This document shows positions 1 through 64,000 of a stretch of DNA of 64,000 nt, piece after piece. The notes under the pieces are model-generated. The model was not told where the DNA came from and did not search any database. It saw only the letters and a program-made list of their open reading frames with translations. This stretch comes from Indolivaga macrotermitis (lineage in GTDB: Bacteria > Bacteroidota > Bacteroidia > Bacteroidales > Dysgonomonadaceae): contig NZ_FQUC01000001.1 in assembly GCF_900128985.1 (NCBI RefSeq), forward strand, positions 62,001-126,000, in the 5' to 3' direction. A program made the translations under genes and the position numbers. Within the stretch, counting starts at the first letter, position 1, and each line of letters starts with the position of its first letter.

Positions 1-1263
1 CGTATTTATGTTACGGTTCATCCGTTCATAAATACCTGTACTGATAGTTGTTGGCAACATAGTAGCATCCTGATGCACTTTGTACATATCGAACACGTGG
101 TATGTAGGAGTCAGCAGCATCTTATCTCCTTCAGTAAGGAAAAGAGCCTGCAATACATTAACCAACTGTGCGATGTTGGCCATCTTTACGCGGTCGGCAT
201 GATCGTGAAATATGTTCAGGATGAGGCTTGCAAGGATAGCATCGCGTAGAGTATTTTGCTGATACAGGAATCCGGGATTTGTACCTTTCTCTACATTGTA
301 CCATGCACCCCACTCATCAACGATAAGACCGACCCGTTTTGCGGGATCGTATATATCCATAATGGATGAATGGCGTTTGATAAGTTCGTCCATGCGCAGC
401 CCGTTTTCGAGTAATGAGAAGTACTCGTCTTCGGTAAAACCTGTCGCATTTCCTTTATCTTCCCAGCGATGAGTGAAGGAATAATTGTGCAGAGATACTC
501 CTGATATCATATGCTGAGGGATATTCTTCATCATGGCAGTCATCCAGTGGTAATCATCTACATTAGGTCCTCCTACGATTTTGTATAGCTGGTTTTCTCC
601 GTAGTTTTTGCAATAAGTAGCATACCGGCGGTAATGTTCGGCATAGGCTTCGGCAGACATATTGCCTCCGCAACCCCAGTTTTCGTTACCTACTCCCCAG
701 AATTTTACACTCCAGGGCTTTTCCCTGCCGTTCTTCTTCCGTAATTCTGACATCGGGCTTTGTCCGTCGAATGTGATGTATTCTACCCATTTCGACATTT
801 CTTCAACTGAACCACTCCCTACATTTCCGCAGATATAAGGTTCGGTGCCTAGCTCTTCGCATAGGTTGAGGAATTCGTGTGTACCGAAACTGTTGTCTTC
901 GACTACTCCTCCCCAGTTGGTATTCACCATTTTTGCTCTTTGCTCTTTGGGGCCTATTCCATCCATCCAATGATATTCGTCGGCAAAACATCCTCCCGGC
1001 CAACGCAGGTTGGGTATTTTGATGTGTTTAAGTGCATCGATAATATCTTTACGTACACCTTTCACATTCGGGATATGGGAGTTTTCGCCAACCCAAAGCC
1101 CGTCGTAAATAGAGCGTCCGAGGTGTTCGGAAAAATGACCGTAAATATTCCGGTCGATCTGGTATTGCCCAAGATCGGCATTTACTACTACCGTTGTCTT
1201 CTGCTGAGCCGTAAGGGATGCTCCTATAAACAAAGACAGGCATATAGATAGGGGTTTCTTCAT
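1..1263 (-). CDS. Alpha-L-arabinofuranosidase, GH51 (C-terminus beyond window)
   Basis: Releases terminal alpha-L-arabinofuranosyl residues from arabinoxylan or arabinan oligosaccharides. The frame runs from the ATG at 1263 to the window edge without a stop; 421 codons are visible, so roughly 90 residues of a usual ~510 are missing. A signal peptide ([20 protein letters not shown]) suggests export to the periplasm. GH51 hallmarks are clear: N-terminal [14 protein letters not shown], the acid/base motif GVGNENWG (Glu194) and the nucleophile motif VDEWGAWY (Glu317). It lies 35 bp downstream of a GH43 gene on the same strand, so the two are probably co-transcribed and act together on arabinose-bearing glycans. 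Family assignment is firm; the natural substrate is inferred from neighbours. Confidence 0.93.
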
Positions 1264-1298
1264 GATATGTAGTTTTTATTTAGATGAGGTCTGTTTTT

Positions 1299-2279
1299 TT
1301 ATTGATTGGCAGTTAAGCCTTCCGAAGTCATTTGTATGCGCTTCATAGTACCGTCGGGATTGTAATATAAGCGGTCGATACATACCGATCGCCGGAAACT
1401 GCCACCGGCTGTGGGGATAGCCCCGTTGTGATAAATAAAATACCATTCGCCTTTGAATTCGATAATTGCCTGATGGTTTGTGTTCGAATTTCCGGCAATC
1501 TCATTCAAAATTCCTTTGTATTCCCATGGACCGTGAATACTGCGACTCATCGAGTAACCGATCTTTTCGGGGAAGAACTGTGCATAAGACAAATAGTACC
1601 AGCCATCGCGCTTATGTATCCATGGCGCTTCGGTAAAATTATCGAGCATGATGGGCATAATAGGGCCATCAAGTTCTGTCATATTATCTTTCAATTTGGC
1701 ATAATAGCACTGCGTATTACCCCATATAAGGTATGCTTGCCCGTCATCGTCGATCCATACCGTAGGGTCGATATCATCCCAGCCGATAGAGGTATACTCG
1801 GTGGTCATGTCATTCGTTATTATAGCCGAACCCCGTGCATCGACAAATGGCCCCAGAGGGTTATCGGCAACAGCTACACCAATAGACTTACCTCTGATAG
1901 TGCCGTGCTCGACAGTTACATACCAATAGAACTTACCATTGCGCTCAATGACCTGCGATGCCCATGCTTCGCCTTTCGCCCATTTGAATGCAGCAGGAGT
2001 CAGCGGAACGGCATGTTCAGTCCATGTAGTCATATCGTCCGAAGAGAATACCAGCCATTCATTTATTACGTATCTGTTTTCGGGAGCAGGACATTCGTCA
2101 TGACCTGCATACAGATATACTTTATCTCCATATACCAGAGCTGCCGGATCGGCTGTATATTTATATTTGATAATCGGGTTGCCGTCAATAACGAAGGTCG
2201 TATCTTTCTCTGCGGCATAGGTATTGCAAAAAGTAAGATATAAAAGAACAAATAATAACGAAAGTCTGGTATGTATCAT
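1299..2279 (-). CDS. Glycoside hydrolase family 43, secreted (arabinofuranosidase/xylosidase type)
   Basis: Five-bladed beta-propeller enzyme of 326 residues with a signal peptide (cleavage near CNTYAA, residue ~23). The three GH43 carboxylates can be placed: Asp44 in TADPAALV (base), Asp171 in DDIDPTVWIDDDG (pKa modulator) and Glu217 in FTEAPWIHK (acid). It is the length of a bare catalytic domain, with no added carbohydrate-binding domain. First gene of a GH43-GH51 pair transcribed away from the HTCS at 2463, which probably senses its product and controls it. The combination points to arabinose-containing xylan or arabinan. GH43 holds several specificities that cannot be separated by eye, so only the family is claimed. 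Confidence 0.9.
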   Translation of the reverse strand: MIHTRLSLLFVLLYLTFCNTYAAEKDTTFVIDGNPIIKYKYTADPAALVYGDKVYLYAGHDECPAPENRYVINEWLVFSSDDMTTWTEHAVPLTPAAFKWAKGEAWASQVIERNGKFYWYVTVEHGTIRGKSIGVAVADNPLGPFVDARGSAIITNDMTTEYTSIGWDDIDPTVWIDDDGQAYLIWGNTQCYYAKLKDNMTELDGPIMPIMLDNFTEAPWIHKRDGWYYLSYAQFFPEKIGYSMSRSIHGPWEYKGILNEIAGNSNTNHQAIIEFKGEWYFIYHNGAIPTAGGSFRRSVCIDRLYYNPDGTMKRIQMTSEGLTANQ

Positions 2280-2354
2280 GGTATATATAATTGGTTAAGG
2301 AATTTTAGGTTGACGCAGTGGCAAAAGTAACGGAGCATGTCAAAAAACAGGTGG

Positions 2355-2384
2355 ACAAATATCCATATTGGGTGGATTATTTGT
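2355..2384. promoter_or_regulatory. Inverted repeat in divergent GH43/HTCS intergenic region
   Basis: The arms ACAAATATCCA (2355-2365) and TGGATTATTTGT (2373-2384) are complementary apart from one extra base, around a 7-base centre. The inner part, TCCATATTGGGTGG (2362-2375), recurs almost exactly at 40283-40295, in front of the susC gene and the second HTCS. A -7-like box for the minus-strand GH43 gene (TACTTTTG on the minus strand, 2322-2329) lies about 32 bp away. The position suits an operator for the AraC-type output domain of the HTCS. That role is inference; the symmetry and the shared motif are visible. Confidence 0.45.
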
Positions 2385-2408
2385 TTATAAGTGTAAAAAG
2401 CACATTAT

Positions 2409-2441
2409 TTTTACAAGATTGGAGAAGAATCTATATCTTTA
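2409..2441 (+). promoter_or_regulatory. Probable promoter of the first HTCS gene
   Basis: TTTT at 2409-2412 and TATCTTTA at 2434-2441 are separated by 21 bp, one mismatch each from the Bacteroides TTTG / TAnnTTTG promoter pattern. Transcription would begin near 2448. That falls after a GTG at 2445 which would extend the frame, and so supports the ATG at 2463 as start. Confidence 0.4.
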
Positions 2442-2462
2442 CCCGTGTTAATCCCATGTACC

Positions 2463-5400
2463 ATGAAGCATATCCATCAAAGCATCATATTACTAATTCT
2501 TTGTGCTTTTATCCCGATAGGCTCTTCAGGCCAGAATAAGGTTCTGTCTCGATATCTGTTCACGACAATCACCATAGATGAAGGTCTGCCTGTTAATTTC
2601 ATAGATGATATGTACAGAGACAGCAAAGGTTTTCTGTGGGTATCGACACAAGGCGGAGGATTATCCAGATATGACGGGTATGATTTTCTCAACTTTAATG
2701 TCAATAGCTCCCCTGTTGTACTCAAAAGTAATTTTATCAGGGAAACCTGCGAAGATGATTTCAATCGTTTATGGGTTATCTCAGATTTGGGATTGGATAT
2801 AATAGACCTGAAAACCATGAGCAAAAGTTCTATTGTTGATAATAATCAGGCAATAAGAGTTATGGATGGTAATGGACTCTTTTCGGTATACAAAGATAGT
2901 AATGGTAATATCTGGATTACAGGAGAAAATAAAATTTACCGGATCACTTTTACTGAAAAAGGGTTGGTAAAACGGGTGTCGACAACCAATCAACGACTCG
3001 ATGCCGGAAATAATACTACTTTCTCAGGCTTGTGTCAGATAGATAATTCTATTTTGGTAGCAAGGCAAGGTATTATATATAATGTAATTGTGTCTGAGGA
3101 TGATATTTTGTATTTACATCCGCTGAAGGAGATACCCGATCTGGACACTAACTGCAAAGTATCTGCTATACTGAAAACAGGTAACTTTATTTGGATAGGT
3201 ACCGATCGAGGCTTGTTCAGATATGATACAGGTAAAAAAGAATCTAAATGGTATATCAATTCCGAAAGCGATCCGTCTACAATTAGCCAGAACATGATAA
3301 CCGATCTGGTAACTACCAGAGAAGGAACTTTGGTTGTCAGTACATTGCGGGGAGTTAATTTTTATGATTCCCGTACCGATAGTTTCGAACGTATATCCCA
3401 CAATACACCATCGGGAACAATCAACAGCGACTTTGTGAATTGTTTGTTGTCGGATGGTAATGTTTTATGGATCGGAACTGAAGCCGGAGGTATGAATAAA
3501 ATGACGCTCCGGCGATTGTCTATTCATAATTATGTGCATAATGAGAAAGACCGTAGCAGTATTTCCGCCAATCCGGTAAATGCCATAACCGAAGATCATA
3601 TGGGGAATTTATGGGTTGGAACTGTCGAGGGAGGTTTGAACCTGAAAAAGAAAGGAGAGTCGTCTTTCATTCATTATACGTATGAAGAAGGACTGTTGAG
3701 CCATAATACCGTGAGTGCACTGGTTGAAGATAACCGGAATAAACTATGGATTGGCACTTGGGGAAACGGATTGAATGTTTTGGATCTTTCCGATTTAAGA
3801 AATCCGGCATTCCGGCATTTGTTTTCAGTATCGGACGAACCGGGACTAGCATATATATCGAGCCTAAGCGATGACCACCTAAATGACGGGATCTGGATAG
3901 GAGCCAGACAAGGAATCTTTTTTTATGATCTGGTTTCTGGTAAGGTAATATCACCACTACCTCCCAATATCCGGAACAGGAAGGATTTGCCTGGAGCATT
4001 TATTGATAAATCTAATATCCTATGGATGGGTACAGAAGACGGGTTGTTGCAAGTGAATCTGAAAAACTTTGATAAAAAGTCAGGAAGATGTACAGCCGCC
4101 TATCTCCGTTTCGGAAATAATAACATGGATAACCTTTTCTTGAAAAATGTAACTACGATTTACCAGAGCCGCGATGGCAGGATATGGCTGGGGAGTAAAG
4201 GGTATGGTTTCTGTATACTAGAGCTTATAAATAGCAAATGGGAGTTTGAACTGTATACAACGAAACAGGGTCTTCCGAACAATATGATTTTGGGTATTCT
4301 TGAAGATCAGCAAGGCTTGATCTGGATGAGTACAGGATATGGCTTATCGTCTTATAACCCGAAAAATAACAGGATTATAAATTACACAAAAAACGACGGG
4401 CTGAACGAACATCAGTTCTATTGGAACGCAAGCTACAAATCGCCAACTACAAATAACCTGTATTTTGGAAACATGAATGGTTTATCGGAGATTAATACCA
4501 ATATGAAACGATCGGGAATCAGACATCCATTGAAGGTTGTTTTCACGAAATTACAGATACTCAATCAACCTGTATGGGTAGGCGAGGGGAAGTATTTGCA
4601 AAGCGATATTTCTTATTCGAATCATATCCGGTTACACGAAAGTGATAAATCGTTTTCCGTTGATTTCTCGGCACTTGATTACGAAAATCCTACTACAATA
4701 ACGTATTCATACCGTTTGGTCGGTTTTGACGAAGAGTGGATAAATGTACCCGCTAACCGGCGTTTTGCCAGTTTTACAAATCTCCAACCCGGTACTTATT
4801 CTCTGGAAGTCCGCTGTATGTCGGGTGACAATACATCCGAAGTATCGGTATTAACCATAGAAGTACATCCCTATTTTTATAAAACGGTATGGTTTATAAC
4901 TCTGGTTATGGCAGTAGTTGTGTTTTGTATATTCAGGTTGTACAGATGGAGAATCAGTATGCTGAAAAAACAGAAAGAAGTACTCCATCTTAAAGTAGAG
5001 GAGCGAACCCGTGAATTGGCTAACCGCAAACAGCAACTCGAAGAGCAGGCGAAAGAACTTACACGCCAGAATGAAGTGCTTATCGAGCAGAACGATAAAA
5101 TCTCCAATCAGCGTAAGCAATTGATAAAGATGTCGGACAAGATACAAGATGCACTGAACGATAAAGTTAATTTCTTCACTAACATCACTCACGAATTCAG
5201 GACACCCATAACACTGATAATAGGTCCGATAGAAAAGGCTCTGAAGTTGAGTACAAACCCGAAGGTTATAGAGCAATTGCACTTTGTATCTCGTAACTCT
5301 AAACATCTGTTATCACTCGTCAATCAGTTAATGGATTTCAGAAAAGTAGAATCGGAACAAATGGGAATTGTATTGACACAAAGTAATTTCCTTAAATTCC

Positions 5401-6722
5401 TCGAAGAACTGATTATCCCTTTCGATGCTTTTGCTTACGAGAGAGGGATAGTGATTGAAAAATATTTCAGGTTAAACCCTCCGCAAATATTATTCGATGA
5501 AGAAGCCATGCATAAAGTAATAACGAATTTATTATCCAATGCATTGAAATTCATGCCTCTTGATGGTTCTATCCGATTGTATGTTACCTGTCTGAATAGC
5601 AAAACAAAAGGTAAACGATTGTATATCTCGGTTAATGATAACGGAACAGGGATAAAAGAAAGAGATCTGGGGCGGATATTCGACCGTTTTTACCAATCGA
5701 AAGATCAGCCAGGCTATACCGTATCGGGGCAGAGTGGAACGGGAATAGGGCTTTATCTGTGTAAAAATATCATAGAATTACAGGATGGGATTATTTATGC
5801 GAAAAACAATCATTTGAGAGGAGCTTCTTTCAGAATATTGTTACCTCTCGATACCGAATATGCCGAAGACAAAATAGTTGAAGATCTTACATTAGCCAGT
5901 AAAGAGGAATACATCGATTATAATAAAACCAATACAGATAGCGGTACTGCCTTATCCGATAAGTTAGCTATTCTGGTTGTCGAAGACAACACCGATATGA
6001 GAAGCTATATAATATCTATTCTTTCGGACTACTATAATATACTGGAAGCCGAAAATGGAGAACAGGCTTTATCGGTTTTGAGAACAGAGCCTGTCGATTT
6101 TATAATCAGTGATCTTATGATGCCTGTGATGGATGGTCTGGAGTTGTCCCGTAGGGTAAAAGAAGATTTTTCCATCTCACATATTCCTTTTCTGATGCTG
6201 ACTGCTAAAACATCTAAAGAAGCCCGTATTGCCAGTTATAAAACAGGAGTGGACGAATATTTACAGAAGCCTTTTGATGAAGAAATACTACTAACCCGTA
6301 TCCATAATATCCTCGATACCCGAAAGCTTTATCAACGCCGGTTCAGTTTATATATGAATACAGAAGATCTGAATCTTGAGAAACAGTCTAAAGATCAGGT
6401 GTTTTTGGATAAAGCACTGGAAGTAGTCAAAAAAAATTATAAAAACCCCGATTACGAAGTAGGAGATTTTATCCGGGATATGAATGTAGGGCGTAGCCTG
6501 TTGAGCCAGAAAATGCAGACATTAACAGGGCAGCCTGCGAGTCAGTTTATCAGGAATTACCGGCTGAATCTGGCCCGGGAAATAATAATGAAGAACAGGC
6601 AGGAGCAAGATCTCAGTATAGCCGAAATTGCATATGATGTGGGCTTTAACGACCCGAAATATTTTACCCGGTGTTTTACCCGGCAATTTGGTATCTCTCC
6701 CAGTAGTTTATTGAAAAGTTAA
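2463..6722 (+). CDS. Hybrid two-component system sensor/regulator (HTCS)
   Basis: One-protein two-component system of about 1419 residues that senses an oligosaccharide in the periplasm and regulates transcription in the cytoplasm. Order: signal peptide; about 14 reg_prop beta-propeller repeats (recurring LWIGT/IWMGT units) and a Y_Y_Y domain to ~residue 795; a membrane segment ~805-828; a coiled coil; HisKA with His910 in THEFRTP; HATPase (NDNGTGI, GTGIGLYL); a receiver domain with phospho-acceptor Asp1217 in ISDLMMPVMDG; a C-terminal AraC-type HTH (~1315-1419) ending in the usual FTRCFTRQFGISP signature. ATG 2463 is chosen because it opens a good signal peptide; a frame-extending GTG at 2445 does not. 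Divergent from the GH43-GH51 pair, its likely target. Confidence 0.93.
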   Translation: MKHIHQSIILLILCAFIPIGSSGQNKVLSRYLFTTITIDEGLPVNFIDDMYRDSKGFLWVSTQGGGLSRYDGYDFLNFNVNSSPVVLKSNFIRETCEDDFNRLWVISDLGLDIIDLKTMSKSSIVDNNQAIRVMDGNGLFSVYKDSNGNIWITGENKIYRITFTEKGLVKRVSTTNQRLDAGNNTTFSGLCQIDNSILVARQGIIYNVIVSEDDILYLHPLKEIPDLDTNCKVSAILKTGNFIWIGTDRGLFRYDTGKKESKWYINSESDPSTISQNMITDLVTTREGTLVVSTLRGVNFYDSRTDSFERISHNTPSGTINSDFVNCLLSDGNVLWIGTEAGGMNKMTLRRLSIHNYVHNEKDRSSISANPVNAITEDHMGNLWVGTVEGGLNLKKKGESSFIHYTYEEGLLSHNTVSALVEDNRNKLWIGTWGNGLNVLDLSDLRNPAFRHLFSVSDEPGLAYISSLSDDHLNDGIWIGARQGIFFYDLVSGKVISPLPPNIRNRKDLPGAFIDKSNILWMGTEDGLLQVNLKNFDKKSGRCTAAYLRFGNNNMDNLFLKNVTTIYQSRDGRIWLGSKGYGFCILELINSKWEFELYTTKQGLPNNMILGILEDQQGLIWMSTGYGLSSYNPKNNRIINYTKNDGLNEHQFYWNASYKSPTTNNLYFGNMNGLSEINTNMKRSGIRHPLKVVFTKLQILNQPVWVGEGKYLQSDISYSNHIRLHESDKSFSVDFSALDYENPTTITYSYRLVGFDEEWINVPANRRFASFTNLQPGTYSLEVRCMSGDNTSEVSVLTIEVHPYFYKTVWFITLVMAVVVFCIFRLYRWRISMLKKQKEVLHLKVEERTRELANRKQQLEEQAKELTRQNEVLIEQNDKISNQRKQLIKMSDKIQDALNDKVNFFTNITHEFRTPITLIIGPIEKALKLSTNPKVIEQLHFVSRNSKHLLSLVNQLMDFRKVESEQMGIVLTQSNFLKFLEELIIPFDAFAYERGIVIEKYFRLNPPQILFDEEAMHKVITNLLSNALKFMPLDGSIRLYVTCLNSKTKGKRLYISVNDNGTGIKERDLGRIFDRFYQSKDQPGYTVSGQSGTGIGLYLCKNIIELQDGIIYAKNNHLRGASFRILLPLDTEYAEDKIVEDLTLASKEEYIDYNKTNTDSGTALSDKLAILVVEDNTDMRSYIISILSDYYNILEAENGEQALSVLRTEPVDFIISDLMMPVMDGLELSRRVKEDFSISHIPFLMLTAKTSKEARIASYKTGVDEYLQKPFDEEILLTRIHNILDTRKLYQRRFSLYMNTEDLNLEKQSKDQVFLDKALEVVKKNYKNPDYEVGDFIRDMNVGRSLLSQKMQTLTGQPASQFIRNYRLNLAREIIMKNRQEQDLSIAEIAYDVGFNDPKYFTRCFTRQFGISPSSLLKS

Positions 6723-7069
6723 AATTTTTGTTTCTGAACTAATTGAAAATCAAAGAGGGGCTATTTATGGAATAAAAGGAGGTTTTTCTGATATTTTTTT
6801 TTATTTTGCATAGGATTTATTAATAAATCTTATACATTTGTTAACTAAATGGGGACTGATTATAGTTTGAATTTGAAGAGGATAAGAACATAGAGTACAT
6901 AAAGGCTCTTACTAAAACAAAAACAACACGTTTTACCATCAAAGGTCTTTTCCTGAATAATATAGCCGGTTCCAGATATAATTGTAGAGAAATTAAATAA
7001 AGAACAACACTTGCAGAAGAGCGTTAGCCTGTCTTTTCTGTAGTAATAAATTACCCAAAAAAGAAAAAG
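6723..7069 (+). promoter_or_regulatory. 347-bp leader and promoter region of the six-gene secreted operon
   Basis: No convincing gene. A -7-like box TACATTTG is at 6833-6840; the nearest upstream TTTG (6805-6808) is 24 bp away, wider than the usual 19-21, so the promoter call is weak. It would leave a leader of roughly 220 nt before the first ATG at 7070, and no strong hairpin was found there. The end of the HTCS gene (6722) is followed by AT-rich sequence without a clear intrinsic terminator, so some read-through is possible. Confidence 0.3.
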
Positions 7070-7564
7070 ATGAAAAAAATGAAGTTTGTGCTATGTTTAT
7101 TAACACTATGCCTTTCGTATGTGTATACTCAGGCTTCGGAATTGAAGAAAGACAATACTGAAGACTGGAGGTACGATATAGAATGTGCAGGATCGGGTTC
7201 GCAAGGATCATATTTGGTGAGAGTATGGTCGTATGGGAAAAAACCAAATATACCATCTGATGATATGAAGCGTAATGCCGTGCACGGAGTCATTTTTAAA
7301 GGTTTCAGCGGAGATAGGGGATGTACTTCGCAAAAGCCTATGGCTGCAAGTCCTGCTGTAATGGAAGAAAAAGCCGATTTTTTCAAAGCCTTTTTCGCTG
7401 ACGGAGGCACGTGTCTTAAATATGCAGATATAGTAGGTACTCCGGAAATTATTAAAGTCGGAAAAGAATATAAAGTCGGAGTGATTGTATCAGTATCAAA
7501 AGACGTTTTACGCAAAGATTTAGAAGGAGCCGGAGTTGTTAAAAGCTTGTCATCAGGATTCTAA
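7070..7564 (+). CDS. Secreted protein of unknown function, paralog of the lipoprotein at 8311
   Basis: 164 residues with a signal peptide (cleavage near YTQASE, ~residue 23). Not recognised as a named family. It aligns by eye over its whole length with the lipoprotein two genes downstream. Shared features are a GSxxxxxVRxW strand, a helix with KRNAV..VIFKG, the motif FFxxFFxDGG, and a C-terminal EYKVGVIVSVSKDVLRKDL strand-helix. The helix pattern recalls the LPP20 / FlgT N-terminal fold, but this copy has lost the run of alanines seen in its paralog. First gene of a six-gene operon; the next starts 15 bp downstream. The exported location is inferred from the signal peptide. Confidence 0.8.
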   Translation: MKKMKFVLCLLTLCLSYVYTQASELKKDNTEDWRYDIECAGSGSQGSYLVRVWSYGKKPNIPSDDMKRNAVHGVIFKGFSGDRGCTSQKPMAASPAVMEEKADFFKAFFADGGTCLKYADIVGTPEIIKVGKEYKVGVIVSVSKDVLRKDLEGAGVVKSLSSGF

Positions 7565-7579
7565 TTAAATAATTTAAGA

Positions 7580-8296
7580 ATGAAAAAAATACTATTAGGG
7601 ATATTCTTTTTATTGTCGGTAGGCGTATTTGCCCAGAATAACGGGTCGGATGTTATCTACCTGAATAACGGAAATGTAGTGCAGGGGCAAATTATTCATT
7701 CTGTTCCCAATGTTTCAGTTAAGATAAAGGCTGACAATGGTGCTGTTTACGAATACAAAATGACCGAGATCAGGCAAATAAAGAACGGAGACGTAATCCG
7801 TCCCGAAGCATCTTCGAGAGGTAAGTATACAGACTTCGAGGATAATGATAAGGGATATTGGTGGACAGCCGAACTATCGGGAGGTATGTCTATGTTTAGC
7901 AAAAAGTCTAATTTGGGATATACACAACTTGCAGTAGTTAACGGATACCGCTTCAATGATTTCCTTCGTGTCGGTGTCGGTCTTGGAGTTCGTTATTATA
8001 TAGAAAACGACAAAGTCCGGGCAAAATCCAATGCTTGGTCATTCCCTATTTATGCCAATCTCCGGGGTAATTTCATGTCTCAGGATGTCAGACGTGTTGT
8101 TCCGTATTGGTCTGTAGATGCAGGAGCAAGTATTCGCGATGGATTTTTCTTTAGCCCTACTTTAGGAGTAAAGTTTGGAGGAAAACGTTCGAATATGCTT
8201 GTCGGTATCAGTTACACCGGGCAGACAATGGATACAAAATGGGAGTCGGACAAAATGGTTAGTTTATTGTCTCTCAAAATCGGATATGAATTCTGA
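7580..8296 (+). CDS. Small outer-membrane beta-barrel protein with N-terminal beta domain
   Basis: 238 residues. Signal peptide of ~18 residues ending FAQ; then a short beta domain (~22-75) starting DVIYLNNGNVVQGQII, a pattern I know from many Bacteroidetes exported proteins that react to or anchor at the envelope. From ~95 to the end there are alternating amphipathic strands (for example YRFNDFLRVGVGLGVRYYI) and a C-terminal aromatic residue (KIGYEF), as expected for an 8-stranded porin-like barrel. It sits between the two LPP20-like paralogs, 15 bp after one and 14 bp before the other, which argues that the three act together at the outer membrane. Function unknown. Confidence 0.75.
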   Translation: MKKILLGIFFLLSVGVFAQNNGSDVIYLNNGNVVQGQIIHSVPNVSVKIKADNGAVYEYKMTEIRQIKNGDVIRPEASSRGKYTDFEDNDKGYWWTAELSGGMSMFSKKSNLGYTQLAVVNGYRFNDFLRVGVGLGVRYYIENDKVRAKSNAWSFPIYANLRGNFMSQDVRRVVPYWSVDAGASIRDGFFFSPTLGVKFGGKRSNMLVGISYTGQTMDTKWESDKMVSLLSLKIGYEF

Positions 8297-8310
8297 AAAA
8301 GCATAATAAT

Positions 8311-8799
8311 ATGAAAAAGTTAATATACAATATAGGCGTGTTAATGCTGGTATTAACACTAATAACTTCTTGTGGAAGCTCTCAAAAAACAGTAGGGGCA
8401 CACTATACTTCCGAGACAGAATGTCTGGGAGTTGAAGGTGACGGATCGCAAACAGTAAGAGCATGGGGAACAGGTCGTAATAAGACCGATGCAGTAGAAC
8501 AAGCCCGTAAAAACGCAGTTCGCGATATCCTGTTTAAAGGAATAACCAAAGGAACCGGCGAGTGTAATATGAAACCTTTATTACTGGAAGTAAATGCTCA
8601 GGAGAAATACGAGTATTATTTTAATATATTCTTTCAGGATGGAGGAGCTTATAAGCAATACGTAAGTAACGAGGATACCCGTAGCGGATCAAGTGTGTCA
8701 AGTTCGACCGATACACAAGTTAAATATGGTGTAGTCGTACGTGTATTGCGTTCCGAGTTAAAAGAGCGCCTGATTAATGATCAGATACTAAAACCATAA
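8311..8799 (+). CDS. LPP20-like lipoprotein of unknown function
   Basis: 162 residues. A lipobox (LITSCGSS, Cys21) marks it as a lipoprotein; no acidic residues follow the cysteine, so surface export is not signalled. The segment TVRAWGTG followed by a helix with alanines and arginines (AVEQARKNAVRDILFKGI) is the strand-helix pattern typical of LPP20 / flagellar FlgT-N proteins, which act as periplasmic or outer-membrane accessory factors. The C-terminal YGVVVRVLRSELKERL closes the domain. Paralog of the protein at 7070, but unlike it lipid-anchored. Family resemblance is by pattern only. Confidence 0.75.
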   Translation: MKKLIYNIGVLMLVLTLITSCGSSQKTVGAHYTSETECLGVEGDGSQTVRAWGTGRNKTDAVEQARKNAVRDILFKGITKGTGECNMKPLLLEVNAQEKYEYYFNIFFQDGGAYKQYVSNEDTRSGSSVSSSTDTQVKYGVVVRVLRSELKERLINDQILKP

Positions 8800-8840
8800 T
8801 AAAACAAAAGACTTAAGAACAACCACCTAAATAAAACCGA

Positions 8841-9791
8841 ATGAAAAAGTATTTCCTGGCGATAGCGCTATGTGTCTCTGCCCTAGCTGTGTTTGGGCAA
8901 GCCAAAAAACCCACCTTGATGGTAGTACCCAGTGATGTATGGTGTACCGACAACGGATATATGGAAGGGTATGACAATCAGGGTACCCTTACTCTGATAC
9001 CGAACTATAAAATCGCATTGCAAACTAATGCCGAACTGGAACTGGTGATCTCTAAAATAGGATCATTGATGCAGGAAAGAGGCTTTCCGTTGAAAGACCT
9101 TTCTGCCAGTGTAAAATCAATAGAGCGCATGTCTGCCGAAAACAGTGTGATCACCAGTAAGACATCGGGAGCCGAATTAGCAGAAAGTCCGCTTGACCAG
9201 TTACGCCGTACAGCAAAGGCTGATATTATACTTGAAGTAAACTGGACAGTAAACAGCACGGGACCTAAAAAATCTATTACTTATAACCTCCGCGGAATCG
9301 ACGCTTATACAAGCAAACAAGTAGCCGGAGCACAGGGAACAGGTGCACCTTCGTTTTCTGCCGAAACTCCGGTATTATTAGCTGAAGCCGTACAAGATAA
9401 TATGGACAATTTTACGAGCCAGCTTCAATCGCATTTCGATGATTTGTTTGAAAACGGACGTGAAGTTACATTGGATGTTCAGGTATTCGACAACGGATCG
9501 GGTGTCGATTTGGAAACAGAATACGATGGAACTGAATTGACTGAAATTATCGATGACTGGATGGCTCAAAACACAGTAAACCATCGTTTCAGTAAAACAG
9601 ATGGTACTGAAAACTTTATTCTGTTCGAACAGGTACGTATTCCATTATACCGTCCGAATGGTATGGCGATGGATACAGACTACTTTGCCCGCGAATTGAT
9701 GAGATTCTTACGTAAACCACCTTATAACCTTACATGTAAAGTTGTGAACAGAGGTTTAGGGCGTGCTCTGGTTATAATCGGGGAGAAATAA
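8841..9791 (+). CDS. Secreted protein, CsgG/TolB-N-like (DUF6175-type)
   Basis: 316 residues with a signal peptide ending AVFGQA. The mature start KPTLMVVPSDVWC and the pattern of a helix (LELVISKIGSLMQERGF), the strand KADIILEVNW and IDAYTSKQVAG recall the alpha/beta fold of CsgG and TolB N-terminal domains, in which a protein reads or builds an envelope complex. From memory it corresponds to the Bacteroidetes family DUF6175; this was not checked. A second alpha/beta unit follows (~205-316), ending YNLTCKVVNRGLGRALVIIG. Fourth gene of the operon, 41 bp after the lipoprotein. Predicted periplasmic or outer-membrane associated, with no enzyme motif seen. Confidence 0.75.
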   Translation: MKKYFLAIALCVSALAVFGQAKKPTLMVVPSDVWCTDNGYMEGYDNQGTLTLIPNYKIALQTNAELELVISKIGSLMQERGFPLKDLSASVKSIERMSAENSVITSKTSGAELAESPLDQLRRTAKADIILEVNWTVNSTGPKKSITYNLRGIDAYTSKQVAGAQGTGAPSFSAETPVLLAEAVQDNMDNFTSQLQSHFDDLFENGREVTLDVQVFDNGSGVDLETEYDGTELTEIIDDWMAQNTVNHRFSKTDGTENFILFEQVRIPLYRPNGMAMDTDYFARELMRFLRKPPYNLTCKVVNRGLGRALVIIGEK

Positions 9792-9821
9792 AACCTTCTC
9801 ATCTTTACTAATATTACAATT

Positions 9822-10760
9822 ATGAAGAGAAAAATATCAATATTAATAATAGCCTTGTGCACCTTCGGGGCATTCAATGCGCAGGCACAGCAGAATTGTG
9901 AGATACCTCTCATGATTATGCAAACGAATCAGGCGGAACCGATTCCCGATGGAGCTTTGGACTTCCTGAATAACAAGTTGCGACAGGTTGCAACAACAGC
10001 AGGTCTGGCAGCAGGTCCCGAGTTTACTCAATTCTGTATCGTTCCGAAAATCTCTATGCTAAACAAAGAGATACTACCCGGTCCTCCCAGCAAATTTGTC
10101 TATAATATGGAGATGACACTCTATATTGCCGATGCTTGGGGCGAGAAGGTATTTACTTCTACCAACATAAACATGAAGGGAGTAGGTAATAACGAAACCA
10201 AAGCATATATTGCCGGAATAAAGGGTATCAATCCCCGTTCGACAGACCTTCAGCAGTTTGTAAATGATGGAAAGGACAAAATTATTGAATATTACAATAC
10301 ACAGTATCCTACCATCATCAAAAAGGCTCAAAGCCTTGCTGCCATGAAAAAGTATGACGAAGCTTTATTCTATCTGGGTTCTATCCCCGAATGTTCGAAA
10401 GGATATGACAGTGCTCTGAATGTAGCTTTCAGCGTATACCAGCAATATGTAGATCAATTGTGTCTCGAAAATCTGGCTAAAGCTAAAATGGTTTGGGCTG
10501 CTCAGCAAAATGCTTATGGAGCACAAGAAGCGGGCGAATATTTGCAATATATCTATCCGGATGCCAAATGTTACGGTGAAGCAATGTCTCTCTATAAAGA
10601 GATAAAAGGCAAAGTCCTTGACGATTGGAAATTTGTGATGAAAATATATGACGACGCTGTTTCTTTAGAAAAACAACGGATCAACGCATGGCGTGATGTG
10701 GGAGTTGCTTACGGACGCGGACAGAAAAACAGAACAACTAACGTATACTGGATTCGTTAA
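9822..10760 (+). CDS. Secreted protein of unknown function with helical-repeat C-terminal half
   Basis: 312 residues; signal peptide ends FNAQAQ. The N-terminal half (~24-150) has strand-helix alternation (PLMIMQTN, ALDFLNNKLRQVATTAG, YNMEMTLYIADAWGEKVF) similar in outline to the preceding CsgG/TolB-N-like protein. The C-terminal half is helical and looks TPR-like: AAMKKYDEALFYLGSIPE followed by paired helices to ~290. Such repeats usually bind partner proteins. It ends in a basic, polar tail with no membrane segment. 30 bp after the previous gene and clearly in the same operon. No catalytic motif was seen and no confident family can be named. Confidence 0.72.
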   Translation: MKRKISILIIALCTFGAFNAQAQQNCEIPLMIMQTNQAEPIPDGALDFLNNKLRQVATTAGLAAGPEFTQFCIVPKISMLNKEILPGPPSKFVYNMEMTLYIADAWGEKVFTSTNINMKGVGNNETKAYIAGIKGINPRSTDLQQFVNDGKDKIIEYYNTQYPTIIKKAQSLAAMKKYDEALFYLGSIPECSKGYDSALNVAFSVYQQYVDQLCLENLAKAKMVWAAQQNAYGAQEAGEYLQYIYPDAKCYGEAMSLYKEIKGKVLDDWKFVMKIYDDAVSLEKQRINAWRDVGVAYGRGQKNRTTNVYWIR

Positions 10761-10802
10761 GAATTCTATAATTAAAAATATAAGAACAACACTTTTGATA
10801 AA

Positions 10803-12176
10803 ATGAAAAGAATCAATTCTCTATTTGTCGGTCTGGCTTTTGTGGCATTAGGTGCTACTGCACAAACTGATAATACAGTAACAGACTATAAAAGAAGTTC
10901 ATTATACACTATTATATTGGACGATCACGGCTTGATGGATAATACTAAGGCAGCAATTATAAAGGAAACATTTGCCAATACTCCATTGCCTGAAAAATTT
11001 AATGACCACAACCTTTCAATAAGGACTTTTAATCCGAGAAACTATAAAGTTACCGATGCTGAAGTTGCAGCTGTAACCGGAGGAGAAGAAAAGAAGAAAA
11101 AAGGAGGTTTCGGTAAAGCTATCGGCGGATTTGCTAAAGGTGTAGCCGGATCTGCTACAGCCGGATTGGTTGATACAACCGACACAAAAAAATTACCGGC
11201 TATCTTTATTAAGTTCTTCGAAGATAAGAAGATCGGAAACCAGCTCGTTGCCAAGTGGTATAATATGAAGGGCACTTACGACAGTTCTACAAATTCGTAT
11301 TTTGATATGGATCTTATCAAACAAAGAGGTTTGTATAATGCGTCTGAGTTTGACAAAATGGTAGCCGATAAATCTACCAGAGGTATCGCTATGCTGGCTG
11401 ATGCCGGAGAAGAGCTTATTAACAATACATTTGTGATAGGTATCCGCTTCAACTATGTGAGCAAGGAGGAGATGGCAAAGCAATTGTCTCAGGCGTCTTC
11501 TACTGTATCAAGCTTGTTGGGTGGGACTGCTGCTGCGCTGACTAACAGTGCTGTACAGGCTGGATCGGCTGTTGCAGGTAAAGGATATGTAATCAAAGCT
11601 ACAGCCTTCTTGTATCAACTGGATTGGAGTGAAGAAGTGAACACTAAGTTCTATACTCAATATTACAATGCTGCAGATTTGACGGATTTCGCTAATTCGG
11701 ATGACTTTAAACTGAAATATGTTGGAACAGTTACCGAGTGGGCTGATATTCAATCATCAATGTTTTCGAGTAAACCCGAAAGTGATTTAGTGGAAAGGGC
11801 AACAGTGCGTGCAATAGATGAGGTAGTAGCGAAGCTTCAAAAGAGATACGAAGAATTCCGTACCAAAACTCCATTGCTTACTACAGATCCGGAGGTTACT
11901 GCGGCTATCGGTCTGAAAGAAGGACTTGAAGGCGGTGATAAATTTGAAGTTCTGGAAAAGAATGTAGATCCTGAAACAATGATTACTACTTACAAACGTG
12001 TAGCAACACTCAAAGTAGATAAAAATAATATATGGGATAACCGGTATGCTGCTGATGAGGAGCAGGCCGAAAATGCAGCAAGCGGTCAGGGAGCAGTTCA
12101 GACAATCAAAGCAACTACATTTACCGGAGGTAACAAAAAAATCTATCCGGGTATGCTGATTCGTCAGATCGACTGA
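10803..12176 (+). CDS. Secreted protein of unknown function with glycine-zipper segment
   Basis: 457 residues; signal peptide ends GATAQ. Not recognised. Two low-complexity stretches stand out. A lysine run is followed by a Gly/Ala-rich zipper (GGFGKAIGGFAKGVAGSATA, residues 101-120), and there is a Ser/Ala/Gly-rich helix at ~231-259 (SSLLGGTAAALTNSAVQAGS). Both could pack in a membrane or oligomerise, although neither is a classical transmembrane helix. The rest is mixed alpha/beta with a C-terminal beta region ending KKIYPGMLIRQID. Last gene of the operon, followed by a clear terminator. It is the largest product and may be the structural or effector part; that is inference. Confidence 0.72.
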   Translation: MKRINSLFVGLAFVALGATAQTDNTVTDYKRSSLYTIILDDHGLMDNTKAAIIKETFANTPLPEKFNDHNLSIRTFNPRNYKVTDAEVAAVTGGEEKKKKGGFGKAIGGFAKGVAGSATAGLVDTTDTKKLPAIFIKFFEDKKIGNQLVAKWYNMKGTYDSSTNSYFDMDLIKQRGLYNASEFDKMVADKSTRGIAMLADAGEELINNTFVIGIRFNYVSKEEMAKQLSQASSTVSSLLGGTAAALTNSAVQAGSAVAGKGYVIKATAFLYQLDWSEEVNTKFYTQYYNAADLTDFANSDDFKLKYVGTVTEWADIQSSMFSSKPESDLVERATVRAIDEVVAKLQKRYEEFRTKTPLLTTDPEVTAAIGLKEGLEGGDKFEVLEKNVDPETMITTYKRVATLKVDKNNIWDNRYAADEEQAENAASGQGAVQTIKATTFTGGNKKIYPGMLIRQID

Positions 12177-12204
12177 TAAAGAATAAACTCTACTTTTTTT
12201 AAGA

Positions 12205-12243
12205 ACGATTATCATAGTAAGTCGCTATGGTAGTCGTTTTTTT
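12205..12243 (+). terminator. Intrinsic terminator of the six-gene secreted operon
   Basis: ACGATTATCATAG (12205-12217) pairs with CTATGGTAGTCGT (12225-12237), 13 pairs including two G-U, with a 7-base loop and a T run to 12243. Confidence 0.85.
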
Positions 12244-12328
12244 ATGAATTGTATTCTCTTTATTGAAGTTTTCGGCTCTTTAACATAAAATAAAGGTTCT
12301 ACAGCATCCGATAATAGACATATATTCC

Positions 12329-12336
12329 TATTTTTG
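12329..12336 (+). promoter_or_regulatory. Promoter -7 box for uxuA
   Basis: TATTTTTG matches TAnnTTTG exactly and lies 57 bp before the uxuA ATG. No good TTTG was found 19-21 bp upstream, so a regulator may assist. Confidence 0.4.
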
Positions 12337-12392
12337 CTATTAGCAAATATGAACAATTATAAAGTAAATCTAATATAAAATCATAAGTCAAT

Positions 12393-13583
12393 ATGGAAAA
12401 AACCTGGCGATGGTTTGGCAAGAAAGACCAGATAACACTTGCTATGCTAAGGCAAATTGGAGTAGAAGGTATAGTCACAGCCTTGCACGATGTCCCGAAT
12501 GGCGAGGTATGGACTCTCGAAGCAATAAACGACCTGAAATGGTATATCGAAGAATCGGGGCTTTATTGGTCGGTAGTAGAAAGCTTACCTGTCTGCGAAG
12601 CTATTAAGTGCGGAGGTCCGGAACGGGATAAGCTAATAGAAAATTATAAAACAAGTCTTGCTAACCTGGGACAAGCAGGTATCAGAACAGTCTGTTACAA
12701 CTTTATGCCTGTAATAGATTGGGTGCGCACCGATCTGTCTTATCCATCACCCGATGGCACAACCTCTTTGTATTTTGATAAGATCAAGTTTGCGTATTTC
12801 GATATCCACATTCTGAAACGTAAAGATGCAGATAAAACATATTCGGAAGAAGAATTGGAAAAGGTAGCCAGTTTGGCTGCTATGATTTCAGAAACAGAAA
12901 AAGATGCTTTAATTGATACTATAATAGTTAAGACCCAAGGGTTTATTAACGGAAATATAAAAGAAGGGGACTTAAATCCTGTAGAAAAATTTAAACAATT
13001 ACTAGCTTTATACGATGGAGTTGATAGAAATCAATTACGTCAAAATATGAAGTATTTCTTAGAACAGGTGATCCCTGTATGTGAGAAATACAATGTAAAT
13101 ATTTGTGTACATCCTGACGATCCTCCCTTCTCTTTGTTGGGGTTACCTCGCATTGTTACCAATGATGAAGATATCGAATGGATTTTGAAGGCTGTAGATA
13201 ATCCTCGTAACGGGTTGACATTCTGTGCAGGATCATTGAGCGCCGGTTTACACAATGATGTTCCGGCTTTGGCTGAGAAATATGCATCCAGAACTCACTT
13301 TATACATCTAAGAAGTACTAGTGTATTATCGAACGGAAACTTTATAGAAGCACCACATCTTAAAGGGCGTGGACATCTGATCGATTTGATACGCACATTC
13401 GAGAAGGCTAATCCTTCATTACCAATGCGCGTAGATCATGGGCGTTTGATGCTGGGTGATGAAAATAAAGGATATAACCCCGGTTACTCATTTTTAGGGC
13501 GTATGTATGCTTTGGCTCAATTAGATGGAGTTATTGCAACAGTAGATGATGAATTGATGATAAACGCAGATCTGAAGGAATGA
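12393..13583 (+). CDS. uxuA: Mannonate dehydratase
   Basis: Dehydrates D-mannonate to 2-keto-3-deoxy-D-gluconate in the cytoplasm, the last pathway-specific step of glucuronate catabolism before the KDG kinase/aldolase. 396 residues, the normal length. The N-terminus MEKTWRWFGKKDQITL, the mid-protein CYNFMPVIDWVRTDL and the metal/substrate region CVHPDDPPF...LGLPRIVT and MRVDHG are standard UxuA sequence. No signal peptide. Its stop overlaps the start of the SDR gene by four bases (ATGA), so the pair is translationally coupled. Its substrate would come from the glucuronic acid freed by the GH67 and GH115 alpha-glucuronidases encoded further along the window. Confidence 0.97.
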   Translation: MEKTWRWFGKKDQITLAMLRQIGVEGIVTALHDVPNGEVWTLEAINDLKWYIEESGLYWSVVESLPVCEAIKCGGPERDKLIENYKTSLANLGQAGIRTVCYNFMPVIDWVRTDLSYPSPDGTTSLYFDKIKFAYFDIHILKRKDADKTYSEEELEKVASLAAMISETEKDALIDTIIVKTQGFINGNIKEGDLNPVEKFKQLLALYDGVDRNQLRQNMKYFLEQVIPVCEKYNVNICVHPDDPPFSLLGLPRIVTNDEDIEWILKAVDNPRNGLTFCAGSLSAGLHNDVPALAEKYASRTHFIHLRSTSVLSNGNFIEAPHLKGRGHLIDLIRTFEKANPSLPMRVDHGRLMLGDENKGYNPGYSFLGRMYALAQLDGVIATVDDELMINADLKE

Positions 13584-14395
13584 AAGAACAGTTTGATATA
13601 GAAGGTCAGGTGGCGATAGTCACAGGTGGCTATGGAGTCTTAGGGTCGAGCATAGCCAGACACTTGGCAAGGCAAGGGGCTAAAGTAGCAATACTTGGAC
13701 GGTCAGCCGAAAAAGGAGAAAAACTGGTTGCTGAGATTCGGGAGGAAGGAGGAGATGCTACCTTCTTCAAAGCAGATGTAATGAGTATTGCCAGTCTCGA
13801 ACAAAGCAAAAAAGATATATTAGCTTGGTATCGTACTATAGACATATTGGTGAATGTGGCGGGCGGTAATGTTCCCGGAGCAACGTTAGCTCCCGATCAG
13901 CCTTTCTTTGACATGAAGCTCGAAGACTGGGATAAAGTGATCGACTTAAACATGAACGGAACAGTGTATCCTTGCCAGATATTCGGCAGTGTGATGGCTG
14001 AGAAAAAATCGGGCAGTATTATTAATATCTCATCCATGGCGGCATTGTCGGCTATTACCCGTGTACCCGGATATTCGGCAGCTAAATCGGCTATAACCAA
14101 CTTTACCCAATGGCTGGCTTGCGAGATGGCACTTAAATATGGAGATGGAGTACGTGTCAATGCTATTGCTCCCGGTTTCTTTATCGGAGACCAGAACCGT
14201 GCAGTCCTGATCAATCCTGACGGTTCTTTGACTGAAAGAAGTGGTAAAATATTGGCAAAAACCCCAATGAAACGCTTTGGTGATATAACCGAGTTAAATG
14301 GTATTATCCAGTTTTTGTGTTCTTCATCGGCTAGCTTTATTACAGGTACAGTTATACCTGTCGATGGAGGTTTTATAGCATTCAGCGGAGTATAA
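13580..14395 (+). CDS. SDR-family D-mannonate oxidoreductase (fructuronate reductase role)
   Basis: Short-chain dehydrogenase of 271 residues that, from its coupling to uxuA, very likely interconverts D-fructuronate and D-mannonate with NAD(P)H. Nucleotide-binding motif TGGYGVLG (from residue 15), NVAGGN, a catalytic Tyr165-x3-Lys169 (YSAAK) and upstream SSMAALS. Bacteroidetes commonly use an SDR enzyme here in place of the long-chain UxuB. It overlaps uxuA by 4 bp and is followed by a strong terminator, so the two genes form a closed two-gene operon. The exact cofactor cannot be read from the sequence. Confidence 0.9.
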   Translation: MKEQFDIEGQVAIVTGGYGVLGSSIARHLARQGAKVAILGRSAEKGEKLVAEIREEGGDATFFKADVMSIASLEQSKKDILAWYRTIDILVNVAGGNVPGATLAPDQPFFDMKLEDWDKVIDLNMNGTVYPCQIFGSVMAEKKSGSIINISSMAALSAITRVPGYSAAKSAITNFTQWLACEMALKYGDGVRVNAIAPGFFIGDQNRAVLINPDGSLTERSGKILAKTPMKRFGDITELNGIIQFLCSSSASFITGTVIPVDGGFIAFSGV

Positions 14396-14416
14396 TATTC
14401 TTTAATATGATAATGG

Positions 14417-14451
14417 AAGGAGATAAGATGTTGATTCTTATCTCCTTTTTT
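14417..14451 (+). terminator. Intrinsic terminator after uxuA-SDR
   Basis: Perfect 12-bp stem AAGGAGATAAGA (14417-14428) with TCTTATCTCCTT (14436-14447), 7-base loop, followed by further T. Confidence 0.9.
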
Positions 14452-14545
14452 GGTTATTAAGCTCCGGTTTTTCTACTAAGCTCTGGTTTTATAAAAAAGA
14501 AGAGTATTTGGCTAAATTGGAAAGTAAATGAAAAAATAATCTTTC

Positions 14546-14553
14546 TATATTTG
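14546..14553 (+). promoter_or_regulatory. Promoter -7 box for the DUF169 gene
   Basis: TATATTTG matches TAnnTTTG and lies 47 bp before the ATG at 14601. No matching -33 element was seen at the expected distance. Confidence 0.35.
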
Positions 14554-14600
14554 TGAGAAGTCAACTATGCTTGTAATTAAAACAATAAACATTTTGCACT

Positions 14601-15317
14601 ATGAAAGTAAATCATTTTGTAAATAAATACAAGGAGGCATTTGGTGATGCAGTAGAATTACCGATTGTTTTTTGGTATTCCGATAGGGTCGAAGGTTTGA
14701 CGGAGAAGATCAACGGTTGTTTTTTTAAAGGGATGAAAGAGGTAAGATCCGGAAATACAATCAGTCTGAATGCGGAAAATATCAGTTGTGGCGGTGGAAA
14801 ATTTTATACAGGTTTTACTCCGATGCCCGAACATGTTCCAAACTTCGTTTCTCTGAAAGAAAAATATAAAGAAACTCCTCAGATGGTGCTGGATTTTATA
14901 GACGAACTTCAGGTTCCTTTAGCTGCTTCGACATGGTTACATTTTGCCCGTATAGATAAGGTAGAGGATTTTGAAAGGCTGGAAGGTATTATTTTCTTTG
15001 CGACACCGGATATTTTGTCAGGGTTGCTTACATGGACATGGTTCGATACCAACGAAAAAGATGCTGTAACTACAGAGTTCGGTTCGGGTTGTTCTGCCAT
15101 TGTTACTCAAGCCACTCTCGAAAACAGAAAAGGAGGAAAACGCACTTTTCTGGGACTATTCGATCCTTCGGTGCGCCCTTGGTTCGAGCCCGACTTGTTA
15201 AGTTTTGTAATTCCTCTCTCCCGTTTCAGGGAAATGTATAGCACAATGGAACAATGCTGTCTTTTTGATACGCATGCATGGAGAAAAATAAGGGAGCGGA
15301 TCAATCTCGAAATGTAA
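14601..15317 (+). CDS. DUF169 family protein
   Basis: 238 residues, cytoplasmic, without signal peptide or membrane segment. The opening ELPIVFWYSDRVEG, the central GIIFFATPDILSG and the cysteine-containing GSGCSAIVTQATLEN are typical of the DUF169 (COG2043) proteins found in many anaerobes. These have no established biochemical role; several conserved Cys (NGCFFKG, ISCGGGKF, GCSA) suggest a metal or cofactor. It stands alone: it has its own promoter-like box, and the next gene is convergent and on the other strand. Nothing ties it to xylan use beyond location. Confidence 0.8.
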   Translation: MKVNHFVNKYKEAFGDAVELPIVFWYSDRVEGLTEKINGCFFKGMKEVRSGNTISLNAENISCGGGKFYTGFTPMPEHVPNFVSLKEKYKETPQMVLDFIDELQVPLAASTWLHFARIDKVEDFERLEGIIFFATPDILSGLLTWTWFDTNEKDAVTTEFGSGCSAIVTQATLENRKGGKRTFLGLFDPSVRPWFEPDLLSFVIPLSRFREMYSTMEQCCLFDTHAWRKIRERINLEM

Positions 15318-15361
15318 TTTATTTTCAACACTGTTTGTCTTTTCCTATAGAAAAATAGAAA

Positions 15362-15394
15362 GAGGAGATAAGACTTCTGAAATCTTACCCCCTC
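15362..15394 (-). terminator. Terminator of the FAD/Fe-S oxidase gene (minus strand)
   Basis: GAGGAGATAAGA (15362-15373) and TCTTACCCCCTC (15383-15394) pair at 10 of 12 positions around a 9-base loop. On the minus strand the hairpin is followed by a T-rich run, and it begins 18 bp after the stop codon at 15412. Confidence 0.65.
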
Positions 15395-15411
15395 TTCCGG
15401 GTTCTAAATTT

Positions 15412-18234
15412 TTATCGTGTGACTTCATCGATCAGATAAAAGATCGATTTAAAATTGATATCGCTGTATTCGCTCATTCCTATTTCGCAAGTACGGCTGG
15501 TAGAATATCCGTCTTTGCAGTTACTCGGAATTTGTTCTGCCAGATGCCTTTGCCCGTGTTCGTTTAATTCGGGGTAAGTGAACCCTCTGTCTCCTGCGAA
15601 TCCACAACAATTACTTTGTACGAAGGTTACTTCTTTCGAACACATTTTTGCCAGTTTCAGCAGGTTTTGTTCCATACCTATTTTCTTAACGGAACAAACA
15701 GGGAAAACGGTTACCACATCACGAGGTGATTTCACTTCGAGCTTAGGCATTACATATTCGAGCATGAATTCGATAGGATCGTATATTTTCAGGTCTTTAT
15801 TTGTATATGCCTCATGGAATGTATAGAAACAAGGGCTCATATCGAATAGGATAGGGTATTTGCCATTTTCGGATGCTTTATACAAAGCATCTTCCAATTC
15901 TTTAGATTTGCGCGCACCTTCTTCTTTTAACCCTTTACTGCTGAAAGCCATACCACAGCACAGATCATTTAACGCTTCTGGATATACAATTGTGAATCCG
16001 GCACGAACTAACAATTCTTCGGTTTTACGGGTAAGTTCCACTTCGTCTTTCTTATATCCTTTCGATTTACCCATGGTACGGTTGATACATGAAGGGAAAT
16101 AGACGACTTTATCAACCTGACCCGCATTAGCCACAGAGTGTTTGATCTTACGCGCACCTTTTGGCATATCTTTGTTCCATTTCGGAATATTGTTACCCGA
16201 TATCTTGCGCATACCTCCGGCTATTCCTCCCATCAGGGAATCACCTAATACTGTATGCCAGAAATTGACAAAGTTTAATCCCATGCGTCCGGCCGATGTA
16301 ACGCGTGCCATATGGCTACCTATATATGCAGCATTCTTCTTGGCACTGTCACTGGCGTTGCCGTGTCTCAGGTCTTTTACAAACTTGCCTGTATCTATCT
16401 TCACAGGACAAAGCAGTCCGCATAAGCCGTCAGTAGCACAGGTTTCGTCTGTAAAGTACTGAGAGTCTTTTAGCATCTGGGTCAGACGGGCATTGTCTTC
16501 TCCGGTTGTTTTTAACCGCGAAATTTCCCGTGCGATTACAATACGCTGACGTGGAGATAAGGTCAGTCCTTCCGAAACGCAATTCGGCTCACAGAATCCG
16601 CACTCCATACATTTGTCGACAATCTCGTTGACAGCCGGAAGCGGTTTCAGATTCTCGAGGTGGATTTTCGGATTTTCATTGATTATCACTCCCGGATTAA
16701 TCAATTTATGAGGATCGAATATATTTTTTATGCGTAACATGATTTTGTAGGCGGCTTCTCCCCATTCCTGTTCAACAAAAGGCGCTACATTTCGTCCTGT
16801 TCCGTGTTCGGCTTTGAGCGAACCGTTGTATTTGTTTACGACGATGTCGGCAAGCGAATCCATAAGGTCAGAATAGCGTTGTACTTCTCTAGCAGTCGAA
16901 AAGTCCTGAGAGAAAGTCAGGTGCAGGTTACCATCCAAAGCATGACCGAAAAGAACCGCATCTTTATATTCGAGCCGTTTAAACAACTCTTTCAGATCGA
17001 TACAGGCAGCAGCCAAACTTTCAACAGGGAATGCCACATCTTCGATCAGACAGGTTGTTCCGGTGCGGCGCAGTCCTCCTACTGACGAAAGCAGTCCTTT
17101 ACGGGCTTTCCAGTTAAAATTGTATTCTTTCGGATCGGAAGTGAAAGAGTAGGGTTGGATAGTTGGATAGCTTTCGACTCCTTTGCGGATCGCAGCCTCT
17201 TTCTGATCCATCTCTTCCTGTGTATTTGCCTGTATTTCTACAAGAAGTACACAGGCCGTTTCAGGCATTGTCCGGAAATAGTCCGGAGCATCGGGATCGT
17301 CTTCTACCGAACGGATTGAATCCCTGTCCAATAGTTCTACAGCCGATACCGGACTTTGCTTTAATGCAGGAACGGCTTCGCAGGCCTTTTCAATGGTCTC
17401 AAAAATCATCAGGGCGCAAGCCTTGAATTTTTCATCTATAACCGTATGGTATGTCAGGTTCGAGATGAAGGCAAGTGTACCTTCGGCACCTATCATCAAG
17501 TGCTTGATTATTTCGAACGGATCATCATAATCAACCAGCGCATTGATGCTGTATCCGGTTGTATTCTTGATTTTGAATTTACGTTTAATACGTTCAAGTA
17601 ATACACTGTCGGCTTTAATGTCATCCCTGAGCTGTTCTATCTCTTTTATCAATTCGGGATGTTTTTCCTTGAATTCTTTTTTGCTCTGTTCGTCTGCCGT
17701 ATCCAATATTGTTCCATCATACAGAACTATACGTATATCGGCAATAGTTTTGTATGAGTTTTGTGATGTACCGCAACACATACCACTGGCATTATTCGAG
17801 GCTATCCCCCCGATCATGGCCGCATTGATAGATGCAGGATCGGGTCCTATTTTTCGCCCGAAAGGTTGCAGGAAGATATTAGCACGCGCTCCGGTAATAC
17901 CGGGTTGCAGCTTGATCTTCATTCCGTCATCCAATATCCAGTAGTTTTTCCATTGGTGGGTGGCAACCATAAGTACCGAGTCGGTTACAGCTTGCCCTGA
18001 AAGGCTTGTTCCGGCTGCACGGTATGTTACCGGAATATTGAGTTTACCGGTTTGGCGAATTACTTCTACCGCTTCTTTCTCTGAATGAACCTGTACTACC
18101 AGTTTGGGTATAAGACGGTAAAAACTGGCATCGGTACCGTATGCTAATAACTGTAATGGGTTTGTGATAAGACGTTTGGGGTCGATTGTTTTAGCCAACT
18201 CGTCTCTTAGTTGTTGATAGTTTGCGGGTAACAT
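15412..18234 (-). CDS. FAD-linked oxidase / Fe-S protein (D-2-hydroxyacid dehydrogenase, GlcD-GlcF fusion type)
   Basis: Large soluble dehydrogenase (940 residues from ATG 18234) that oxidises a 2-hydroxyacid such as D-lactate, glycolate or D-2-hydroxyglutarate and passes electrons to Fe-S centres. Order: FAD-binding PCMH domain with PVTYRAAGTSLSGQAV near residue 90 and GGIASNNASGMCCG; FAD-oxidase C domain with GHALDGNLHL and KAEHGTGRN; a ferredoxin-like unit (CMECGFCEPNC and CATDGLCGLLCPV); C-terminal cysteine-rich region (LNDLCCGMAF, SNCCGFAG). This matches the fused GlcD-GlcF / YdiJ layout. The frame can be extended to a TTG at 18282, but the ATG at 18234 gives the usual N-terminus. A single-gene unit on the minus strand. 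Confidence 0.88.
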   Translation of the reverse strand: MLPANYQQLRDELAKTIDPKRLITNPLQLLAYGTDASFYRLIPKLVVQVHSEKEAVEVIRQTGKLNIPVTYRAAGTSLSGQAVTDSVLMVATHQWKNYWILDDGMKIKLQPGITGARANIFLQPFGRKIGPDPASINAAMIGGIASNNASGMCCGTSQNSYKTIADIRIVLYDGTILDTADEQSKKEFKEKHPELIKEIEQLRDDIKADSVLLERIKRKFKIKNTTGYSINALVDYDDPFEIIKHLMIGAEGTLAFISNLTYHTVIDEKFKACALMIFETIEKACEAVPALKQSPVSAVELLDRDSIRSVEDDPDAPDYFRTMPETACVLLVEIQANTQEEMDQKEAAIRKGVESYPTIQPYSFTSDPKEYNFNWKARKGLLSSVGGLRRTGTTCLIEDVAFPVESLAAACIDLKELFKRLEYKDAVLFGHALDGNLHLTFSQDFSTAREVQRYSDLMDSLADIVVNKYNGSLKAEHGTGRNVAPFVEQEWGEAAYKIMLRIKNIFDPHKLINPGVIINENPKIHLENLKPLPAVNEIVDKCMECGFCEPNCVSEGLTLSPRQRIVIAREISRLKTTGEDNARLTQMLKDSQYFTDETCATDGLCGLLCPVKIDTGKFVKDLRHGNASDSAKKNAAYIGSHMARVTSAGRMGLNFVNFWHTVLGDSLMGGIAGGMRKISGNNIPKWNKDMPKGARKIKHSVANAGQVDKVVYFPSCINRTMGKSKGYKKDEVELTRKTEELLVRAGFTIVYPEALNDLCCGMAFSSKGLKEEGARKSKELEDALYKASENGKYPILFDMSPCFYTFHEAYTNKDLKIYDPIEFMLEYVMPKLEVKSPRDVVTVFPVCSVKKIGMEQNLLKLAKMCSKEVTFVQSNCCGFAGDRGFTYPELNEHGQRHLAEQIPSNCKDGYSTSRTCEIGMSEYSDINFKSIFYLIDEVTR

Positions 18235-18408
18235 AATTATATGGAGTTTTAGTTGATATCCTGAAAAAACACCCTTATACAATACGTTTTTGCAAGTTAG
18301 AAAACATATTTTATAAAAAAGAAAGAAACAGGAATATATCTTTAGATGTTTAAAAACATTCTGATCTGAAAATTACCCTTTTCAGATCAGATATTGAGAG
18401 AATAACCT

Positions 18409-19311
18409 TTAGCTTTCTAAGAAGCTCAGCATATTCTGATACACTTTGTTAGTTAATCTGATCTTAGCTTCGTGTGTAAAGCCGGACGATTTGTGTGTAA
18501 GCAGGATACGGTTATATTTTTCGAACTCGTCTTTGAGGTTGCTATATCCTGAGGCATCGAAGATTGCGTAGTTGTTGCTTCCTTTTTCTATCCATTTAAG
18601 AAGAGCTTCCTTTTCGAAAGGTTGTCCCAAAGATGTGTTGATGAAAATTCCGTCTTTCTTCATTAAACTGAAATGTTCGTCCGTAAGCGTGATAGCATTA
18701 CGCGGTACATGCACTGTTACAATATCGGCTTCAGAAAGAAGATTGCTTAGCGGTAGGTAAGTAACATTCTCATTCTCTACTTCCGGTTTCCGGGTGCGGC
18801 TGTTATAGATAACTCTCATACCGAAGCAAAGTGCTGTATGGGTTATCATTTTGCCAAGAACACCCATACCTATTATTCCGATGGTTTTTCCGGTGAGCTC
18901 GGTTGGCTCTTCTTTCCACTGATGTTCACCCATCCCTTTCATCAGGCAGATCAACTGCGCAAAAATAAATTCAACAGTGCCTTCGTCTCCATAGTCACGA
19001 ACGCCTTTTACTACGATTCCGTTTTTCCGGGCTTCGGCTATATCTACATTGGCAGATTGTTCGTCGTACAGGCTGCAACACATCCCGATATATTTGACTG
19101 AAGGGCATGACCGTATAACTGCCGCATCAATTGGAGTTCGCCAACTAACGAGGACACAGTCGGCATCGGATATACGCCTGATTATCTCTTCGTTATTTTC
19201 AGGACAATCCGTATACTCTATATAATCCGTTTTTGCCAGTTGTTTAATTTCTGCTACCGTCTCTCCTGTAAGTCCGCATGGATCTATCGCTACAATCTTG
19301 TTGAATTTCAT
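18409..19311 (-). CDS. D-isomer 2-hydroxyacid dehydrogenase homolog, catalytic residues apparently lost
   Basis: 300 residues from ATG 19311 (a TTG at 19338 would extend it, but a promoter box lies there). The NAD-binding domain is intact: KTIGIIGMGVLGKMI with GxGxxG and the partner-strand NSRTRKP. In contrast, the active-site positions differ from the family. The Arg of the N(T/A)xRG motif is Leu (INTSLGQPF). The DV..EP segment carrying the Glu reads FDASGYSN. The TPH(I/G)G segment carrying the His reads LTHKSSGF. It may therefore bind NAD and a ligand without classical dehydrogenase activity, or use other residues. Single gene with its own promoter-like box. Confidence 0.8.
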   Translation of the reverse strand: MKFNKIVAIDPCGLTGETVAEIKQLAKTDYIEYTDCPENNEEIIRRISDADCVLVSWRTPIDAAVIRSCPSVKYIGMCCSLYDEQSANVDIAEARKNGIVVKGVRDYGDEGTVEFIFAQLICLMKGMGEHQWKEEPTELTGKTIGIIGMGVLGKMITHTALCFGMRVIYNSRTRKPEVENENVTYLPLSNLLSEADIVTVHVPRNAITLTDEHFSLMKKDGIFINTSLGQPFEKEALLKWIEKGSNNYAIFDASGYSNLKDEFEKYNRILLTHKSSGFTHEAKIRLTNKVYQNMLSFLES

Positions 19312-19335
19312 ATTTAGGATAATGTTGTTACATAA

Positions 19336-19366
19336 CAAAGATAAAATATATAAATGGTAGAACCAA
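19336..19366 (-). promoter_or_regulatory. Promoter of the 2-hydroxyacid dehydrogenase homolog (minus strand)
   Basis: On the minus strand TATCTTTG (19343-19336) fits TAnnTTTG, with TTGG (19366-19363) 19 bp upstream in the -33 place. Initiation would be near 19329, leaving a short leader before ATG 19311. Confidence 0.5.
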
Positions 19367-19476
19367 TCTTATCCGAAAACAGTTATAATGACAGAACTCA
19401 CTTTTATATGAATATCTTGAGCCGGACAGCAAAGAGATTTGAGCTCGACAGAAAACTTTACCGTATGTATTAAACA

Positions 19477-19484
19477 TATCTTTG
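19477..19484 (+). promoter_or_regulatory. Promoter -7 box for the flavoprotein-MBL pair
   Basis: TATCTTTG fits TAnnTTTG and ends 17 bp before ATG 19502, giving a very short leader. No convincing -33 box was seen. Confidence 0.45.
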
Positions 19485-19501
19485 TATCAAAATTTGGATA
19501 A

Positions 19502-20044
19502 ATGAGTAAAAGTGTATTAGTACTATCGGCTAGTCCGAGAAAAGGTGGAAACTCCGATTTATTATGCGACCGGTTTATGCAGGGGGCAAGTGAAAGTGGT
19601 CACTTAGTAGAAAAGGTGTTTATAAAAAATAAAAAGATAAATTATTGTACAGGTTGCGGCACGTGTTTTAGTGGGAATAAACCATGTCCACAAAAAGACG
19701 ATATGGCTGATATTCTGGATAAGATGGTTTCGGCTGATGTAATAGTTATGTCTACACCGGTATATTTTTATGCGATGAACGGACAAATGAAAACATTGAT
19801 AGACCGGACTTGTGCCCGTTATCAGGAAATCAATGATAAAGAATTCTATTTTATAGTAGCTGCTGCAGATACAAGTAAGAAAGCTATGCAAAGAACCATA
19901 GAGGAATTTCGCGGATTTACCGATTGTCTAACTGAGCCTCGGGAGAAAGGTATTATTTATGGCACAGGAGCTTGGAATATAGGCGATATCAAGGATATGC
20001 CGGTAATGCAGGAAGCATATCTAATGGGAAAAACAATTGAATAA
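19502..20044 (+). CDS. NAD(P)H-dependent FMN reductase / iron-sulfur flavoprotein-like
   Basis: 180-residue flavodoxin-fold protein of the cytoplasm. The FMN phosphate loop SASPRKGGNSDLL lies at residues ~9-21. It is followed by a cysteine cluster CTGCGTCFSGNKPC (C-x2-C-x2-C-x6-C), the spacing that in Isf-type iron-sulfur flavoproteins binds a [4Fe-4S] cluster. STPVYFYAMNGQMKTLIDR is the second FMN-binding region. Probable role: electron transfer or redox stress handling in an anaerobe. Its stop codon overlaps the next start by one base (TAATG), so it is translationally coupled to the MBL-fold gene. Confidence 0.88.
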   Translation: MSKSVLVLSASPRKGGNSDLLCDRFMQGASESGHLVEKVFIKNKKINYCTGCGTCFSGNKPCPQKDDMADILDKMVSADVIVMSTPVYFYAMNGQMKTLIDRTCARYQEINDKEFYFIVAAADTSKKAMQRTIEEFRGFTDCLTEPREKGIIYGTGAWNIGDIKDMPVMQEAYLMGKTIE

Positions 20045-21189
20045 TGAGAAAGCTCAAGAAAAGATACCTTGTCATGTGGATAATATTTGCGGTTATACTA
20101 CTGTTAGCTATTGTTACAGTCATATTTATAAATCAACCAAGTTTTGGGCGTACACCTAAAGGAGAACGGCTGGAAAGAGTTCAAAATTCACCCAACTACA
20201 GAGATGGAAAGTTTCAGAACCTGAGCGAAACCCCTCAGATAACATCTGATAAAGGATTTGTAAGAAGTATGCTCGACTTCTTGTTCCGTGATACCAAATC
20301 ATTACGCCCTGCTGTGGATATGCCTGTTATAAAAACAGACTTATCAAAGTTGGATAAAAATGAAGATCTTCTGATCTGGTTCGGTCATTCGTCTTACCTG
20401 CTTCAGATAGATGGAAAACGTTTCCTTGTTGATCCTGTTTTTGACATGGCGTCGCCTGTGTCTTTTGCTAATCCTCCGTTTAAAGGAACTGATGTGTATA
20501 AAGCGAAGGATATGCCCGATAATATAGACTATCTGGTTATATCGCATGACCACTGGGATCATCTGGACTATAAAACGATAAAGGAATTGAAACCCCGTAT
20601 CGGGAAAGTTATCTGTGGACTTGGCGTCGGCGAACATTTCGAGTACTGGGGATTTGCTAAAGACCAAATTATAGAACTGGATTGGAATGAGAGTTCTCCT
20701 CTCGCTGAAGGTTTTTCTGTTTATTGCCTGCCTGCCCGGCATTTCTCCGGACGGGGTTTGTCTCCAAACCAATCGTTGTGGGTATCTTTCCTTTTGCAAA
20801 CTCCCAGCCAGAAAATATATATCGGCGGGGATAGTGGATACGATACTCATTTCGCATCTATCGGAGAGCAGTTCCCCGATATAGATTGGGCAATATTGGA
20901 AAACGGACAGTATGATAATGACTGGAAGTATATCCATCTACTGCCCGACGATTTGGTAAAAGCGGCAAAAGACTTGAAACCTAAAAAGCTATTGACTGTT
21001 CATAATTCTAAATATGCATTGGCTAAACATGCATGGTATGAACCTTTAGAAAAGATAGCAGAAGCTGCAGACCGGGATTCATTAAATCTGGCCACACCAA
21101 TGATAGGGGAAATTATCAATCTGAAAGACAATACTCAGGTATTTAAAAAGTGGTGGAAAGATGTAAAGTCTGAAGAATCCCAAAAATAG
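20044..21189 (+). CDS. MBL-fold metallo-hydrolase with N-terminal membrane anchor
   Basis: 381 residues. One hydrophobic segment (~10-30, MWIIFAVILLLAIVTVIFI) anchors the N-terminus; the basic side faces in, so the catalytic domain is probably periplasmic. The metallo-beta-lactamase fold shows FGHSSYLLQIDGKRFLVDPVF, the zinc motif SHDHWDHLD, LPARHFSGRG and IGGDSGYDTHF. The layout resembles the UlaG / NAPE-PLD group of lactonases and phosphodiesterases rather than beta-lactamases. The substrate is unknown. Coupled to the flavoprotein upstream (1-bp overlap) and followed 49 bp later by a Zn alcohol dehydrogenase, so the three may be one transcript. Confidence 0.88.
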   Translation: MRKLKKRYLVMWIIFAVILLLAIVTVIFINQPSFGRTPKGERLERVQNSPNYRDGKFQNLSETPQITSDKGFVRSMLDFLFRDTKSLRPAVDMPVIKTDLSKLDKNEDLLIWFGHSSYLLQIDGKRFLVDPVFDMASPVSFANPPFKGTDVYKAKDMPDNIDYLVISHDHWDHLDYKTIKELKPRIGKVICGLGVGEHFEYWGFAKDQIIELDWNESSPLAEGFSVYCLPARHFSGRGLSPNQSLWVSFLLQTPSQKIYIGGDSGYDTHFASIGEQFPDIDWAILENGQYDNDWKYIHLLPDDLVKAAKDLKPKKLLTVHNSKYALAKHAWYEPLEKIAEAADRDSLNLATPMIGEIINLKDNTQVFKKWWKDVKSEESQK

Positions 21190-21238
21190 AAATAGTTTAC
21201 TGAAAAAGAACTTTATAAACATTCTAAATTAATTAAGT

Positions 21239-22297
21239 ATGGAAACAAAGAATACAAAGGCATTTGGTACAGTTGCAGCCGATGCGCCATTGAATGAAAT
21301 GAACATTCAACGCAGAGTTCCTACGCCTACGGATGTAGAGATCGATATCCTATATTGTGGAGTTTGTCACTCCGATTTACATACCGCACGTAATGATTGG
21401 GGTGGAAGTATCTATCCGGTAGTTCCCGGTCACGAAATAGTGGGTAAGATAACCCGGGTAGGTAGTAATGTAACTAAGTTTAAGGTCGGAGATCTGGCAG
21501 CTGTTGGATGTATGGTCGATTCGTGCCGTGAATGTGAAAGTTGTGAACATGATTTGGAACAATATTGCTCTCATGGAATGACCGGTACATACAATGCTCC
21601 TGATAAGCATCTTGGCGGACAAACTTACGGTGGATATTCCGAAAGGGTAGTTGTAGATGAACACTTTGTCCTGAAAGTACCTACTAACCTGAATCTGGCT
21701 GCGGTAGCTCCGTTATTGTGTGCAGGAATCACCACATGGTCTCCACTTAGACATTGGAACGCAGGAAAAGGCAGCAAAGTGGCTGTTGTTGGTTTGGGCG
21801 GTCTTGGACATATGGCTATCAAATTGGCAAAAGGGCTGGGTGCAGAGGTTAGTTTGTTCTCAAGAACTCCCGGAAAGACTCAGGATGCACTCGATCTGGG
21901 AGCAGATCATGTAGTAATCTCAACAGACCCAAAGCAAATGGAAGCAGTGAAAGGAACTTTTGATTTGATTATCGATACAGTTCCTTATGTACATGATGTT
22001 AATCCTTATGTCGCTACCCTGAATATAAACGGAACTCATGTTCTGGTTGGATATTTAGGTGACCTGAACCCGATGCTGAATACTGTGCCTATGATTATGG
22101 GACGTAAGTCTGTGGCAGGCTCTGTAATCGGAGGAATTGCAGAGACTCAGGAGTTGCTTGATTTCTGTGGAAAGCATAACATTGTATCCGAAATTGAAAT
22201 GATTAATATGCAGGATATTAATACGGCTTACGAAAGAATGCTTAAAAGTGATGTCCGTTACCGGTTTGTTATTGATATGGCTTCATTGAAGAAATAA
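21239..22297 (+). CDS. Zinc-dependent alcohol dehydrogenase / aldehyde reductase (YahK/CAD type)
   Basis: 352 residues, cytoplasmic. It interconverts aldehydes and alcohols with NAD(P)H. Catalytic zinc ligands are Cys43 (CGVCHSD) and His65-Glu66 (PGHEIVG), with the third ligand Cys at LLCAGITTW. The structural zinc site is the cysteine series in VDSCRECESC and EQYC. The Rossmann motif is VVGLGGLGHMAIKLAK, and SLFSRTPGK suggests an NADP(H)-type pocket. Such enzymes often detoxify furfural-like or other aldehydes that accompany plant biomass; that link is inference. Ends at a strong bidirectional terminator shared with the convergent GH67 gene. Confidence 0.92.
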   Translation: METKNTKAFGTVAADAPLNEMNIQRRVPTPTDVEIDILYCGVCHSDLHTARNDWGGSIYPVVPGHEIVGKITRVGSNVTKFKVGDLAAVGCMVDSCRECESCEHDLEQYCSHGMTGTYNAPDKHLGGQTYGGYSERVVVDEHFVLKVPTNLNLAAVAPLLCAGITTWSPLRHWNAGKGSKVAVVGLGGLGHMAIKLAKGLGAEVSLFSRTPGKTQDALDLGADHVVISTDPKQMEAVKGTFDLIIDTVPYVHDVNPYVATLNINGTHVLVGYLGDLNPMLNTVPMIMGRKSVAGSVIGGIAETQELLDFCGKHNIVSEIEMINMQDINTAYERMLKSDVRYRFVIDMASLKK

Positions 22298-22318
22298 GGT
22301 CTCAATAAATAAGAAAAG

Positions 22319-22356
22319 AAATCCACAGAAGGGAATTATAAGCCTTCTGTGGATTT
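22319..22356. terminator. Bidirectional terminator between ADH and GH67 genes
   Basis: Perfect 14-bp stem AAATCCACAGAAGG (22319-22332) with CCTTCTGTGGATTT (22343-22356) and a 10-base loop. T-rich sequence follows on both strands, between convergent genes. Confidence 0.9.
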
Positions 22357-22366
22357 TCTGTATCTA

Positions 22367-24466
22367 TTATTTCTTTGCCTTATTATTGTGTCCCATATTC
22401 AGCTTAATCTTTTTCAGGTCATCCAGATCATGTACCGGACGTTCGAGATCGTAAGGAATAGGTTGTTTCGAAAATGTCTGGAAATACAGCAGGCAGGCGT
22501 CTCTCCACCATACGGCATCCCGTGCCTGAATACGCAATTTTGATTGTACCCGATGGAATCGGTCTGTATCGACAAAGTGTTCAGATCTATCCCATATTTT
22601 TTGGAACTCACGGACTTGTAATACTCCTTTATCGTAATGGCGGCATAATTCGTCCCACATGATATTTCCACTCTTCATTTGATGATTCCATGCGGTATGA
22701 TGAAACCACAGAAGGTATTCTTCGGGACATGTATCAATGTTATTATATAGATCAGCTAACGGTTGATTATATTGACTCACCCCATTACTCCCTGATGTAG
22801 TGCGGTCGAAGCCCAGACCGGTACTATCCGCACGATGGTAGTAAGTAGGCATCCAGTCGGGACGTGCTCCGGGAACATCACACCACGGTTCGGGCCCATA
22901 GTGATGGTCGAAAGCAAAGATATGGTTCAACCCCAAAGGCATCATATAATTGACAACCGCTTCACGCGAGTCGAGCATCATTTTAGTAATCGGAGATAAG
23001 AATTCCGGATCGTTTGTGAATGTCATTTTCAGCCATTCGTCCGCTATTACTTCCGAAGTTAATTGATGATTCCAGGCCAAGCGGCCAAAAGCATACCAAT
23101 TGGCTTGGGCGAAGTCGTGTCCACACCAGTTGGTATCTTCCCCTATGTTAGCTACTCCTGCAATAGCGCTGATCTTGTTGCCGTATAACGAACCGTCTGT
23201 AACTTTCGCAACGGTAGAACCTTCGCCTTGCGCATAGGTATCGCTATCTAAACATTCCTTAAACATAGGAGCCAGATATGCCAAGTGATTGGAGAAACCC
23301 AGATACTCTTGCGTGATCTGGAACTCGGGCATGATAGGTGTTTGTTTCATCGCTCCGAACAGAGGGCTGAAAGGTTCGCGCGGCTGAAAGTCGATCGGTC
23401 CATTCTTGATTTGTATGATAACATTCGATCTGAACTTCCCGTCGAAAGGGGTAAACTCAAGGTAGGCTTGTTTGGCGCGTTCCTCGTTTCCGGGGTTGTA
23501 GACGAAAGCACGCCACATCACTATTCCGTTGTAAGGTTGCAGAGCATCGGCCAGCATATTGGCTCCGTCGGCATGGGTGCGTCCAAAATCCTGAGGACCC
23601 GGCAATCCTTCCGAATTAGCCTTTACAAGGAAACCACCGAAATCGGGAATAAGTGCGTATATTTCTTTCGCTTTGTCCTTCCACCAACGTTGAACCCCTT
23701 CGTCCAAAGGATCAGATGTAGGCAGTCCGCTGATAGCGGTAGGCGACGAAAAGTTAACCGACAAATAGACCTTCAATCCGTATGGACGGAATACATCCGC
23801 TAAAGCCTTTACCTTTATAAGATATTCATGAGTAAGAATCAGCGGGTCTGCATTCACATTATTCAGAACCGTACCGTTAATACCTATCGAAGCATTGGCA
23901 CGGGCGTACTCTTTATAGCGTGGCGAAAGGGTATTAGGTAAATCCTCCCACTTCCATAACGAATAGCCGGCATAACCCCGTTCAACCGATCCATCCAGAT
24001 TGTCCCAGTGGTTCAGTACACGAACCTTATAAGCCGGAACTTCTCTGACCGATACCGGAGAACCGAGTCCGTTAGTTACCGCCAGCCTCAATAAATGGTA
24101 TGAGCCGTACAATGCCCCTTTATCGTCTCCTCCGGCAATGGCGATGGCTTCTTTGCCGTTCCACTGTACAGTCCGTATCAGATAACTTTCGGGTGACAAA
24201 GTAGACAGTTCTGACTTCGAAAAAACCTTTCGTATATTCTTATCGGTGGTAGTTCCGATCAGAATTGTTCGGCTGCCTAATTGATAAGCCGGATTGTTCA
24301 ATTCTGATATAGCCAGACCGATAGTCGGGGACTTTTCTCCGGATATAATCGAAGTGGAGTTTGTCTGTCCGTATGGTAAAGGCTGTAACCATAAGCGGCT
24401 ACCGTCTTCACCATACGCAACAGTAAACAAAGCTAGTAAACAAATAAGTATTGTGAATTTCTTCAT
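22367..24466 (-). CDS. Alpha-glucuronidase, GH67
   Basis: Removes (4-O-methyl)-glucuronic acid from the non-reducing end of xylo-oligosaccharides. 699 residues, full length for GH67. Signal peptide of ~19 residues (ends AYGEDG) sends it to the periplasm. Domains: N-terminal alpha/beta (~25-150), TIM barrel starting near KVRVLNHWDNLDGSVERGYAG, and helical C-terminal domain. Family motifs seen: GINGTVLNNVNA, GFLVKANSEGLPGPQDFGRTHADG and the C-terminal LWFHHTAWNHQMKSG. Together with GH115 at 30688 it covers both end and internal uronic acid decorations; the freed acid can enter the uxuA route. Last gene of the minus-strand enzyme series. Confidence 0.95.
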   Translation of the reverse strand: MKKFTILICLLALFTVAYGEDGSRLWLQPLPYGQTNSTSIISGEKSPTIGLAISELNNPAYQLGSRTILIGTTTDKNIRKVFSKSELSTLSPESYLIRTVQWNGKEAIAIAGGDDKGALYGSYHLLRLAVTNGLGSPVSVREVPAYKVRVLNHWDNLDGSVERGYAGYSLWKWEDLPNTLSPRYKEYARANASIGINGTVLNNVNADPLILTHEYLIKVKALADVFRPYGLKVYLSVNFSSPTAISGLPTSDPLDEGVQRWWKDKAKEIYALIPDFGGFLVKANSEGLPGPQDFGRTHADGANMLADALQPYNGIVMWRAFVYNPGNEERAKQAYLEFTPFDGKFRSNVIIQIKNGPIDFQPREPFSPLFGAMKQTPIMPEFQITQEYLGFSNHLAYLAPMFKECLDSDTYAQGEGSTVAKVTDGSLYGNKISAIAGVANIGEDTNWCGHDFAQANWYAFGRLAWNHQLTSEVIADEWLKMTFTNDPEFLSPITKMMLDSREAVVNYMMPLGLNHIFAFDHHYGPEPWCDVPGARPDWMPTYYHRADSTGLGFDRTTSGSNGVSQYNQPLADLYNNIDTCPEEYLLWFHHTAWNHQMKSGNIMWDELCRHYDKGVLQVREFQKIWDRSEHFVDTDRFHRVQSKLRIQARDAVWWRDACLLYFQTFSKQPIPYDLERPVHDLDDLKKIKLNMGHNNKAKK

Positions 24467-24526
24467 AAGTAAAAGAAAGTATTTATATGTTTTGTTTTAC
24501 TACGCGCAATCACAGATTGCTTGTGT

Positions 24527-24649
24527 ACCTTTTAGCCAAAGCCCCAAAAGGAACCAAAAGGTCTTTGCGGCTCACCTGCGGTGCGATCCGTTATCTGTTT
24601 GCGGTCGGAATTAAATAAGTCGGCCTATCGGCCTATTTGAATTTAATTC
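24527..24649. repeat. GC-rich intergenic element with two inverted repeats
   Basis: The 278-bp gap between GH43 and GH67 has no gene. ACCTTTT (24527-24533) is inverted at 24556-24562 around a purine/CCC-rich centre. A longer hairpin follows: GAATTAAAT (24608-24616) with ATTTAATTC (24641-24649) and an inner GGCC-TATC-GGCC. Base composition is clearly richer in GC than the flanks. No T run follows, so a plain terminator is unlikely; a dispersed intergenic repeat or RNA-processing hairpin fits better. Confidence 0.4.
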
Positions 24650-24744
24650 TTAACGCCCACTTCACAGAACGGAACCTCGCACCTCCAGTTAATGCCGCTT
24701 GGCTAACGCCTGATTACCTGAATCGACATAACTAAGTTTTAACA

Positions 24745-25710
24745 TTATGAGTCTAATCCTTCTATCATTTTAATAGTACCGTCCGCATTATACTCCAGTT
24801 CAACGACCTTCATGCTGCGCAGCCATGTTTTGCCTTCCGAAGGAACACAATCGTGATGGAACAAATACCACTTTCCTTTATATTCGACAATACTGTGGTG
24901 GGTAGTCCAGCCCACAACAGGAGTGAGTATCACCCCCTGATAAGTGAAAGGTCCGTATGGATTATCACCGATAGCATAACAAATGTAGTGAGTATCGCCT
25001 GTTGAATACGAAAAATAGTACTTGCCGTTATACTTGTGCATCCATGACGCTTCGAAGAAGCGATGCGGATTGCCGTGTGTCAGCGGATTACCCTTATCAT
25101 CAACAATAAGCAGGTCGCGGGGTTCTTCGGCAAATTCGAGCATATCATCCCGTAGTCTGGCTACTTTGGGCGAAAGGGCAGGTTCATTCGCATCAGGTAA
25201 AATAGCAGATTCCAAAGCCTTGTTGTTCCGGTAACGTTGAAGCTGTCCGCCCCATATTCCACCGAAATAGATATAATATTCGCCCTTGTCTTCGAATACA
25301 CAGGGGTCTATGCTGTAACTGCCTTTTATGGGGTGGGGTTCGGCTGTGAAGGGGCCATAAGGTTTGTCGCTTACAGCTACCCCAAGCCGGAATATATCGT
25401 TCTGGTCTTTCATCGAGAAGTACAGGTAATACTTCCCATCTTTACAAGCCACATCGCAGTCCCACAACTGACGACCCGACCACGGAACGCTTTTCACATC
25501 CAGAACTAATCCATGATCGGTAATAGCTCCGTTTACATCGTCCATTGAGAATACATGATAATCTTCCATATTGAAGTGGTCTCCATTGTCGTTTTCGGCA
25601 ACACCGCTTTCCCAGTCGTGCGAAGGGTATATGTATAACTTACCTTCGAAAACATGAGCCGAAGGGTCTGCCATATAGGCATCGGGGAATAAGTATCTTG
25701 ATTTTTTCAT
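24745..25710 (-). CDS. Glycoside hydrolase family 43, cytoplasmic (beta-xylosidase type)
   Basis: 321 residues with no signal peptide (starts MKKSRYLFPDAYMADPSAHV), so the enzyme acts in the cytoplasm on imported short xylo-oligosaccharides. Catalytic carboxylates: Asp15 (MADPSAHV), Asp135 (YSIDPCVF) and Glu220 (FFEASWMHK). The architecture is a bare propeller, as in subfamily GH43_1 beta-xylosidases/arabinofuranosidases of Bacteroides xylan loci. It lies 57 bp after GH10. The GPH sugar symporter encoded upstream in the same direction would supply its substrate. Specificity (xylosidase or arabinofuranosidase) is inferred from context. Confidence 0.92.
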   Translation of the reverse strand: MKKSRYLFPDAYMADPSAHVFEGKLYIYPSHDWESGVAENDNGDHFNMEDYHVFSMDDVNGAITDHGLVLDVKSVPWSGRQLWDCDVACKDGKYYLYFSMKDQNDIFRLGVAVSDKPYGPFTAEPHPIKGSYSIDPCVFEDKGEYYIYFGGIWGGQLQRYRNNKALESAILPDANEPALSPKVARLRDDMLEFAEEPRDLLIVDDKGNPLTHGNPHRFFEASWMHKYNGKYYFSYSTGDTHYICYAIGDNPYGPFTYQGVILTPVVGWTTHHSIVEYKGKWYLFHHDCVPSEGKTWLRSMKVVELEYNADGTIKMIEGLDS

Positions 25711-25767
25711 TTTGTTATTGTTTTTAATTCTAAGACTTAGTGCCTTTACGTTTATAAAACTGTATTC

Positions 25768-26922
25768 TTACTTCTTTTCGTCTTTAGCCAATTCTATGAT
25801 TTTTGCTACAACAGGTTTGGGTTCATGATTGCGGTCGAACAACAACGGATAATCGGTACGACCTTTTACAGGCCAGTCGTTACGCCACGAATCGCCATCG
25901 CTGACACCCCAAAGGGTTACCCGGCTGATCTTATCCTGATGTTTCAGGAACAGTTTGAAGAAATCGAGATACCTCGCTTCCAACTTTTGAGCCATGTCTT
26001 CTGGTAAACCGTTCGCATAAGGATTCAACGACTGTTGATATTCGACGTTCATCGAAACTTCTGCTCCACCTTCTTTAGTAGGGAAGGGAAGTACGGTTAT
26101 GTCGAACTCGGTAATCATCACTTTCACATTGAGTGCGGCAAATGCCAGAAGGCTTTTCTCGAAAGCGTCTATAGTAGGGAAGTCCATCATAGAATGCCCC
26201 TGCATACCTATGGCATCTATTTTGATTCCTTTTGCCTGCAAGTCTTTAACCATCTTCACCACTCCCTGACATTTAGCTTCGTGCGACATCGAATAATCGT
26301 TGTAATACAACTCGGCATCAGGATCGGCCTCATGGGCAAACTGGAAAGCGAGACTTATATATTCTTCACCTATGATGGTGTAGAATTTACTCTCTCGCCA
26401 TGTACCGTCATCGTTAAAAGCTTCGTTAACAACATCCCATCCTTTAACACGTCCTTTGTAACGGCTTACCAGAGTCGATATATGATTTTTCATACGCTCT
26501 ATCAAAACCTCTTTTGATACGTCTTTGCCTTTATCGTCTACAAAGAACCAGTCGGGAGCTTGCGAATGCCAGATCAGTGTATGTCCTATAATGAACATAT
26601 TGTTCTCTTCGCCGAACTTCACAAACTGGTCGGACTTGGTAAAGTCGAATTGTCCCTCTTTAGGTTGTATCACTTCGCTTTTCATGCAGTTTTCGGCAAC
26701 GATGGAGTTGAACTGCTGTTTGATTACTCTCACTCCGGCGGTATCCTTGCCCGAATCGTGATTGGTATTAGTGGCTACACCTATCAGAAACTTGTCTTTG
26801 AAAGCTTCTTTCAATGTAGGCTCATCGGGTGTTTCCGTTTGTTTAGCAGTGGTACAGCTGATAGCCAGAACCGCCACAGCCATGAGTGCCGTCTTAAAGA
26901 TTACGGAATAGTTCTTTGTCAT
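25768..26922 (-). CDS. Endo-1,4-beta-xylanase, GH10 lipoprotein
   Basis: Cleaves the xylan backbone. 384 residues. A lipobox at LAISCTTAK (Cys23) anchors it in the outer membrane, probably facing outside so that oligosaccharides are made next to SusC/SusD. The TIM barrel runs ~36-380. Acid/base Glu167 lies in GWDVVNEAF and nucleophile Glu272 in [26 protein letters not shown] and the C-terminal [12 protein letters not shown] are family signatures. No carbohydrate-binding module is inserted. A 332-bp gap with unusual repeats precedes it, so it may have a separate promoter from the transporter-esterase part of the operon. Confidence 0.96.
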
Positions 26923-26996
26923 AACTAGAGTATATTTAGATTTTACATTTCGGGTTATATAAGGTTACAAAAACTATACATACTTATACAAATATC

Positions 26997-27098
26997 GTTA
27001 CCTTTTTGTCACCTTTTTGTTTACTTTGTCACTTTTGTATCTGATTCGTTTTCAGTATTTAATGTCCTAAAAAGTGACAAAGGTGACAAAAGTGACAC
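26997..27098. repeat. Inverted array of GTCAC/GTGAC repeat units upstream of GH10
   Basis: On the left are GTTACCTTTTTGT (26997-27009), GTCACCTTTTTGT (27008-27020) and GTCACTTTTGT (27028-27038). On the right, in inverse orientation, GTGAC occurs at 27074, 27083 and 27092, each preceded by an A run, at an exact 9-bp period. The remaining gap (26923-27254) holds no gene. Such mirrored units could be an operator of the xylanase gene or a strong stem-loop in its leader. CRISPR is excluded by the unit length. Confidence 0.5.
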
Positions 27099-27254
27099 GG
27101 TTTTATTCATTTTTTTATTTATCTGTTTTCTTAATGTATATATTATATCGACTATACAAGATAATCCTTTGTGTCTCCGTGTCTTTGCGTTACAAAATAT
27201 TCATCATTCCTTATTTTGTCATCCATTTACTTTATAGATAAAATAGCTGCATAC

Positions 27255-28736
27255 TTAATTACTCTCCTGCCGTCTCTTTTCCAGATCGGTCTGTATCGAT
27301 TCGTTCAGAGTTTTGGAAATCGGATAGAAGAACAAAGCGATTACACCGATAAAGAAAGTTATAGCCGGTATGATGCTTGATGTCAGTTTGATACCAAAAA
27401 GAGAATCGGCGTTTTGTACGACATTCGGAACAAATCCGAAAGAGTCGATAATTCCTCCGCAAATAGCCCCTCCGATACCGAGTCCGGCTTTCAGAGCGAA
27501 AACGATTCCCGCAAAAACGAATCCAGTCGCACGTCTGTGGTACGTCCATTCCGAATGATCTGCCACATCGCCCATCATTGCCCAAAGTAGCGGAATAGTA
27601 GGAGCATAGGCAAGGCTTTTCAGGATATTCAACCCGAATATCAGCCCGACACTTTTCGCAGGAACGACAAAGAATAAGGCGGTAAATAAGGCTGTAAGCG
27701 CCAGACAGATAATAAACACATTGCGCTTGCCGAATATATTGGATAAGGTTTGCGACAGCAGAATAACACCTATCAGGGTAATGAACTGTCCTACCATATT
27801 AAACAAACTGAATCCTACGGCAAATACATCATCATTAGAATGAGCGATCAACCCGAAAGCATTTAATATGCTATATCCTACACCCTGACTTGTGCCGTCT
27901 GATGTTACCAGCCCAATTCCTTTCAAGAAGCCATATAAAGCATCTTTATCCACATAATAGTTGAAATAATATGACATGCCGCTGCCCCACATAGCAAGCG
28001 TAGTGAAAAGGAATAATGTAAGGATGAACATCGCTTTCCACGGGCGGCTGTTCAGGATATCCTTAAAATCCTGTTTTACGGATGTCTTTTGGTCTTTAGG
28101 TGGGCTGATACGTTCTTTAGCCGAAAAGAAGGTAATGAACATCAGTATAGCCGCTACCACTGCAAAAATAGTAATGGTGATAAACCAACCTTTTGACGGA
28201 TCACCGTTCCCGAACTTATTTACTAATGGAAGCGTTAACCCCTGTACGACAAATGTAGCGATGGTAGCCGTAACAAAACGGATAGACGAAATGCTGGTAC
28301 GCTCGCGTATATCGCCTGTCATTACACCACCTAAAGATGAATAAGGTGTGTTGTTGAACGAGTATATCGACATCAGCAGGGTATAGGTGATACCTGCATA
28401 AATGATTTTTCCGCGTTCGCTAATATCGGGAGTCGTAAATGCCAGTACGAAGAATACAGCGAAAGGAATAGCTGTCCACAACAGCCACGGGCGGTATTTA
28501 CCCCATTTTGTATTGGTCCGGTCGGAAAGAATCCCTACCATCGGGTCGACAAATGCGTCGAATACCCTTGCCACGAGCAGGATCATCCCTGCGGCGGTGG
28601 CTTTTATCCCGAATACATCCGTATAGAAGAATAGCTGGAACATCATCATCATCTGGAAAACCAGATTGGCTGATCCGTCCCCGAGGCTGTATCCAACCTT
28701 CTCCCGGAATGAAACTTTGTCTGTTGAAGTGCTCAT
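27255..28736 (-). CDS. GPH-family sugar:cation symporter (xylo-oligosaccharide or xyloside importer)
   Basis: 493 residues, inner membrane, about 12 transmembrane helices in the MFS fold. The GPH (glycoside-pentoside-hexuronide) signature is present near the N-terminus: KVGYSLGDGSANLVFQ followed by the loop DAFVDPMVGILSDRTNTKWGKYRPWLL. Close in outline to XynP/YicJ-type transporters. Placed between the acetylesterase gene (24 bp) and the GH10/GH43 genes, it most likely brings xylobiose, xylose oligomers or released uronosides into the cytoplasm for the signal-less GH43. Cation and exact sugar cannot be read. Confidence 0.93.
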   Translation of the reverse strand: MSTSTDKVSFREKVGYSLGDGSANLVFQMMMMFQLFFYTDVFGIKATAAGMILLVARVFDAFVDPMVGILSDRTNTKWGKYRPWLLWTAIPFAVFFVLAFTTPDISERGKIIYAGITYTLLMSIYSFNNTPYSSLGGVMTGDIRERTSISSIRFVTATIATFVVQGLTLPLVNKFGNGDPSKGWFITITIFAVVAAILMFITFFSAKERISPPKDQKTSVKQDFKDILNSRPWKAMFILTLFLFTTLAMWGSGMSYYFNYYVDKDALYGFLKGIGLVTSDGTSQGVGYSILNAFGLIAHSNDDVFAVGFSLFNMVGQFITLIGVILLSQTLSNIFGKRNVFIICLALTALFTALFFVVPAKSVGLIFGLNILKSLAYAPTIPLLWAMMGDVADHSEWTYHRRATGFVFAGIVFALKAGLGIGGAICGGIIDSFGFVPNVVQNADSLFGIKLTSSIIPAITFFIGVIALFFYPISKTLNESIQTDLEKRRQESN

Positions 28737-28760
28737 AATCTTAGTTTTTATCTTTTTATC

Positions 28761-30677
28761 TTACTTAATTTCGAATGGTATAGCCGGTAATCCTTGCGAG
28801 TTGAATAGATTAGCCGACAGGGCATTGTCGCTCCATGCGTACCGCACTGATGCAGGTGAGGCTACATTATCAGCCCATACTTCTACTGTATCGGGACTTA
28901 TTATTCTGGCTTGTGCCCAAACGTATTTTCCGTCTGCTCCGCAAATGGCAAATCCCCGTAATTTATCTTCCGCTTTCAGCGAGTCACCAAAGGTGTTGAA
29001 AGTGAGTATGGCTTTACTTCCATTTATGGAGATACTTTTAATAGCCGGCCCCGAATAGCATACCTGTGTATCACCATAAGCTATATTCTGTGCGGCTAGA
29101 GATAGCCTGTGTCCTACGGTTTTCTTATTTAGCGGATGTATGTCGTTCCATTCTCCCACGTCAGTAACCACTGCCATTGCGGTACCGGGTAGCTTCAATG
29201 CAGCTGTTTGTACATTACGGAGTTCCGCCCATCCGCTTTCGGCAGGCGAATAAGTCGCTTTCAGAAAACTGGGCAATTGTACATACAGGAAGGGTAATTG
29301 TGGGTCGTTTAGCTTATTACGCCAATCTGAGATCAGTGCAGGGAATAACTTTTCGTATTCTTTATTGCGTCCTACATTCGATTCGCCCTGATACCAGATA
29401 ACTCCTTTTACCGCATAGTTTCGCATAGGTGCTATCATTCCGTTATACAATCCGATAGGCTTATACTGAAAAAAGGTAGTTGAACCCAAAGCCGGCATTT
29501 CGGCTCCTATTTTGTATTTCCATTCTCCGGCCAGAGGTATTCGCTGCCTGCCGATAGTCAGGCTATAAGGCTTGTCTTCTACCAGTCCGCCTTTTCCTGA
29601 ATAGCTTATCAGACGGATAGTAACATTATTCGATCCTTTCCGCAGTATTTCTTTAGGCACATTATAGATTCGTGGAGGGTACATGTACGAAGTAGTACCC
29701 ACAAATGTTCCGTTGACAAATACCGAGTCGCAATCGACGATACATCCTAAACGAAGTACAGCGTCTTCGAGATTGGTATTATCGGTAATCTCGAAATGTT
29801 TGCGAAACCAGATAGACCCGTTCAAGGGAGCCACACCCTTGTCTTCCCAAAATCCGGGAAGGGTGATCGTTCCCCATGCCGAATCGTCGGTATTTTCTTT
29901 GTTCCAGAGCGCAGTTCCTGCATCATTTGCATTGAGAGTCGTTACCCAATTATTCCTCGCCTCGTTTTCCGATTGGGTAGTCTTGTTCCGGTATTCGTCG
30001 TTGGCGCATTTCTCAGCTTCATTAATAAAGTAGGGAAATTGGGCTAACCCCTCTTTACTGACCCATGCTTCGGCAGGTGAACCACCTACCGCAGAGTTGA
30101 TAAGCCCTACAGGTACTCCGTATTTGGCATACAGGTCTTTGGCAAAAAAATAAGCGACGGCTGAGAAATCCAGAATAGATTCTTTCTGTGCTTTTGTCCA
30201 GCTTCCGTATTTATAATCGGTTTGTGGTTGTTCGAAGTTATACGTCATCGGTACTTTGAACTGGCGGATATTAGGATTATCGTCCTTCTCTATTTCTTCC
30301 CGATACTTCTCCATTACACGCCTTACGGGTAACTCCATGTTCGATTGACCCGAACATAACCACACATCACCTATCAGAATATCATTCAATTGTATATGAT
30401 TGATAGTCATGCTGTACGGCCCTCCCGCTTGTTGAGAAGGGAGAGTAACGCTCCATTGCCCCTCCGCATTGGCTTTTGTTTTATATGTTTTCCCCTTGAA
30501 GCTGACCTTCACCGCTTCTGACGGATCAGCCCAACCCCATATATTAAGAGGTTTTTCCCGTTGAAGTACCATTCCGTCACTTACCAACTTGGGTAGCTTT
30601 ACTTCTGCCTGAGAACTTACTCCGGCGAAAAGCAATAGGGTAACTAAGAAAATTCGGTTTATATATTTTGCATTCAT
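28761..30677 (-). CDS. Sialate-O-acetylesterase-like (SASA) carbohydrate acetylesterase with inserted jelly-roll domain
   Basis: 638 residues, signal peptide ending VSSQAE (~residue 24), so exported. SGNH-type hydrolase: block I WLCSGQSNMELPV with the nucleophile Ser, later VKGVIWYQGESNVGR, and the C-terminal DIHPLNK with the catalytic Asp/His. Between block I and the rest sits a beta-jelly-roll (~260-385: NTDDSAWGTITLPGFWEDKG, SIWFRKHFEI) like the GH2 sugar-binding domain. I know this layout from xylan/xyloglucan acetylesterases of the CE20 type. In this locus the role is very probably removal of acetyl groups from xylo-oligosaccharides; it starts 10 bp after GH115 ends. Confidence 0.88.
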   Translation of the reverse strand: MNAKYINRIFLVTLLLFAGVSSQAEVKLPKLVSDGMVLQREKPLNIWGWADPSEAVKVSFKGKTYKTKANAEGQWSVTLPSQQAGGPYSMTINHIQLNDILIGDVWLCSGQSNMELPVRRVMEKYREEIEKDDNPNIRQFKVPMTYNFEQPQTDYKYGSWTKAQKESILDFSAVAYFFAKDLYAKYGVPVGLINSAVGGSPAEAWVSKEGLAQFPYFINEAEKCANDEYRNKTTQSENEARNNWVTTLNANDAGTALWNKENTDDSAWGTITLPGFWEDKGVAPLNGSIWFRKHFEITDNTNLEDAVLRLGCIVDCDSVFVNGTFVGTTSYMYPPRIYNVPKEILRKGSNNVTIRLISYSGKGGLVEDKPYSLTIGRQRIPLAGEWKYKIGAEMPALGSTTFFQYKPIGLYNGMIAPMRNYAVKGVIWYQGESNVGRNKEYEKLFPALISDWRNKLNDPQLPFLYVQLPSFLKATYSPAESGWAELRNVQTAALKLPGTAMAVVTDVGEWNDIHPLNKKTVGHRLSLAAQNIAYGDTQVCYSGPAIKSISINGSKAILTFNTFGDSLKAEDKLRGFAICGADGKYVWAQARIISPDTVEVWADNVASPASVRYAWSDNALSANLFNSQGLPAIPFEIK

Positions 30678-30687
30678 AATGAGTGTA

Positions 30688-33189
30688 TTACATTATTCTT
30701 GGACTTTCGGGAGCACCCAGAAACGAAGGTTTCAGACCTCCCATATCGAGGATTAGTTTTTGCAGGACGATACCCGGATCTAATGCCCTGAAACGGATTG
30801 TATGCTTGCCCGGCTTATCTATTACATGCTTTGTTTTACTTTCGTTGATGCTGGCTGCCAAACGGGCTTCGTGCTCTCTTTCGGTATATATTCCGTTGAA
30901 GTTTACGATTTGTTCGTCTTGTCCGTCTATCGAAATAGCATAACGCAAACCCTTATTGGCATTGAAGTTGAGGGTAGGAGAGAGTAGTACCGATAAGGTT
31001 ACTTCTCCCGCAGTCTCGACCTCTATTTCATATTCCAGAACCATATTATCGGTAGGAGTTACGGTTACAGGCATAGTTGTTACCGCAGATAAGGTTTTCC
31101 CCATGTGTGGAATCACTTGCCACGCCACCCCATTTCCATTAATAGCACGTGTGTAATTTTCGGCTTCGATGGCAATATAACCATCTGTTTCTTTGAATAT
31201 GGGTCTGTTTTCTTGATCGGTTTCTTTCACTCTGAATACCTGTGGCATAATATTCCTATCGGGTTGCTGCCACGATGTATAGCCTATATGTGTCTGATCC
31301 ATCATATGATTCCATTTTCCTCCCGATATTTCTTTGTTGTAATGATAGGTCAATAAAGAATCCCTTTCGAATAATGCTTCTGCCTTGTTTGCCCATTGAT
31401 TAGCTTCTATGTCATTCTTTTCGAACAGATCGTGATTCATTGCAACCGCATAATACATTTCGTACAGATTGGCACAGGCCTGTATCGGAAACAGCACAAG
31501 CTGATCGTATGCATTCCTGTATTCCACAGGAAGCATATAGTTTATTTTGAAAGCTTCGGCCAGTAAGTTGTTATACTCATCCGTAACATTGCGGAACTCG
31601 TTGTAATTATGCAGACTGTATATCTTTTCATTCAGAAGTTCGGGTGTAACCCTACGGTTGTATTTAGTATACAGATTTATCAGGCGGGCAATGTCTTTTG
31701 CATATTGGTTACCGAACTGCACAGCACACCATTGTTCGATATGATCTAACAGGTTATCAGCATTGAAACGGTTTGGGTTCCAAGCCATATCCAGAAAGAA
31801 GCTGATAGGGTATTCCATCGGTTTCAGATCACCTACGTTAACAATCCACAGGCGGTCTACTCCGTATTCGTATGTGAGGTTCATCTGCTCCCATATCCGC
31901 TGTACGGGCGATACATTCAGCCATTTATAATTGCGTGGGCCGCCTACATAATCGAAATGATAATACATTCCGTATCCTCCCGCTCTTTTCGGTGAATTGA
32001 GGTCGGGCAGTTTACGTACATTGCCCCAGTTATCGTCGCAAAGCAGCAGGGTAACGTCGTCGGGTACACGCATTCCGTGATCGTAATAGTCCTGTACCTC
32101 TTTGTACAAAGCCCAGAGCTGAGGTGTTTGATCTGCTTTCTTTCCTATGGTTTTAGCGATAATATTCCGTTGATTTTTCACAATCTGCTCAAGCAAGGCG
32201 ATATTATATTTTTCGCTCATAGGTTCATCTCCATCTCCACGCATACCTATCGTGACAATATCTTCGGTATGTTTCATCCGTTCGATACCTTTTTGCCAGA
32301 ATGAATCGAGCGTATTCTTGTTGGTTTGGTAATTCCATGCACCTTGTCCGTATCTTTTCCATTCTTTGTGAGCCCGTGCCATTGGTTCGTGGTGCGATGT
32401 GCCCATAACAATACCCATCTCGTTCGCTAAAACCGAGTTTTGAGGATCGTCATCATAAAATGCAGCGTCCCACATGGCAGGCCACATATAATTGCCTTTC
32501 AACCGGAGAAGCAATTCGAATACTTTTTCGTAAAACCGGTGGTTGTATCCCCCGAAATTTTCGTTCACCCATCCTGTAAGGGCAGGAGCTTCATCATTCA
32601 GGAATATTCCCCGGTATCTTACGGCAGGTTCTCCCGCTGTATATGTTCCGGATTGTATGTAGACTTCGTTATTCTTCTTGACAGGTACATCCGCCCAGTA
32701 ATACCACGGCGAAACGCCTATCTGTGCCGATAGTTCATATATTCCGTATATAGTTCCGCGCTTATCGCTTCCAGCTATAACAAGGGCTGTTTCAATCCCA
32801 TCCTGAGGAGATTCTATGGTTGTTATGATATACTTCTCGTATTTGCCGGAAAGGCTTTCACCATCGATCTTTTTCTCGCTAATAAGTCTATCTATCAATG
32901 GTGAATTGCCTGCCGTTCCAATGATTATAGAAGAAGTTGATTGTCCCAAAACAGGCTTTTTACCTGTAACCATTTGTATATCGTTCCGTAGATCGTTAAC
33001 CGCACGGAGAATACCTTTATCCTCCGAATCTGTCAATATTGATGCTATTTCTGACCCAGCAGCCAACGGAAAGCCATTCGCTGTTTTACTGAATGTAACG
33101 AAGTTTCCCCTGTCTGAGGCATAACTATATACGCCGCTAAGTAGGATCAGCAGCAACAAACATTTTCGTATGATTCCGGATGTAGGCAT
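30688..33189 (-). CDS. Xylan alpha-1,2-glucuronidase, GH115
   Basis: Cleaves (4-O-methyl)-glucuronosyl branches from internal xylosyl residues of long xylan chains, work that GH67 cannot do. 833 residues with an N-terminal signal (ends YSYASDRG, ~residue 25). Family features: N-terminal SSIIIGTAG domain, AGSDKRGTIYGIYELSAQIGVSPWYYWADVP, the barrel motif VRYRGIFLNDEAPALTGW, GTSHHEPMARAHKEW, and VTLLLCDDNWGN; the C-terminal beta domain (~670-815) has VLEYEIEVETAGEVTLSVLL. Between the GH35-like gene (26 bp) and the acetylesterase (10 bp), firmly inside the operon. Confidence 0.95.
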   Translation of the reverse strand: MPTSGIIRKCLLLLILLSGVYSYASDRGNFVTFSKTANGFPLAAGSEIASILTDSEDKGILRAVNDLRNDIQMVTGKKPVLGQSTSSIIIGTAGNSPLIDRLISEKKIDGESLSGKYEKYIITTIESPQDGIETALVIAGSDKRGTIYGIYELSAQIGVSPWYYWADVPVKKNNEVYIQSGTYTAGEPAVRYRGIFLNDEAPALTGWVNENFGGYNHRFYEKVFELLLRLKGNYMWPAMWDAAFYDDDPQNSVLANEMGIVMGTSHHEPMARAHKEWKRYGQGAWNYQTNKNTLDSFWQKGIERMKHTEDIVTIGMRGDGDEPMSEKYNIALLEQIVKNQRNIIAKTIGKKADQTPQLWALYKEVQDYYDHGMRVPDDVTLLLCDDNWGNVRKLPDLNSPKRAGGYGMYYHFDYVGGPRNYKWLNVSPVQRIWEQMNLTYEYGVDRLWIVNVGDLKPMEYPISFFLDMAWNPNRFNADNLLDHIEQWCAVQFGNQYAKDIARLINLYTKYNRRVTPELLNEKIYSLHNYNEFRNVTDEYNNLLAEAFKINYMLPVEYRNAYDQLVLFPIQACANLYEMYYAVAMNHDLFEKNDIEANQWANKAEALFERDSLLTYHYNKEISGGKWNHMMDQTHIGYTSWQQPDRNIMPQVFRVKETDQENRPIFKETDGYIAIEAENYTRAINGNGVAWQVIPHMGKTLSAVTTMPVTVTPTDNMVLEYEIEVETAGEVTLSVLLSPTLNFNANKGLRYAISIDGQDEQIVNFNGIYTEREHEARLAASINESKTKHVIDKPGKHTIRFRALDPGIVLQKLILDMGGLKPSFLGAPESPRIM

Positions 33190-33215
33190 CGTGTTATATT
33201 TTATAAGTTAAGATC

Positions 33216-34853
33216 TTAATATTCGTACAGTTTTACATATTGTATCTGCCATTGTCCGGCAGGAATACGGAGGTGGCGTCCCTGATGGTTCTCGTCACCA
33301 TTCAAGCGGCGGATAGGCTTCATTTTACCATCGGTAAATACAACCTCGTCTATCAGTCCGATACCTGCGGTAACACCCTCTTTTTTACTTTCGAATGTGA
33401 GTACAACACCTGTTCCGGCAACCAGATATTCGCGGGGTGACAGCTCGATAATCAGCGCACCACTTTCAGTCCATGTACTACCGTCTTTAGCGGCGGCGTC
33501 CCATCCCAGAGTATAATCGTGGCGGAATGTGAATGTGTATCCATTCCGTTCGATAATCCGTTCTTTGTTTTCGCCATCGAACCATATGCCATTGGTTTTG
33601 CCCGATCCTTGTTTTTCTTTTAATAAGGGCAATATCTGATGTAAAATACCGTAACTTTTCATCAACGGATAATTTTTGATGTCAGGAGTATTTTCAATCG
33701 AAAACGGACTGAATCCCATTGCATCGTGTTCACCAAAAGCATAGAAAACCCGTGCGGCATTGCCTGTTTCGAGTTTTATTTCGGGTATAAACAGGAGATT
33801 TCCGTCGATATGGTATTGCTGGCACCATCCGGTGAATCCGGGATCATAAATATCGGGAGCCAGAAAGTCGATAGACGGGGCAGCTGCTCTCCATATATCC
33901 AATAGATGGGCTAAAGGGCCTGCACTGGGATATTCTCCGGCTTTACGTCCCCGGCTGTTTAGTGCAGCATTGAGATACATGGGTACAGGGTATCTCTCTT
34001 TTCCGGCTTTGGCTACCTGTTCCACAAAAACAGCATAATGCCATGCCATGAATATCTCGTCGGTTTCGAGTCCTTCGCCGAATATTTCGTTCCAGTTACC
34101 TTTGGTTTTATATCCTTTGGACTGCCAGCGATCAGCGAGTTGAGGACGCAATGTGTTTTTATGCGCCTGCATATAATTAATCAGTTGTTGCGGAACAGCC
34201 GAGTTGAAAGCTTTATTTGCTTCTTTGCTATGGTCGCGGGCATCTTCGAGCATCCCTATCTCGTTTTCGACCTGTACCATTATGACTGTTTGCTGTTGCT
34301 GGTCTATGGTGCGGATATGTCCCATAAGGTTCGAAAAGGCATCCATATCGGCTTTGGTATTATTTTCTGAAAAAGCGGAAAGTATTTCGAGTTTACGTCC
34401 CTTTTTTGTTTCGGCACGAGGGTACTTTTTGCTATCCTCTTTTATCCAGAGTGGACTGTAGCATGACATACTGTTCTTCCATACTCCGAACCACAGGAAA
34501 ACAATTTTAAGGTTATGTTGTCGGGCTAAGTCTATTATCCCGTCTACTAATGTATAATCGAATTTACCCTTTTCGGATTCGGTCAGTTCCCAATATACCG
34601 GAACAAGCATGGTGTTCAACTGCATCTGTTCAAACTTCGCACACACGTCTTTCATATCTTCTAATGACGAAGCGATAGAGTTACCTAGCTCACCTCCCAG
34701 AATCAGAAAAGGCTGATTTTGTACGGTCAACTGGGTAGCTATACCCTTTTTTATAAGACGGGGTGCATCTTGTACAGATTGCTGAGCATATATGCCCGCT
34801 GATATGAGAATACTGAATAGTAGCAGATAGAGTTTATTCTTCATGGTCATCAT
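33216..34853 (-). CDS. GH35-like beta-galactosidase with DUF5597 C-terminal domain
   Basis: 545 residues, signal peptide ending IYAQQS, hence periplasmic. TIM barrel of the GH35/GH42 type: FLILGGELGNS, NTMLVPVYWELTE, acid/base in MVQVENEIGMLEDARD, nucleophile candidate in LLFIPEIKLETG. The C-terminal region (~400-545), with beta strands and TAGIGLIDEVVFTDG, matches what is called DUF5597. Such proteins recur in xylan loci and may remove galactosyl or related caps from complex glucuronoarabinoxylan; the real substrate is not evident. It follows SusD after 142 bp containing a stable hairpin, which may set its expression below SusC/D. ATG 34853 was kept; ATG 34844 is also possible. Confidence 0.85.
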   Translation of the reverse strand: MMTMKNKLYLLLFSILISAGIYAQQSVQDAPRLIKKGIATQLTVQNQPFLILGGELGNSIASSLEDMKDVCAKFEQMQLNTMLVPVYWELTESEKGKFDYTLVDGIIDLARQHNLKIVFLWFGVWKNSMSCYSPLWIKEDSKKYPRAETKKGRKLEILSAFSENNTKADMDAFSNLMGHIRTIDQQQQTVIMVQVENEIGMLEDARDHSKEANKAFNSAVPQQLINYMQAHKNTLRPQLADRWQSKGYKTKGNWNEIFGEGLETDEIFMAWHYAVFVEQVAKAGKERYPVPMYLNAALNSRGRKAGEYPSAGPLAHLLDIWRAAAPSIDFLAPDIYDPGFTGWCQQYHIDGNLLFIPEIKLETGNAARVFYAFGEHDAMGFSPFSIENTPDIKNYPLMKSYGILHQILPLLKEKQGSGKTNGIWFDGENKERIIERNGYTFTFRHDYTLGWDAAAKDGSTWTESGALIIELSPREYLVAGTGVVLTFESKKEGVTAGIGLIDEVVFTDGKMKPIRRLNGDENHQGRHLRIPAGQWQIQYVKLYEY

Positions 34854-34948
34854 CCGATCGTTAAGCTAAATGAAAGGGAGAGAATGCTTGTTAAAGGTGT
34901 ACAAGCACCCTCAACCTTTCTGAAGCTAGTGTAACTATTCCTTTTGGT

Positions 34949-34972
34949 GGGCAGAGCGCAGAGGCTCCGCCC
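34949..34972 (-). promoter_or_regulatory. Hairpin between susD-like and enzyme genes
   Basis: GGGCAGAGC (34949-34957) pairs with GCTCCGCCC (34964-34972) at 8 of 9 positions around a 6-base loop; no T run follows on the minus strand. It sits just after the SusD stop (34996), a place where a stem-loop could protect the susCD message or partly attenuate the enzyme genes. Confidence 0.45.
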
Positions 34973-34995
34973 CCTAGATTATTATTATAATAGTG

Positions 34996-36942
34996 TCAAT
35001 ATCCAGGATTCTGATATGCTTTTTTCTCAGCATCTGTCATGGTCATACCATCGATCTGTCCCTGAGGAATAGGGCGCAGATAGTGGAACGGTTGGATGGA
35101 ACGGTTATATACAACCGGTGTATGATCACCTTTGGCACTACCACAGATTGTATATGAGCCTGCAATCTCCGCCCATTTTTGTGTGCGTACCAGATCAAGC
35201 CAGCGATAGCCTTCGCCGAAAAATTCACGGCTACGTTCTGCCAGAATATAATTGATGTCGATTGTAGCAGGAGTAGCGGCAATCATTGCTGCACTATGGT
35301 CTTCTACTTTTGTGCCATCGCCACCCATACTCCATTGTCCGTTGTTGCTGTAACGCCATTTTCCGGCACGAGCGCGAAGTACGTTTACAAGCTCACGGGC
35401 AGACATTGTCCCTGTTGCTCCTTTAACGGCGGCTTCGGCTGCGATCAGGTAAAATTCTGAAAATTTAGCAATGTTCCACGGACGTGTAATGGCTCCGTTG
35501 GGTTGTCCCAGACCCGATCCATTGTCGGTACGGTAAGTTCCCAGTTTCCACAATCCGGGATAATATAAACGGCTGATACCACTCGGATTGATTACCCAGT
35601 CGGCTCTGCCCGGCAATGTGCCTCCGCCTACGTTGCTGTCTCCACCACCACTCGGATAAGCCACAGCCGGATTATCTTCATTCAGGAAAGTGAGAACAGC
35701 TTCACCGCTTTTAACAGGTAGGCCGTTAGCATTATATAATGTGCGGGTATCACCTTTCTTTCCCCAGTTGCCGGGGAACACAGCGGCGAAAGTTCCGTCG
35801 TAACGACTGTCGTTGGTCTTATCTGCAAAAGTTTTAGTAAACACTTCGATAGGAGGAGCCATACGAGTCCACGGACGGCCACCCCATTGAGTAGCATCAC
35901 GGTCAACAGCCACTACACCGTAAGAAGAACCATCCGAACTTCGGATATCTCCATAATTACAGGTTGCAAACCATACGGCGAAACTTTCGGGAACAGTACC
36001 ATTACTCCACGATAAGCTTGCCTGATTGTAATATTCGTCTTCACAGTGGTCGCTGTAAAGAACAATTTCCTTATTCCGGTCATTGCTACCCAAATTCACG
36101 TCATAAAAATACTGTTGTAGTCCGAAGTTACTACCTGCATTGTTGATTCCTTCCAATGATGTATTATATGCTTGTTGGAAATACCACGCAGCATCGTGTC
36201 CATCGGGATCAGTACGGGTAGTTTCGGGATAAGTCGGTATATTACCGGGATTTTGCAACCACCAGCCGTATGCCAGATAAGCTTTTGCCAGATACAGGCG
36301 GGCAGCGGTTTTTGTTACTCCGCCTGTTACACGACCGGCATCAGGCAGGTTTTCAATAGCTGTTTTTAAATCCGGGAAAATGGCTTTTGTGTAAACTTCC
36401 GGCACTGTGTTACGTACTGAAGTACGCGAAGGAGTAACATTGAATTTCAATTCGCCGGAACCCAGATCCAGAGGCACTCCGCCAAAAGTTTGTACCAGTT
36501 GGAAATAATCCCATGCACGGAAAAATCGTGCTTCTGAAATAAGAGCTTCGGTTTTGCCCGCGTCGGAAGCATTTTCAATTATACCGCTTGCAGTATTGAT
36601 ATTGGAGTATGCTGCATTCCAGAGTGCATCCGAACGGCTGCTCGAAGGAGTAAGCGATCCGGCTCCCGACATATCGCTGTCTTTAAAGTTATTGTCGGCG
36701 CTCTGTGCGTAGGTATATTCGTCAGTTCCGTTTTGCTGAGCGGCATAATAATACTGCCCGAAAATGTAACGGGTATGTGCATAGAGCGAAGTCAACCCTC
36801 CTTGAATACCCTCTTCGGTTTTGAAATAATCAGGAGTGTAGTCGGTGCGCGGTGTTTCGTCTAAAATATCATTGGAACAGGAAAATGCCAGCAGGGCAAA
36901 TACAGCCGTTCCCAAAATAGTTTTAAAATTTATATTTTTCAT
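34996..36942 (-). CDS. SusD/RagB-family outer-membrane glycan-binding lipoprotein
   Basis: 648 residues. Lipobox LLAFSCSND (Cys22) followed by acidic residues, as in surface lipoproteins of Bacteroidetes. The helical TPR-like core is typical: FFRAWDYFQLVQTFGGVPLDLG around 140-165, RLYLAKAYLAYGWWLQNP, and the C-terminal ILAERSREFFGEGYRWLDLVR plus LRPIPQGQIDG. It forms the lid of the SusC transporter and captures xylan oligosaccharides at the cell surface. Starts 21 bp after the SusC stop, so the two are co-transcribed. Only one SusC/D pair is present in this locus. Confidence 0.96.
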   Translation of the reverse strand: MKNINFKTILGTAVFALLAFSCSNDILDETPRTDYTPDYFKTEEGIQGGLTSLYAHTRYIFGQYYYAAQQNGTDEYTYAQSADNNFKDSDMSGAGSLTPSSSRSDALWNAAYSNINTASGIIENASDAGKTEALISEARFFRAWDYFQLVQTFGGVPLDLGSGELKFNVTPSRTSVRNTVPEVYTKAIFPDLKTAIENLPDAGRVTGGVTKTAARLYLAKAYLAYGWWLQNPGNIPTYPETTRTDPDGHDAAWYFQQAYNTSLEGINNAGSNFGLQQYFYDVNLGSNDRNKEIVLYSDHCEDEYYNQASLSWSNGTVPESFAVWFATCNYGDIRSSDGSSYGVVAVDRDATQWGGRPWTRMAPPIEVFTKTFADKTNDSRYDGTFAAVFPGNWGKKGDTRTLYNANGLPVKSGEAVLTFLNEDNPAVAYPSGGGDSNVGGGTLPGRADWVINPSGISRLYYPGLWKLGTYRTDNGSGLGQPNGAITRPWNIAKFSEFYLIAAEAAVKGATGTMSARELVNVLRARAGKWRYSNNGQWSMGGDGTKVEDHSAAMIAATPATIDINYILAERSREFFGEGYRWLDLVRTQKWAEIAGSYTICGSAKGDHTPVVYNRSIQPFHYLRPIPQGQIDGMTMTDAEKKAYQNPGY

Positions 36943-36963
36943 GTCTCGACATTTGTTAAACTG

Positions 36964-39900
36964 TTAAAAAGATACGTTCAAACCAAGCAGGAAGTTACGG
37001 GTTTGCGGACTGTTTGTACCTACGGTAAGTGTGCTGTTGGCTCTGTAAGGCAAACTGCTGTTATCGGTTACAGCTGCGTTTTCGTTCCCGTAAGAGTTGG
37101 TCACCGGATCCAGACCGGTTTCTTTGTTGAAATCCGAGAAGAGTACAAAAGCGTTCTGCAAGGTGAAATACACACGAGCACTGCTAAGTCCCAGATTTTT
37201 AAACCAATCAGCATTCTTGTCGAAGTTGTAACCCAATGTGATAGATCCTACTTTGAAATATGAGCCGTCGAAATAGCCCAGTGTACTGCCGTATTTCGGA
37301 TTGTCGCTGCTTGTAATTCCACCGGGTTTAGGATATTTCGCACCTGTATTTTCGGGTGTCCAGTAATCTACTTTTACATTGCCGCGTCTACCGCTCAACA
37401 TATTGAGATAACCGTTCGAAGTATGAAGTGAACTGACCAAAATACCGCCATGCTGGAAAGTACCTATTACATTCAGATCCCAGTTTTTGTAGGCCACTCG
37501 GGTACTAAACCCTCCCTGCCAGTCGGGATCGGTATTGATGATCTGGCGATCGGCTGAACCGACAGCTCTTACAGGTGTACCGTCTGCATTGTATTCTCCG
37601 GTGTATTTTACCTTTATCATACCTACGTTACCGCCCGGTTCCAATATATCTAAGTATTTGTCACCTTCCTGCCAAAGCCCGATTTTCTCATAATCGTATA
37701 TCGAGTTGATGGAATGGCCGACAAACCATTTGTTTATTTCATCTTTTTCCTGTCCTGAAGCAAGCTTCGTTATCTTGTTGCGGTTGGTGTAGAAGTTGAT
37801 TCCGGCTTCCCATGTCCAACCATTCTGGTTTTCCAGAATAACACCATTCAGGCTTAGTTCTATCCCGCGGTTATTCATTTCCCCGATATTAGCCAGATAA
37901 CTGCCTACACCTGCCGTAGAAGGTAACGTTACGCTCTGAAGGATATCGTAAGTATTTGCATTATAATATTCGATAGTACCGGAAAGACGATTCCGCCAGA
38001 AGCTGAAATCCAGACCGAAGTTCCAAACTCGTGTAAATTCCCATCCTAATTCGGCATTAGGGGTAGTTGCAACGTAAAGGCCTGTCTGTTTGGAGTCTCC
38101 AAAATTGTAGGGACGAGTTCCCAGACTTCCAAATGTTGTGTATGGGTTTATTGCCTGATTAGAGGTCAAACCCCAGCCTACACGCAGTTTCAGGTTGTCG
38201 AGCCAATCGCTTGTGCTCTCCATAAAGCTTTCCCGTGCAATATTCCATCCCGCCGAGAAGCCCGGATAAGTAATCCATTTGTGTCCGTCTGCCAGTACGG
38301 ATGAGCCGTCCCAACGGATAGAGGCTAACAACATATAACGGGAATCGTAGTCGTACATTACACGTGCCATATAAGAGGTTAATCCACGCTCCCAATAATC
38401 CTGTTCATCCGGATTGTAAACGACATTTTCCGCACGTCCTATATTCCAGTATTGGAATTGTTCCGGTACATTGGTCGCATTCGCATACGAGCGGTCGTAA
38501 TGACTTTGTTCGGCAGCATATAAGCCATTCAGAGTCAGGTGATGCTTCCCAAATGTCTTTTCGTAAGTAACCAGATGTTCAATAGCCCATTTATAATACT
38601 GGTTTTTATCTAATGAAGCTGTGGACGAAGCAGTCGGCGTGTCGCTGAAAACACCCATTCCCTGATAGCGGCCTCTTTGCATACTCCGGTAATCCAAACC
38701 TAACGTAAGGCGGTAACTCAGACCATCTACTCCCGGAACTTTCAGTTCTCCATATAGTGAATTATAAGAACCAAAGCCGCGTTGGTTGTCAGCATAGCTA
38801 TCATCTAGATTTTCAATAGCATCACGTGAATATGCCCAATATTTGTCGGCAACAGACTGTACTATTGTTTTCCAGCTTCCATCTTCATTCCATGGATTGA
38901 TCATTGGCGATAGTGCCAGCGTGTTATACAATCCGATACTTTGGCCGTTAGTAACGTTATAATTACTATTAGTGGTCAAGCCGAAGCGTAAGTATTTGCC
39001 AATGTTCTGGTCGAGAGCTGCCCGTAAGTTGATACGGCTGTAATCCTGTCCGGGAAGCAAAGCTTGGTCTTCATAATACCCTGCGCCCACATTGAAACTG
39101 CCGGTTTCGCTGCCGCCCGAGATACCCACATTGTGGTTCATCGTCAAACTGTTTTTAAACATCAGATCCTGCCAGTCGGTATTTACACCTTGGGCTTCAT
39201 CAAGTCCCATGGTCGGATTACCTTCAGTATCTTTGTACATTCCTGCATCTTTGCGCAATTGGTATAATTCGCTGCCTGTCATCATCGGATAACGATGAAA
39301 AAGCGTCTTTACACCTAAATAAGCATCATAAGTTACTTTAGGCTTCGTACCGGCATTTCCTTTATGAGTAGTAACGATGATAACACCGCCTGCTCCACGC
39401 GAACCGTAAATAGCGGTTGCCGAAGCATCTTTCAGAATATCAAGACTCTTTATATCGTTAGGATTTATGTCCCCGATACTACCACCGAAGGGTATTCCGT
39501 CGAGTACCACCAAAGGGGCATTGTCTCCGGTAAGCGAACGGGTACCGCGGATGCGTATCTGCATATCTGCACCGGGCTTAGAGCTTGTTTGTTGTATCTG
39601 TACACCGGGTACACGTCCGGCAAGAGCCGAAGTTACGTTTCCGGTCTGTACTTCACGCAGTACATCGCCCCGCATAGAAGCTACCGATCCTGTAACAGCT
39701 TCTCTTCGCTGAGTACCGTATCCGACAACTACAATTTCGTCGAGCAACTTATTGTTTTCGGTCAAAATAATGTCAATCCTGTTTTTTCCTTGTACAGAAA
39801 TTGACTGATTTACATAGCCTACATAAGAAAAATCAAGTGTAGCATTACCCGCTACTTTTAAAGAATAATTACCGTCTAAATCGGTAATCGTACCATTTGT

Positions 39901-40056
39901 CGAACCTTTTTCGACCACGCTTACCCCGATGAGGGATTCTCCTTTAGTGTCCTTTACAGTCCCTTGTATAAGAATGGATTGGGCAGAAAGCCATAAAGGT
40001 GTCAAAAGAAAAAGTAATAAAATCCTGATTGGCTTAGAAAAAATAGTAGTTTTCAT
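36964..40056 (-). CDS. SusC/RagA-family TonB-dependent outer-membrane transporter
   Basis: 1030 residues. Imports xylan oligosaccharides with energy from TonB. Order: signal peptide (ends WLSAQS, ~26); carboxypeptidase-D-like domain (~28-110, GTVKDTKGESLIGVSVVEKG); TonB box and linker DEIVVVGYGTQRR; plug with IRIRGTRSLTGDNAPLVVLDG and LKDASATAIYGSRGAGGVI; a 22-strand barrel ending NFLLGLNVSF with C-terminal Phe. First gene of the minus-strand operon that continues with SusD and the xylan enzymes. It has no N-terminal sigma/anti-sigma (STN) domain, which fits control by the divergent HTCS instead. Confidence 0.96.
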   Translation of the reverse strand: MKTTIFSKPIRILLLFLLTPLWLSAQSILIQGTVKDTKGESLIGVSVVEKGSTNGTITDLDGNYSLKVAGNATLDFSYVGYVNQSISVQGKNRIDIILTENNKLLDEIVVVGYGTQRREAVTGSVASMRGDVLREVQTGNVTSALAGRVPGVQIQQTSSKPGADMQIRIRGTRSLTGDNAPLVVLDGIPFGGSIGDINPNDIKSLDILKDASATAIYGSRGAGGVIIVTTHKGNAGTKPKVTYDAYLGVKTLFHRYPMMTGSELYQLRKDAGMYKDTEGNPTMGLDEAQGVNTDWQDLMFKNSLTMNHNVGISGGSETGSFNVGAGYYEDQALLPGQDYSRINLRAALDQNIGKYLRFGLTTNSNYNVTNGQSIGLYNTLALSPMINPWNEDGSWKTIVQSVADKYWAYSRDAIENLDDSYADNQRGFGSYNSLYGELKVPGVDGLSYRLTLGLDYRSMQRGRYQGMGVFSDTPTASSTASLDKNQYYKWAIEHLVTYEKTFGKHHLTLNGLYAAEQSHYDRSYANATNVPEQFQYWNIGRAENVVYNPDEQDYWERGLTSYMARVMYDYDSRYMLLASIRWDGSSVLADGHKWITYPGFSAGWNIARESFMESTSDWLDNLKLRVGWGLTSNQAINPYTTFGSLGTRPYNFGDSKQTGLYVATTPNAELGWEFTRVWNFGLDFSFWRNRLSGTIEYYNANTYDILQSVTLPSTAGVGSYLANIGEMNNRGIELSLNGVILENQNGWTWEAGINFYTNRNKITKLASGQEKDEINKWFVGHSINSIYDYEKIGLWQEGDKYLDILEPGGNVGMIKVKYTGEYNADGTPVRAVGSADRQIINTDPDWQGGFSTRVAYKNWDLNVIGTFQHGGILVSSLHTSNGYLNMLSGRRGNVKVDYWTPENTGAKYPKPGGITSSDNPKYGSTLGYFDGSYFKVGSITLGYNFDKNADWFKNLGLSSARVYFTLQNAFVLFSDFNKETGLDPVTNSYGNENAAVTDNSSLPYRANSTLTVGTNSPQTRNFLLGLNVSF

Positions 40057-40259
40057 GATTAAAAGGTATAGATTTTATTAATTGGATAATAGGAATCGGA
40101 AATTACAACTTTCCCGGTTTCATCAAATTTTTTTAGTTCATATACAATATGCCATATATGACCGGTAATGGAAACCGGCTCGTTAGTTGCGTTTATAAAT
40201 TTTGTCATGTTTCATGGTAATTAAATTGTTTATGGTTTTATAGATTTTAAAGCTTATGG

Positions 40260-40295
40260 CAAACTTATAAATATAATTGTATTCCACATTGGTGG
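40260..40295 (-). promoter_or_regulatory. Probable susC promoter and candidate HTCS operator
   Basis: On the minus strand TAAGTTTG (40267-40260) fits the TAnnTTTG -7 box. Fifteen bp upstream lies TCCACATTGGTGG (40283-40295 on the plus strand), nearly the same as TCCATATTGGGTGG at 2362-2375 beside the other HTCS. The position, close to -33, suits an activator site that replaces a poor -33 box. A ~200-nt leader would result, containing a small hairpin CCGGT...ACCGG near 40163-40179. Confidence 0.45.
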
Positions 40296-40404
40296 CATAT
40301 TCCATATACTTTCAGAAATGTAACATCGTCGGCGAAAATGTTACATAAGTTTTATCTGGTGTTACATTCACTGCTATATATAGGCAGAACCATAAGATTT
40401 TTTC

Positions 40405-40412
40405 TATTTTTG
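40405..40412 (+). promoter_or_regulatory. Promoter -7 box of the second HTCS gene
   Basis: TATTTTTG fits TAnnTTTG and ends 27 bp before ATG 40440. This argues for that start and against the in-frame ATG at 40338, which lies upstream of the box. Confidence 0.45.
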
Positions 40413-40439
40413 TATATAACCTATAATAAGCCGAATATC

Positions 40440-43400
40440 ATGATTCTACAAGGCTTCCGGATATCTCTGTTTTATATCCTATTATTTCTGTGTACGAATA
40501 CAGCATTAGCTCAATCCGGACGATTTTATTCTCCGGACAATGACTTGTCGAGTAGCCTGATCAATCAGGTTTATCAGGATAGTAAGGGCTTTATCTGGGT
40601 GGCAACGGAAAACGGACTGAATAAATTTGACGGGATTAAGTTTGCAGCATACAAGCACTTGTCCGGAGATTCGACTTCAATAAAAAGCAATTATGTAAGA
40701 ACTATTTTTGAAGACAGAAATAATCTGTTATGGATTGGATGCCTTAACGGGCTGATGAAATACAACAGGGCGACAGATTCTTTTCAGGAAATAAAAATGT
40801 ATCGCGATGGCGAAATTATATCTCCGCATGTAACCTCTATTATCGAAGCTAAAAATGGTGATATATGGATTGCAACCTCAGGACAGGGAATATTTACCAT
40901 CCGGAAAAATGAAGAGATCCCTCATGCCGAGACAAAACTGAATGCATCTCTTGTCAGCAACTTCCTGACTGTTGTTTATGAAGATAATAAAGGGAATCTG
41001 TGGATAGGCTCTGAAAATAGCGGACTGAATTGTTACTTACCTCAATCGGGCGAAATAGAGACATTTAAATCCCCGACACGTATCTCCGGCAATAATATAT
41101 CATCGATAGTGGAAGATAAGGACGGTGTCCTTTTTGCGGGAACTCTTATCGGAGGGCTGAACCGGTATAATCCAGAAAAGAAACAGTTTGAGCCGGTATC
41201 TTACAACAACAATAGTTCTTTGGCTGTAAAATCCCTTGTAGTCAATAATCAGAATACATTGTATATTGGAACAGACGGAGCAGGATTAAAAGTATACAAC
41301 AGAGAGAATCATAAAATAGAAGATTTTCAGACCAATTATGTTCCTATCGATCTTTCACGGGGCAAAGTCCATTCTGTCTTACAGGATAGTGACAATAATA
41401 TCTGGCTGGGCTGTTTTCAGAAAGGGATTGTCTTTATTTCTGGAATAGAAAAAAAATTTGATTATTATGGTCCCAAGTCACTCGCCTGTAATCCTATTGG
41501 TACAGGTTGTGTAATGTCTATATACAAAGACCGCGATGGGATATTGTGGGTTGGTGCCGACAACGAAGGTTTGTACGGTATAGATGGTAAAGGAAATAGA
41601 GTAGCCCACTTCAAACCGGGTAACTCTGCTTCGTCTATCTCGGGAACTATTTTAAGTATATTCGAAGATTCGGACGGAAATCTCTGGATAGGATCATTTA
41701 CCAAAGGGCTAGCCAAGATCAATAAAAAGACCGGGCAATGTATCTACATATCGCAATTACAAAATGAGAAAGTATATTCAATAACAGAAGACAACCGCAA
41801 AAACCTGCTTATAGGCACATACGGATCGGGCTTCTTCCAGATGAATCTGCAATCCGGCGAAATAAGGCATTTCGAGTCACAAAAACGCGAGAATGATATT
41901 CTGTCGGAAGATGAGTTAAGTAATGACTGGATCAACAGCATACTTGTTGACAGTGAAGGGCTGATATGGATAGCCCATTATAAAGGGGTAAGTTGTTACA
42001 ATCCAGACAAGAATACCTTTATTAATTATTTGGATCAAAATAATATACTCCCCGGTACGGTAGGATATACCCTAAGCGAAGACCGTAAAGGAAAAATATG
42101 GATAGGCACAACCGAAGGATTATATGTCTTTGATAAAAAAGACAGTTCGATTAAAGTATTCAAAGAAAACGATGGCTTACCCAATGATGTGATCTGTGGA
42201 ATAAGCGAAGATAATGAAGGCAATATGTGGGTTAGCACATATTTGGGTATGAGTAAGTTTGTTCTATCCGAAAACAGGTTTATAAACTATTATGCAGGGG
42301 ATGGCTTGCAGGGAAATGAATTTACACGCGGAGCCAAATATGAAGATACGGAAGGTAAAATCTATTTCGGAGGAATCAATGGTATAACAAGCTTTTATCC
42401 TAAGGATATAACTGAAACGAAGAAAGAGTTGAAGATACTGATCACCAATTTTTATCTCTTCAACCATGCAGTTAAGTTGGGAGACCTTTCGGGCGGGAGA
42501 AAAATCGTATCGACGGCTATCTCTGATGCCGACGAATTTACATTGGCATACAATGATAATACATTTGTAATCGAATTTTCGACGTTAGACTTTTCGAATC
42601 CCGAGCGTATTGTATATCAGTATATGATAGAAGAATTGAGTTCTGCATGGATAAATTCTTTTCCCGGTATTAACAGGGTTACATATACCAACCTTGCTCC
42701 CGGTACATATACATTTAAAGTGAGGGCGGTAGACCACGATAATTATTCTGCCGTAAAAATTATCCGTATCATTATTACTCCGCCGTGGTACCAGACTTTG
42801 TGGGCGTACTGTATGTATGCCGTATTGAGTATGTTACTTATTTATTTTGCGGCGAATTTTATCCATTCCAAAGTGAGCCATCGGCGAAGCGAAGTCCGGA
42901 GAAAGCATCAGATAGAAATAAACGAGGCTAAGCTTCAGTTTTTTATCAACATATCACATGAGATACGTACCCCGATGACGTTAATTATAAGCCCTCTCGA
43001 AAAGTTAATAGCCAATACCGAAGATTCCGGTAAACTGAAAATCTATCTGATGATGTATCGTAATAGTCAGAGGATTCTGCGGCTGATAAATCAACTGATG
43101 GATATCCGGAAGCTGGATAAAGGGCAGATGTTCCTCAAATGTAGGGAGACAGATATGGTTGGTTTTATCAAAGACCTGATGCTCACATTTGAATATTCGG
43201 CTCAACAGAAGAATATTACATTCGATTTTTTGCATAAAGACGAAGAATTAAAGGTTTGGATAGACCTTAATAATTTCGATAAAATATTGCTCAATATCCT
43301 ATCCAATGCATTTAAATATACTCCGGATAACGGTAATATAACCGTAGAGTTGACTACCGGTAGGGATGAACACCAGAAAGGACCTTTGCGGCACTATTTT

Positions 43401-44552
43401 GAAGTAACAGTAACAGATAGCGGCATAGGTATTGATAAAAGTAAAGTAAATAAAATATTCGAACGGTTCTACCAGATCAATAATGATGTAACATCTTCAA
43501 ACTTTGGTACCGGAATCGGTTTGCACCTGGCAAAGTCTTTGGTCGAATTACATCGGGGACATATTTTTGCAGAAAACCGGCCTGACACTCAGGGTAGCCG
43601 TTTCGTGATACGGGTACCTTTGGGGAATGCCCATCTTAAAACTTCTGATCTTGAGGAAAGTGATTATGCCGATACTGAAGTGGTAACTGTTTCTTCGGGT
43701 AAATCGCTTGAGGTTGCAACATACGAGCAAATAGATGAGGATATTACCGATAAAAAAGAAAAAATAAAACCCCGGAGCAGATACCGTATCCTGATTGTGG
43801 AAGATGAGGACGAGATACGGCAATATATCAGGGAGGAACTGTCGGACGAGTATAAAATCAGCGAATGTGTAAATGGAAAGGAAGCATTGGAGCGTATTTT
43901 ATCCGAGATGCCCGACCTCATTGTCAGTGATGTGATGATGCCCGAGATGGATGGCATTACATTGTGTAAAAAAGTGAAGCAGAATATCAATATCAATCAT
44001 ATCCCGGTAATATTACTCACAGCAAAATCAAATACCGAACATAAGGTCGAAGGTTTGGATATAGGAGCAGATGCTTATATAGTAAAGCCCTTTAATACAA
44101 GTTTGTTACGTAGTACAATACGAAATCTGGTAAGCAACCGCGAAAGGCTTAAAAATAAATATTCAGGTTTACAGATTCCTGAATCGAAATTAGATGATTT
44201 ACAATTAAGATCTCCCGATGAGATATTGATGGACAAAATTGTCCGTATTGTAAACGCAAACCTATCGAACTCCGAACTGAGTGTCGAGATGCTGGCATCC
44301 GAAGTAGGCATGAGCAGGGTACATCTCCATCGGAAACTGAAAGAGTTGACCAGTTTACCGGCTCGGGATTTTATAAAAGGCATCCGGTTGAAACAGGCAG
44401 CCTCATTGCTAACTGGTAAAAAGCTGACCATTTCGGAAGTAGCCTACGCCACCGGATTTTCCAGCTTGTCTCATTTTTCTAATTCTTTCCGTGAGTTTTA
44501 TGGTCTTTCTCCAAAAGAATATATGACCGATAACCTCCCGAAAGAAGAATAA
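40440..44552 (+). CDS. Hybrid two-component system sensor/regulator (HTCS) of the xylan locus
   Basis: About 1370 residues. ATG 40440 opens a proper signal peptide (MILQGFRISLFYILLFLCTN, cleavage near ALAQS); the frame also extends upstream to 40338, but without signal character. Order: reg_prop propeller repeats (LWIGC, IWIATSGQG, LWIGSENSG and others) and Y_Y_Y domain to ~780; membrane segment ~786-808; HisKA with His840 in SHEIRTPMTL; HATPase (VTDSGIGI, GTGIGLHLAKS); receiver with Asp1164 in VSDVMMPEMDG; AraC HTH at the end (EVAYATGFSSLSHFSNSFREFYG). Divergent from susC and upstream of GH43, so it very likely senses xylo-oligosaccharides and activates both sides. Confidence 0.95.
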   Translation: MILQGFRISLFYILLFLCTNTALAQSGRFYSPDNDLSSSLINQVYQDSKGFIWVATENGLNKFDGIKFAAYKHLSGDSTSIKSNYVRTIFEDRNNLLWIGCLNGLMKYNRATDSFQEIKMYRDGEIISPHVTSIIEAKNGDIWIATSGQGIFTIRKNEEIPHAETKLNASLVSNFLTVVYEDNKGNLWIGSENSGLNCYLPQSGEIETFKSPTRISGNNISSIVEDKDGVLFAGTLIGGLNRYNPEKKQFEPVSYNNNSSLAVKSLVVNNQNTLYIGTDGAGLKVYNRENHKIEDFQTNYVPIDLSRGKVHSVLQDSDNNIWLGCFQKGIVFISGIEKKFDYYGPKSLACNPIGTGCVMSIYKDRDGILWVGADNEGLYGIDGKGNRVAHFKPGNSASSISGTILSIFEDSDGNLWIGSFTKGLAKINKKTGQCIYISQLQNEKVYSITEDNRKNLLIGTYGSGFFQMNLQSGEIRHFESQKRENDILSEDELSNDWINSILVDSEGLIWIAHYKGVSCYNPDKNTFINYLDQNNILPGTVGYTLSEDRKGKIWIGTTEGLYVFDKKDSSIKVFKENDGLPNDVICGISEDNEGNMWVSTYLGMSKFVLSENRFINYYAGDGLQGNEFTRGAKYEDTEGKIYFGGINGITSFYPKDITETKKELKILITNFYLFNHAVKLGDLSGGRKIVSTAISDADEFTLAYNDNTFVIEFSTLDFSNPERIVYQYMIEELSSAWINSFPGINRVTYTNLAPGTYTFKVRAVDHDNYSAVKIIRIIITPPWYQTLWAYCMYAVLSMLLIYFAANFIHSKVSHRRSEVRRKHQIEINEAKLQFFINISHEIRTPMTLIISPLEKLIANTEDSGKLKIYLMMYRNSQRILRLINQLMDIRKLDKGQMFLKCRETDMVGFIKDLMLTFEYSAQQKNITFDFLHKDEELKVWIDLNNFDKILLNILSNAFKYTPDNGNITVELTTGRDEHQKGPLRHYFEVTVTDSGIGIDKSKVNKIFERFYQINNDVTSSNFGTGIGLHLAKSLVELHRGHIFAENRPDTQGSRFVIRVPLGNAHLKTSDLEESDYADTEVVTVSSGKSLEVATYEQIDEDITDKKEKIKPRSRYRILIVEDEDEIRQYIREELSDEYKISECVNGKEALERILSEMPDLIVSDVMMPEMDGITLCKKVKQNININHIPVILLTAKSNTEHKVEGLDIGADAYIVKPFNTSLLRSTIRNLVSNRERLKNKYSGLQIPESKLDDLQLRSPDEILMDKIVRIVNANLSNSELSVEMLASEVGMSRVHLHRKLKELTSLPARDFIKGIRLKQAASLLTGKKLTISEVAYATGFSSLSHFSNSFREFYGLSPKEYMTDNLPKEE

Positions 44553-44621
44553 ATGTAATCCGATGTAACATAAGAACAAGCACCTGTAACACGCTTGTTA
44601 GATGGTGGGGGAGAGTTATCA

Positions 44622-44629
44622 TATCTTTG
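44622..44629 (+). promoter_or_regulatory. Promoter -7 box of the GH43 gene at 44658
   Basis: TATCTTTG fits TAnnTTTG, 28 bp before the ATG. No TTTG lies at 19-21 bp upstream, as would be expected for an activator-dependent promoter. Confidence 0.45.
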
Positions 44630-44657
44630 ATTTTACAACCTCTTATACCTTAACTTC

Positions 44658-46352
44658 ATGCAAAAACAAATCAGGAATACATTATTAAGTACAGGGCTAC
44701 TGATTATCTGTGCATTTTCTGCGCAAATAGTTTCTTCTCAAAATAAAGCGGTATTTTCTTATTTTGAATATACAGGGAAGGATATTGTTTTTTCGGAACC
44801 GATCGATCCTGCAAGAGAATATCGAAATCCAATACTAAGCGGATTTTATCCCGATCCTAGCATTTGCAGGAAAGGAGATGACTACTATCTCGTAAATTCG
44901 ACATTCTCGTATTATCCGGGCGTCCCTATTTTTCATAGTAAAGATTTGGTAAATTGGGTTCAACTGGGATTTGTTCTGAATCGCCCTTCACAGTTGAAGC
45001 TTGACGGAATACGGTTGTCGGGCGGGATATATGCTCCGGCTATAGAGTACAATAAGCACAATGATACTTTTTATATGATCACCACTTGTGTAGATGGTAT
45101 CGGTAATTTTCTGGTGAAGACGAAAAACCCTCAGAGTGGAGTCTGGTCAGATCCTATTCTATTACCAAAAGTATGGGGTATAGACCCTTCATTATTTTTC
45201 GATGATGACGGAAAAGGTTATATCGTACATAATGATGCCCCGGAAGGAAAACCGGAATGGGATGGACACAGGGCAATATGGATACACAACTTCGATCCGG
45301 AGACAGATCAGACTTTCGGCGAAAGACAAGTTCTTCTGGATGGAGGAGTCGACCGATCAACAAAACCTGTTTGGATAGAAGGTCCGCATATATATAAGAT
45401 AAACGGCAAGTATTACCTGATGGCAGCCGAAGGAGGAACAGGAACTTACCATTCGGAGGTGGTTTTAAAGTCCGATAGTGTAAAGGGGCCTTATGTACCT
45501 TACGAAGGTAATCCTATATTAACGCAAAGGGATCTGCCAGCAGACCGTCAATTTCCGGTGACCAGTGTAGGGCATGCCGATTTGATAGATGCACCTGACG
45601 GACAGTGGTATGCAGTGTTTTTAGGATGCCGCCCATATCAGGGAGACTATTATAATACGGGGCGCGAAACCTTTTTGCTACCTGTTACATGGAAAGATGA
45701 TTTTCCTGTAATTCTGGATGCCGGGAAGAGTGTTCCCTATATTGTAGAAAAAGAGGGCTTACAGCCTGCCGGAAATACATTGACAGGTAATTTTACGTGG
45801 AGGGACAATTTTGATACAGCTTCGCTTGATTATAAGTGGGCAATGATACGGACACCTTATGATCAATGGTGGAATTTGAATGATGGGAATCTGGAATTAC
45901 ATGCTATTGACAAAAGTATATATGATAAAACTAATCCCGCATTTTTAGGATACCGGCAACAAAATTTGATATTCGAAGCACAAACAGAAATTGTATTTGT
46001 TCCGCGCACCGAGAAGGAATTAGCCGGAATAGTATGCTTCCAGAATGAGAAACATAATATTGTATTTGGAAAAATACGGGAGCAGGGTGTAGACAAACTT
46101 ATTGTAGACCACAATCAGGGTAACCGGACCAGAGTAGGGGAATACATTCTGAAAGAACCCGGAAAAGCTATTTTAATGAAAGTAACCGGGGAGAATGACA
46201 GGTACTCTTTTTATGCTTCTTTCGATAAGGGAAATAACTGGACAAAAATCGCATCGGATATAGATGCTAAGACATTGAGTACCCATGTAGCCGGAGGTTT
46301 CACCGGGGTTATGATCGGCTTATATGCGACGTCGGTGTATAGTTCGAAATAA
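44658..46352 (+). CDS. Glycoside hydrolase family 43 with C-terminal beta-sandwich (beta-xylosidase/arabinofuranosidase)
   Basis: 564 residues, signal peptide ending IVSSQN (~29), so periplasmic. The propeller domain (~55-350) has base Asp66 (FYPDPSIC), Asp176 (WGIDPSLFFDDDG) and acid Glu241 (VWIEGPHIYK). The C-terminal concanavalin-like domain (~370-564, FTWRDNFDTASLDYKW, AGIVCFQNEKHNIVFGK) is the extra module of long GH43 enzymes such as subfamily 12. These trim arabinose or xylose from xylo-oligosaccharides. Downstream of the HTCS on the plus strand with its own promoter box, it forms the outer arm of the xylan locus. Confidence 0.93.
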   Translation: MQKQIRNTLLSTGLLIICAFSAQIVSSQNKAVFSYFEYTGKDIVFSEPIDPAREYRNPILSGFYPDPSICRKGDDYYLVNSTFSYYPGVPIFHSKDLVNWVQLGFVLNRPSQLKLDGIRLSGGIYAPAIEYNKHNDTFYMITTCVDGIGNFLVKTKNPQSGVWSDPILLPKVWGIDPSLFFDDDGKGYIVHNDAPEGKPEWDGHRAIWIHNFDPETDQTFGERQVLLDGGVDRSTKPVWIEGPHIYKINGKYYLMAAEGGTGTYHSEVVLKSDSVKGPYVPYEGNPILTQRDLPADRQFPVTSVGHADLIDAPDGQWYAVFLGCRPYQGDYYNTGRETFLLPVTWKDDFPVILDAGKSVPYIVEKEGLQPAGNTLTGNFTWRDNFDTASLDYKWAMIRTPYDQWWNLNDGNLELHAIDKSIYDKTNPAFLGYRQQNLIFEAQTEIVFVPRTEKELAGIVCFQNEKHNIVFGKIREQGVDKLIVDHNQGNRTRVGEYILKEPGKAILMKVTGENDRYSFYASFDKGNNWTKIASDIDAKTLSTHVAGGFTGVMIGLYATSVYSSK

Positions 46353-46388
46353 AATTGTTCTGATATAGATTTAAGATACTACTTTTTT

Positions 46389-46396
46389 TATCTTTG
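46389..46396 (+). promoter_or_regulatory. Promoter -7 box of the membrane lipoprotein gene
   Basis: TATCTTTG fits TAnnTTTG, 21 bp before ATG 46418. Confidence 0.4.
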
Positions 46397-46417
46397 GATT
46401 AAGATTATGCGAATACT

Positions 46418-47215
46418 ATGAAAAAAATAAAATGGATCTTACTCTTAGTCTTTATTGTGACTACTACAGTTAGCTGCGAAATGGTTTCTAATATGTTTAC
46501 ATATAGATCCGTTTCCGTGGCATTTCTCAAAAACCTCATGGAAGAAGAATACGACAAGGCTCTTGACGAAATGGCAGTAGATAAGGAGATACTTGGGTCG
46601 GCCAAACTGGATACATTGAAGCTTGAATTAGCTGATTTTCGGTATTATATAGCAAAACAATTCGGTACAGAGTTAGACTATACATTTTTGAAAACAGAAA
46701 AAGTGAGGTCAACCATAGAATCTAATAATACACCAGCTGGTACTACTGATGTATATATTCAATTCTCTAATGACAACTATTTCGGTGTATTCAAGTTCTC
46801 TTTCGATGATAAATCGGGAAAAATATTATTTGTAAATGCACTTGATATAAAGAAGGTTATTCCTTCTATGTTTTCATTTTGGATAAGGGGACTGATAGCT
46901 GTACTGATCCCTATATTTAACATCTATGTTATTATACAAATCAGGCGCAGTAATCTAAAGAGGAAATGGCTAAAATATATCGCAGTTATTTGCCTTAACA
47001 TACCTTCGATAACGTATTCTGCAGTTAATGGTTATTCATTCGGGTTATTGCAATTTCAATTGTTTTTCGGGTTTGGCTTTAGTCTTACCGGTTACCTTAA
47101 TTGTGCTTGGACAATAGGTATACCTATAGGAGGATTATATTGGTTATGGAGGTTGAACGAACGAAAGAGACTGAAAAATGAACCGGATACTGCATATACA
47201 GAAGATATAGAGTAG
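46418..47215 (+). CDS. Membrane protein of unknown function with N-terminal lipobox-like signal
   Basis: 265 residues, not recognised. The N-terminus (KIKWILLLVFIVTTTVSCEM) looks like a lipoprotein or signal sequence with Cys21. A soluble alpha/beta domain follows (~27-150: FLKNLMEEEYDKALDEMAVD, TDVYIQFSNDNYFGVFKFSF), resembling DUF3887-type stress-accumulated domains. The C-terminal third holds about three membrane helices (FWIRGLIAVLIPIFNIYVII, YIAVICLNIPSITYSAV, FQLFFGFGFSLTGYL) and a basic tail. A lipid anchor plus inner-membrane helices is unusual, so Cys21 may simply end a transmembrane helix. Single gene ending at a bidirectional terminator. Confidence 0.75.
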   Translation: MKKIKWILLLVFIVTTTVSCEMVSNMFTYRSVSVAFLKNLMEEEYDKALDEMAVDKEILGSAKLDTLKLELADFRYYIAKQFGTELDYTFLKTEKVRSTIESNNTPAGTTDVYIQFSNDNYFGVFKFSFDDKSGKILFVNALDIKKVIPSMFSFWIRGLIAVLIPIFNIYVIIQIRRSNLKRKWLKYIAVICLNIPSITYSAVNGYSFGLLQFQLFFGFGFSLTGYLNCAWTIGIPIGGLYWLWRLNERKRLKNEPDTAYTEDIE

Positions 47216-47240
47216 GATGATCAATACATTATAAAAGTTG

Positions 47241-47272
47241 AAAAACTATAAGTTGAATTACTTATAGTTTTC
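47241..47272. terminator. Bidirectional terminator, copy of a dispersed palindrome
   Basis: AAAAACTATAAGT (from 47241) and ACTTATAGTTTT (to ~47271) form a stem of at least 10 bp between convergent genes, T-rich on both sides. Its core (47247-47269) is 22/23 identical to 57281-57303. The rest of the gap (47273-47435) shows no gene. Confidence 0.7.
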
Positions 47273-47435
47273 CATTTACATTATTTAGAAGGGTCTACTC
47301 CTTATCCTCTTTTATTTGATACCAAGACGTTTGTTTAACAGACTCAATAGGGGTATAAGTTCTTTGAGAATAGTGCAGATGCAGAGTTTCTTAAATCCAT
47401 ACCTAGATATATTTAGTTAACAAAATAGAGTGTTT

Positions 47436-48149
47436 TCAACCTTTCTGTTTGTTCATAAAATCATTAAAGAATTCGTCTCTGTATGAATTGCCTATTGCTA
47501 TTTCGTAAGTCTTGATAAACACATCGTTATTGTCAAAAGACTGGATGTGTTTCTTGTTGACTATGTATGATTTATTGATGCGGAAAAATGTATTTGCAGG
47601 TAACATTTCGTACATTGTTTTCAGAGTCATGCGTGTGATGATCCTTTGTTTCTCCATCTGGATAATGAGGTAGTCTTTTAACCCTTCGATAAACAAGACT
47701 TCTTCGAGATTAACTTTAAAGTATTTCCGGTCTGACTTTACAAAGATATAATCGTCTTCTACCGTTTCGAGGCTTTTCTTATCTTCTTCCATTAAAAGGG
47801 AGTGATAAGTAATGGCTTTGTTTACAGCTCTTCGGAACTTAACCGGATCAATCGGTTTCACCAGATAGTCTATAGCATCCACTTCATAACTATCTAATGC
47901 ATATTCAGAATACGCAGTGGTAAAGATAATCAAGGTATGTTTGGGTATATTCCGAGCAAACTCGATGCCGTTTATCCCCGGCATATTAATGTCCAGAAAT
48001 ACGAGATCGACAGGTTCTTTATTAATAAAATCCGAAGCCGATTCGGCACTGTTGAAACTGCCCAGTAATTGCAGCTGGGAGATTTCGTCTATTAACCGGT
48101 TTATTCCCTTCCGGGCTATAGGTTCGTCGTCAACTATTATACATTTCAT
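47436..48149 (-). CDS. LytTR-family response regulator
   Basis: 237 residues. Receiver domain 1-120 with IIVDDEP acidic pair, phospho-acceptor Asp53 in VFLDINMPGING, Thr/Lys at IIFTTAYS and YLVKPID. The LytTR DNA-binding domain (~135-237) has FVKSDRKYFKVNLEEVLFIEG and FFRINKSYIVNKKHI. It binds imperfect direct repeats about two helical turns apart; such a pair is found at 53611-53645 in front of the TonB receptor gene upstream. Overlaps the LytS-type kinase gene by 4 bp, the standard coupled arrangement. Confidence 0.95.
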   Translation of the reverse strand: MKCIIVDDEPIARKGINRLIDEISQLQLLGSFNSAESASDFINKEPVDLVFLDINMPGINGIEFARNIPKHTLIIFTTAYSEYALDSYEVDAIDYLVKPIDPVKFRRAVNKAITYHSLLMEEDKKSLETVEDDYIFVKSDRKYFKVNLEEVLFIEGLKDYLIIQMEKQRIITRMTLKTMYEMLPANTFFRINKSYIVNKKHIQSFDNNDVFIKTYEIAIGNSYRDEFFNDFMNKQKG

Positions 48150-49204
48150 AATTTCAATTCTAATTTTACGGTATATATAGTGTCTGTCTGGGTCTGATCC
48201 AGAGAATAGTTGTTATCGTATAACAAGTCTAGTCGTCGCTTAATATTGAGCAGGCCTAAGCCTCCGGTTTTACGTGCAGCAGGTTTTTCGGGTATAGAGT
48301 TTTCGCATATAAATATTAGTTTATTATCTGCCACCTCAAACAAAATGTGCACATAAGAAGCAGCCTGACTATCCAGATTGTGTTTTACTGCATTCTCAAC
48401 AAAAGTAATGAACAGGAGAGGAGGTATCTGTATAGTTTCTATATCTCCTTTTTCTGTAATGGTATATTCAAAACAATCCCTGCGAATCTTTTCGAGTTCC
48501 AGAAAATCTGTGAGAAACAGGATGTCTTCCCTAAGATGTACAGTTTCACTCGAATTTTCATTCATCTGATAACGAAGCATATCTTTTAGTTTCATTATTA
48601 TATGTAATGCCATATCGGGATCTTCTTCGATCATTATATTGGCATTGTTGAGCATGTTGAAAAGAAAATGGGGATTAATCTGGCTCTCCAGTAATTTTAG
48701 TTCCGAATGCAAAGTGGCAGACTCCAGTTCTTCCGAACGTTTATCGTTCAAGATCCAGTGTTTGAGTAGCATAAGGGAAGCTGGTCCTGCAAACAGCGAT
48801 GTGACAGCCAGAAGATTAGATATCAAAAATAGCATAATCATCCAATGTTCCATAGGCTGATGTGAGCTACTGGGTATAATTAGTTGCAGAAGAATGCAAA
48901 AGAACACAACGATAGCCACTACAACGACTAATAGAGCAAAATAAGTCAGCCATCTGTTTTTTAAAAGCAACTTCGGTACAAGCACATATGTATTAATATA
49001 AATACCTGTAAGGAAAAGGAAATCGTAAACTAAAAAGATTAAAAGTGCTTGAGCGTAACTTAATGCAGACCATTCTTGCTTTATATGCCAGATATTTCCT
49101 ATCGTAATGAGTGAAATGAGAATAAACAAGATGAGGTGCCTCAGCATCCGGTATTTCGGACTGAGTAAGAAATGAATGGCAATATTATTTTTTGTATCCA
49201 CCAT
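48146..49204 (-). CDS. LytS-type (His_kinase family) sensor histidine kinase
   Basis: 352 residues. Four hydrophobic segments in the first ~150 residues form a small membrane sensor without a large extracellular domain. The kinase core is complete: phospho-acceptor His179 in SQINPHFLFNMLNN, N-box FVENAVKHN (Asn271) and G-box GGLGLLNIKRRL (~314-325). It phosphorylates the LytTR regulator encoded with a 4-bp overlap downstream. One base upstream ends a second, divergent-in-sequence copy that lacks these residues, suggesting that the two membrane proteins form a heteromer. The signal is unknown. Confidence 0.93.
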   Translation of the reverse strand: MVDTKNNIAIHFLLSPKYRMLRHLILFILISLITIGNIWHIKQEWSALSYAQALLIFLVYDFLFLTGIYINTYVLVPKLLLKNRWLTYFALLVVVVAIVVFFCILLQLIIPSSSHQPMEHWMIMLFLISNLLAVTSLFAGPASLMLLKHWILNDKRSEELESATLHSELKLLESQINPHFLFNMLNNANIMIEEDPDMALHIIMKLKDMLRYQMNENSSETVHLREDILFLTDFLELEKIRRDCFEYTITEKGDIETIQIPPLLFITFVENAVKHNLDSQAASYVHILFEVADNKLIFICENSIPEKPAARKTGGLGLLNIKRRLDLLYDNNYSLDQTQTDTIYTVKLELKL

Positions 49205-49205
49205 A

Positions 49206-50249
49206 TTATTCTTTATTTAAAGTCAGTTTTATCACTGCATTGTCAGCCTCTCTATTTATATCTAAATGATATTGGTCGTTGGTATATACAAGGTTCAGAC
49301 GGTCTCTTACGCATCGTAATTCTTCTTTCAGACAATCATTGTCATGCTTATCGGGTAATGTGAGCGAAACGGTTATGTTTTTATTTACATCTATAACAAT
49401 ATCTAAATTCCCTTTTTTATCCACATCTTCAAGATCTTTCGTACAACATTGGATAAATGGTAATAATATGGAAGGTGCTATTAATACACTCTGGATATCA
49501 CCTTTTGTGGTTATCGTATAAGTGAAAGCAGGTAAAGACAGGCGCTCCAACTCCAGATAATTATTCAGGAAATTTATTTCGGCTACCAGCAGTACTTCTT
49601 TTCTGTTACAGTCATACAATTGATATCTAAGTAACTTGCTTAGTTTCATAAGTATAGATGAAGCTCTTGTAGGATCAGTCTTTACCAAAGCACCTATCCG
49701 GTCTAGAATTGTGAAAAACGAAGTTGGGTTTACTTGTTCTTTCAATTGTTCGATTTGAGAAGACAGCTGCTTTTTTTCGAGTAAATTAACCCGTTGCCGG
49801 GATAACAACCAGTTTTTTATAAACACAGGTATAATGGTTCCCAGAATTGCTAGTGTATATACTGAAAGGTTTGACATATAGTCGAAAAAAGCAGCCATAG
49901 AAAACAAATACTGTTTACCATAGACCGAAGCCAGAACTATATTAGGAATTGAAGTGTAAATTATAGCACAAAGAATAATTACAGCCGTAAAACGAATATA
50001 CTTTCCTGTCAGTAAATACTTGGGTATAAAGAAATACAGAGTCAGATTAAACGTGGCTAAAAAAACCAGAACGGTTAATAATACTATTAGTCCATATCCT
50101 TTATTTCCCAACACCGGCATAATATCCTGATATGTAACCACAGACTGGTTGAAAGATATCAGAATAAAGAATACGGTCACAAAAATATGTCTCCAAATTC
50201 TAAATTTGCTATCTATCAGGAATTTATATATGAACAGTTGTTGATTCAT
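49206..50249 (-). CDS. Histidine-kinase-like membrane protein lacking key catalytic residues (pseudokinase)
   Basis: 347 residues with the same four-helix membrane part and core layout as the kinase that follows it by 1 bp. The phospho-acceptor His is Thr176 (QVNPTSFFTIL instead of QxNPHFLFN). The N-box Asn is Cys268 (FIQCCTKDL instead of FVENAVKHN). The glycine-rich G-box is gone (ELRCVRDRLNLVY). The fold-defining segments LSKLLRYQLYD, NFLNNYLELERL and YTITTKGD are kept, so the loss is selective rather than decay; there is no frame break. It may act as the ligand-sensing partner or an allosteric brake of the active kinase. That role is inference. Confidence 0.85.
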   Translation of the reverse strand: MNQQLFIYKFLIDSKFRIWRHIFVTVFFILISFNQSVVTYQDIMPVLGNKGYGLIVLLTVLVFLATFNLTLYFFIPKYLLTGKYIRFTAVIILCAIIYTSIPNIVLASVYGKQYLFSMAAFFDYMSNLSVYTLAILGTIIPVFIKNWLLSRQRVNLLEKKQLSSQIEQLKEQVNPTSFFTILDRIGALVKTDPTRASSILMKLSKLLRYQLYDCNRKEVLLVAEINFLNNYLELERLSLPAFTYTITTKGDIQSVLIAPSILLPFIQCCTKDLEDVDKKGNLDIVIDVNKNITVSLTLPDKHDNDCLKEELRCVRDRLNLVYTNDQYHLDINREADNAVIKLTLNKE

Positions 50250-50286
50250 CAGGAATTAATTGATATGGACAATTCTAAAGAGCCTC

Positions 50287-51096
50287 TTAATCTTTCCAGT
50301 CTGCAATAATCGATTTCCGGTCGGTAGTACATGCACTGAAATATCCCAGAGCACCGTTGCTTATATTCGATACAGGATTAGTCAGGAAGTTATCCATCCG
50401 GAATAAAGTATCAAAAAATGTATATACGCCCTTGTCAATGCATCGGAACTCGATGGTTATCTCATCTCCTTTTTTTATCGGGTCGTTATCACTGTCGTTA
50501 CTATATACCTGATATGTTTCGTCAAAAGTACTTCCATCCATAAACTCTGCACTTATGGGCAAGTCCAGAACATCGGGATGTTGCTTTCCGTTTATATATA
50601 ACAATGCAAGGTAATACTGGTTGACTGTCCCCGCAGGATCTTTAAAACGGAATGTCGGAAAAGCATAGTCCATTACCAGTACTTTGGTCATATACAAAGA
50701 ATCTAATGATACTTTCGGTGGCATTTGGGATGTGGCAGTATATTCTTCTCCTTCATAGACGACAGACATCTTATAAGTACGTCCTTCGACTCCTATCAGC
50801 TTCTCGGCGGTATACCATCCTGTTTCATCCTGTTTAAGGATCTCGGAGTTTCCTGCGTTATCGGATATAGTTACAATAGCACCTTCGAGATTAGGGTAAC
50901 CACTATTATCATTGAAATCTATAGTATGGCTTACTCTTACCGTTGCCAGTTCGCCCTGCTTAACAATTCCCTCGATTTGCATACGTGGTGGAACTGAATT
51001 TAAGTCTACATCTATTTCTTTTTCACAAGAAGAAAGGGTAGCGATAAGTGTTACAAAGAGAAACAGGAGTTTGTATTTTTTTATATAAGTTTTCAT
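50287..51096 (-). CDS. DUF4249 outer-membrane lipoprotein
   Basis: 269 residues; lipobox LSSCEKEIDVDL with Cys24 followed by acidic residues, typical of surface-exposed lipoproteins. The start of the mature protein and the pattern PPRMQIEGIVKQGELATVRVSHT, WYTAEKLIGVEGRTYKMSV identify DUF4249, beta-sandwich proteins regularly encoded next to TonB-dependent receptors. Likely a substrate-capturing or accessory lipoprotein for the receptor 23 bp upstream, by analogy with SusD. Substrate unknown. Followed by the kinase-like pair after 37 bp, so transport and signalling genes may be one operon. Confidence 0.88.
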   Translation of the reverse strand: MKTYIKKYKLLFLFVTLIATLSSCEKEIDVDLNSVPPRMQIEGIVKQGELATVRVSHTIDFNDNSGYPNLEGAIVTISDNAGNSEILKQDETGWYTAEKLIGVEGRTYKMSVVYEGEEYTATSQMPPKVSLDSLYMTKVLVMDYAFPTFRFKDPAGTVNQYYLALLYINGKQHPDVLDLPISAEFMDGSTFDETYQVYSNDSDNDPIKKGDEITIEFRCIDKGVYTFFDTLFRMDNFLTNPVSNISNGALGYFSACTTDRKSIIADWKD

Positions 51097-51119
51097 AATC
51101 TATATTGTAATATTTCCGT

Positions 51120-53477
51120 TTAAAATTTGAAATTCCATGAGATCGATGGGACAAATTTGAATAATGCGTATTGGTAAGCCGATGTTTTATCCGGATCTTT
51201 AGTGTTGGTACGGAATTCTATCATGTATGCATTTTCACGTCCGTATGCATTGTATAAGCCGAAAACCAGTTCGGAATGGAATTTCGAAGTTTTTTTCAAC
51301 AGGCAGGTTGCACCCAGATCAAGACGGTGATATGCCGGCATCCGGTATCCGTTTCTTTCAGCGTAGTACATCACATCTTTACCGTTGATCTGATATTTTC
51401 CACTGGGGTAACTTATTGCATTTCCGGTATAATATACCCATGCAGCCGATAAAGACCATTTGGGGCTGAGTTCGTACATCCCGACAAGGGAAATATCGTG
51501 AGTCCTGTCTTGGAAAGCATTATACCACCGGTCATCATTGATTCCGTCAATTTTCTTTTCAGATTTAGAGAGTGTATAACTTATCCATCCGGTGAATCTA
51601 CCGGTACGTTTTTTTAACATAAGTTCCACACCGTATGAACGTCCTTTGCCCGATAATAATTCTGTTTCCACAACATCGTAACCCTCAATGTTGGCACCAT
51701 CTTTATAGTCCAATTGGTTTTGCATATCTTTATAATACCCTTCAATACTAAATTCGAACATATTATTCGAGAAATTACGGAAGTATCCTAATGAAACCTG
51801 ATCGGCCAATTCGGGTTTTATATTGTTGGAACTGGAAGTCCACCGGTCGATAGGGGTACCCTGAGCAGCATAAGAAAGCAAGTGCATATTTTGTACGGTG
51901 CGTGCATAAGCTGCTTTGATAGAAGAAAAAGAATTCAATTTGTATGCAGCCGAAATACGTGGTTCGAGGTTGATATATGTTTTTACCACTTCGCCCGATT
52001 TATACCATACACTATCCGTTACATTATGATTAGCATCCATTGTATAGTATTCGCCTTTACCCAAGGCCATAAAAGCAGACATTCTTAAACCGTAAACAAT
52101 TTCAAGTTTATCATTCACCTTTATCTGGTTAGATGCGTATATACTATTCTCGGAAGAATAACGATGATGCAGGTTAACAGAGTTGTCCTGGTCGGAAGCA
52201 TTTAGTTTGAAATCTCCGGGAGCCATGTCGTGATAAGTAGAACTTAGTCCGAAACGCCATTTACTGTTCGGATTATGTTCGTAAATAAATTCGTGTTTCA
52301 GGCTGTAGTCTTTGATTTTTGACTCTCCACTCAGATCCATACCGAGATCCATTGCATAATAGTAATCGTATTGATTATAAGCCAGAGATGTTTTAGACAT
52401 CCATTTACGGTTGTATGTATGGCTCCAGTTTGCAGTAAGGAATGAGTTTCCCCAGTTTATTTCGGCGGCTTCTTTCAATACCATTTTGTCACGCCCCAAA
52501 TAACCGGATACACTTACCATGTCTTTATCAGACAGGGCAAAATTCAGCTTCATATTCAGGTCATAGAAGTAAAGATAAGCGTTTTGCGCATCCTCCACTC
52601 CTGACAAGCGGGCTATTGCGTCTGCATAAGTACGTCTGGCTCCGATCAGGAATGATGATTTGCCTTTCTGAATAGGACCTTCGGCATTTATGTTTGAAGA
52701 TATAAGTCCGATACCCCCGTTTACATGATACTTTTGGTTGTCTCCTATGCGCTGCTGTACATCAAGTATAGACGATAGTCTCTCGCCATACTGAGCCGGC
52801 AGGGCTCCTTTATATAATGTGACATCACGTAAAACTTCTGAATTGAAGGTCGAGAAGAATCCCATCAGGTGAGATGCATTATAAAGTGATACATCATCGA
52901 GCAGAATCAGATTCTGATCGGCACTACCTCCGCGGACATAGAAACCGGAACTTCCTTCGCCTGCTCCCTGAACTCCGGGCATCAACTGTATTGTTTTTAT
53001 AATATCCCTCTCCCCAAGTAATACGGGTAGTTTATTTATTTCGGAGATTTCCAACTTCTGTACTCCTGTCTGAGGAGCGGTTACATTAGCATCGGGTTGT
53101 TGAGCGGCAACCACAACTTCTTTTAATCCTATCGAAGATTGTTTCAACTCAATATTTCGTGTAATATTGTTGGTTAATGAAATTTCGAAATTCTCTTCTT
53201 CGAATCCGATATATTTGATTGATATAGTATACTTCCCTTTTGGTAAAGTTAATTTATACTGTCCGTTTTGTTCGGTACTGACCCCTTTCGACTCGAGGTT
53301 GTTTACAACAACAGGTACTCCCACTAAGGTTTCTTTTGTTTCCTTATCTCTTACGGTTCCGCTGATAGTGTAATTTTGTGCTACTAATATCGGTGATATG
53401 AGGAAAGATATCCACAGGAATAATACAGAGATTTTGCCTCTAGAACACAAATAATGCAATCTCATAAATTTATTCAT
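51120..53477 (-). CDS. TonB-dependent receptor with carboxypeptidase-like domain
   Basis: 785 residues, smaller than SusC. Signal peptide (ends ILVAQN, ~35), carboxypeptidase-regulatory-like domain (~37-112, ISGTVRDKETKETLVGVPVV), plug with GSSGFYVRGGSADQNLILLDD and ALPAQYGERLSSILDVQQR, and a beta-barrel ending FKFVPSISWNFKF with C-terminal Phe. Imports an unknown ligand (siderophore, peptide or sugar). First gene of a run with DUF4249 and the LytS/LytTR genes, which suggests that the ligand also triggers this signalling pair. Upstream is a LytTR-type direct repeat. ATG 53465 is an alternative start. Confidence 0.92.
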   Translation of the reverse strand: MNKFMRLHYLCSRGKISVLFLWISFLISPILVAQNYTISGTVRDKETKETLVGVPVVVNNLESKGVSTEQNGQYKLTLPKGKYTISIKYIGFEEENFEISLTNNITRNIELKQSSIGLKEVVVAAQQPDANVTAPQTGVQKLEISEINKLPVLLGERDIIKTIQLMPGVQGAGEGSSGFYVRGGSADQNLILLDDVSLYNASHLMGFFSTFNSEVLRDVTLYKGALPAQYGERLSSILDVQQRIGDNQKYHVNGGIGLISSNINAEGPIQKGKSSFLIGARRTYADAIARLSGVEDAQNAYLYFYDLNMKLNFALSDKDMVSVSGYLGRDKMVLKEAAEINWGNSFLTANWSHTYNRKWMSKTSLAYNQYDYYYAMDLGMDLSGESKIKDYSLKHEFIYEHNPNSKWRFGLSSTYHDMAPGDFKLNASDQDNSVNLHHRYSSENSIYASNQIKVNDKLEIVYGLRMSAFMALGKGEYYTMDANHNVTDSVWYKSGEVVKTYINLEPRISAAYKLNSFSSIKAAYARTVQNMHLLSYAAQGTPIDRWTSSSNNIKPELADQVSLGYFRNFSNNMFEFSIEGYYKDMQNQLDYKDGANIEGYDVVETELLSGKGRSYGVELMLKKRTGRFTGWISYTLSKSEKKIDGINDDRWYNAFQDRTHDISLVGMYELSPKWSLSAAWVYYTGNAISYPSGKYQINGKDVMYYAERNGYRMPAYHRLDLGATCLLKKTSKFHSELVFGLYNAYGRENAYMIEFRTNTKDPDKTSAYQYALFKFVPSISWNFKF

Positions 53478-53577
53478 TTAATTATTAAAATTAATACAAA
53501 CCCGAAGCCAGTTCTTGATTATAGGGGAATGCAATTAGTAAATTATATTTAATACTATGTTGTTTTTATTTTTTTTA

Positions 53578-53645
53578 CGAAAGTAGAAAGATCTTTGTTA
53601 TCAGAGTTTATTTTGCGACGAAACACTGTATTTCTGCGACAAACC
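53578..53645 (-). promoter_or_regulatory. Candidate LytTR operator and promoter of the TonB receptor operon
   Basis: Two direct repeats, TTTTGCGACGAAAC (53611-53624) and TTTCTGCGACAAACC (53631-53645), place GCGAC at 53615 and 53636, exactly 21 bp (two helical turns) apart, the geometry LytTR proteins need. On the minus strand a -7-like TACTTTCG (53585-53578) follows 26 bp downstream, so the repeats fall near -40 to -65. The other sequence of the 530-bp gap (53478-54007) shows no gene; TATCTTTG on the minus strand at 53736-53729 is another possible start. Confidence 0.5.
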
Positions 53646-53952
53646 TTATCAAAATGAAGGTTTAGTGAATTGTTTTAATCTTATTGTTTACACTATGATA
53701 CCCGGTGTGCTTGTTGTTTTTAACGCTGCAAAGATATAATTAAATCGACAAAATCGAAGGGTGGTACCTTGCTTCATAGCCTAGCTTTTTTTACTTCTTC
53801 ATTTCTTAACCGTTATCATATGCTTTAGTATGTCTGGAATGTATGCAATAAAGGCATTTGCTTAGTGTCATAACACGAAAAACAAACCTGCTATTTCGTT
53901 ATATCTGTTTATATATTTAACAGCAATAATTAGACAGGCTGATACAAAAAAG

Positions 53953-53983
53953 TTTCACTATTGAAGAAAAAGATGTAAATTTG
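53953..53983 (+). promoter_or_regulatory. Promoter of dnaX
   Basis: TTTC (53953-53956) and TAAATTTG (53976-53983) are 19 bp apart, close to the TTTG / TAnnTTTG consensus, with a short leader to ATG 54008. Confidence 0.55.
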
Positions 53984-54007
53984 TAAAAGAAAAACTACGA
54001 TCATCAC

Positions 54008-55135
54008 ATGGATAACTATATCGTCTCAGCACGTAAATACCGCCCTTCGACTTTTAAGTCGGTGGTGGGACAGCGTTCTTTGACAACTACACTTAAAAAT
54101 GCTATCGCATCAAACAAACTGGCACATGCCTATTTGTTTTGCGGTCCGAGAGGTGTAGGGAAGACTACATGTGCACGAATTTTTGCCAAAACAATCAATT
54201 GTTTATCTCCTGCTGCTGACGGGGAAGCTTGTAACGCCTGCGAGTCATGTGTTGCATTTAATGAGCAGCGCTCGTTCAATATACACGAACTGGATGCAGC
54301 ATCTAATAACTCTGTAGATGATATACGGGCTCTGATAGATCAGGTACGTATTCCTCCTCAGATAGGAAAATACAAGGTATATATTATCGACGAGGTTCAT
54401 ATGTTATCGTCTGCGGCTTTCAACGCATTCCTTAAAACATTGGAGGAACCACCTCATCATGCGATATTTATTTTGGCTACGACAGAAAAGCACAAAATAT
54501 TGCCGACCATATTATCACGTTGTCAGATTTACGATTTTAGCCGTATCAGTATTTCCGATACGGTTGAACATCTGCAGTATGTCGCATCACAAGAAGGTGT
54601 TACAACAGAACCTGAAGCTTTAAACGTATTAGCTCAAAAAGCTGATGGCGGTATGCGTGATGCGCTGTCTATTTTCGATCAGGTTGTTAGTTTTACCGGA
54701 GGTAATGTAACTTATAAGGCTGTAATAGAAAACTTAAATGTGCTCGATTATGAGTACTATTTTAAACTGACAGAGGCAATTCTGGCAAATAATGTCTCGG
54801 ATTCGTTGCTGATACTGAATGATATCCTGAATAAAGGTTTTGACGGGCATAATATTATTTCGGGTATTGCATCTCATTTCCGCGATTTACTTGTATGTCG
54901 CGATCCTCAAACAGCGGTGCTTTTCGAAGTTGGAGCATCTATCAGGGAGCGTTACGTGGCAATGTCGCAAAAATGTAGCAATGAGTTTCTTTATAAAGCC
55001 ATCGAGATAGTTAATGAATGTGATCTGAACTATCGTAACAGTAAGAATAAAAAGCTGTTGATAGAGTTGACCTTGATACGGTTGTGTCAATGTTCAGCTA
55101 ATCCACAATCGTTGGACGAAAAAAAAAAGTCATAA
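54008..55135 (+). CDS. dnaX: DNA polymerase III subunit gamma/tau, N-terminal (gamma-like) part
   Basis: ATPase of the clamp loader that places the sliding clamp on DNA. 375 residues in this frame: AAA+ domain with Walker A GPRGVGKTT (46-54), zinc-binding cysteines (CLSPAADGEACNACESC), DEVHMLS Walker B and LSRCQIYDF sensor region; domain III with FRDLLVCRDPQTA follows. The frame stops at TAA 55133-55135, just after a run of ten A. The -1 frame continues without a stop for another ~200 codons as the tau-like C-terminus. Either a programmed frameshift or transcript slippage makes two products, or one base is missing from the homopolymer in the assembly. Confidence 0.93.
   Translation: MDNYIVSARKYRPSTFKSVVGQRSLTTTLKNAIASNKLAHAYLFCGPRGVGKTTCARIFAKTINCLSPAADGEACNACESCVAFNEQRSFNIHELDAASNNSVDDIRALIDQVRIPPQIGKYKVYIIDEVHMLSSAAFNAFLKTLEEPPHHAIFILATTEKHKILPTILSRCQIYDFSRISISDTVEHLQYVASQEGVTTEPEALNVLAQKADGGMRDALSIFDQVVSFTGGNVTYKAVIENLNVLDYEYYFKLTEAILANNVSDSLLILNDILNKGFDGHNIISGIASHFRDLLVCRDPQTAVLFEVGASIRERYVAMSQKCSNEFLYKAIEIVNECDLNYRNSKNKKLLIELTLIRLCQCSANPQSLDEKKKS
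55119..55129 (+). promoter_or_regulatory. Slippery A10-G site in dnaX
   Basis: Ten A (55119-55128) then G. In the zero frame this is GAA AAA AAA AAG TCA TAA; the heptamer A AAA AAG just before a stop is the same as the E. coli dnaX frameshift site. A -1 shift opens the tau-like frame (GTC ATA ATT GAA). No clear upstream SD stimulator or downstream hairpin was seen, which would favour polymerase slippage on the A run. Confidence 0.55.
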
Positions 55136-55179
55136 TTGAACCTATTTTCTCTAAAACAACAGAGAATCAGGTACAACAA

Positions 55180-55737
55180 GTGGCGAATACAGCCATTTCT
55201 ACAACACCATCACGATCTCAACCCCAATCAACAACAGCCGGTAATAATAGTTCTGAAAAACCTAAACCAACAATAAAGAAACCTTCTATATCCGGTTTGG
55301 GTATATCGATTTCGGCTCTTTCCCAGAAATCAGAGATAGAAGAAAAAACAGTTCAAAAAGTAGTTGAGGAACTCTCCGAAACATTTACTCCTATTCAATT
55401 GCTTAACGAATGGAAAGCGTATGTGGAAACTTTGACCGAGGAACACCATCTGAAGAATACAATGATCAATTGCTTGCCTTCTCTTCTGAATAGGGATACT
55501 TTTGAGGTTGTTGTCAATAATCCAGTACAAGAGCAACGCTTATTGGATAATGCAGTATCTATCTTAACTATCTTACGGAAAAACCTTCGCAATACTCATA
55601 TTCAAATGAAGGTTCGTATTACTGTTGATAATGAGAAAAAGCTTGGATTTACCTCTTTGGAAAAGTTTAATCTGATGATGGAAGAAAACGAAAGCCTTAA
55701 AAAACTGAAGGACGAATTCGGCTTAGAACTTCTGTAA
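55180..55737 (+). CDS. dnaX: DnaX tau-like C-terminal part, in the -1 frame
   Basis: The open frame really runs from 55129, directly after the A run, through VIIEPIFSKTTENQVQQ; 55180 is only the first possible start (GTG) if read separately. A low-complexity linker (STTPSRSQPQSTTAGNNSS, proline and serine rich) is followed by a folded C-terminal domain (~100-185: FTPIQLLNEWKAYVETL, RITVDNEKKLGFTSLEKFN) as in the tau part of Bacteroidetes DnaX, which contacts polymerase and helicase. No separate promoter or ribosome site was seen, so it is expected to be made as a fusion to the upstream gene through frameshift, slippage or a corrected base. Confidence 0.75.
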   Translation: MANTAISTTPSRSQPQSTTAGNNSSEKPKPTIKKPSISGLGISISALSQKSEIEEKTVQKVVEELSETFTPIQLLNEWKAYVETLTEEHHLKNTMINCLPSLLNRDTFEVVVNNPVQEQRLLDNAVSILTILRKNLRNTHIQMKVRITVDNEKKLGFTSLEKFNLMMEENESLKKLKDEFGLELL

Positions 55738-55778
55738 TGAGTGTTTTTTATTTTTTTTCAAAAAAAAGCCCGACATTG

Positions 55779-55809
55779 TTTGGTACAAAAGAAAAAAGCT
55801 ATATCTTTG
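55779..55809 (+). promoter_or_regulatory. Promoter of tRNA-Val
   Basis: TTTG (55779-55782), 19 bp, TATCTTTG (55802-55809): an exact match to the Bacteroides TTTG / TAnnTTTG consensus, 33 bp before the tRNA. Confidence 0.8.
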
Positions 55810-55842
55810 CATCGCATTTGAGAGAAAATGCAACTCCTAAAA

Positions 55843-55917
55843 GGGCGTTTAGCTCAGCTGGTTCAGAGCATCTGCCTTACAAGCAGAGGGTCGGCGGTTC
55901 GAATCCGTCAACGCCCA
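55843..55917 (+). tRNA. tRNA-Val (anticodon TAC)
   Basis: 75 nt cloverleaf. Acceptor stem GGGCGTT pairs with AACGCCC, discriminator A at 55917; D-arm AGCTCAGCTGGTTCAGAGC; anticodon arm TCTGC-CTTACAA-GCAGA with TAC at 55878-55880; T-arm GGCGGTTCGAATCCGTC. The CCA end is not fully encoded (CCG follows). Confidence 0.97.
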
Positions 55918-55960
55918 CCGAAAGGTGGAAATGTCGAAAGGCAAGCAAAGCCAACAAAAT

Positions 55961-56000
55961 AAAAAGAGTCTGATTATCAGTAGATAGTCAGACTCTTTTT
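55961..56000 (+). terminator. Terminator after tRNA-Val
   Basis: Perfect 13-bp stem AAAAAGAGTCTGA (55961-55973) with TCAGACTCTTTTT (55988-56000), 14-base loop, T run on both strands; it may also serve the convergent gene ending at 56086. Confidence 0.88.
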
Positions 56001-56085
56001 ATTTATAAAAGTGGGATATCTAGATCTCACGATAGTTTAGAACTAATTCAAAGCTTATCCCGATGAGGAAAATAGAATCTAAATA

Positions 56086-56799
56086 TTACTTCTTCATAGC
56101 TTCTGTCCTCAAATCAGCAGGCATTTTCTCTATGGCATAACGTAAAGCAGTGCGGGGCATTACCGATTTTTTAGACATTATGTAGTTAAACACATCTTTT
56201 TGATATGCTTCACTGGCAGCTTTTAGCATCCACCCGTAGCCTTTCTGTACCAGGTCATCCTTGTCGAGGAGGAGGATATCTGCTATATCAAAAATGTCGT
56301 TCAGGAACAGACCTTTTCGGGCCGGAATGATCAAGGTTACAGCCGAAGCCCGTTTTATCCAGCGATTGGAGGAGGTGGCCCATCTTTTTAGTTGGGTAAT
56401 ATATTCGGGGTACATCATAATAAAATTGCCAATCGTATGGTTGCATAATGTATCACAATCTGCCCAATTCGTTAAATAATTGTGCACCCAATATTCGAAT
56501 ATTTTGAAATCAGCAGCTTCGTATTGTTTATGTAATGATTCTGCCCAAAGGCAGGCAACTACAGATTCTTCGAGATAGCCCGATTGCCATAATTCATCAC
56601 AAAGTTCGAAGACTTTATATTTAGGTAATACTTTTATTTGCTGAAGACTAGTCTTGCCGATTTTACTTACTTCAGACATTCTTACACCATATACTCTTGC
56701 AGCTTCCCCTTCCTTAAAGTATCGGCTTGATGAAGCTAGTGTTTTAGGATCAATACTATCTATCAGTGCCTGACGCACTTGTTCAACCAGAGCTTCCAT
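56086..56799 (-). CDS. DNA alkylation repair protein (AlkD-like)
   Basis: 237 residues, all-helical HEAT-like fold of the COG4912 / AlkD group, which excise bulky or positively charged alkylated bases. Typical features: SSSRYFKEGEAARVYGVRM near residues 23-40, FELCDELWQSGYLEE, VACLWAESLHKQ, NWADCDTLCNHTIG with the acidic residue of the active site, RWATSSNRWIKRASAVTLI, and the C-terminal MPRTALRYAIEKMP. Located 9 bp after the DUF3788 gene on the same strand; the two are probably co-transcribed. No signal peptide. Confidence 0.92.
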   Translation of the reverse strand: MEALVEQVRQALIDSIDPKTLASSSRYFKEGEAARVYGVRMSEVSKIGKTSLQQIKVLPKYKVFELCDELWQSGYLEESVVACLWAESLHKQYEAADFKIFEYWVHNYLTNWADCDTLCNHTIGNFIMMYPEYITQLKRWATSSNRWIKRASAVTLIIPARKGLFLNDIFDIADILLLDKDDLVQKGYGWMLKAASEAYQKDVFNYIMSKKSVMPRTALRYAIEKMPADLRTEAMKK

Positions 56800-56808
56800 C
56801 TATTCAAC

Positions 56809-57237
56809 TTATTTTAAACTTTTCTTAAAACGGACAATGGTCAACAAGTCATTAATTTTACTTTTATCGCTTACATTAATTATCATTGGAATCAGACGGC
56901 CGGAAGGTTGGGCTTTCGAAAACTCTTCTTTGATGGCTTCCGAAATATCCAATGCTGCAATACCTTCGAGATGCTTTTCGGTAAAGAAGAAGCTTGTTTT
57001 GAAGAAACCATCCCATATAGAGAGCCATAATATTGTTTTCTTTCTATATATGACTTTACATAACCATGCTTTTCCATCATTATAGAATCTCCACTCAAAG
57101 GTTAATGCATATTCTTCATCAGTAATTGTTCTCAGAAAAGCTTCCAGAACATCATAAATAGTATCCCCCAGAACATTTTTCAGGACTTCGTTTGATGGAA
57201 ATATATTTGAATCCCTTAATAACATTTGTGCTTCCAT
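56809..57237 (-). CDS. DUF3788 family protein
   Basis: 142 residues, cytoplasmic. The N-terminus LLRDSNIFPSNEVLKNVLGDTIYDVLEAFL and the central LTFEWRFYNDGKAWLCKV, ILWLSIWDGFFKTSFFF match DUF3788, small proteins often found beside DNA repair or transcription factor genes; a YdhG-like fold has been suggested for relatives. No catalytic residues can be pointed to. First gene of a pair with the alkylation repair protein. A -7-like box on the minus strand (TATTTTTG, 57268-57261) and a palindrome just beyond it lie upstream. Confidence 0.82.
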   Translation of the reverse strand: MEAQMLLRDSNIFPSNEVLKNVLGDTIYDVLEAFLRTITDEEYALTFEWRFYNDGKAWLCKVIYRKKTILWLSIWDGFFKTSFFFTEKHLEGIAALDISEAIKEEFSKAQPSGRLIPMIINVSDKSKINDLLTIVRFKKSLK

Positions 57238-57260
57238 GACTATCAGTTTATTGTTATAAG

Positions 57261-57303
57261 CAAAAATACATCTTTTAGTTTATAAGTTGAATAACTTATA
57301 GTT
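57261..57303 (-). promoter_or_regulatory. Promoter box and palindrome upstream of the DUF3788 gene
   Basis: Minus-strand TATTTTTG (57268-57261) fits TAnnTTTG. Twelve bp upstream is the palindrome TATAAGTTGAATAACTTATA (57281-57300), an 8-bp stem with GAAT loop that would cover the -33 region. The same 23-bp stretch with one change occurs at 47247-47269. Confidence 0.45.
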
Positions 57304-57397
57304 ACAATTATCTTCCAAGCCTTCTCTTTCCTGTTTTTTTCTGCAAACAAAGTAATGAGGTAAACATTCTGTTTAATAAATTCCGTACATTTACTAC

Positions 57398-58279
57398 ATG
57401 GATAATCTTTATAATATAATCGATAGGCAGATCGGCTTCAATAAAGGAACTAATCTGTTTTCTCCAACAAAAGAATCGTTCGATTACTTTGTAGAAACAA
57501 TAATTACAATAAAGAATATTGAAAAGCAGAAGGAATTCTCTCCACAGTTATTAATTGATTATGCAAAAAAGAAAGTTCTGGAAGAGTTTTATAGAGTAAA
57601 TCAGTATTACAATTTCAATAGCGAAGCAAAGACTGAACTGAACAATATCTATAGTAAATTATTCGAAGAGATATCTGATAAGTATTTTCTCCCAAAAGAC
57701 CTCGCGATTCGCCATTATTTGCGATTGAAGAGATGGCTCAGAAAGGCAGCACCTTTCGCCGAAAAAATGTATCAAAGCGAGGCCGAATGTATTGATTCGG
57801 TACATTGCTATGAATACAGTCCTGCATTACAGTTAGATATATTACGTATCAATATAGAATCAATAATGGAACCTGTTCTTGACGTCGGTTGTGGCAAAGA
57901 ACAACTTCTGGTAAAATATCTTCGGTTCCAAAGTATTACTGTCTCTGGAATAGACAGATATTCTTCATGCAACCTAAATGTGGAAAATAAGGACTGGTTA
58001 GAATATGACTTCGGAGTTGATAAATGGGGAACCGTAGTAAGCAACCTTGGATTTAGCAACCATTTTATACACCATCATTATCGTAAAGATGGAGACTTTG
58101 TTGTCTATGCCAAAAAATATATGCAGATTCTCGGATCTTTAAAAGTGGGAGGTTCATTTCATTATGCCCCCGATCTGCCTTTTATAGAACAATACCTTGA
58201 TCGGGATAAATACAGAATATCATATAAATATTTCGATAATAAAACTTACAGGTCTGTTATTATTCAGAGGATAATATAA
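57398..58279 (+). CDS. SAM-dependent methyltransferase-like protein
   Basis: 293 residues. The N-terminal half (~1-140) is helical and basic (YAKKKVLEEFYRVNQYYNFNS, RLKRWLRKAAPFAEKMYQ). The C-terminal half carries a class I methyltransferase fold: VLDVGCGKEQLLVKYL (motif I, ~155-170), VSGIDRYSS (acidic end of strand 2), VVSNLGFSNHF and a late GGSFHYAPDLPFIEQYL. The target is unknown. The motif GCGKE instead of GxGxG is acceptable for the family. Followed 18 bp later by a small unknown gene, and divergent from the DUF3788 gene. Confidence 0.75.
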   Translation: MDNLYNIIDRQIGFNKGTNLFSPTKESFDYFVETIITIKNIEKQKEFSPQLLIDYAKKKVLEEFYRVNQYYNFNSEAKTELNNIYSKLFEEISDKYFLPKDLAIRHYLRLKRWLRKAAPFAEKMYQSEAECIDSVHCYEYSPALQLDILRINIESIMEPVLDVGCGKEQLLVKYLRFQSITVSGIDRYSSCNLNVENKDWLEYDFGVDKWGTVVSNLGFSNHFIHHHYRKDGDFVVYAKKYMQILGSLKVGGSFHYAPDLPFIEQYLDRDKYRISYKYFDNKTYRSVIIQRII

Positions 58280-58297
58280 ATCAAAAAAGCATCTAAA

Positions 58298-58591
58298 ATG
58301 AATGAAAAAATAATATCAAGATTAAAAACACTAGGCATACCCGAACTCGAAAACGTAAACTATTTAAATGAGTTAAACGGCGATTACATCAACCTTGAGA
58401 GCCTTTTACCCAATGGGAAAACGGGTAAAATATTAGATGATAATAAGAAATATCTTGCGGCACAAATAGAAATACCCAACGATGAAGACGAAAGATGCTA
58501 TGGAATAGCAGCCGACGAAACCATGATTGCTATTTTCCGTTATGGTTACGGAGGGAAGAACAGCGAACTTGTCGCATGGGTAAGATTGTAA
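58298..58591 (+). CDS. Small protein of unknown function
   Basis: 97 residues, not recognised. Acidic and soluble: ISRLKTLGIPELENVNYLNE, a predicted beta-rich C-terminal half (YGIAADETMIAIFRYGYGG) and no signal peptide or membrane segment. 18 bp downstream of the methyltransferase gene, so probably the same transcript; it ends 13 bp before the convergent helicase gene. Codon use agrees with the neighbours and the frame is clean, which supports a real gene. Confidence 0.6.
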   Translation: MNEKIISRLKTLGIPELENVNYLNELNGDYINLESLLPNGKTGKILDDNKKYLAAQIEIPNDEDERCYGIAADETMIAIFRYGYGGKNSELVAWVRL

Positions 58592-58604
58592 AATTAAATC
58601 GTGA

Positions 58605-59951
58605 CTATTTCAGATCAACCCTCTTGATAACATTCCTCGCTACTTCTATCTTATATTTCTTACCCTTCATTTTTTCATCCCTGATATTTGCCAGAAGCAT
58701 TTTTACAGAAGAATGACGAACGGCGACAAATGAAATAAAGTCTTTAACTTCAATCAATCCTAAGTCAGATTTATCCAGCTTCCCTTTCTGTAAAAAGAAA
58801 CCTACAATATCGCTTTTGTTCAGTTTGTTTTTCTTGCCTCCGCTCACATAGATGGTTTGATACTCGGGGCGGTTTGGTAATGGTTTACCTGCTTTAATTT
58901 GGAGAACATCTAAATCGTCAGGGATATAATCAGGCGCTTTCTCTTCTTTGAACTGTATAATATATGCTGTACCCGAAGCATGCATGCGTGCTGTGCGCCC
59001 GTTGCGGTGTACAAACTCACTCTCTTTAGCAGGCAGATGATAATGTATGACATGTTTCATCTCGGGAATATCCAAACCTCTGGCAGCTAAATCGGTTGTA
59101 ACCAGATAATTTAAACTACCATTCCTAAACTGAACCAAGATTCTTTCCCTGTCATCCTGATCCATACCTCCATGATAGTATCCGGTTTGTATTCCTTTCT
59201 TATTCAATAAGTCGCTAATTCGTTCCGTAACTTCCCGGTGGTTACAGAAAATAAGTGCCGGCTCGGAATCAAGTGAACATATAAGTTGAAACAACGATTC
59301 TATTTTGTCTTTTTCGGGAGATAAAACGAGTTTGATCGAAAGAGCGTCATTTTTCTCTTCGTGTATATAATCAAGAACAATAGGCGAATCTATACCTACA
59401 AATTCGGGAATCTCCACATCGGCAGTTGCCGAAAGAAGAACTCTTTTTTCAAGACTAGGCAATTGGCTGATAATAGTATTCATTTCATCCTGAAACCCTA
59501 ATTGCAGGGATTTGTCAAACTCATCCAATACTAATATTCTGATGGAGTCTGTCTCAAAAGATTTTCGTTCCAGATGGTCGGTCAATCGTCCCGGAGTTCC
59601 GATAAGTAAAGCCGGAGGATTGCTTAAATTCTTTAGTTCAGTATCAATAGAGTGTCCGCCATAGCAAACATTTACTTTAAATTTTGTGCCCATTTTCTTC
59701 CATACCTGTTCTATCTGAAGAGCCAGTTCGCGTGATGGAACAACTACCAAGCATTGCACTGTTTTTATATCTTCTCTCAATAACCGGAGAATAGGTAGTA
59801 GAAAAGCAAGAGTCTTACCCGATCCGGTGGGAGATAATAATAGTATATTTTGCTCATTAGTAATGGTATCCTGAGCCGTAATCTGCATTTTGTTCAGGCT
59901 GTCAATACCAAGATTAGATAATATGTTTATTGTTTGATTTTCTGTTTTCAT
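58605..59951 (-). CDS. dbpA: DEAD-box ATP-dependent RNA helicase, DbpA type
   Basis: 448 residues. Unwinds RNA; DbpA relatives act in 50S ribosome assembly. Motifs in order: Q motif, SPTGSGKT (I), PSRELALQ (Ia), TPGRLTDH (Ib), VLDEFDKS (II; DEFD instead of DEAD, common in this branch), LLSATAD (III), VTTDLAARGLDIP (V), HRNGRTARM (VI). The C-terminal domain (~365-448, YVSGGKKNKLNKSDIVGFFL) is the DbpA RNA-binding RRM-like domain that recognises 23S rRNA. Single gene, convergent with the small gene at 58298. Confidence 0.92.
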   Translation of the reverse strand: MKTENQTINILSNLGIDSLNKMQITAQDTITNEQNILLLSPTGSGKTLAFLLPILRLLREDIKTVQCLVVVPSRELALQIEQVWKKMGTKFKVNVCYGGHSIDTELKNLSNPPALLIGTPGRLTDHLERKSFETDSIRILVLDEFDKSLQLGFQDEMNTIISQLPSLEKRVLLSATADVEIPEFVGIDSPIVLDYIHEEKNDALSIKLVLSPEKDKIESLFQLICSLDSEPALIFCNHREVTERISDLLNKKGIQTGYYHGGMDQDDRERILVQFRNGSLNYLVTTDLAARGLDIPEMKHVIHYHLPAKESEFVHRNGRTARMHASGTAYIIQFKEEKAPDYIPDDLDVLQIKAGKPLPNRPEYQTIYVSGGKKNKLNKSDIVGFFLQKGKLDKSDLGLIEVKDFISFVAVRHSSVKMLLANIRDEKMKGKKYKIEVARNVIKRVDLK

Positions 59952-60071
59952 AGAACAAAGGTAAGAGATTATGGATTAAGGTATTTCCTTTTCCTGCGAT
60001 TTATTGAGGTTATTGTTTCTTTTCCATCTTATCTTAGCAAAATCAGACAATTCTATCTGAGTTGAAGAAAC

Positions 60072-60100
60072 TAACTTTGTGTCCATGTTGTATTAAGGAG
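60072..60100 (+). promoter_or_regulatory. Promoter -7 box and strong RBS of the methyltransferase gene
   Basis: TAACTTTG (60072-60079) fits TAnnTTTG. AAGGAG (60095-60100) lies 8 bp before ATG 60109, an unusually clear Shine-Dalgarno sequence for this genome, and it fixes the start. Confidence 0.55.
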
Positions 60101-60108
60101 ATAGTTGT

Positions 60109-60918
60109 ATGTATAAAAATATCATAGACAAGAAACCGGCTCTGTTCGAAAGATCGGATTGTAATATATGGACAGATCCGTATATTCAAAAACAGATGTT
60201 GAATGCCCATCTGAATCAGGATTCAGATGGAGCCAGCAGGAAACAGGAATCTATACTGAAAACAATAGACTTTATCTCAAAATATATTAAGCCGGATAAT
60301 CGGTTACTTGATCTGGGTTGTGGTCCCGGATTATATACTTCCCTGTTCAAAGACAAGGGGTATGAAGTAACAGGAGTCGATTTTAATAAAGCATCTATAG
60401 ACTATGCGATTGAGAAGAGATATGATATAAAATACATATGCGGGAATTATATACAGGAATATCCTGAAGGACGGTATGATGCTGTAATCATGATTTATTG
60501 TGATATGGGAACCCATTCAGATAAAGACCGCGATAAGCTTCTAAGAAATATCTATTCATCACTAGATAATGGCGGAGTACTTATTTTCGATGTTTTTACT
60601 GAAGGTATAGTCGAAGATAAAACCGAACAAAAAAACTGGGAGTATTCTCCGTCCGGAGGTTTCTGGGCAGGGAATGAATACTTATTGTTGAGCCAGACAT
60701 TTCATTATGTTGAGAACAAGGCTTTCGTCTATCAATATAACCTATTGACTGAAGGTGAAAATAAACATTTTATAGTTTGGGACAGGTACTATTCGGAAGG
60801 AGAAATAACAGATATACTAAAAGGTATCGGATTCCGGCAGGTCTCTGCACATAAGAATATTCTCTCCGGTAATAATTTTACATCTAATAATGAGATGTTT
60901 ATAATAGCTGAAAAATGA
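60109..60918 (+). CDS. Class I SAM-dependent methyltransferase
   Basis: 269 residues, cytoplasmic. Motif I LLDLGCGPGLYTSLF (~65-80), acidic residue after strand 2 in VTGVDFNKASIDYA, post-I YDAVIMIYCDMGTHSD and LDNGGVLIFDVFTEG. This is a small-molecule type methyltransferase (UbiE/Tam-like layout); the substrate is unknown. The C-terminal beta sheet (FVYQYNLLTEGENKHFIVWD, VSAHKNI) closes the fold. It starts a plus-strand series of modification enzymes (two acetyltransferase genes follow at 60978 and 61499). Confidence 0.88.
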   Translation: MYKNIIDKKPALFERSDCNIWTDPYIQKQMLNAHLNQDSDGASRKQESILKTIDFISKYIKPDNRLLDLGCGPGLYTSLFKDKGYEVTGVDFNKASIDYAIEKRYDIKYICGNYIQEYPEGRYDAVIMIYCDMGTHSDKDRDKLLRNIYSSLDNGGVLIFDVFTEGIVEDKTEQKNWEYSPSGGFWAGNEYLLLSQTFHYVENKAFVYQYNLLTEGENKHFIVWDRYYSEGEITDILKGIGFRQVSAHKNILSGNNFTSNNEMFIIAEK

Positions 60919-60977
60919 CCGGAATTAATTTAAGTTATAGGCTGATACTTTAAATAAATTGTAATACATTTAACTAT

Positions 60978-61448
60978 ATGAAACTTATTCTAAGACCAAT
61001 AGACGATAGTGATATAAAACAAGTGCAACTATGGTTGAATAAGCCACATGTGTTAAAATGGTATCATGATGCAGATGAATGGCTTTACGAAATTCGGGAA
61101 AGAAACAGAAGCTTCGGTTTCCTGCATCATTTCATTGTTCTGATAGGAGATAAACCAATTGGTTTTGGACAATATTACGATTGTTTTGATGCTAAAGAAG
61201 AGTGGTATATTGTTGACAAGCCTAACGAATTCTATAGTATCGATTATTTTATAGGAGAAGAAGAGTACCTACGAAAAGGATACGGAAAAGAGATTGTAAG
61301 GTTATTAGTCGAGAAAATACAAAAGGAATCCGGTAGTGTTAAAGTCATAGTTCAGCCCGAAGAAGAAAATATTGCTTCTTGTAAAGCCCTTTTATCAAAC
61401 GGATTTATTTATGACAGAGATAAAGAGTTTTATTCCTTAGGATTATAG
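60978..61448 (+). CDS. GNAT acetyltransferase (AAC(6')-like layout)
   Basis: 156 residues. Transfers an acetyl group from acetyl-CoA to an amine. LRPIDDSDIKQVQLWLNKPHVLKWYHDAD at the N-terminus and the CoA-binding loop EEYLRKGYGKEIVRLLVEKI (R/Q-x-x-G-x-G/A) are clear; VIVQPEEENIASCKALLSNGF completes motif B. The N-terminal WLNKPHVLKWY is reminiscent of aminoglycoside 6'-N-acetyltransferases, but that similarity is shared with many other GNATs, so resistance is not claimed. 50 bp before the CAT-GNAT fusion gene. Confidence 0.85.
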   Translation: MKLILRPIDDSDIKQVQLWLNKPHVLKWYHDADEWLYEIRERNRSFGFLHHFIVLIGDKPIGFGQYYDCFDAKEEWYIVDKPNEFYSIDYFIGEEEYLRKGYGKEIVRLLVEKIQKESGSVKVIVQPEEENIASCKALLSNGFIYDRDKEFYSLGL

Positions 61449-61498
61449 CAGAGAATATACCGAAAAAGGAATAGTATAAAATGTAATTTTTATAGATT

Positions 61499-62638
61499 AT
61501 GAAATACATCGATATCGAAAACTGGAAAAGAAAGGAGCATTTCAAATTCTTCTATAAGATGGATTATCCGCAATATAATATCTGTACGGATTTGGATATA
61601 ACAAACTTTTTGTCGTTTACCCAAAAGGAAAAATTGTCATTTTACTATTCCATGATTTATGCCGTTACCCATATTGCAAATGAGTCTGAGAATTTCAGAT
61701 ACCGTATCCGAGACGGAAAAGTCGTTTTACATGACGTTATCCATCCTTCTTTTACCGAGATGAATGATGATGTTTCTGATGATCTGTTCAAAATGGTTAC
61801 TGTAGATTTAATAGAACCCATTGCCGATTTTGTGGAGGAAGCCCAGAAGGAGAGTCAAGACCAGAAGATCTATTTTGATCCGAAAAAACTGATCGGAAGG
61901 GATGATCTGATTTATATAACCTGCATTCCCTGGATATCGTTTACCCACCTTTCCCATACTATTTCTTTAAAGAAAGATGATGCTGTACCCAGAATATCAT
62001 GGGGCAAATATTATAATGAAGGAGATAAAATTTTGTTACCGTTTTCGGTTCAGGTTCATCATGCGTTGGCAGACGGTATTCATGTGGGACAGTACATTGA
62101 GAGGTTACAAAGTTATTTAGATAATATAGGAATGTCTCAATCAGTTAATGATCGCGGGAATATGGTCGTCCGTCCAATTGAAGAAAGAGATAATAAAACT
62201 ATAGCGGCATTGATACGTAAAGTCTTTGATGAGTTTAACGCCCCTAAAAAAGACACAGTGTACGATGATCCTCAGACCGATATGTTGTTTCAGGCTTTTA
62301 CGGATTCCCGCGCAGAATATTGGGTGGTTGAATCGGATAATAAAATATTGGGCGGATGCGGTTTTTATCCCACAAAAGGGTTACCCGAATTGTGTGCCGA
62401 AATTGTAAAGTTTTATCTTTCGGATGAATCAAGAGGGAAGGGTACAGGTTCTTATCTTCTCAATATGATTCAAGACAGAGCAGCCAAAGCCGGATATACT
62501 CATCTATATATAGAATCTTTCGATGAATTTAAACATGCAGTCGCTTTATACGAAAAAAATGGATTCCGTCATTTGAATAACCGTTTAGGGGATTCGGGAC
62601 ATTATGCGACCACAATCCATATGCTGAAAGAGTTATAA
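61499..62638 (+). CDS. Chloramphenicol acetyltransferase-like / GNAT fusion protein
   Basis: 379 residues with two acetyl-transfer folds. Residues 1-~212 are a complete CAT-type domain: MKYIDIENWKRKEHFKFFY start, PRISWGKYY and the catalytic QVHHALADGIHVG with His187-His188 and Asp192. Residues ~220-379 are a GNAT domain: VVRPIEERDNKTIAALIR, CGFYPTKGLPELCAEIVKFY and the CoA loop ESRGKGTGSYLLNMI (~308-320), ending YEKNGFRHL. The join is in frame without a stop. CAT domains use acetyl-CoA with an O-acceptor, GNAT with an N-acceptor, so a two-step or dual-substrate enzyme is possible. Resistance activity cannot be concluded. Confidence 0.88.
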   Translation: MKYIDIENWKRKEHFKFFYKMDYPQYNICTDLDITNFLSFTQKEKLSFYYSMIYAVTHIANESENFRYRIRDGKVVLHDVIHPSFTEMNDDVSDDLFKMVTVDLIEPIADFVEEAQKESQDQKIYFDPKKLIGRDDLIYITCIPWISFTHLSHTISLKKDDAVPRISWGKYYNEGDKILLPFSVQVHHALADGIHVGQYIERLQSYLDNIGMSQSVNDRGNMVVRPIEERDNKTIAALIRKVFDEFNAPKKDTVYDDPQTDMLFQAFTDSRAEYWVVESDNKILGGCGFYPTKGLPELCAEIVKFYLSDESRGKGTGSYLLNMIQDRAAKAGYTHLYIESFDEFKHAVALYEKNGFRHLNNRLGDSGHYATTIHMLKEL

Positions 62639-62664
62639 GAATATATTGGGGTCAGTCGTTTTTT

Positions 62665-63192
62665 TCAGATTGTTATCTTATATAAAACATGCTCCTTAAG
62701 GGGGTGTCCGTCGGGTACCGAGGGGTGAGGAAAAGATTTAACCTTTTCCATCCCGATTTTTTGCATTATTCTTTCCGATCTTTTATTAGGCAGTGAAGTA
62801 AAAGACCATATTGTTTTGAAGGGCAGGTTTTCCTTTGCATACAAAAGGCAGGCTTTTGCAGCTTCGGTTACATATCCCTTATTCCAGTCCTCTTGTTGTA
62901 TGCGCCATCCTATTTCAATACCCGGGGCAAAATCAACATTAAAGGTAATATTATGGAAGCCCGTAAACCCGATAAAAGCGCCATCTTCTTTCTTCTCGAT
63001 TGCATATAAACCATATCCGTACATGGAGAATTCGTCCTGAATCCTGTTATAAAGATCCAGAGATTCTTTATCTGTTAGCGGTTTCAGGAAATATTCCATG
63101 ACAAGTTGATCATGATTGATCTTTGCAAATACTTCAATATCTTCTTCTTTCCAGCTGCGTAACAATAAACGAGGGGTCTCAAAATATATCAT
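62665..63192 (-). CDS. GNAT acetyltransferase (RimJ/RimL type)
   Basis: 175 residues. Starts IYFETPRLLLRSWKEEDIE, the standard opening of RimJ/RimL-like N-acetyltransferases, which modify protein N-termini or small amines. IEKKEDGAFIGFTGFHN, the CoA site region IGWRIQQEDWNKGYVTEAAKACLLYA (Q/R-x-x-G-x-A version, here NKGYVT) and LPNKRSERIMQKIGMEKV follow in the right order. Lies opposite in direction to its neighbours, a separate unit inside the acetyltransferase cluster. Confidence 0.88.
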   Translation of the reverse strand: MIYFETPRLLLRSWKEEDIEVFAKINHDQLVMEYFLKPLTDKESLDLYNRIQDEFSMYGYGLYAIEKKEDGAFIGFTGFHNITFNVDFAPGIEIGWRIQQEDWNKGYVTEAAKACLLYAKENLPFKTIWSFTSLPNKRSERIMQKIGMEKVKSFPHPSVPDGHPLKEHVLYKITI

Positions 63193-63270
63193 AGGAGGTA
63201 TAGTATCAATTAATTGTACACAAAATTACAACAAACAGTCTGATTATTTATAATATTAGCAATATCGGAC

Positions 63271-63301
63271 AATTGCGCTTAGCTTGTATTATCTAAATTT
63301 G
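63271..63301 (+). promoter_or_regulatory. Promoter of the GNAT gene at 63329
   Basis: ATTG (63271-63274), 19 bp, TAAATTTG (63294-63301): one mismatch from TTTG / TAnnTTTG. Initiation near 63308 falls after the TTG at 63284, so the ATG at 63329 is preferred as start. Confidence 0.55.
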
Positions 63302-63328
63302 TATTTTGTTTTCCTGAAGAATGTATTT

Positions 63329-63865
63329 ATGGAATATTTTTTGAAATCGGAACGATTGGGATTTACCTATTGGAATGACGAGTTCCTCCATTATGCGATT
63401 GATCTTTGGGGAAATCCTCAGGTCTCCCGATTCGTTGTATCTGAAGGCGTTTTCTCTGAAGCTGATATTAAGGAACGCCTCCTTTTAGAGATCAAGAATA
63501 AACGACTCTATGGTATACAATATTATCCCGTCTTTCTTCTCGAAGGAGATATATTTGTGGGATGTTGCGGTTTAAGACCGTATGATACCGGAAAGTCTGT
63601 TTGTGAATTTGGATTTTACTTCAAACCCGAATATTGGGGTAAAGGGTTTGCACAGGAAGCAGGAATGAAAGTTATAGAATATGCATTAGATACCTTAAAC
63701 ATTTCTAATATTTATGCGGGTCACAATCCAAATAATAAAGCATCCGAAAGGGCTCTGAAAAAACTGGGTTTTGAATATATAGAAGATACGTTTTATGAGC
63801 CAACAGGTCTCTATCACCCTCTTTATATGTTAAAACAGAAGAAAATATTCGATAAAGAACTATAG
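63329..63865 (+). CDS. GNAT acetyltransferase (RimJ/RimL type)
   Basis: 178 residues from ATG 63329. A longer reading from TTG 63284 adds a hydrophobic, unlikely N-terminus. EYFLKSERLGFTYWNDEFLHYAIDLWGN opens the domain; FLLEGDIFVGCCGLRPYDTG and the CoA loop FYFKPEYWGKGFAQEAGMKVIEYAL (W-G-x-G-x-A) are in order; NPNNKASERALKKLGFEYIEDTFY is the motif B region. Substrate unknown. Not closely similar to the GNAT encoded at 62665 beyond the shared family motifs. Followed 4 bp later by the start of the next gene. Confidence 0.88.
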   Translation: MEYFLKSERLGFTYWNDEFLHYAIDLWGNPQVSRFVVSEGVFSEADIKERLLLEIKNKRLYGIQYYPVFLLEGDIFVGCCGLRPYDTGKSVCEFGFYFKPEYWGKGFAQEAGMKVIEYALDTLNISNIYAGHNPNNKASERALKKLGFEYIEDTFYEPTGLYHPLYMLKQKKIFDKEL

Positions 63866-63869
63866 TTTT

Positions 63870-64000
63870 ATGATAAAAGAGATTGTAAAGAAAGATGCCG
63901 AAGCAATTTATCTGTTACTTACAAAAAGAAACACGCTGACAATAGGAGAGCTAAGAGAGATTACTGAATATCAGGAGTTATATCTATCTTTAGTTCTTGG
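63870..64000 (+). CDS. Winged-helix protein (DUF2582-like), N-terminal part only
   Basis: Open from ATG 63870 to the window edge, 43 codons. The visible sequence IKEIVKKDAEAIYLLLTKRN and LTIGELREITEYQELYLSL fits the short winged helix-turn-helix proteins of the DUF2582 type (helix, then LxxLxxxT recognition part). It begins 4 bp after the GNAT stop, so the two may be co-transcribed and the protein could be their regulator. The call is tentative because most of the protein lies outside the window. Confidence 0.6.
   Translation, partial: MIKEIVKKDAEAIYLLLTKRNTLTIGELREITEYQELYLSLVL

Follow-up and report, generated by a model that had tools for sequence, protein, structure and literature searches.

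The dnaX gene of Indolivaga macrotermitis lies in the second half of the window, that is, the whole stretch of 64,000 nucleotides that was analysed, and its reading frame breaks at a stretch of ten A (A10), as the first-pass annotation had stated. The positions of the features are summarized in Table 1. The zero-frame product matches DNA_pol3_delta2, DNAX_ATPase_lid and DNA_pol3_gamma3 of Pfam, and covers positions 1-367 of the 614 positions of the NCBIfam model NF011531 (DnaX gamma/tau). It ends with the residues DEKKKS (codons GAA AAA AAA AAG TCA TAA), and the zero-frame stop is therefore the second codon past A AAA AAG, exactly where it had been placed before. The −1 frame, previously described as open for roughly 200 codons with a tau-like content, is open for 202 codons and covers positions 421-613 of NF011531 (E 3e-31); it gives no significant match to Pfam. 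Both frames other than the tau frame stop within two codons after the run. The three frames at the run, as read from the sequence, would thus represent gamma, a second gamma-like end and tau. A tRNA-Val gene (anticodon TAC) is located directly 3' of dnaX, at positions 55843-55919 of the window.

Table 1. Features of the dnaX locus of I. macrotermitis (positions in the window)
Feature	Position	Strand	Remarks
dnaX zero-frame ORF	54008..55135	+	375 aa; gamma-like protein of the clamp loader with an AAA+ domain, a lid and domain III
Run of ten A, putative site of slippage by RNA polymerase	55119..55128	+	followed by G55129
Zero-frame heptamer A AAA AAG, candidate ribosomal slip site	55123..55129	+	
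TAA, zero-frame stop	55133..55135	+	would end gamma from unslipped mRNA
TGA, +1-frame stop	55137..55139	+	closes the third frame; end of the second gamma-like form
−1-frame ORF	55129..55737	+	202 codons (open to 55734) and TAA; tau linker and C-terminal domain
Candidate hairpin 3' of the A10 run	55129..55188	+	−15.6 kcal/mol, z −5.4 against dinucleotide shuffles

The break in dnaX is common to all six genomes of the genus, I. macrotermitis included, of which five have A10 and one has A11. One of the other genomes is a single contig, and one is only 62% complete. The N-terminal part of dnaX of the five congeners is 82-94% identical. The length of dnaX in related genomes had been proposed as a check, and the zero-frame protein is 375 aa long in six of the six genomes; tau lies in the −1 frame for 195-203 residues in each of them. 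The differences in the −1 ORF are distributed over the three codon positions as 834/464/1549 when all congener pairs are summed, and its dN/dS value is approximately 0.09 to 0.13 for three pairs (0.156/1.79, 0.299/2.22 and 0.102/1.16), for which dS is near saturation; a fourth pair gave no dS. The distribution over the codon positions and the low dN/dS show that the tau ORF is selected as a protein; it is intact in the −1 frame and under purifying selection.

In the other genera of the family, dnaX is mostly continuous, with approximately 575-725 codons from stop to stop. Among the 24 dnaX genes of these sister genera that were read, 22 carry A10 or A11 at the corresponding position, the two without a run being L124 and L130, and 23 are continuous there, the only split one being L112, which has A11. 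The commonest sequence at the run in the sister genera is CAA AAA AAA AAG CAG GTA ATT GA, in which TAA and TGA are present in the other two frames. The A run predates the split. The apparently broken dnaX gene of one relative (G039) includes a stretch of N.

The survey of the phylum comprises 306 dnaX loci: 6 from the genus, 48 from the rest of the family, 89 from a phylum draw, 83 from a further class draw and 80 named loci, which are the best 80 of 593 named stretches. These loci leave 304 distinct N-termini. When the own genome is counted, dnaX was taken from 54 of the 89 matching genomes of the family draw, from 90 of the 116 of the phylum draw (26 were left out, 16 of them from one family, f16) and from 96 of the 97 of the class draw (one partial gene was left out). 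The run was searched for in a linker window of 270 nt that spans the end of domain III, an anchor that was extrapolated in 98 of the 306 loci, and this linker window misses at least one A10 located further downstream (L078).

A run of 9-13 A is present just past domain III in 232 of the 304 distinct dnaX genes of Bacteroidota, although these and the following counts of genes are not independent. The longest A run per linker window is seven or fewer in 72 genes, eight in none, nine in 46, ten in 168, eleven in 16, twelve in one and thirteen in one. Fourteen runs of eight A are present in the linker windows, and none of them is the longest run of its gene. When only one gene per 75%-identity cluster is counted, the run is found in 89 of 128 genes, and again no gene has eight A as its longest run. 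Runs of nine or more A are found in every draw, in 6/6 genes of the genus, 40/46 of the family (two duplicates removed), 66/83 of the class, 61/89 of the phylum and 59/80 of the best 80 of the 593 named stretches. The 232 runs occur in all three codon phases (151/52/29), and the base after the run is G in 109, C in 69 and T in 54 of them. The peptide encoded at the run is of 23 kinds in 166 continuous genes. Runs of at least nine A are rare elsewhere in these genes: domains I-III contain 1 in 318 kb and the tau part contains 11 in 184 kb, as compared with 234 in the 81 kb of the linker windows, which overlap the tau part.

A/T runs of at least ten number 12 in the genome of I. macrotermitis when counted as distinct runs and 15 when counted as overlapping matches, whereas a first-order Markov model based on the window predicts approximately 102. 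This scarcity, together with the recurrence of the run at the same place in 232 of 304 dnaX genes, indicates that the run is more than a product of chance. Of these runs, only those of dnaX and coaBC are seen deep within long ORFs on the A strand, and one more is located directly after a start codon (L340).

Among the 72 dnaX genes that have no A run of eight or more in the linker window are those of Bacteroidaceae and Prevotella MAGs, as well as much of the deeper phylum draw (L033-L037, L041, L043, L047, many of L160-L190 and others). An E. coli-like signal, namely some in-frame X XXY YYZ sequence with a near −1 stop, is present in 13 of 68 run-less genes.

The frames other than the tau frame are closed shortly after the run. 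Among the 228 genes that have the run and a tau frame of at least 100 codons, both of these frames stop within ten codons in 213 (93%), as compared with 24% in codon shuffles. When one gene per 75%-identity cluster is counted, both stops are present in 79 of 87. In the continuous genes, a stop is present within five codons in the +1 frame in 129 of 165 (24% expected) and in the −1 frame in 158 of 165 (40% expected). In a control stretch 120 nt downstream in the same genes, both stops are present within ten codons in 33 of 165 (27% expected). Of two controls in run-less genes, the one at the longest A run gives double stops in 10 of 65 (13% expected), and the one at a fixed place gives double stops in 22 of 65, as compared with 14% expected, an unexplained excess. 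A stop in the +1 frame would be unneeded for −1 ribosomal frameshifting. Closure of both frames is also found in the Thermus gene (PMC5009743), and is required for heterogeneous slippage.

The frame in which tau is encoded is not constant. Among the 229 run-bearing genes that can be classified, tau occupies the zero frame in 166; in the other 63, the split genes, it lies in the −1 frame (58 genes) or in the +1 frame (five genes). The named Flavobacterium loci L095, L096 and L102 are among the split genes. Three further genes (L055, L058 and L222) have the run with too little sequence 3' of it, and are classed neither as split nor as continuous. On one FastTree tree of the N-terminal part, at least 34 switches between the split and continuous states are required, as well as at least 31 changes of the phase of the run and at least 44 changes of its length within 9-13.

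It is quite probable, to judge from the sequences compared, that dnaX of I. macrotermitis is decoded via RNA polymerase slippage on the A10 run. Transcription would then yield mRNAs with 10, 11, 12 or more A. The unslipped mRNA with ten A would be translated to gamma of 375 aa, the mRNA with eleven A, in which one A is extra, to tau of 576 aa, and the mRNA with either twelve or nine A to the second gamma-like form of 377 or 376 aa. In the genus of I. macrotermitis, gamma would thus be made from the unslipped mRNA. The shift would thus create the longer product, the reverse of the E. coli case, and this earlier statement is correct for the genus. The frame of the DNA would matter little for an mRNA pool that holds all frames, and tau has moved between frames often probably because the pool would hold all of them. 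Slippage is favoured by the length floor of nine A in the genes surveyed, by the indifference to the phase of the run and to the base that follows it, and by the stop in the third frame. It is also favoured by the small number of such runs in the genome of I. macrotermitis and by the presence of tRNA-Lys(CUU) beside tRNA-Lys(UUU) in this genome; the presence of two Lys tRNAs in Thermus may bear on its use of slippage (PMC5009743). Slippage as in Thermus was one of the options raised by the first-pass annotation, and, as a proposed mechanism, is the best supported of them. Eleven A in reads, which had been proposed as a refutation of the split, contradicts it only if the reads are genomic, because an mRNA with eleven A is what slippage predicts.

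Several observations point against slippage. Split dnaX genes of Chlorobium have eight and seven A (PMC3711429), and the floor of nine is therefore not absolute there. A run of eight or more A is absent from the linker window in 72 of the 304 genes, and double stops at the fixed place are somewhat in excess in run-less genes as well. Finally, when the peptide is fixed, 33% of synonymous recodings keep at least nine A.

A programmed −1 shift of the ribosome at A AAA AAG, which would yield tau by frameshifting and leave the run as no more than an extended slippery stretch, is unlikely to be the explanation, but several results agree with it. The heptamer is in the zero frame in the window, as had been noted, and in 31 of the 63 split genes as compared with 44 of the 166 continuous genes. 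G follows the run in 43 of the 63 split genes, as compared with 109 of all 232 run-bearing genes. A −1 shift also serves the 58 of 63 split genes that have tau in the −1 frame, and E. coli-like stimulators have been mentioned, as unpublished, for the dnaX gene of one Chlorobium (PMC5009743). However, the heptamer is out of the zero frame in 154 of the 229 run-bearing genes and in it in only 75, and the emphasis of the first-pass annotation on the E. coli heptamer is not supported as the general mechanism; the conserved feature is instead a homopolymer of at least nine A in any phase, with stops in both other frames. At least nine A are kept though the heptamer needs only seven, near stops are present in the +1 frame as well, tRNA-Lys(CUU) is present, and five split genes require a shift in the opposite direction. 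The candidate hairpin 3' of the run in the window has a low z-score, and the fold z is below −2 in 14% of the split genes, as compared with 2% in a control stretch; the corresponding values for the continuous genes are 12% and 10%. The mean fold z is −0.54 in the split genes, as compared with −0.13 in the control, and is −0.54 in the continuous genes as well (control −0.21). The hairpin has no consensus in the genus: RNAalifold predicts no pair 3' of the run for the six congeners, the single folds of which differ, and a conserved RNA stimulator was rejected on this basis. SD-like motifs are rare: within the 24 nt that precede the run, they are seen in 7 of 63 split genes (control 3 of 63) and in 19 of 166 continuous genes (control 8), and none is found by reading these 24 nt in the window. 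Weak RNA structure may be present in some dnaX genes, and ribosomes may contribute a part in genes that have the heptamer, that of I. macrotermitis included. Slippage, on the sequences compared, fits dnaX of Bacteroidota better than E. coli-like ribosomal frameshifting does.

Recoding at both levels, in which slippage is old and general and a ribosomal shift is added where the run ends in AAG, would account for the more frequent G 3' of the run and the more frequent zero-frame A_AAA_AAG in the split genes, and dnaX is known to use either level depending on the species (PMC3711429, PMC5009743). This combination is nevertheless rather improbable, because the counts of G and of the heptamer are not corrected for shared descent, and neither the fold and SD scan nor RNAalifold of the six congeners gives a conserved stimulator. 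It is scarcely conceivable that two proteins are made, with the C-terminus of tau translated separately by re-initiation or from an internal start. GTG at 55180 opens an ORF of 185 aa, but an ATG occurs among the initial 30 tau-frame codons in 3 of 63 split genes as compared with 6 of 165 continuous genes, and either ATG or GTG in 15 of 63 as compared with 33 of 165. Re-initiation in the tau ORF was rejected, because start codons are not clearly enriched in the split genes; moreover, stops in both other frames would serve no need if two proteins were made. Equally remote is an artefact of sequencing or assembly, or a pseudogene. A change of one base in the length of the run would produce a single continuous frame, and of the five split genes with tau in +1, three carry A9, A11 and A11 instead of A10 and could be assembly errors. 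However, the break of I. macrotermitis is present in the five other congeners, the N-terminal parts of which are 82-94% identical, the −1 ORF is under purifying selection, and dnaX is an essential gene. Assembly error, which the first-pass annotation had left as an option, is refuted as the cause of the break by the same break in the five other genomes of the genus.

The C-terminus of tau was modelled over the last 135 residues, with a mean pLDDT of 74.7. A Foldseek search with this model gives no match at E ≤0.001, and a profile search of PDB sequences gives nothing significant (best E 0.029, unrelated). In a second structure comparison, the best match of the model is DnaA domain I (Z 9.6, rmsd 2.5, 79 aligned); DciA matches with Z 8.4 and 8.3, and many other small alpha-beta domains match with Z 6 to 9; these matches are presumably KH-like folds. 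The C-terminal domain of E. coli tau is not among the structure matches listed. The model fits a tau tail that may be replisome-binding.

A further A run is seen in coaBC of I. macrotermitis (G000:C20:614971-616164, minus strand, L345), which is taken to be coaBC from its motifs. An A11 run lies between the CoaC and CoaB domains, and is present in all four genomes of the genus examined, the own genome included. Among the relatives compared (L346-L369), A9-A11 is seen by eye in several family members, and coaBC of one relative (G011, L365) is interrupted there at A10. The class sample consists of 29 loci out of 57 matching genomes; the boundary motif was located in 26 of these loci, and only four of the 26 have a run of nine or more near the motif. 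For this reason coaBC was rejected as a class-wide slippage gene. It is possibly a second, younger slippage gene.

Production of gamma and tau by recoding is classic in E. coli and Thermus, and the role of gamma has long been debated in E. coli. For Bacteroidota, in the broad sense of the draws, it is moderately probable that the run is an old slippage site, the length of which is selected to be 9-13, that the other frames are filled with stops, that the tau frame is nearly neutral and drifts, as the number of switches suggests, and that RNA polymerase, rather than the ribosome, sets the gamma:tau ratio of the replicase across most of the phylum. If most of the phylum slips with the frame free to flip, slippage would be an ancient, stable means of setting the proportion of two subunits. 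Gamma would then have to matter in Bacteroidota, gene finders would truncate dnaX in many genomes, and pairs of relatives with split and continuous genes would be natural experiments on RNA polymerase slippage.

Antonov et al. (2013) have reported, from 1106 genomes, 17 dnaX genes, spread over 12 genera, that require recoding to make tau; nine of the 17 have ten A, and programmed transcriptional realignment was suggested for them (PMC3711429). A review restates these genes as the reversal of the E. coli case (PMC5009743). As in the two-ORF genes of that report, the gamma ORF of I. macrotermitis ends after the poly-A, tau lies in the −1 frame and the run consists of ten A, the genus having A10 five times and A11 once. 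The dnaX gene of I. macrotermitis thus belongs with the two-ORF A10 genes reported in 2013 (PMC3711429), recoding itself being predicted. Unlike the present survey, the passages of that report on dnaX contain no account of the run in continuous genes, of a length floor, of double stops or of repeated switches (PMC3711429). For the phylum-wide run, the length floor and the frame switching, no earlier description was found in the open-licence literature, subscription papers being mostly outside this search.

In E. coli dnaX, tau is encoded in the zero frame, and the slip site is accompanied by an upstream SD-like stimulator, a 3' stem-loop and a single tRNA-Lys (PMC3711429, PMC5009743). The gene of I. 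macrotermitis shares with it A AAA AAG in the zero frame and, as predicted, the two products. It differs in that its zero frame does not encode tau, in that no SD-like element is present upstream of the heptamer, and in that AAG is not left to tRNA-Lys(UUU) alone, since tRNA-Lys(CUU) is found as well. As compared with the 3' stem-loop of E. coli, the hairpin in the window is strong by its z-score and the genus has no consensus for it. The mxiE gene of Shigella and IS genes are expressed by slippage, and slippage is needed for the longer mxiE product (PMC1088944), as is predicted for tau of I. macrotermitis, although the two genes are unrelated.

Thermus thermophilus dnaX is decoded by slippage on nine A, and its zero frame encodes tau (Larsen et al. 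2000; PMC1088944, PMC5009743). The gene of I. macrotermitis resembles it in the presence of at least nine A at the gamma/tau boundary, in the near stops in both frames other than tau (TAA and TGA), in the two Lys tRNAs and, as predicted, in the production of both gamma and tau from one gene. Unlike in Thermus, tau is not one unbroken ORF in the genus of I. macrotermitis; the zero frame encodes gamma, and tau would need slipped mRNA. Thus, dnaX of I. macrotermitis is predicted to work as the Thermus gene does, though its arrangement is not exactly that of Thermus.
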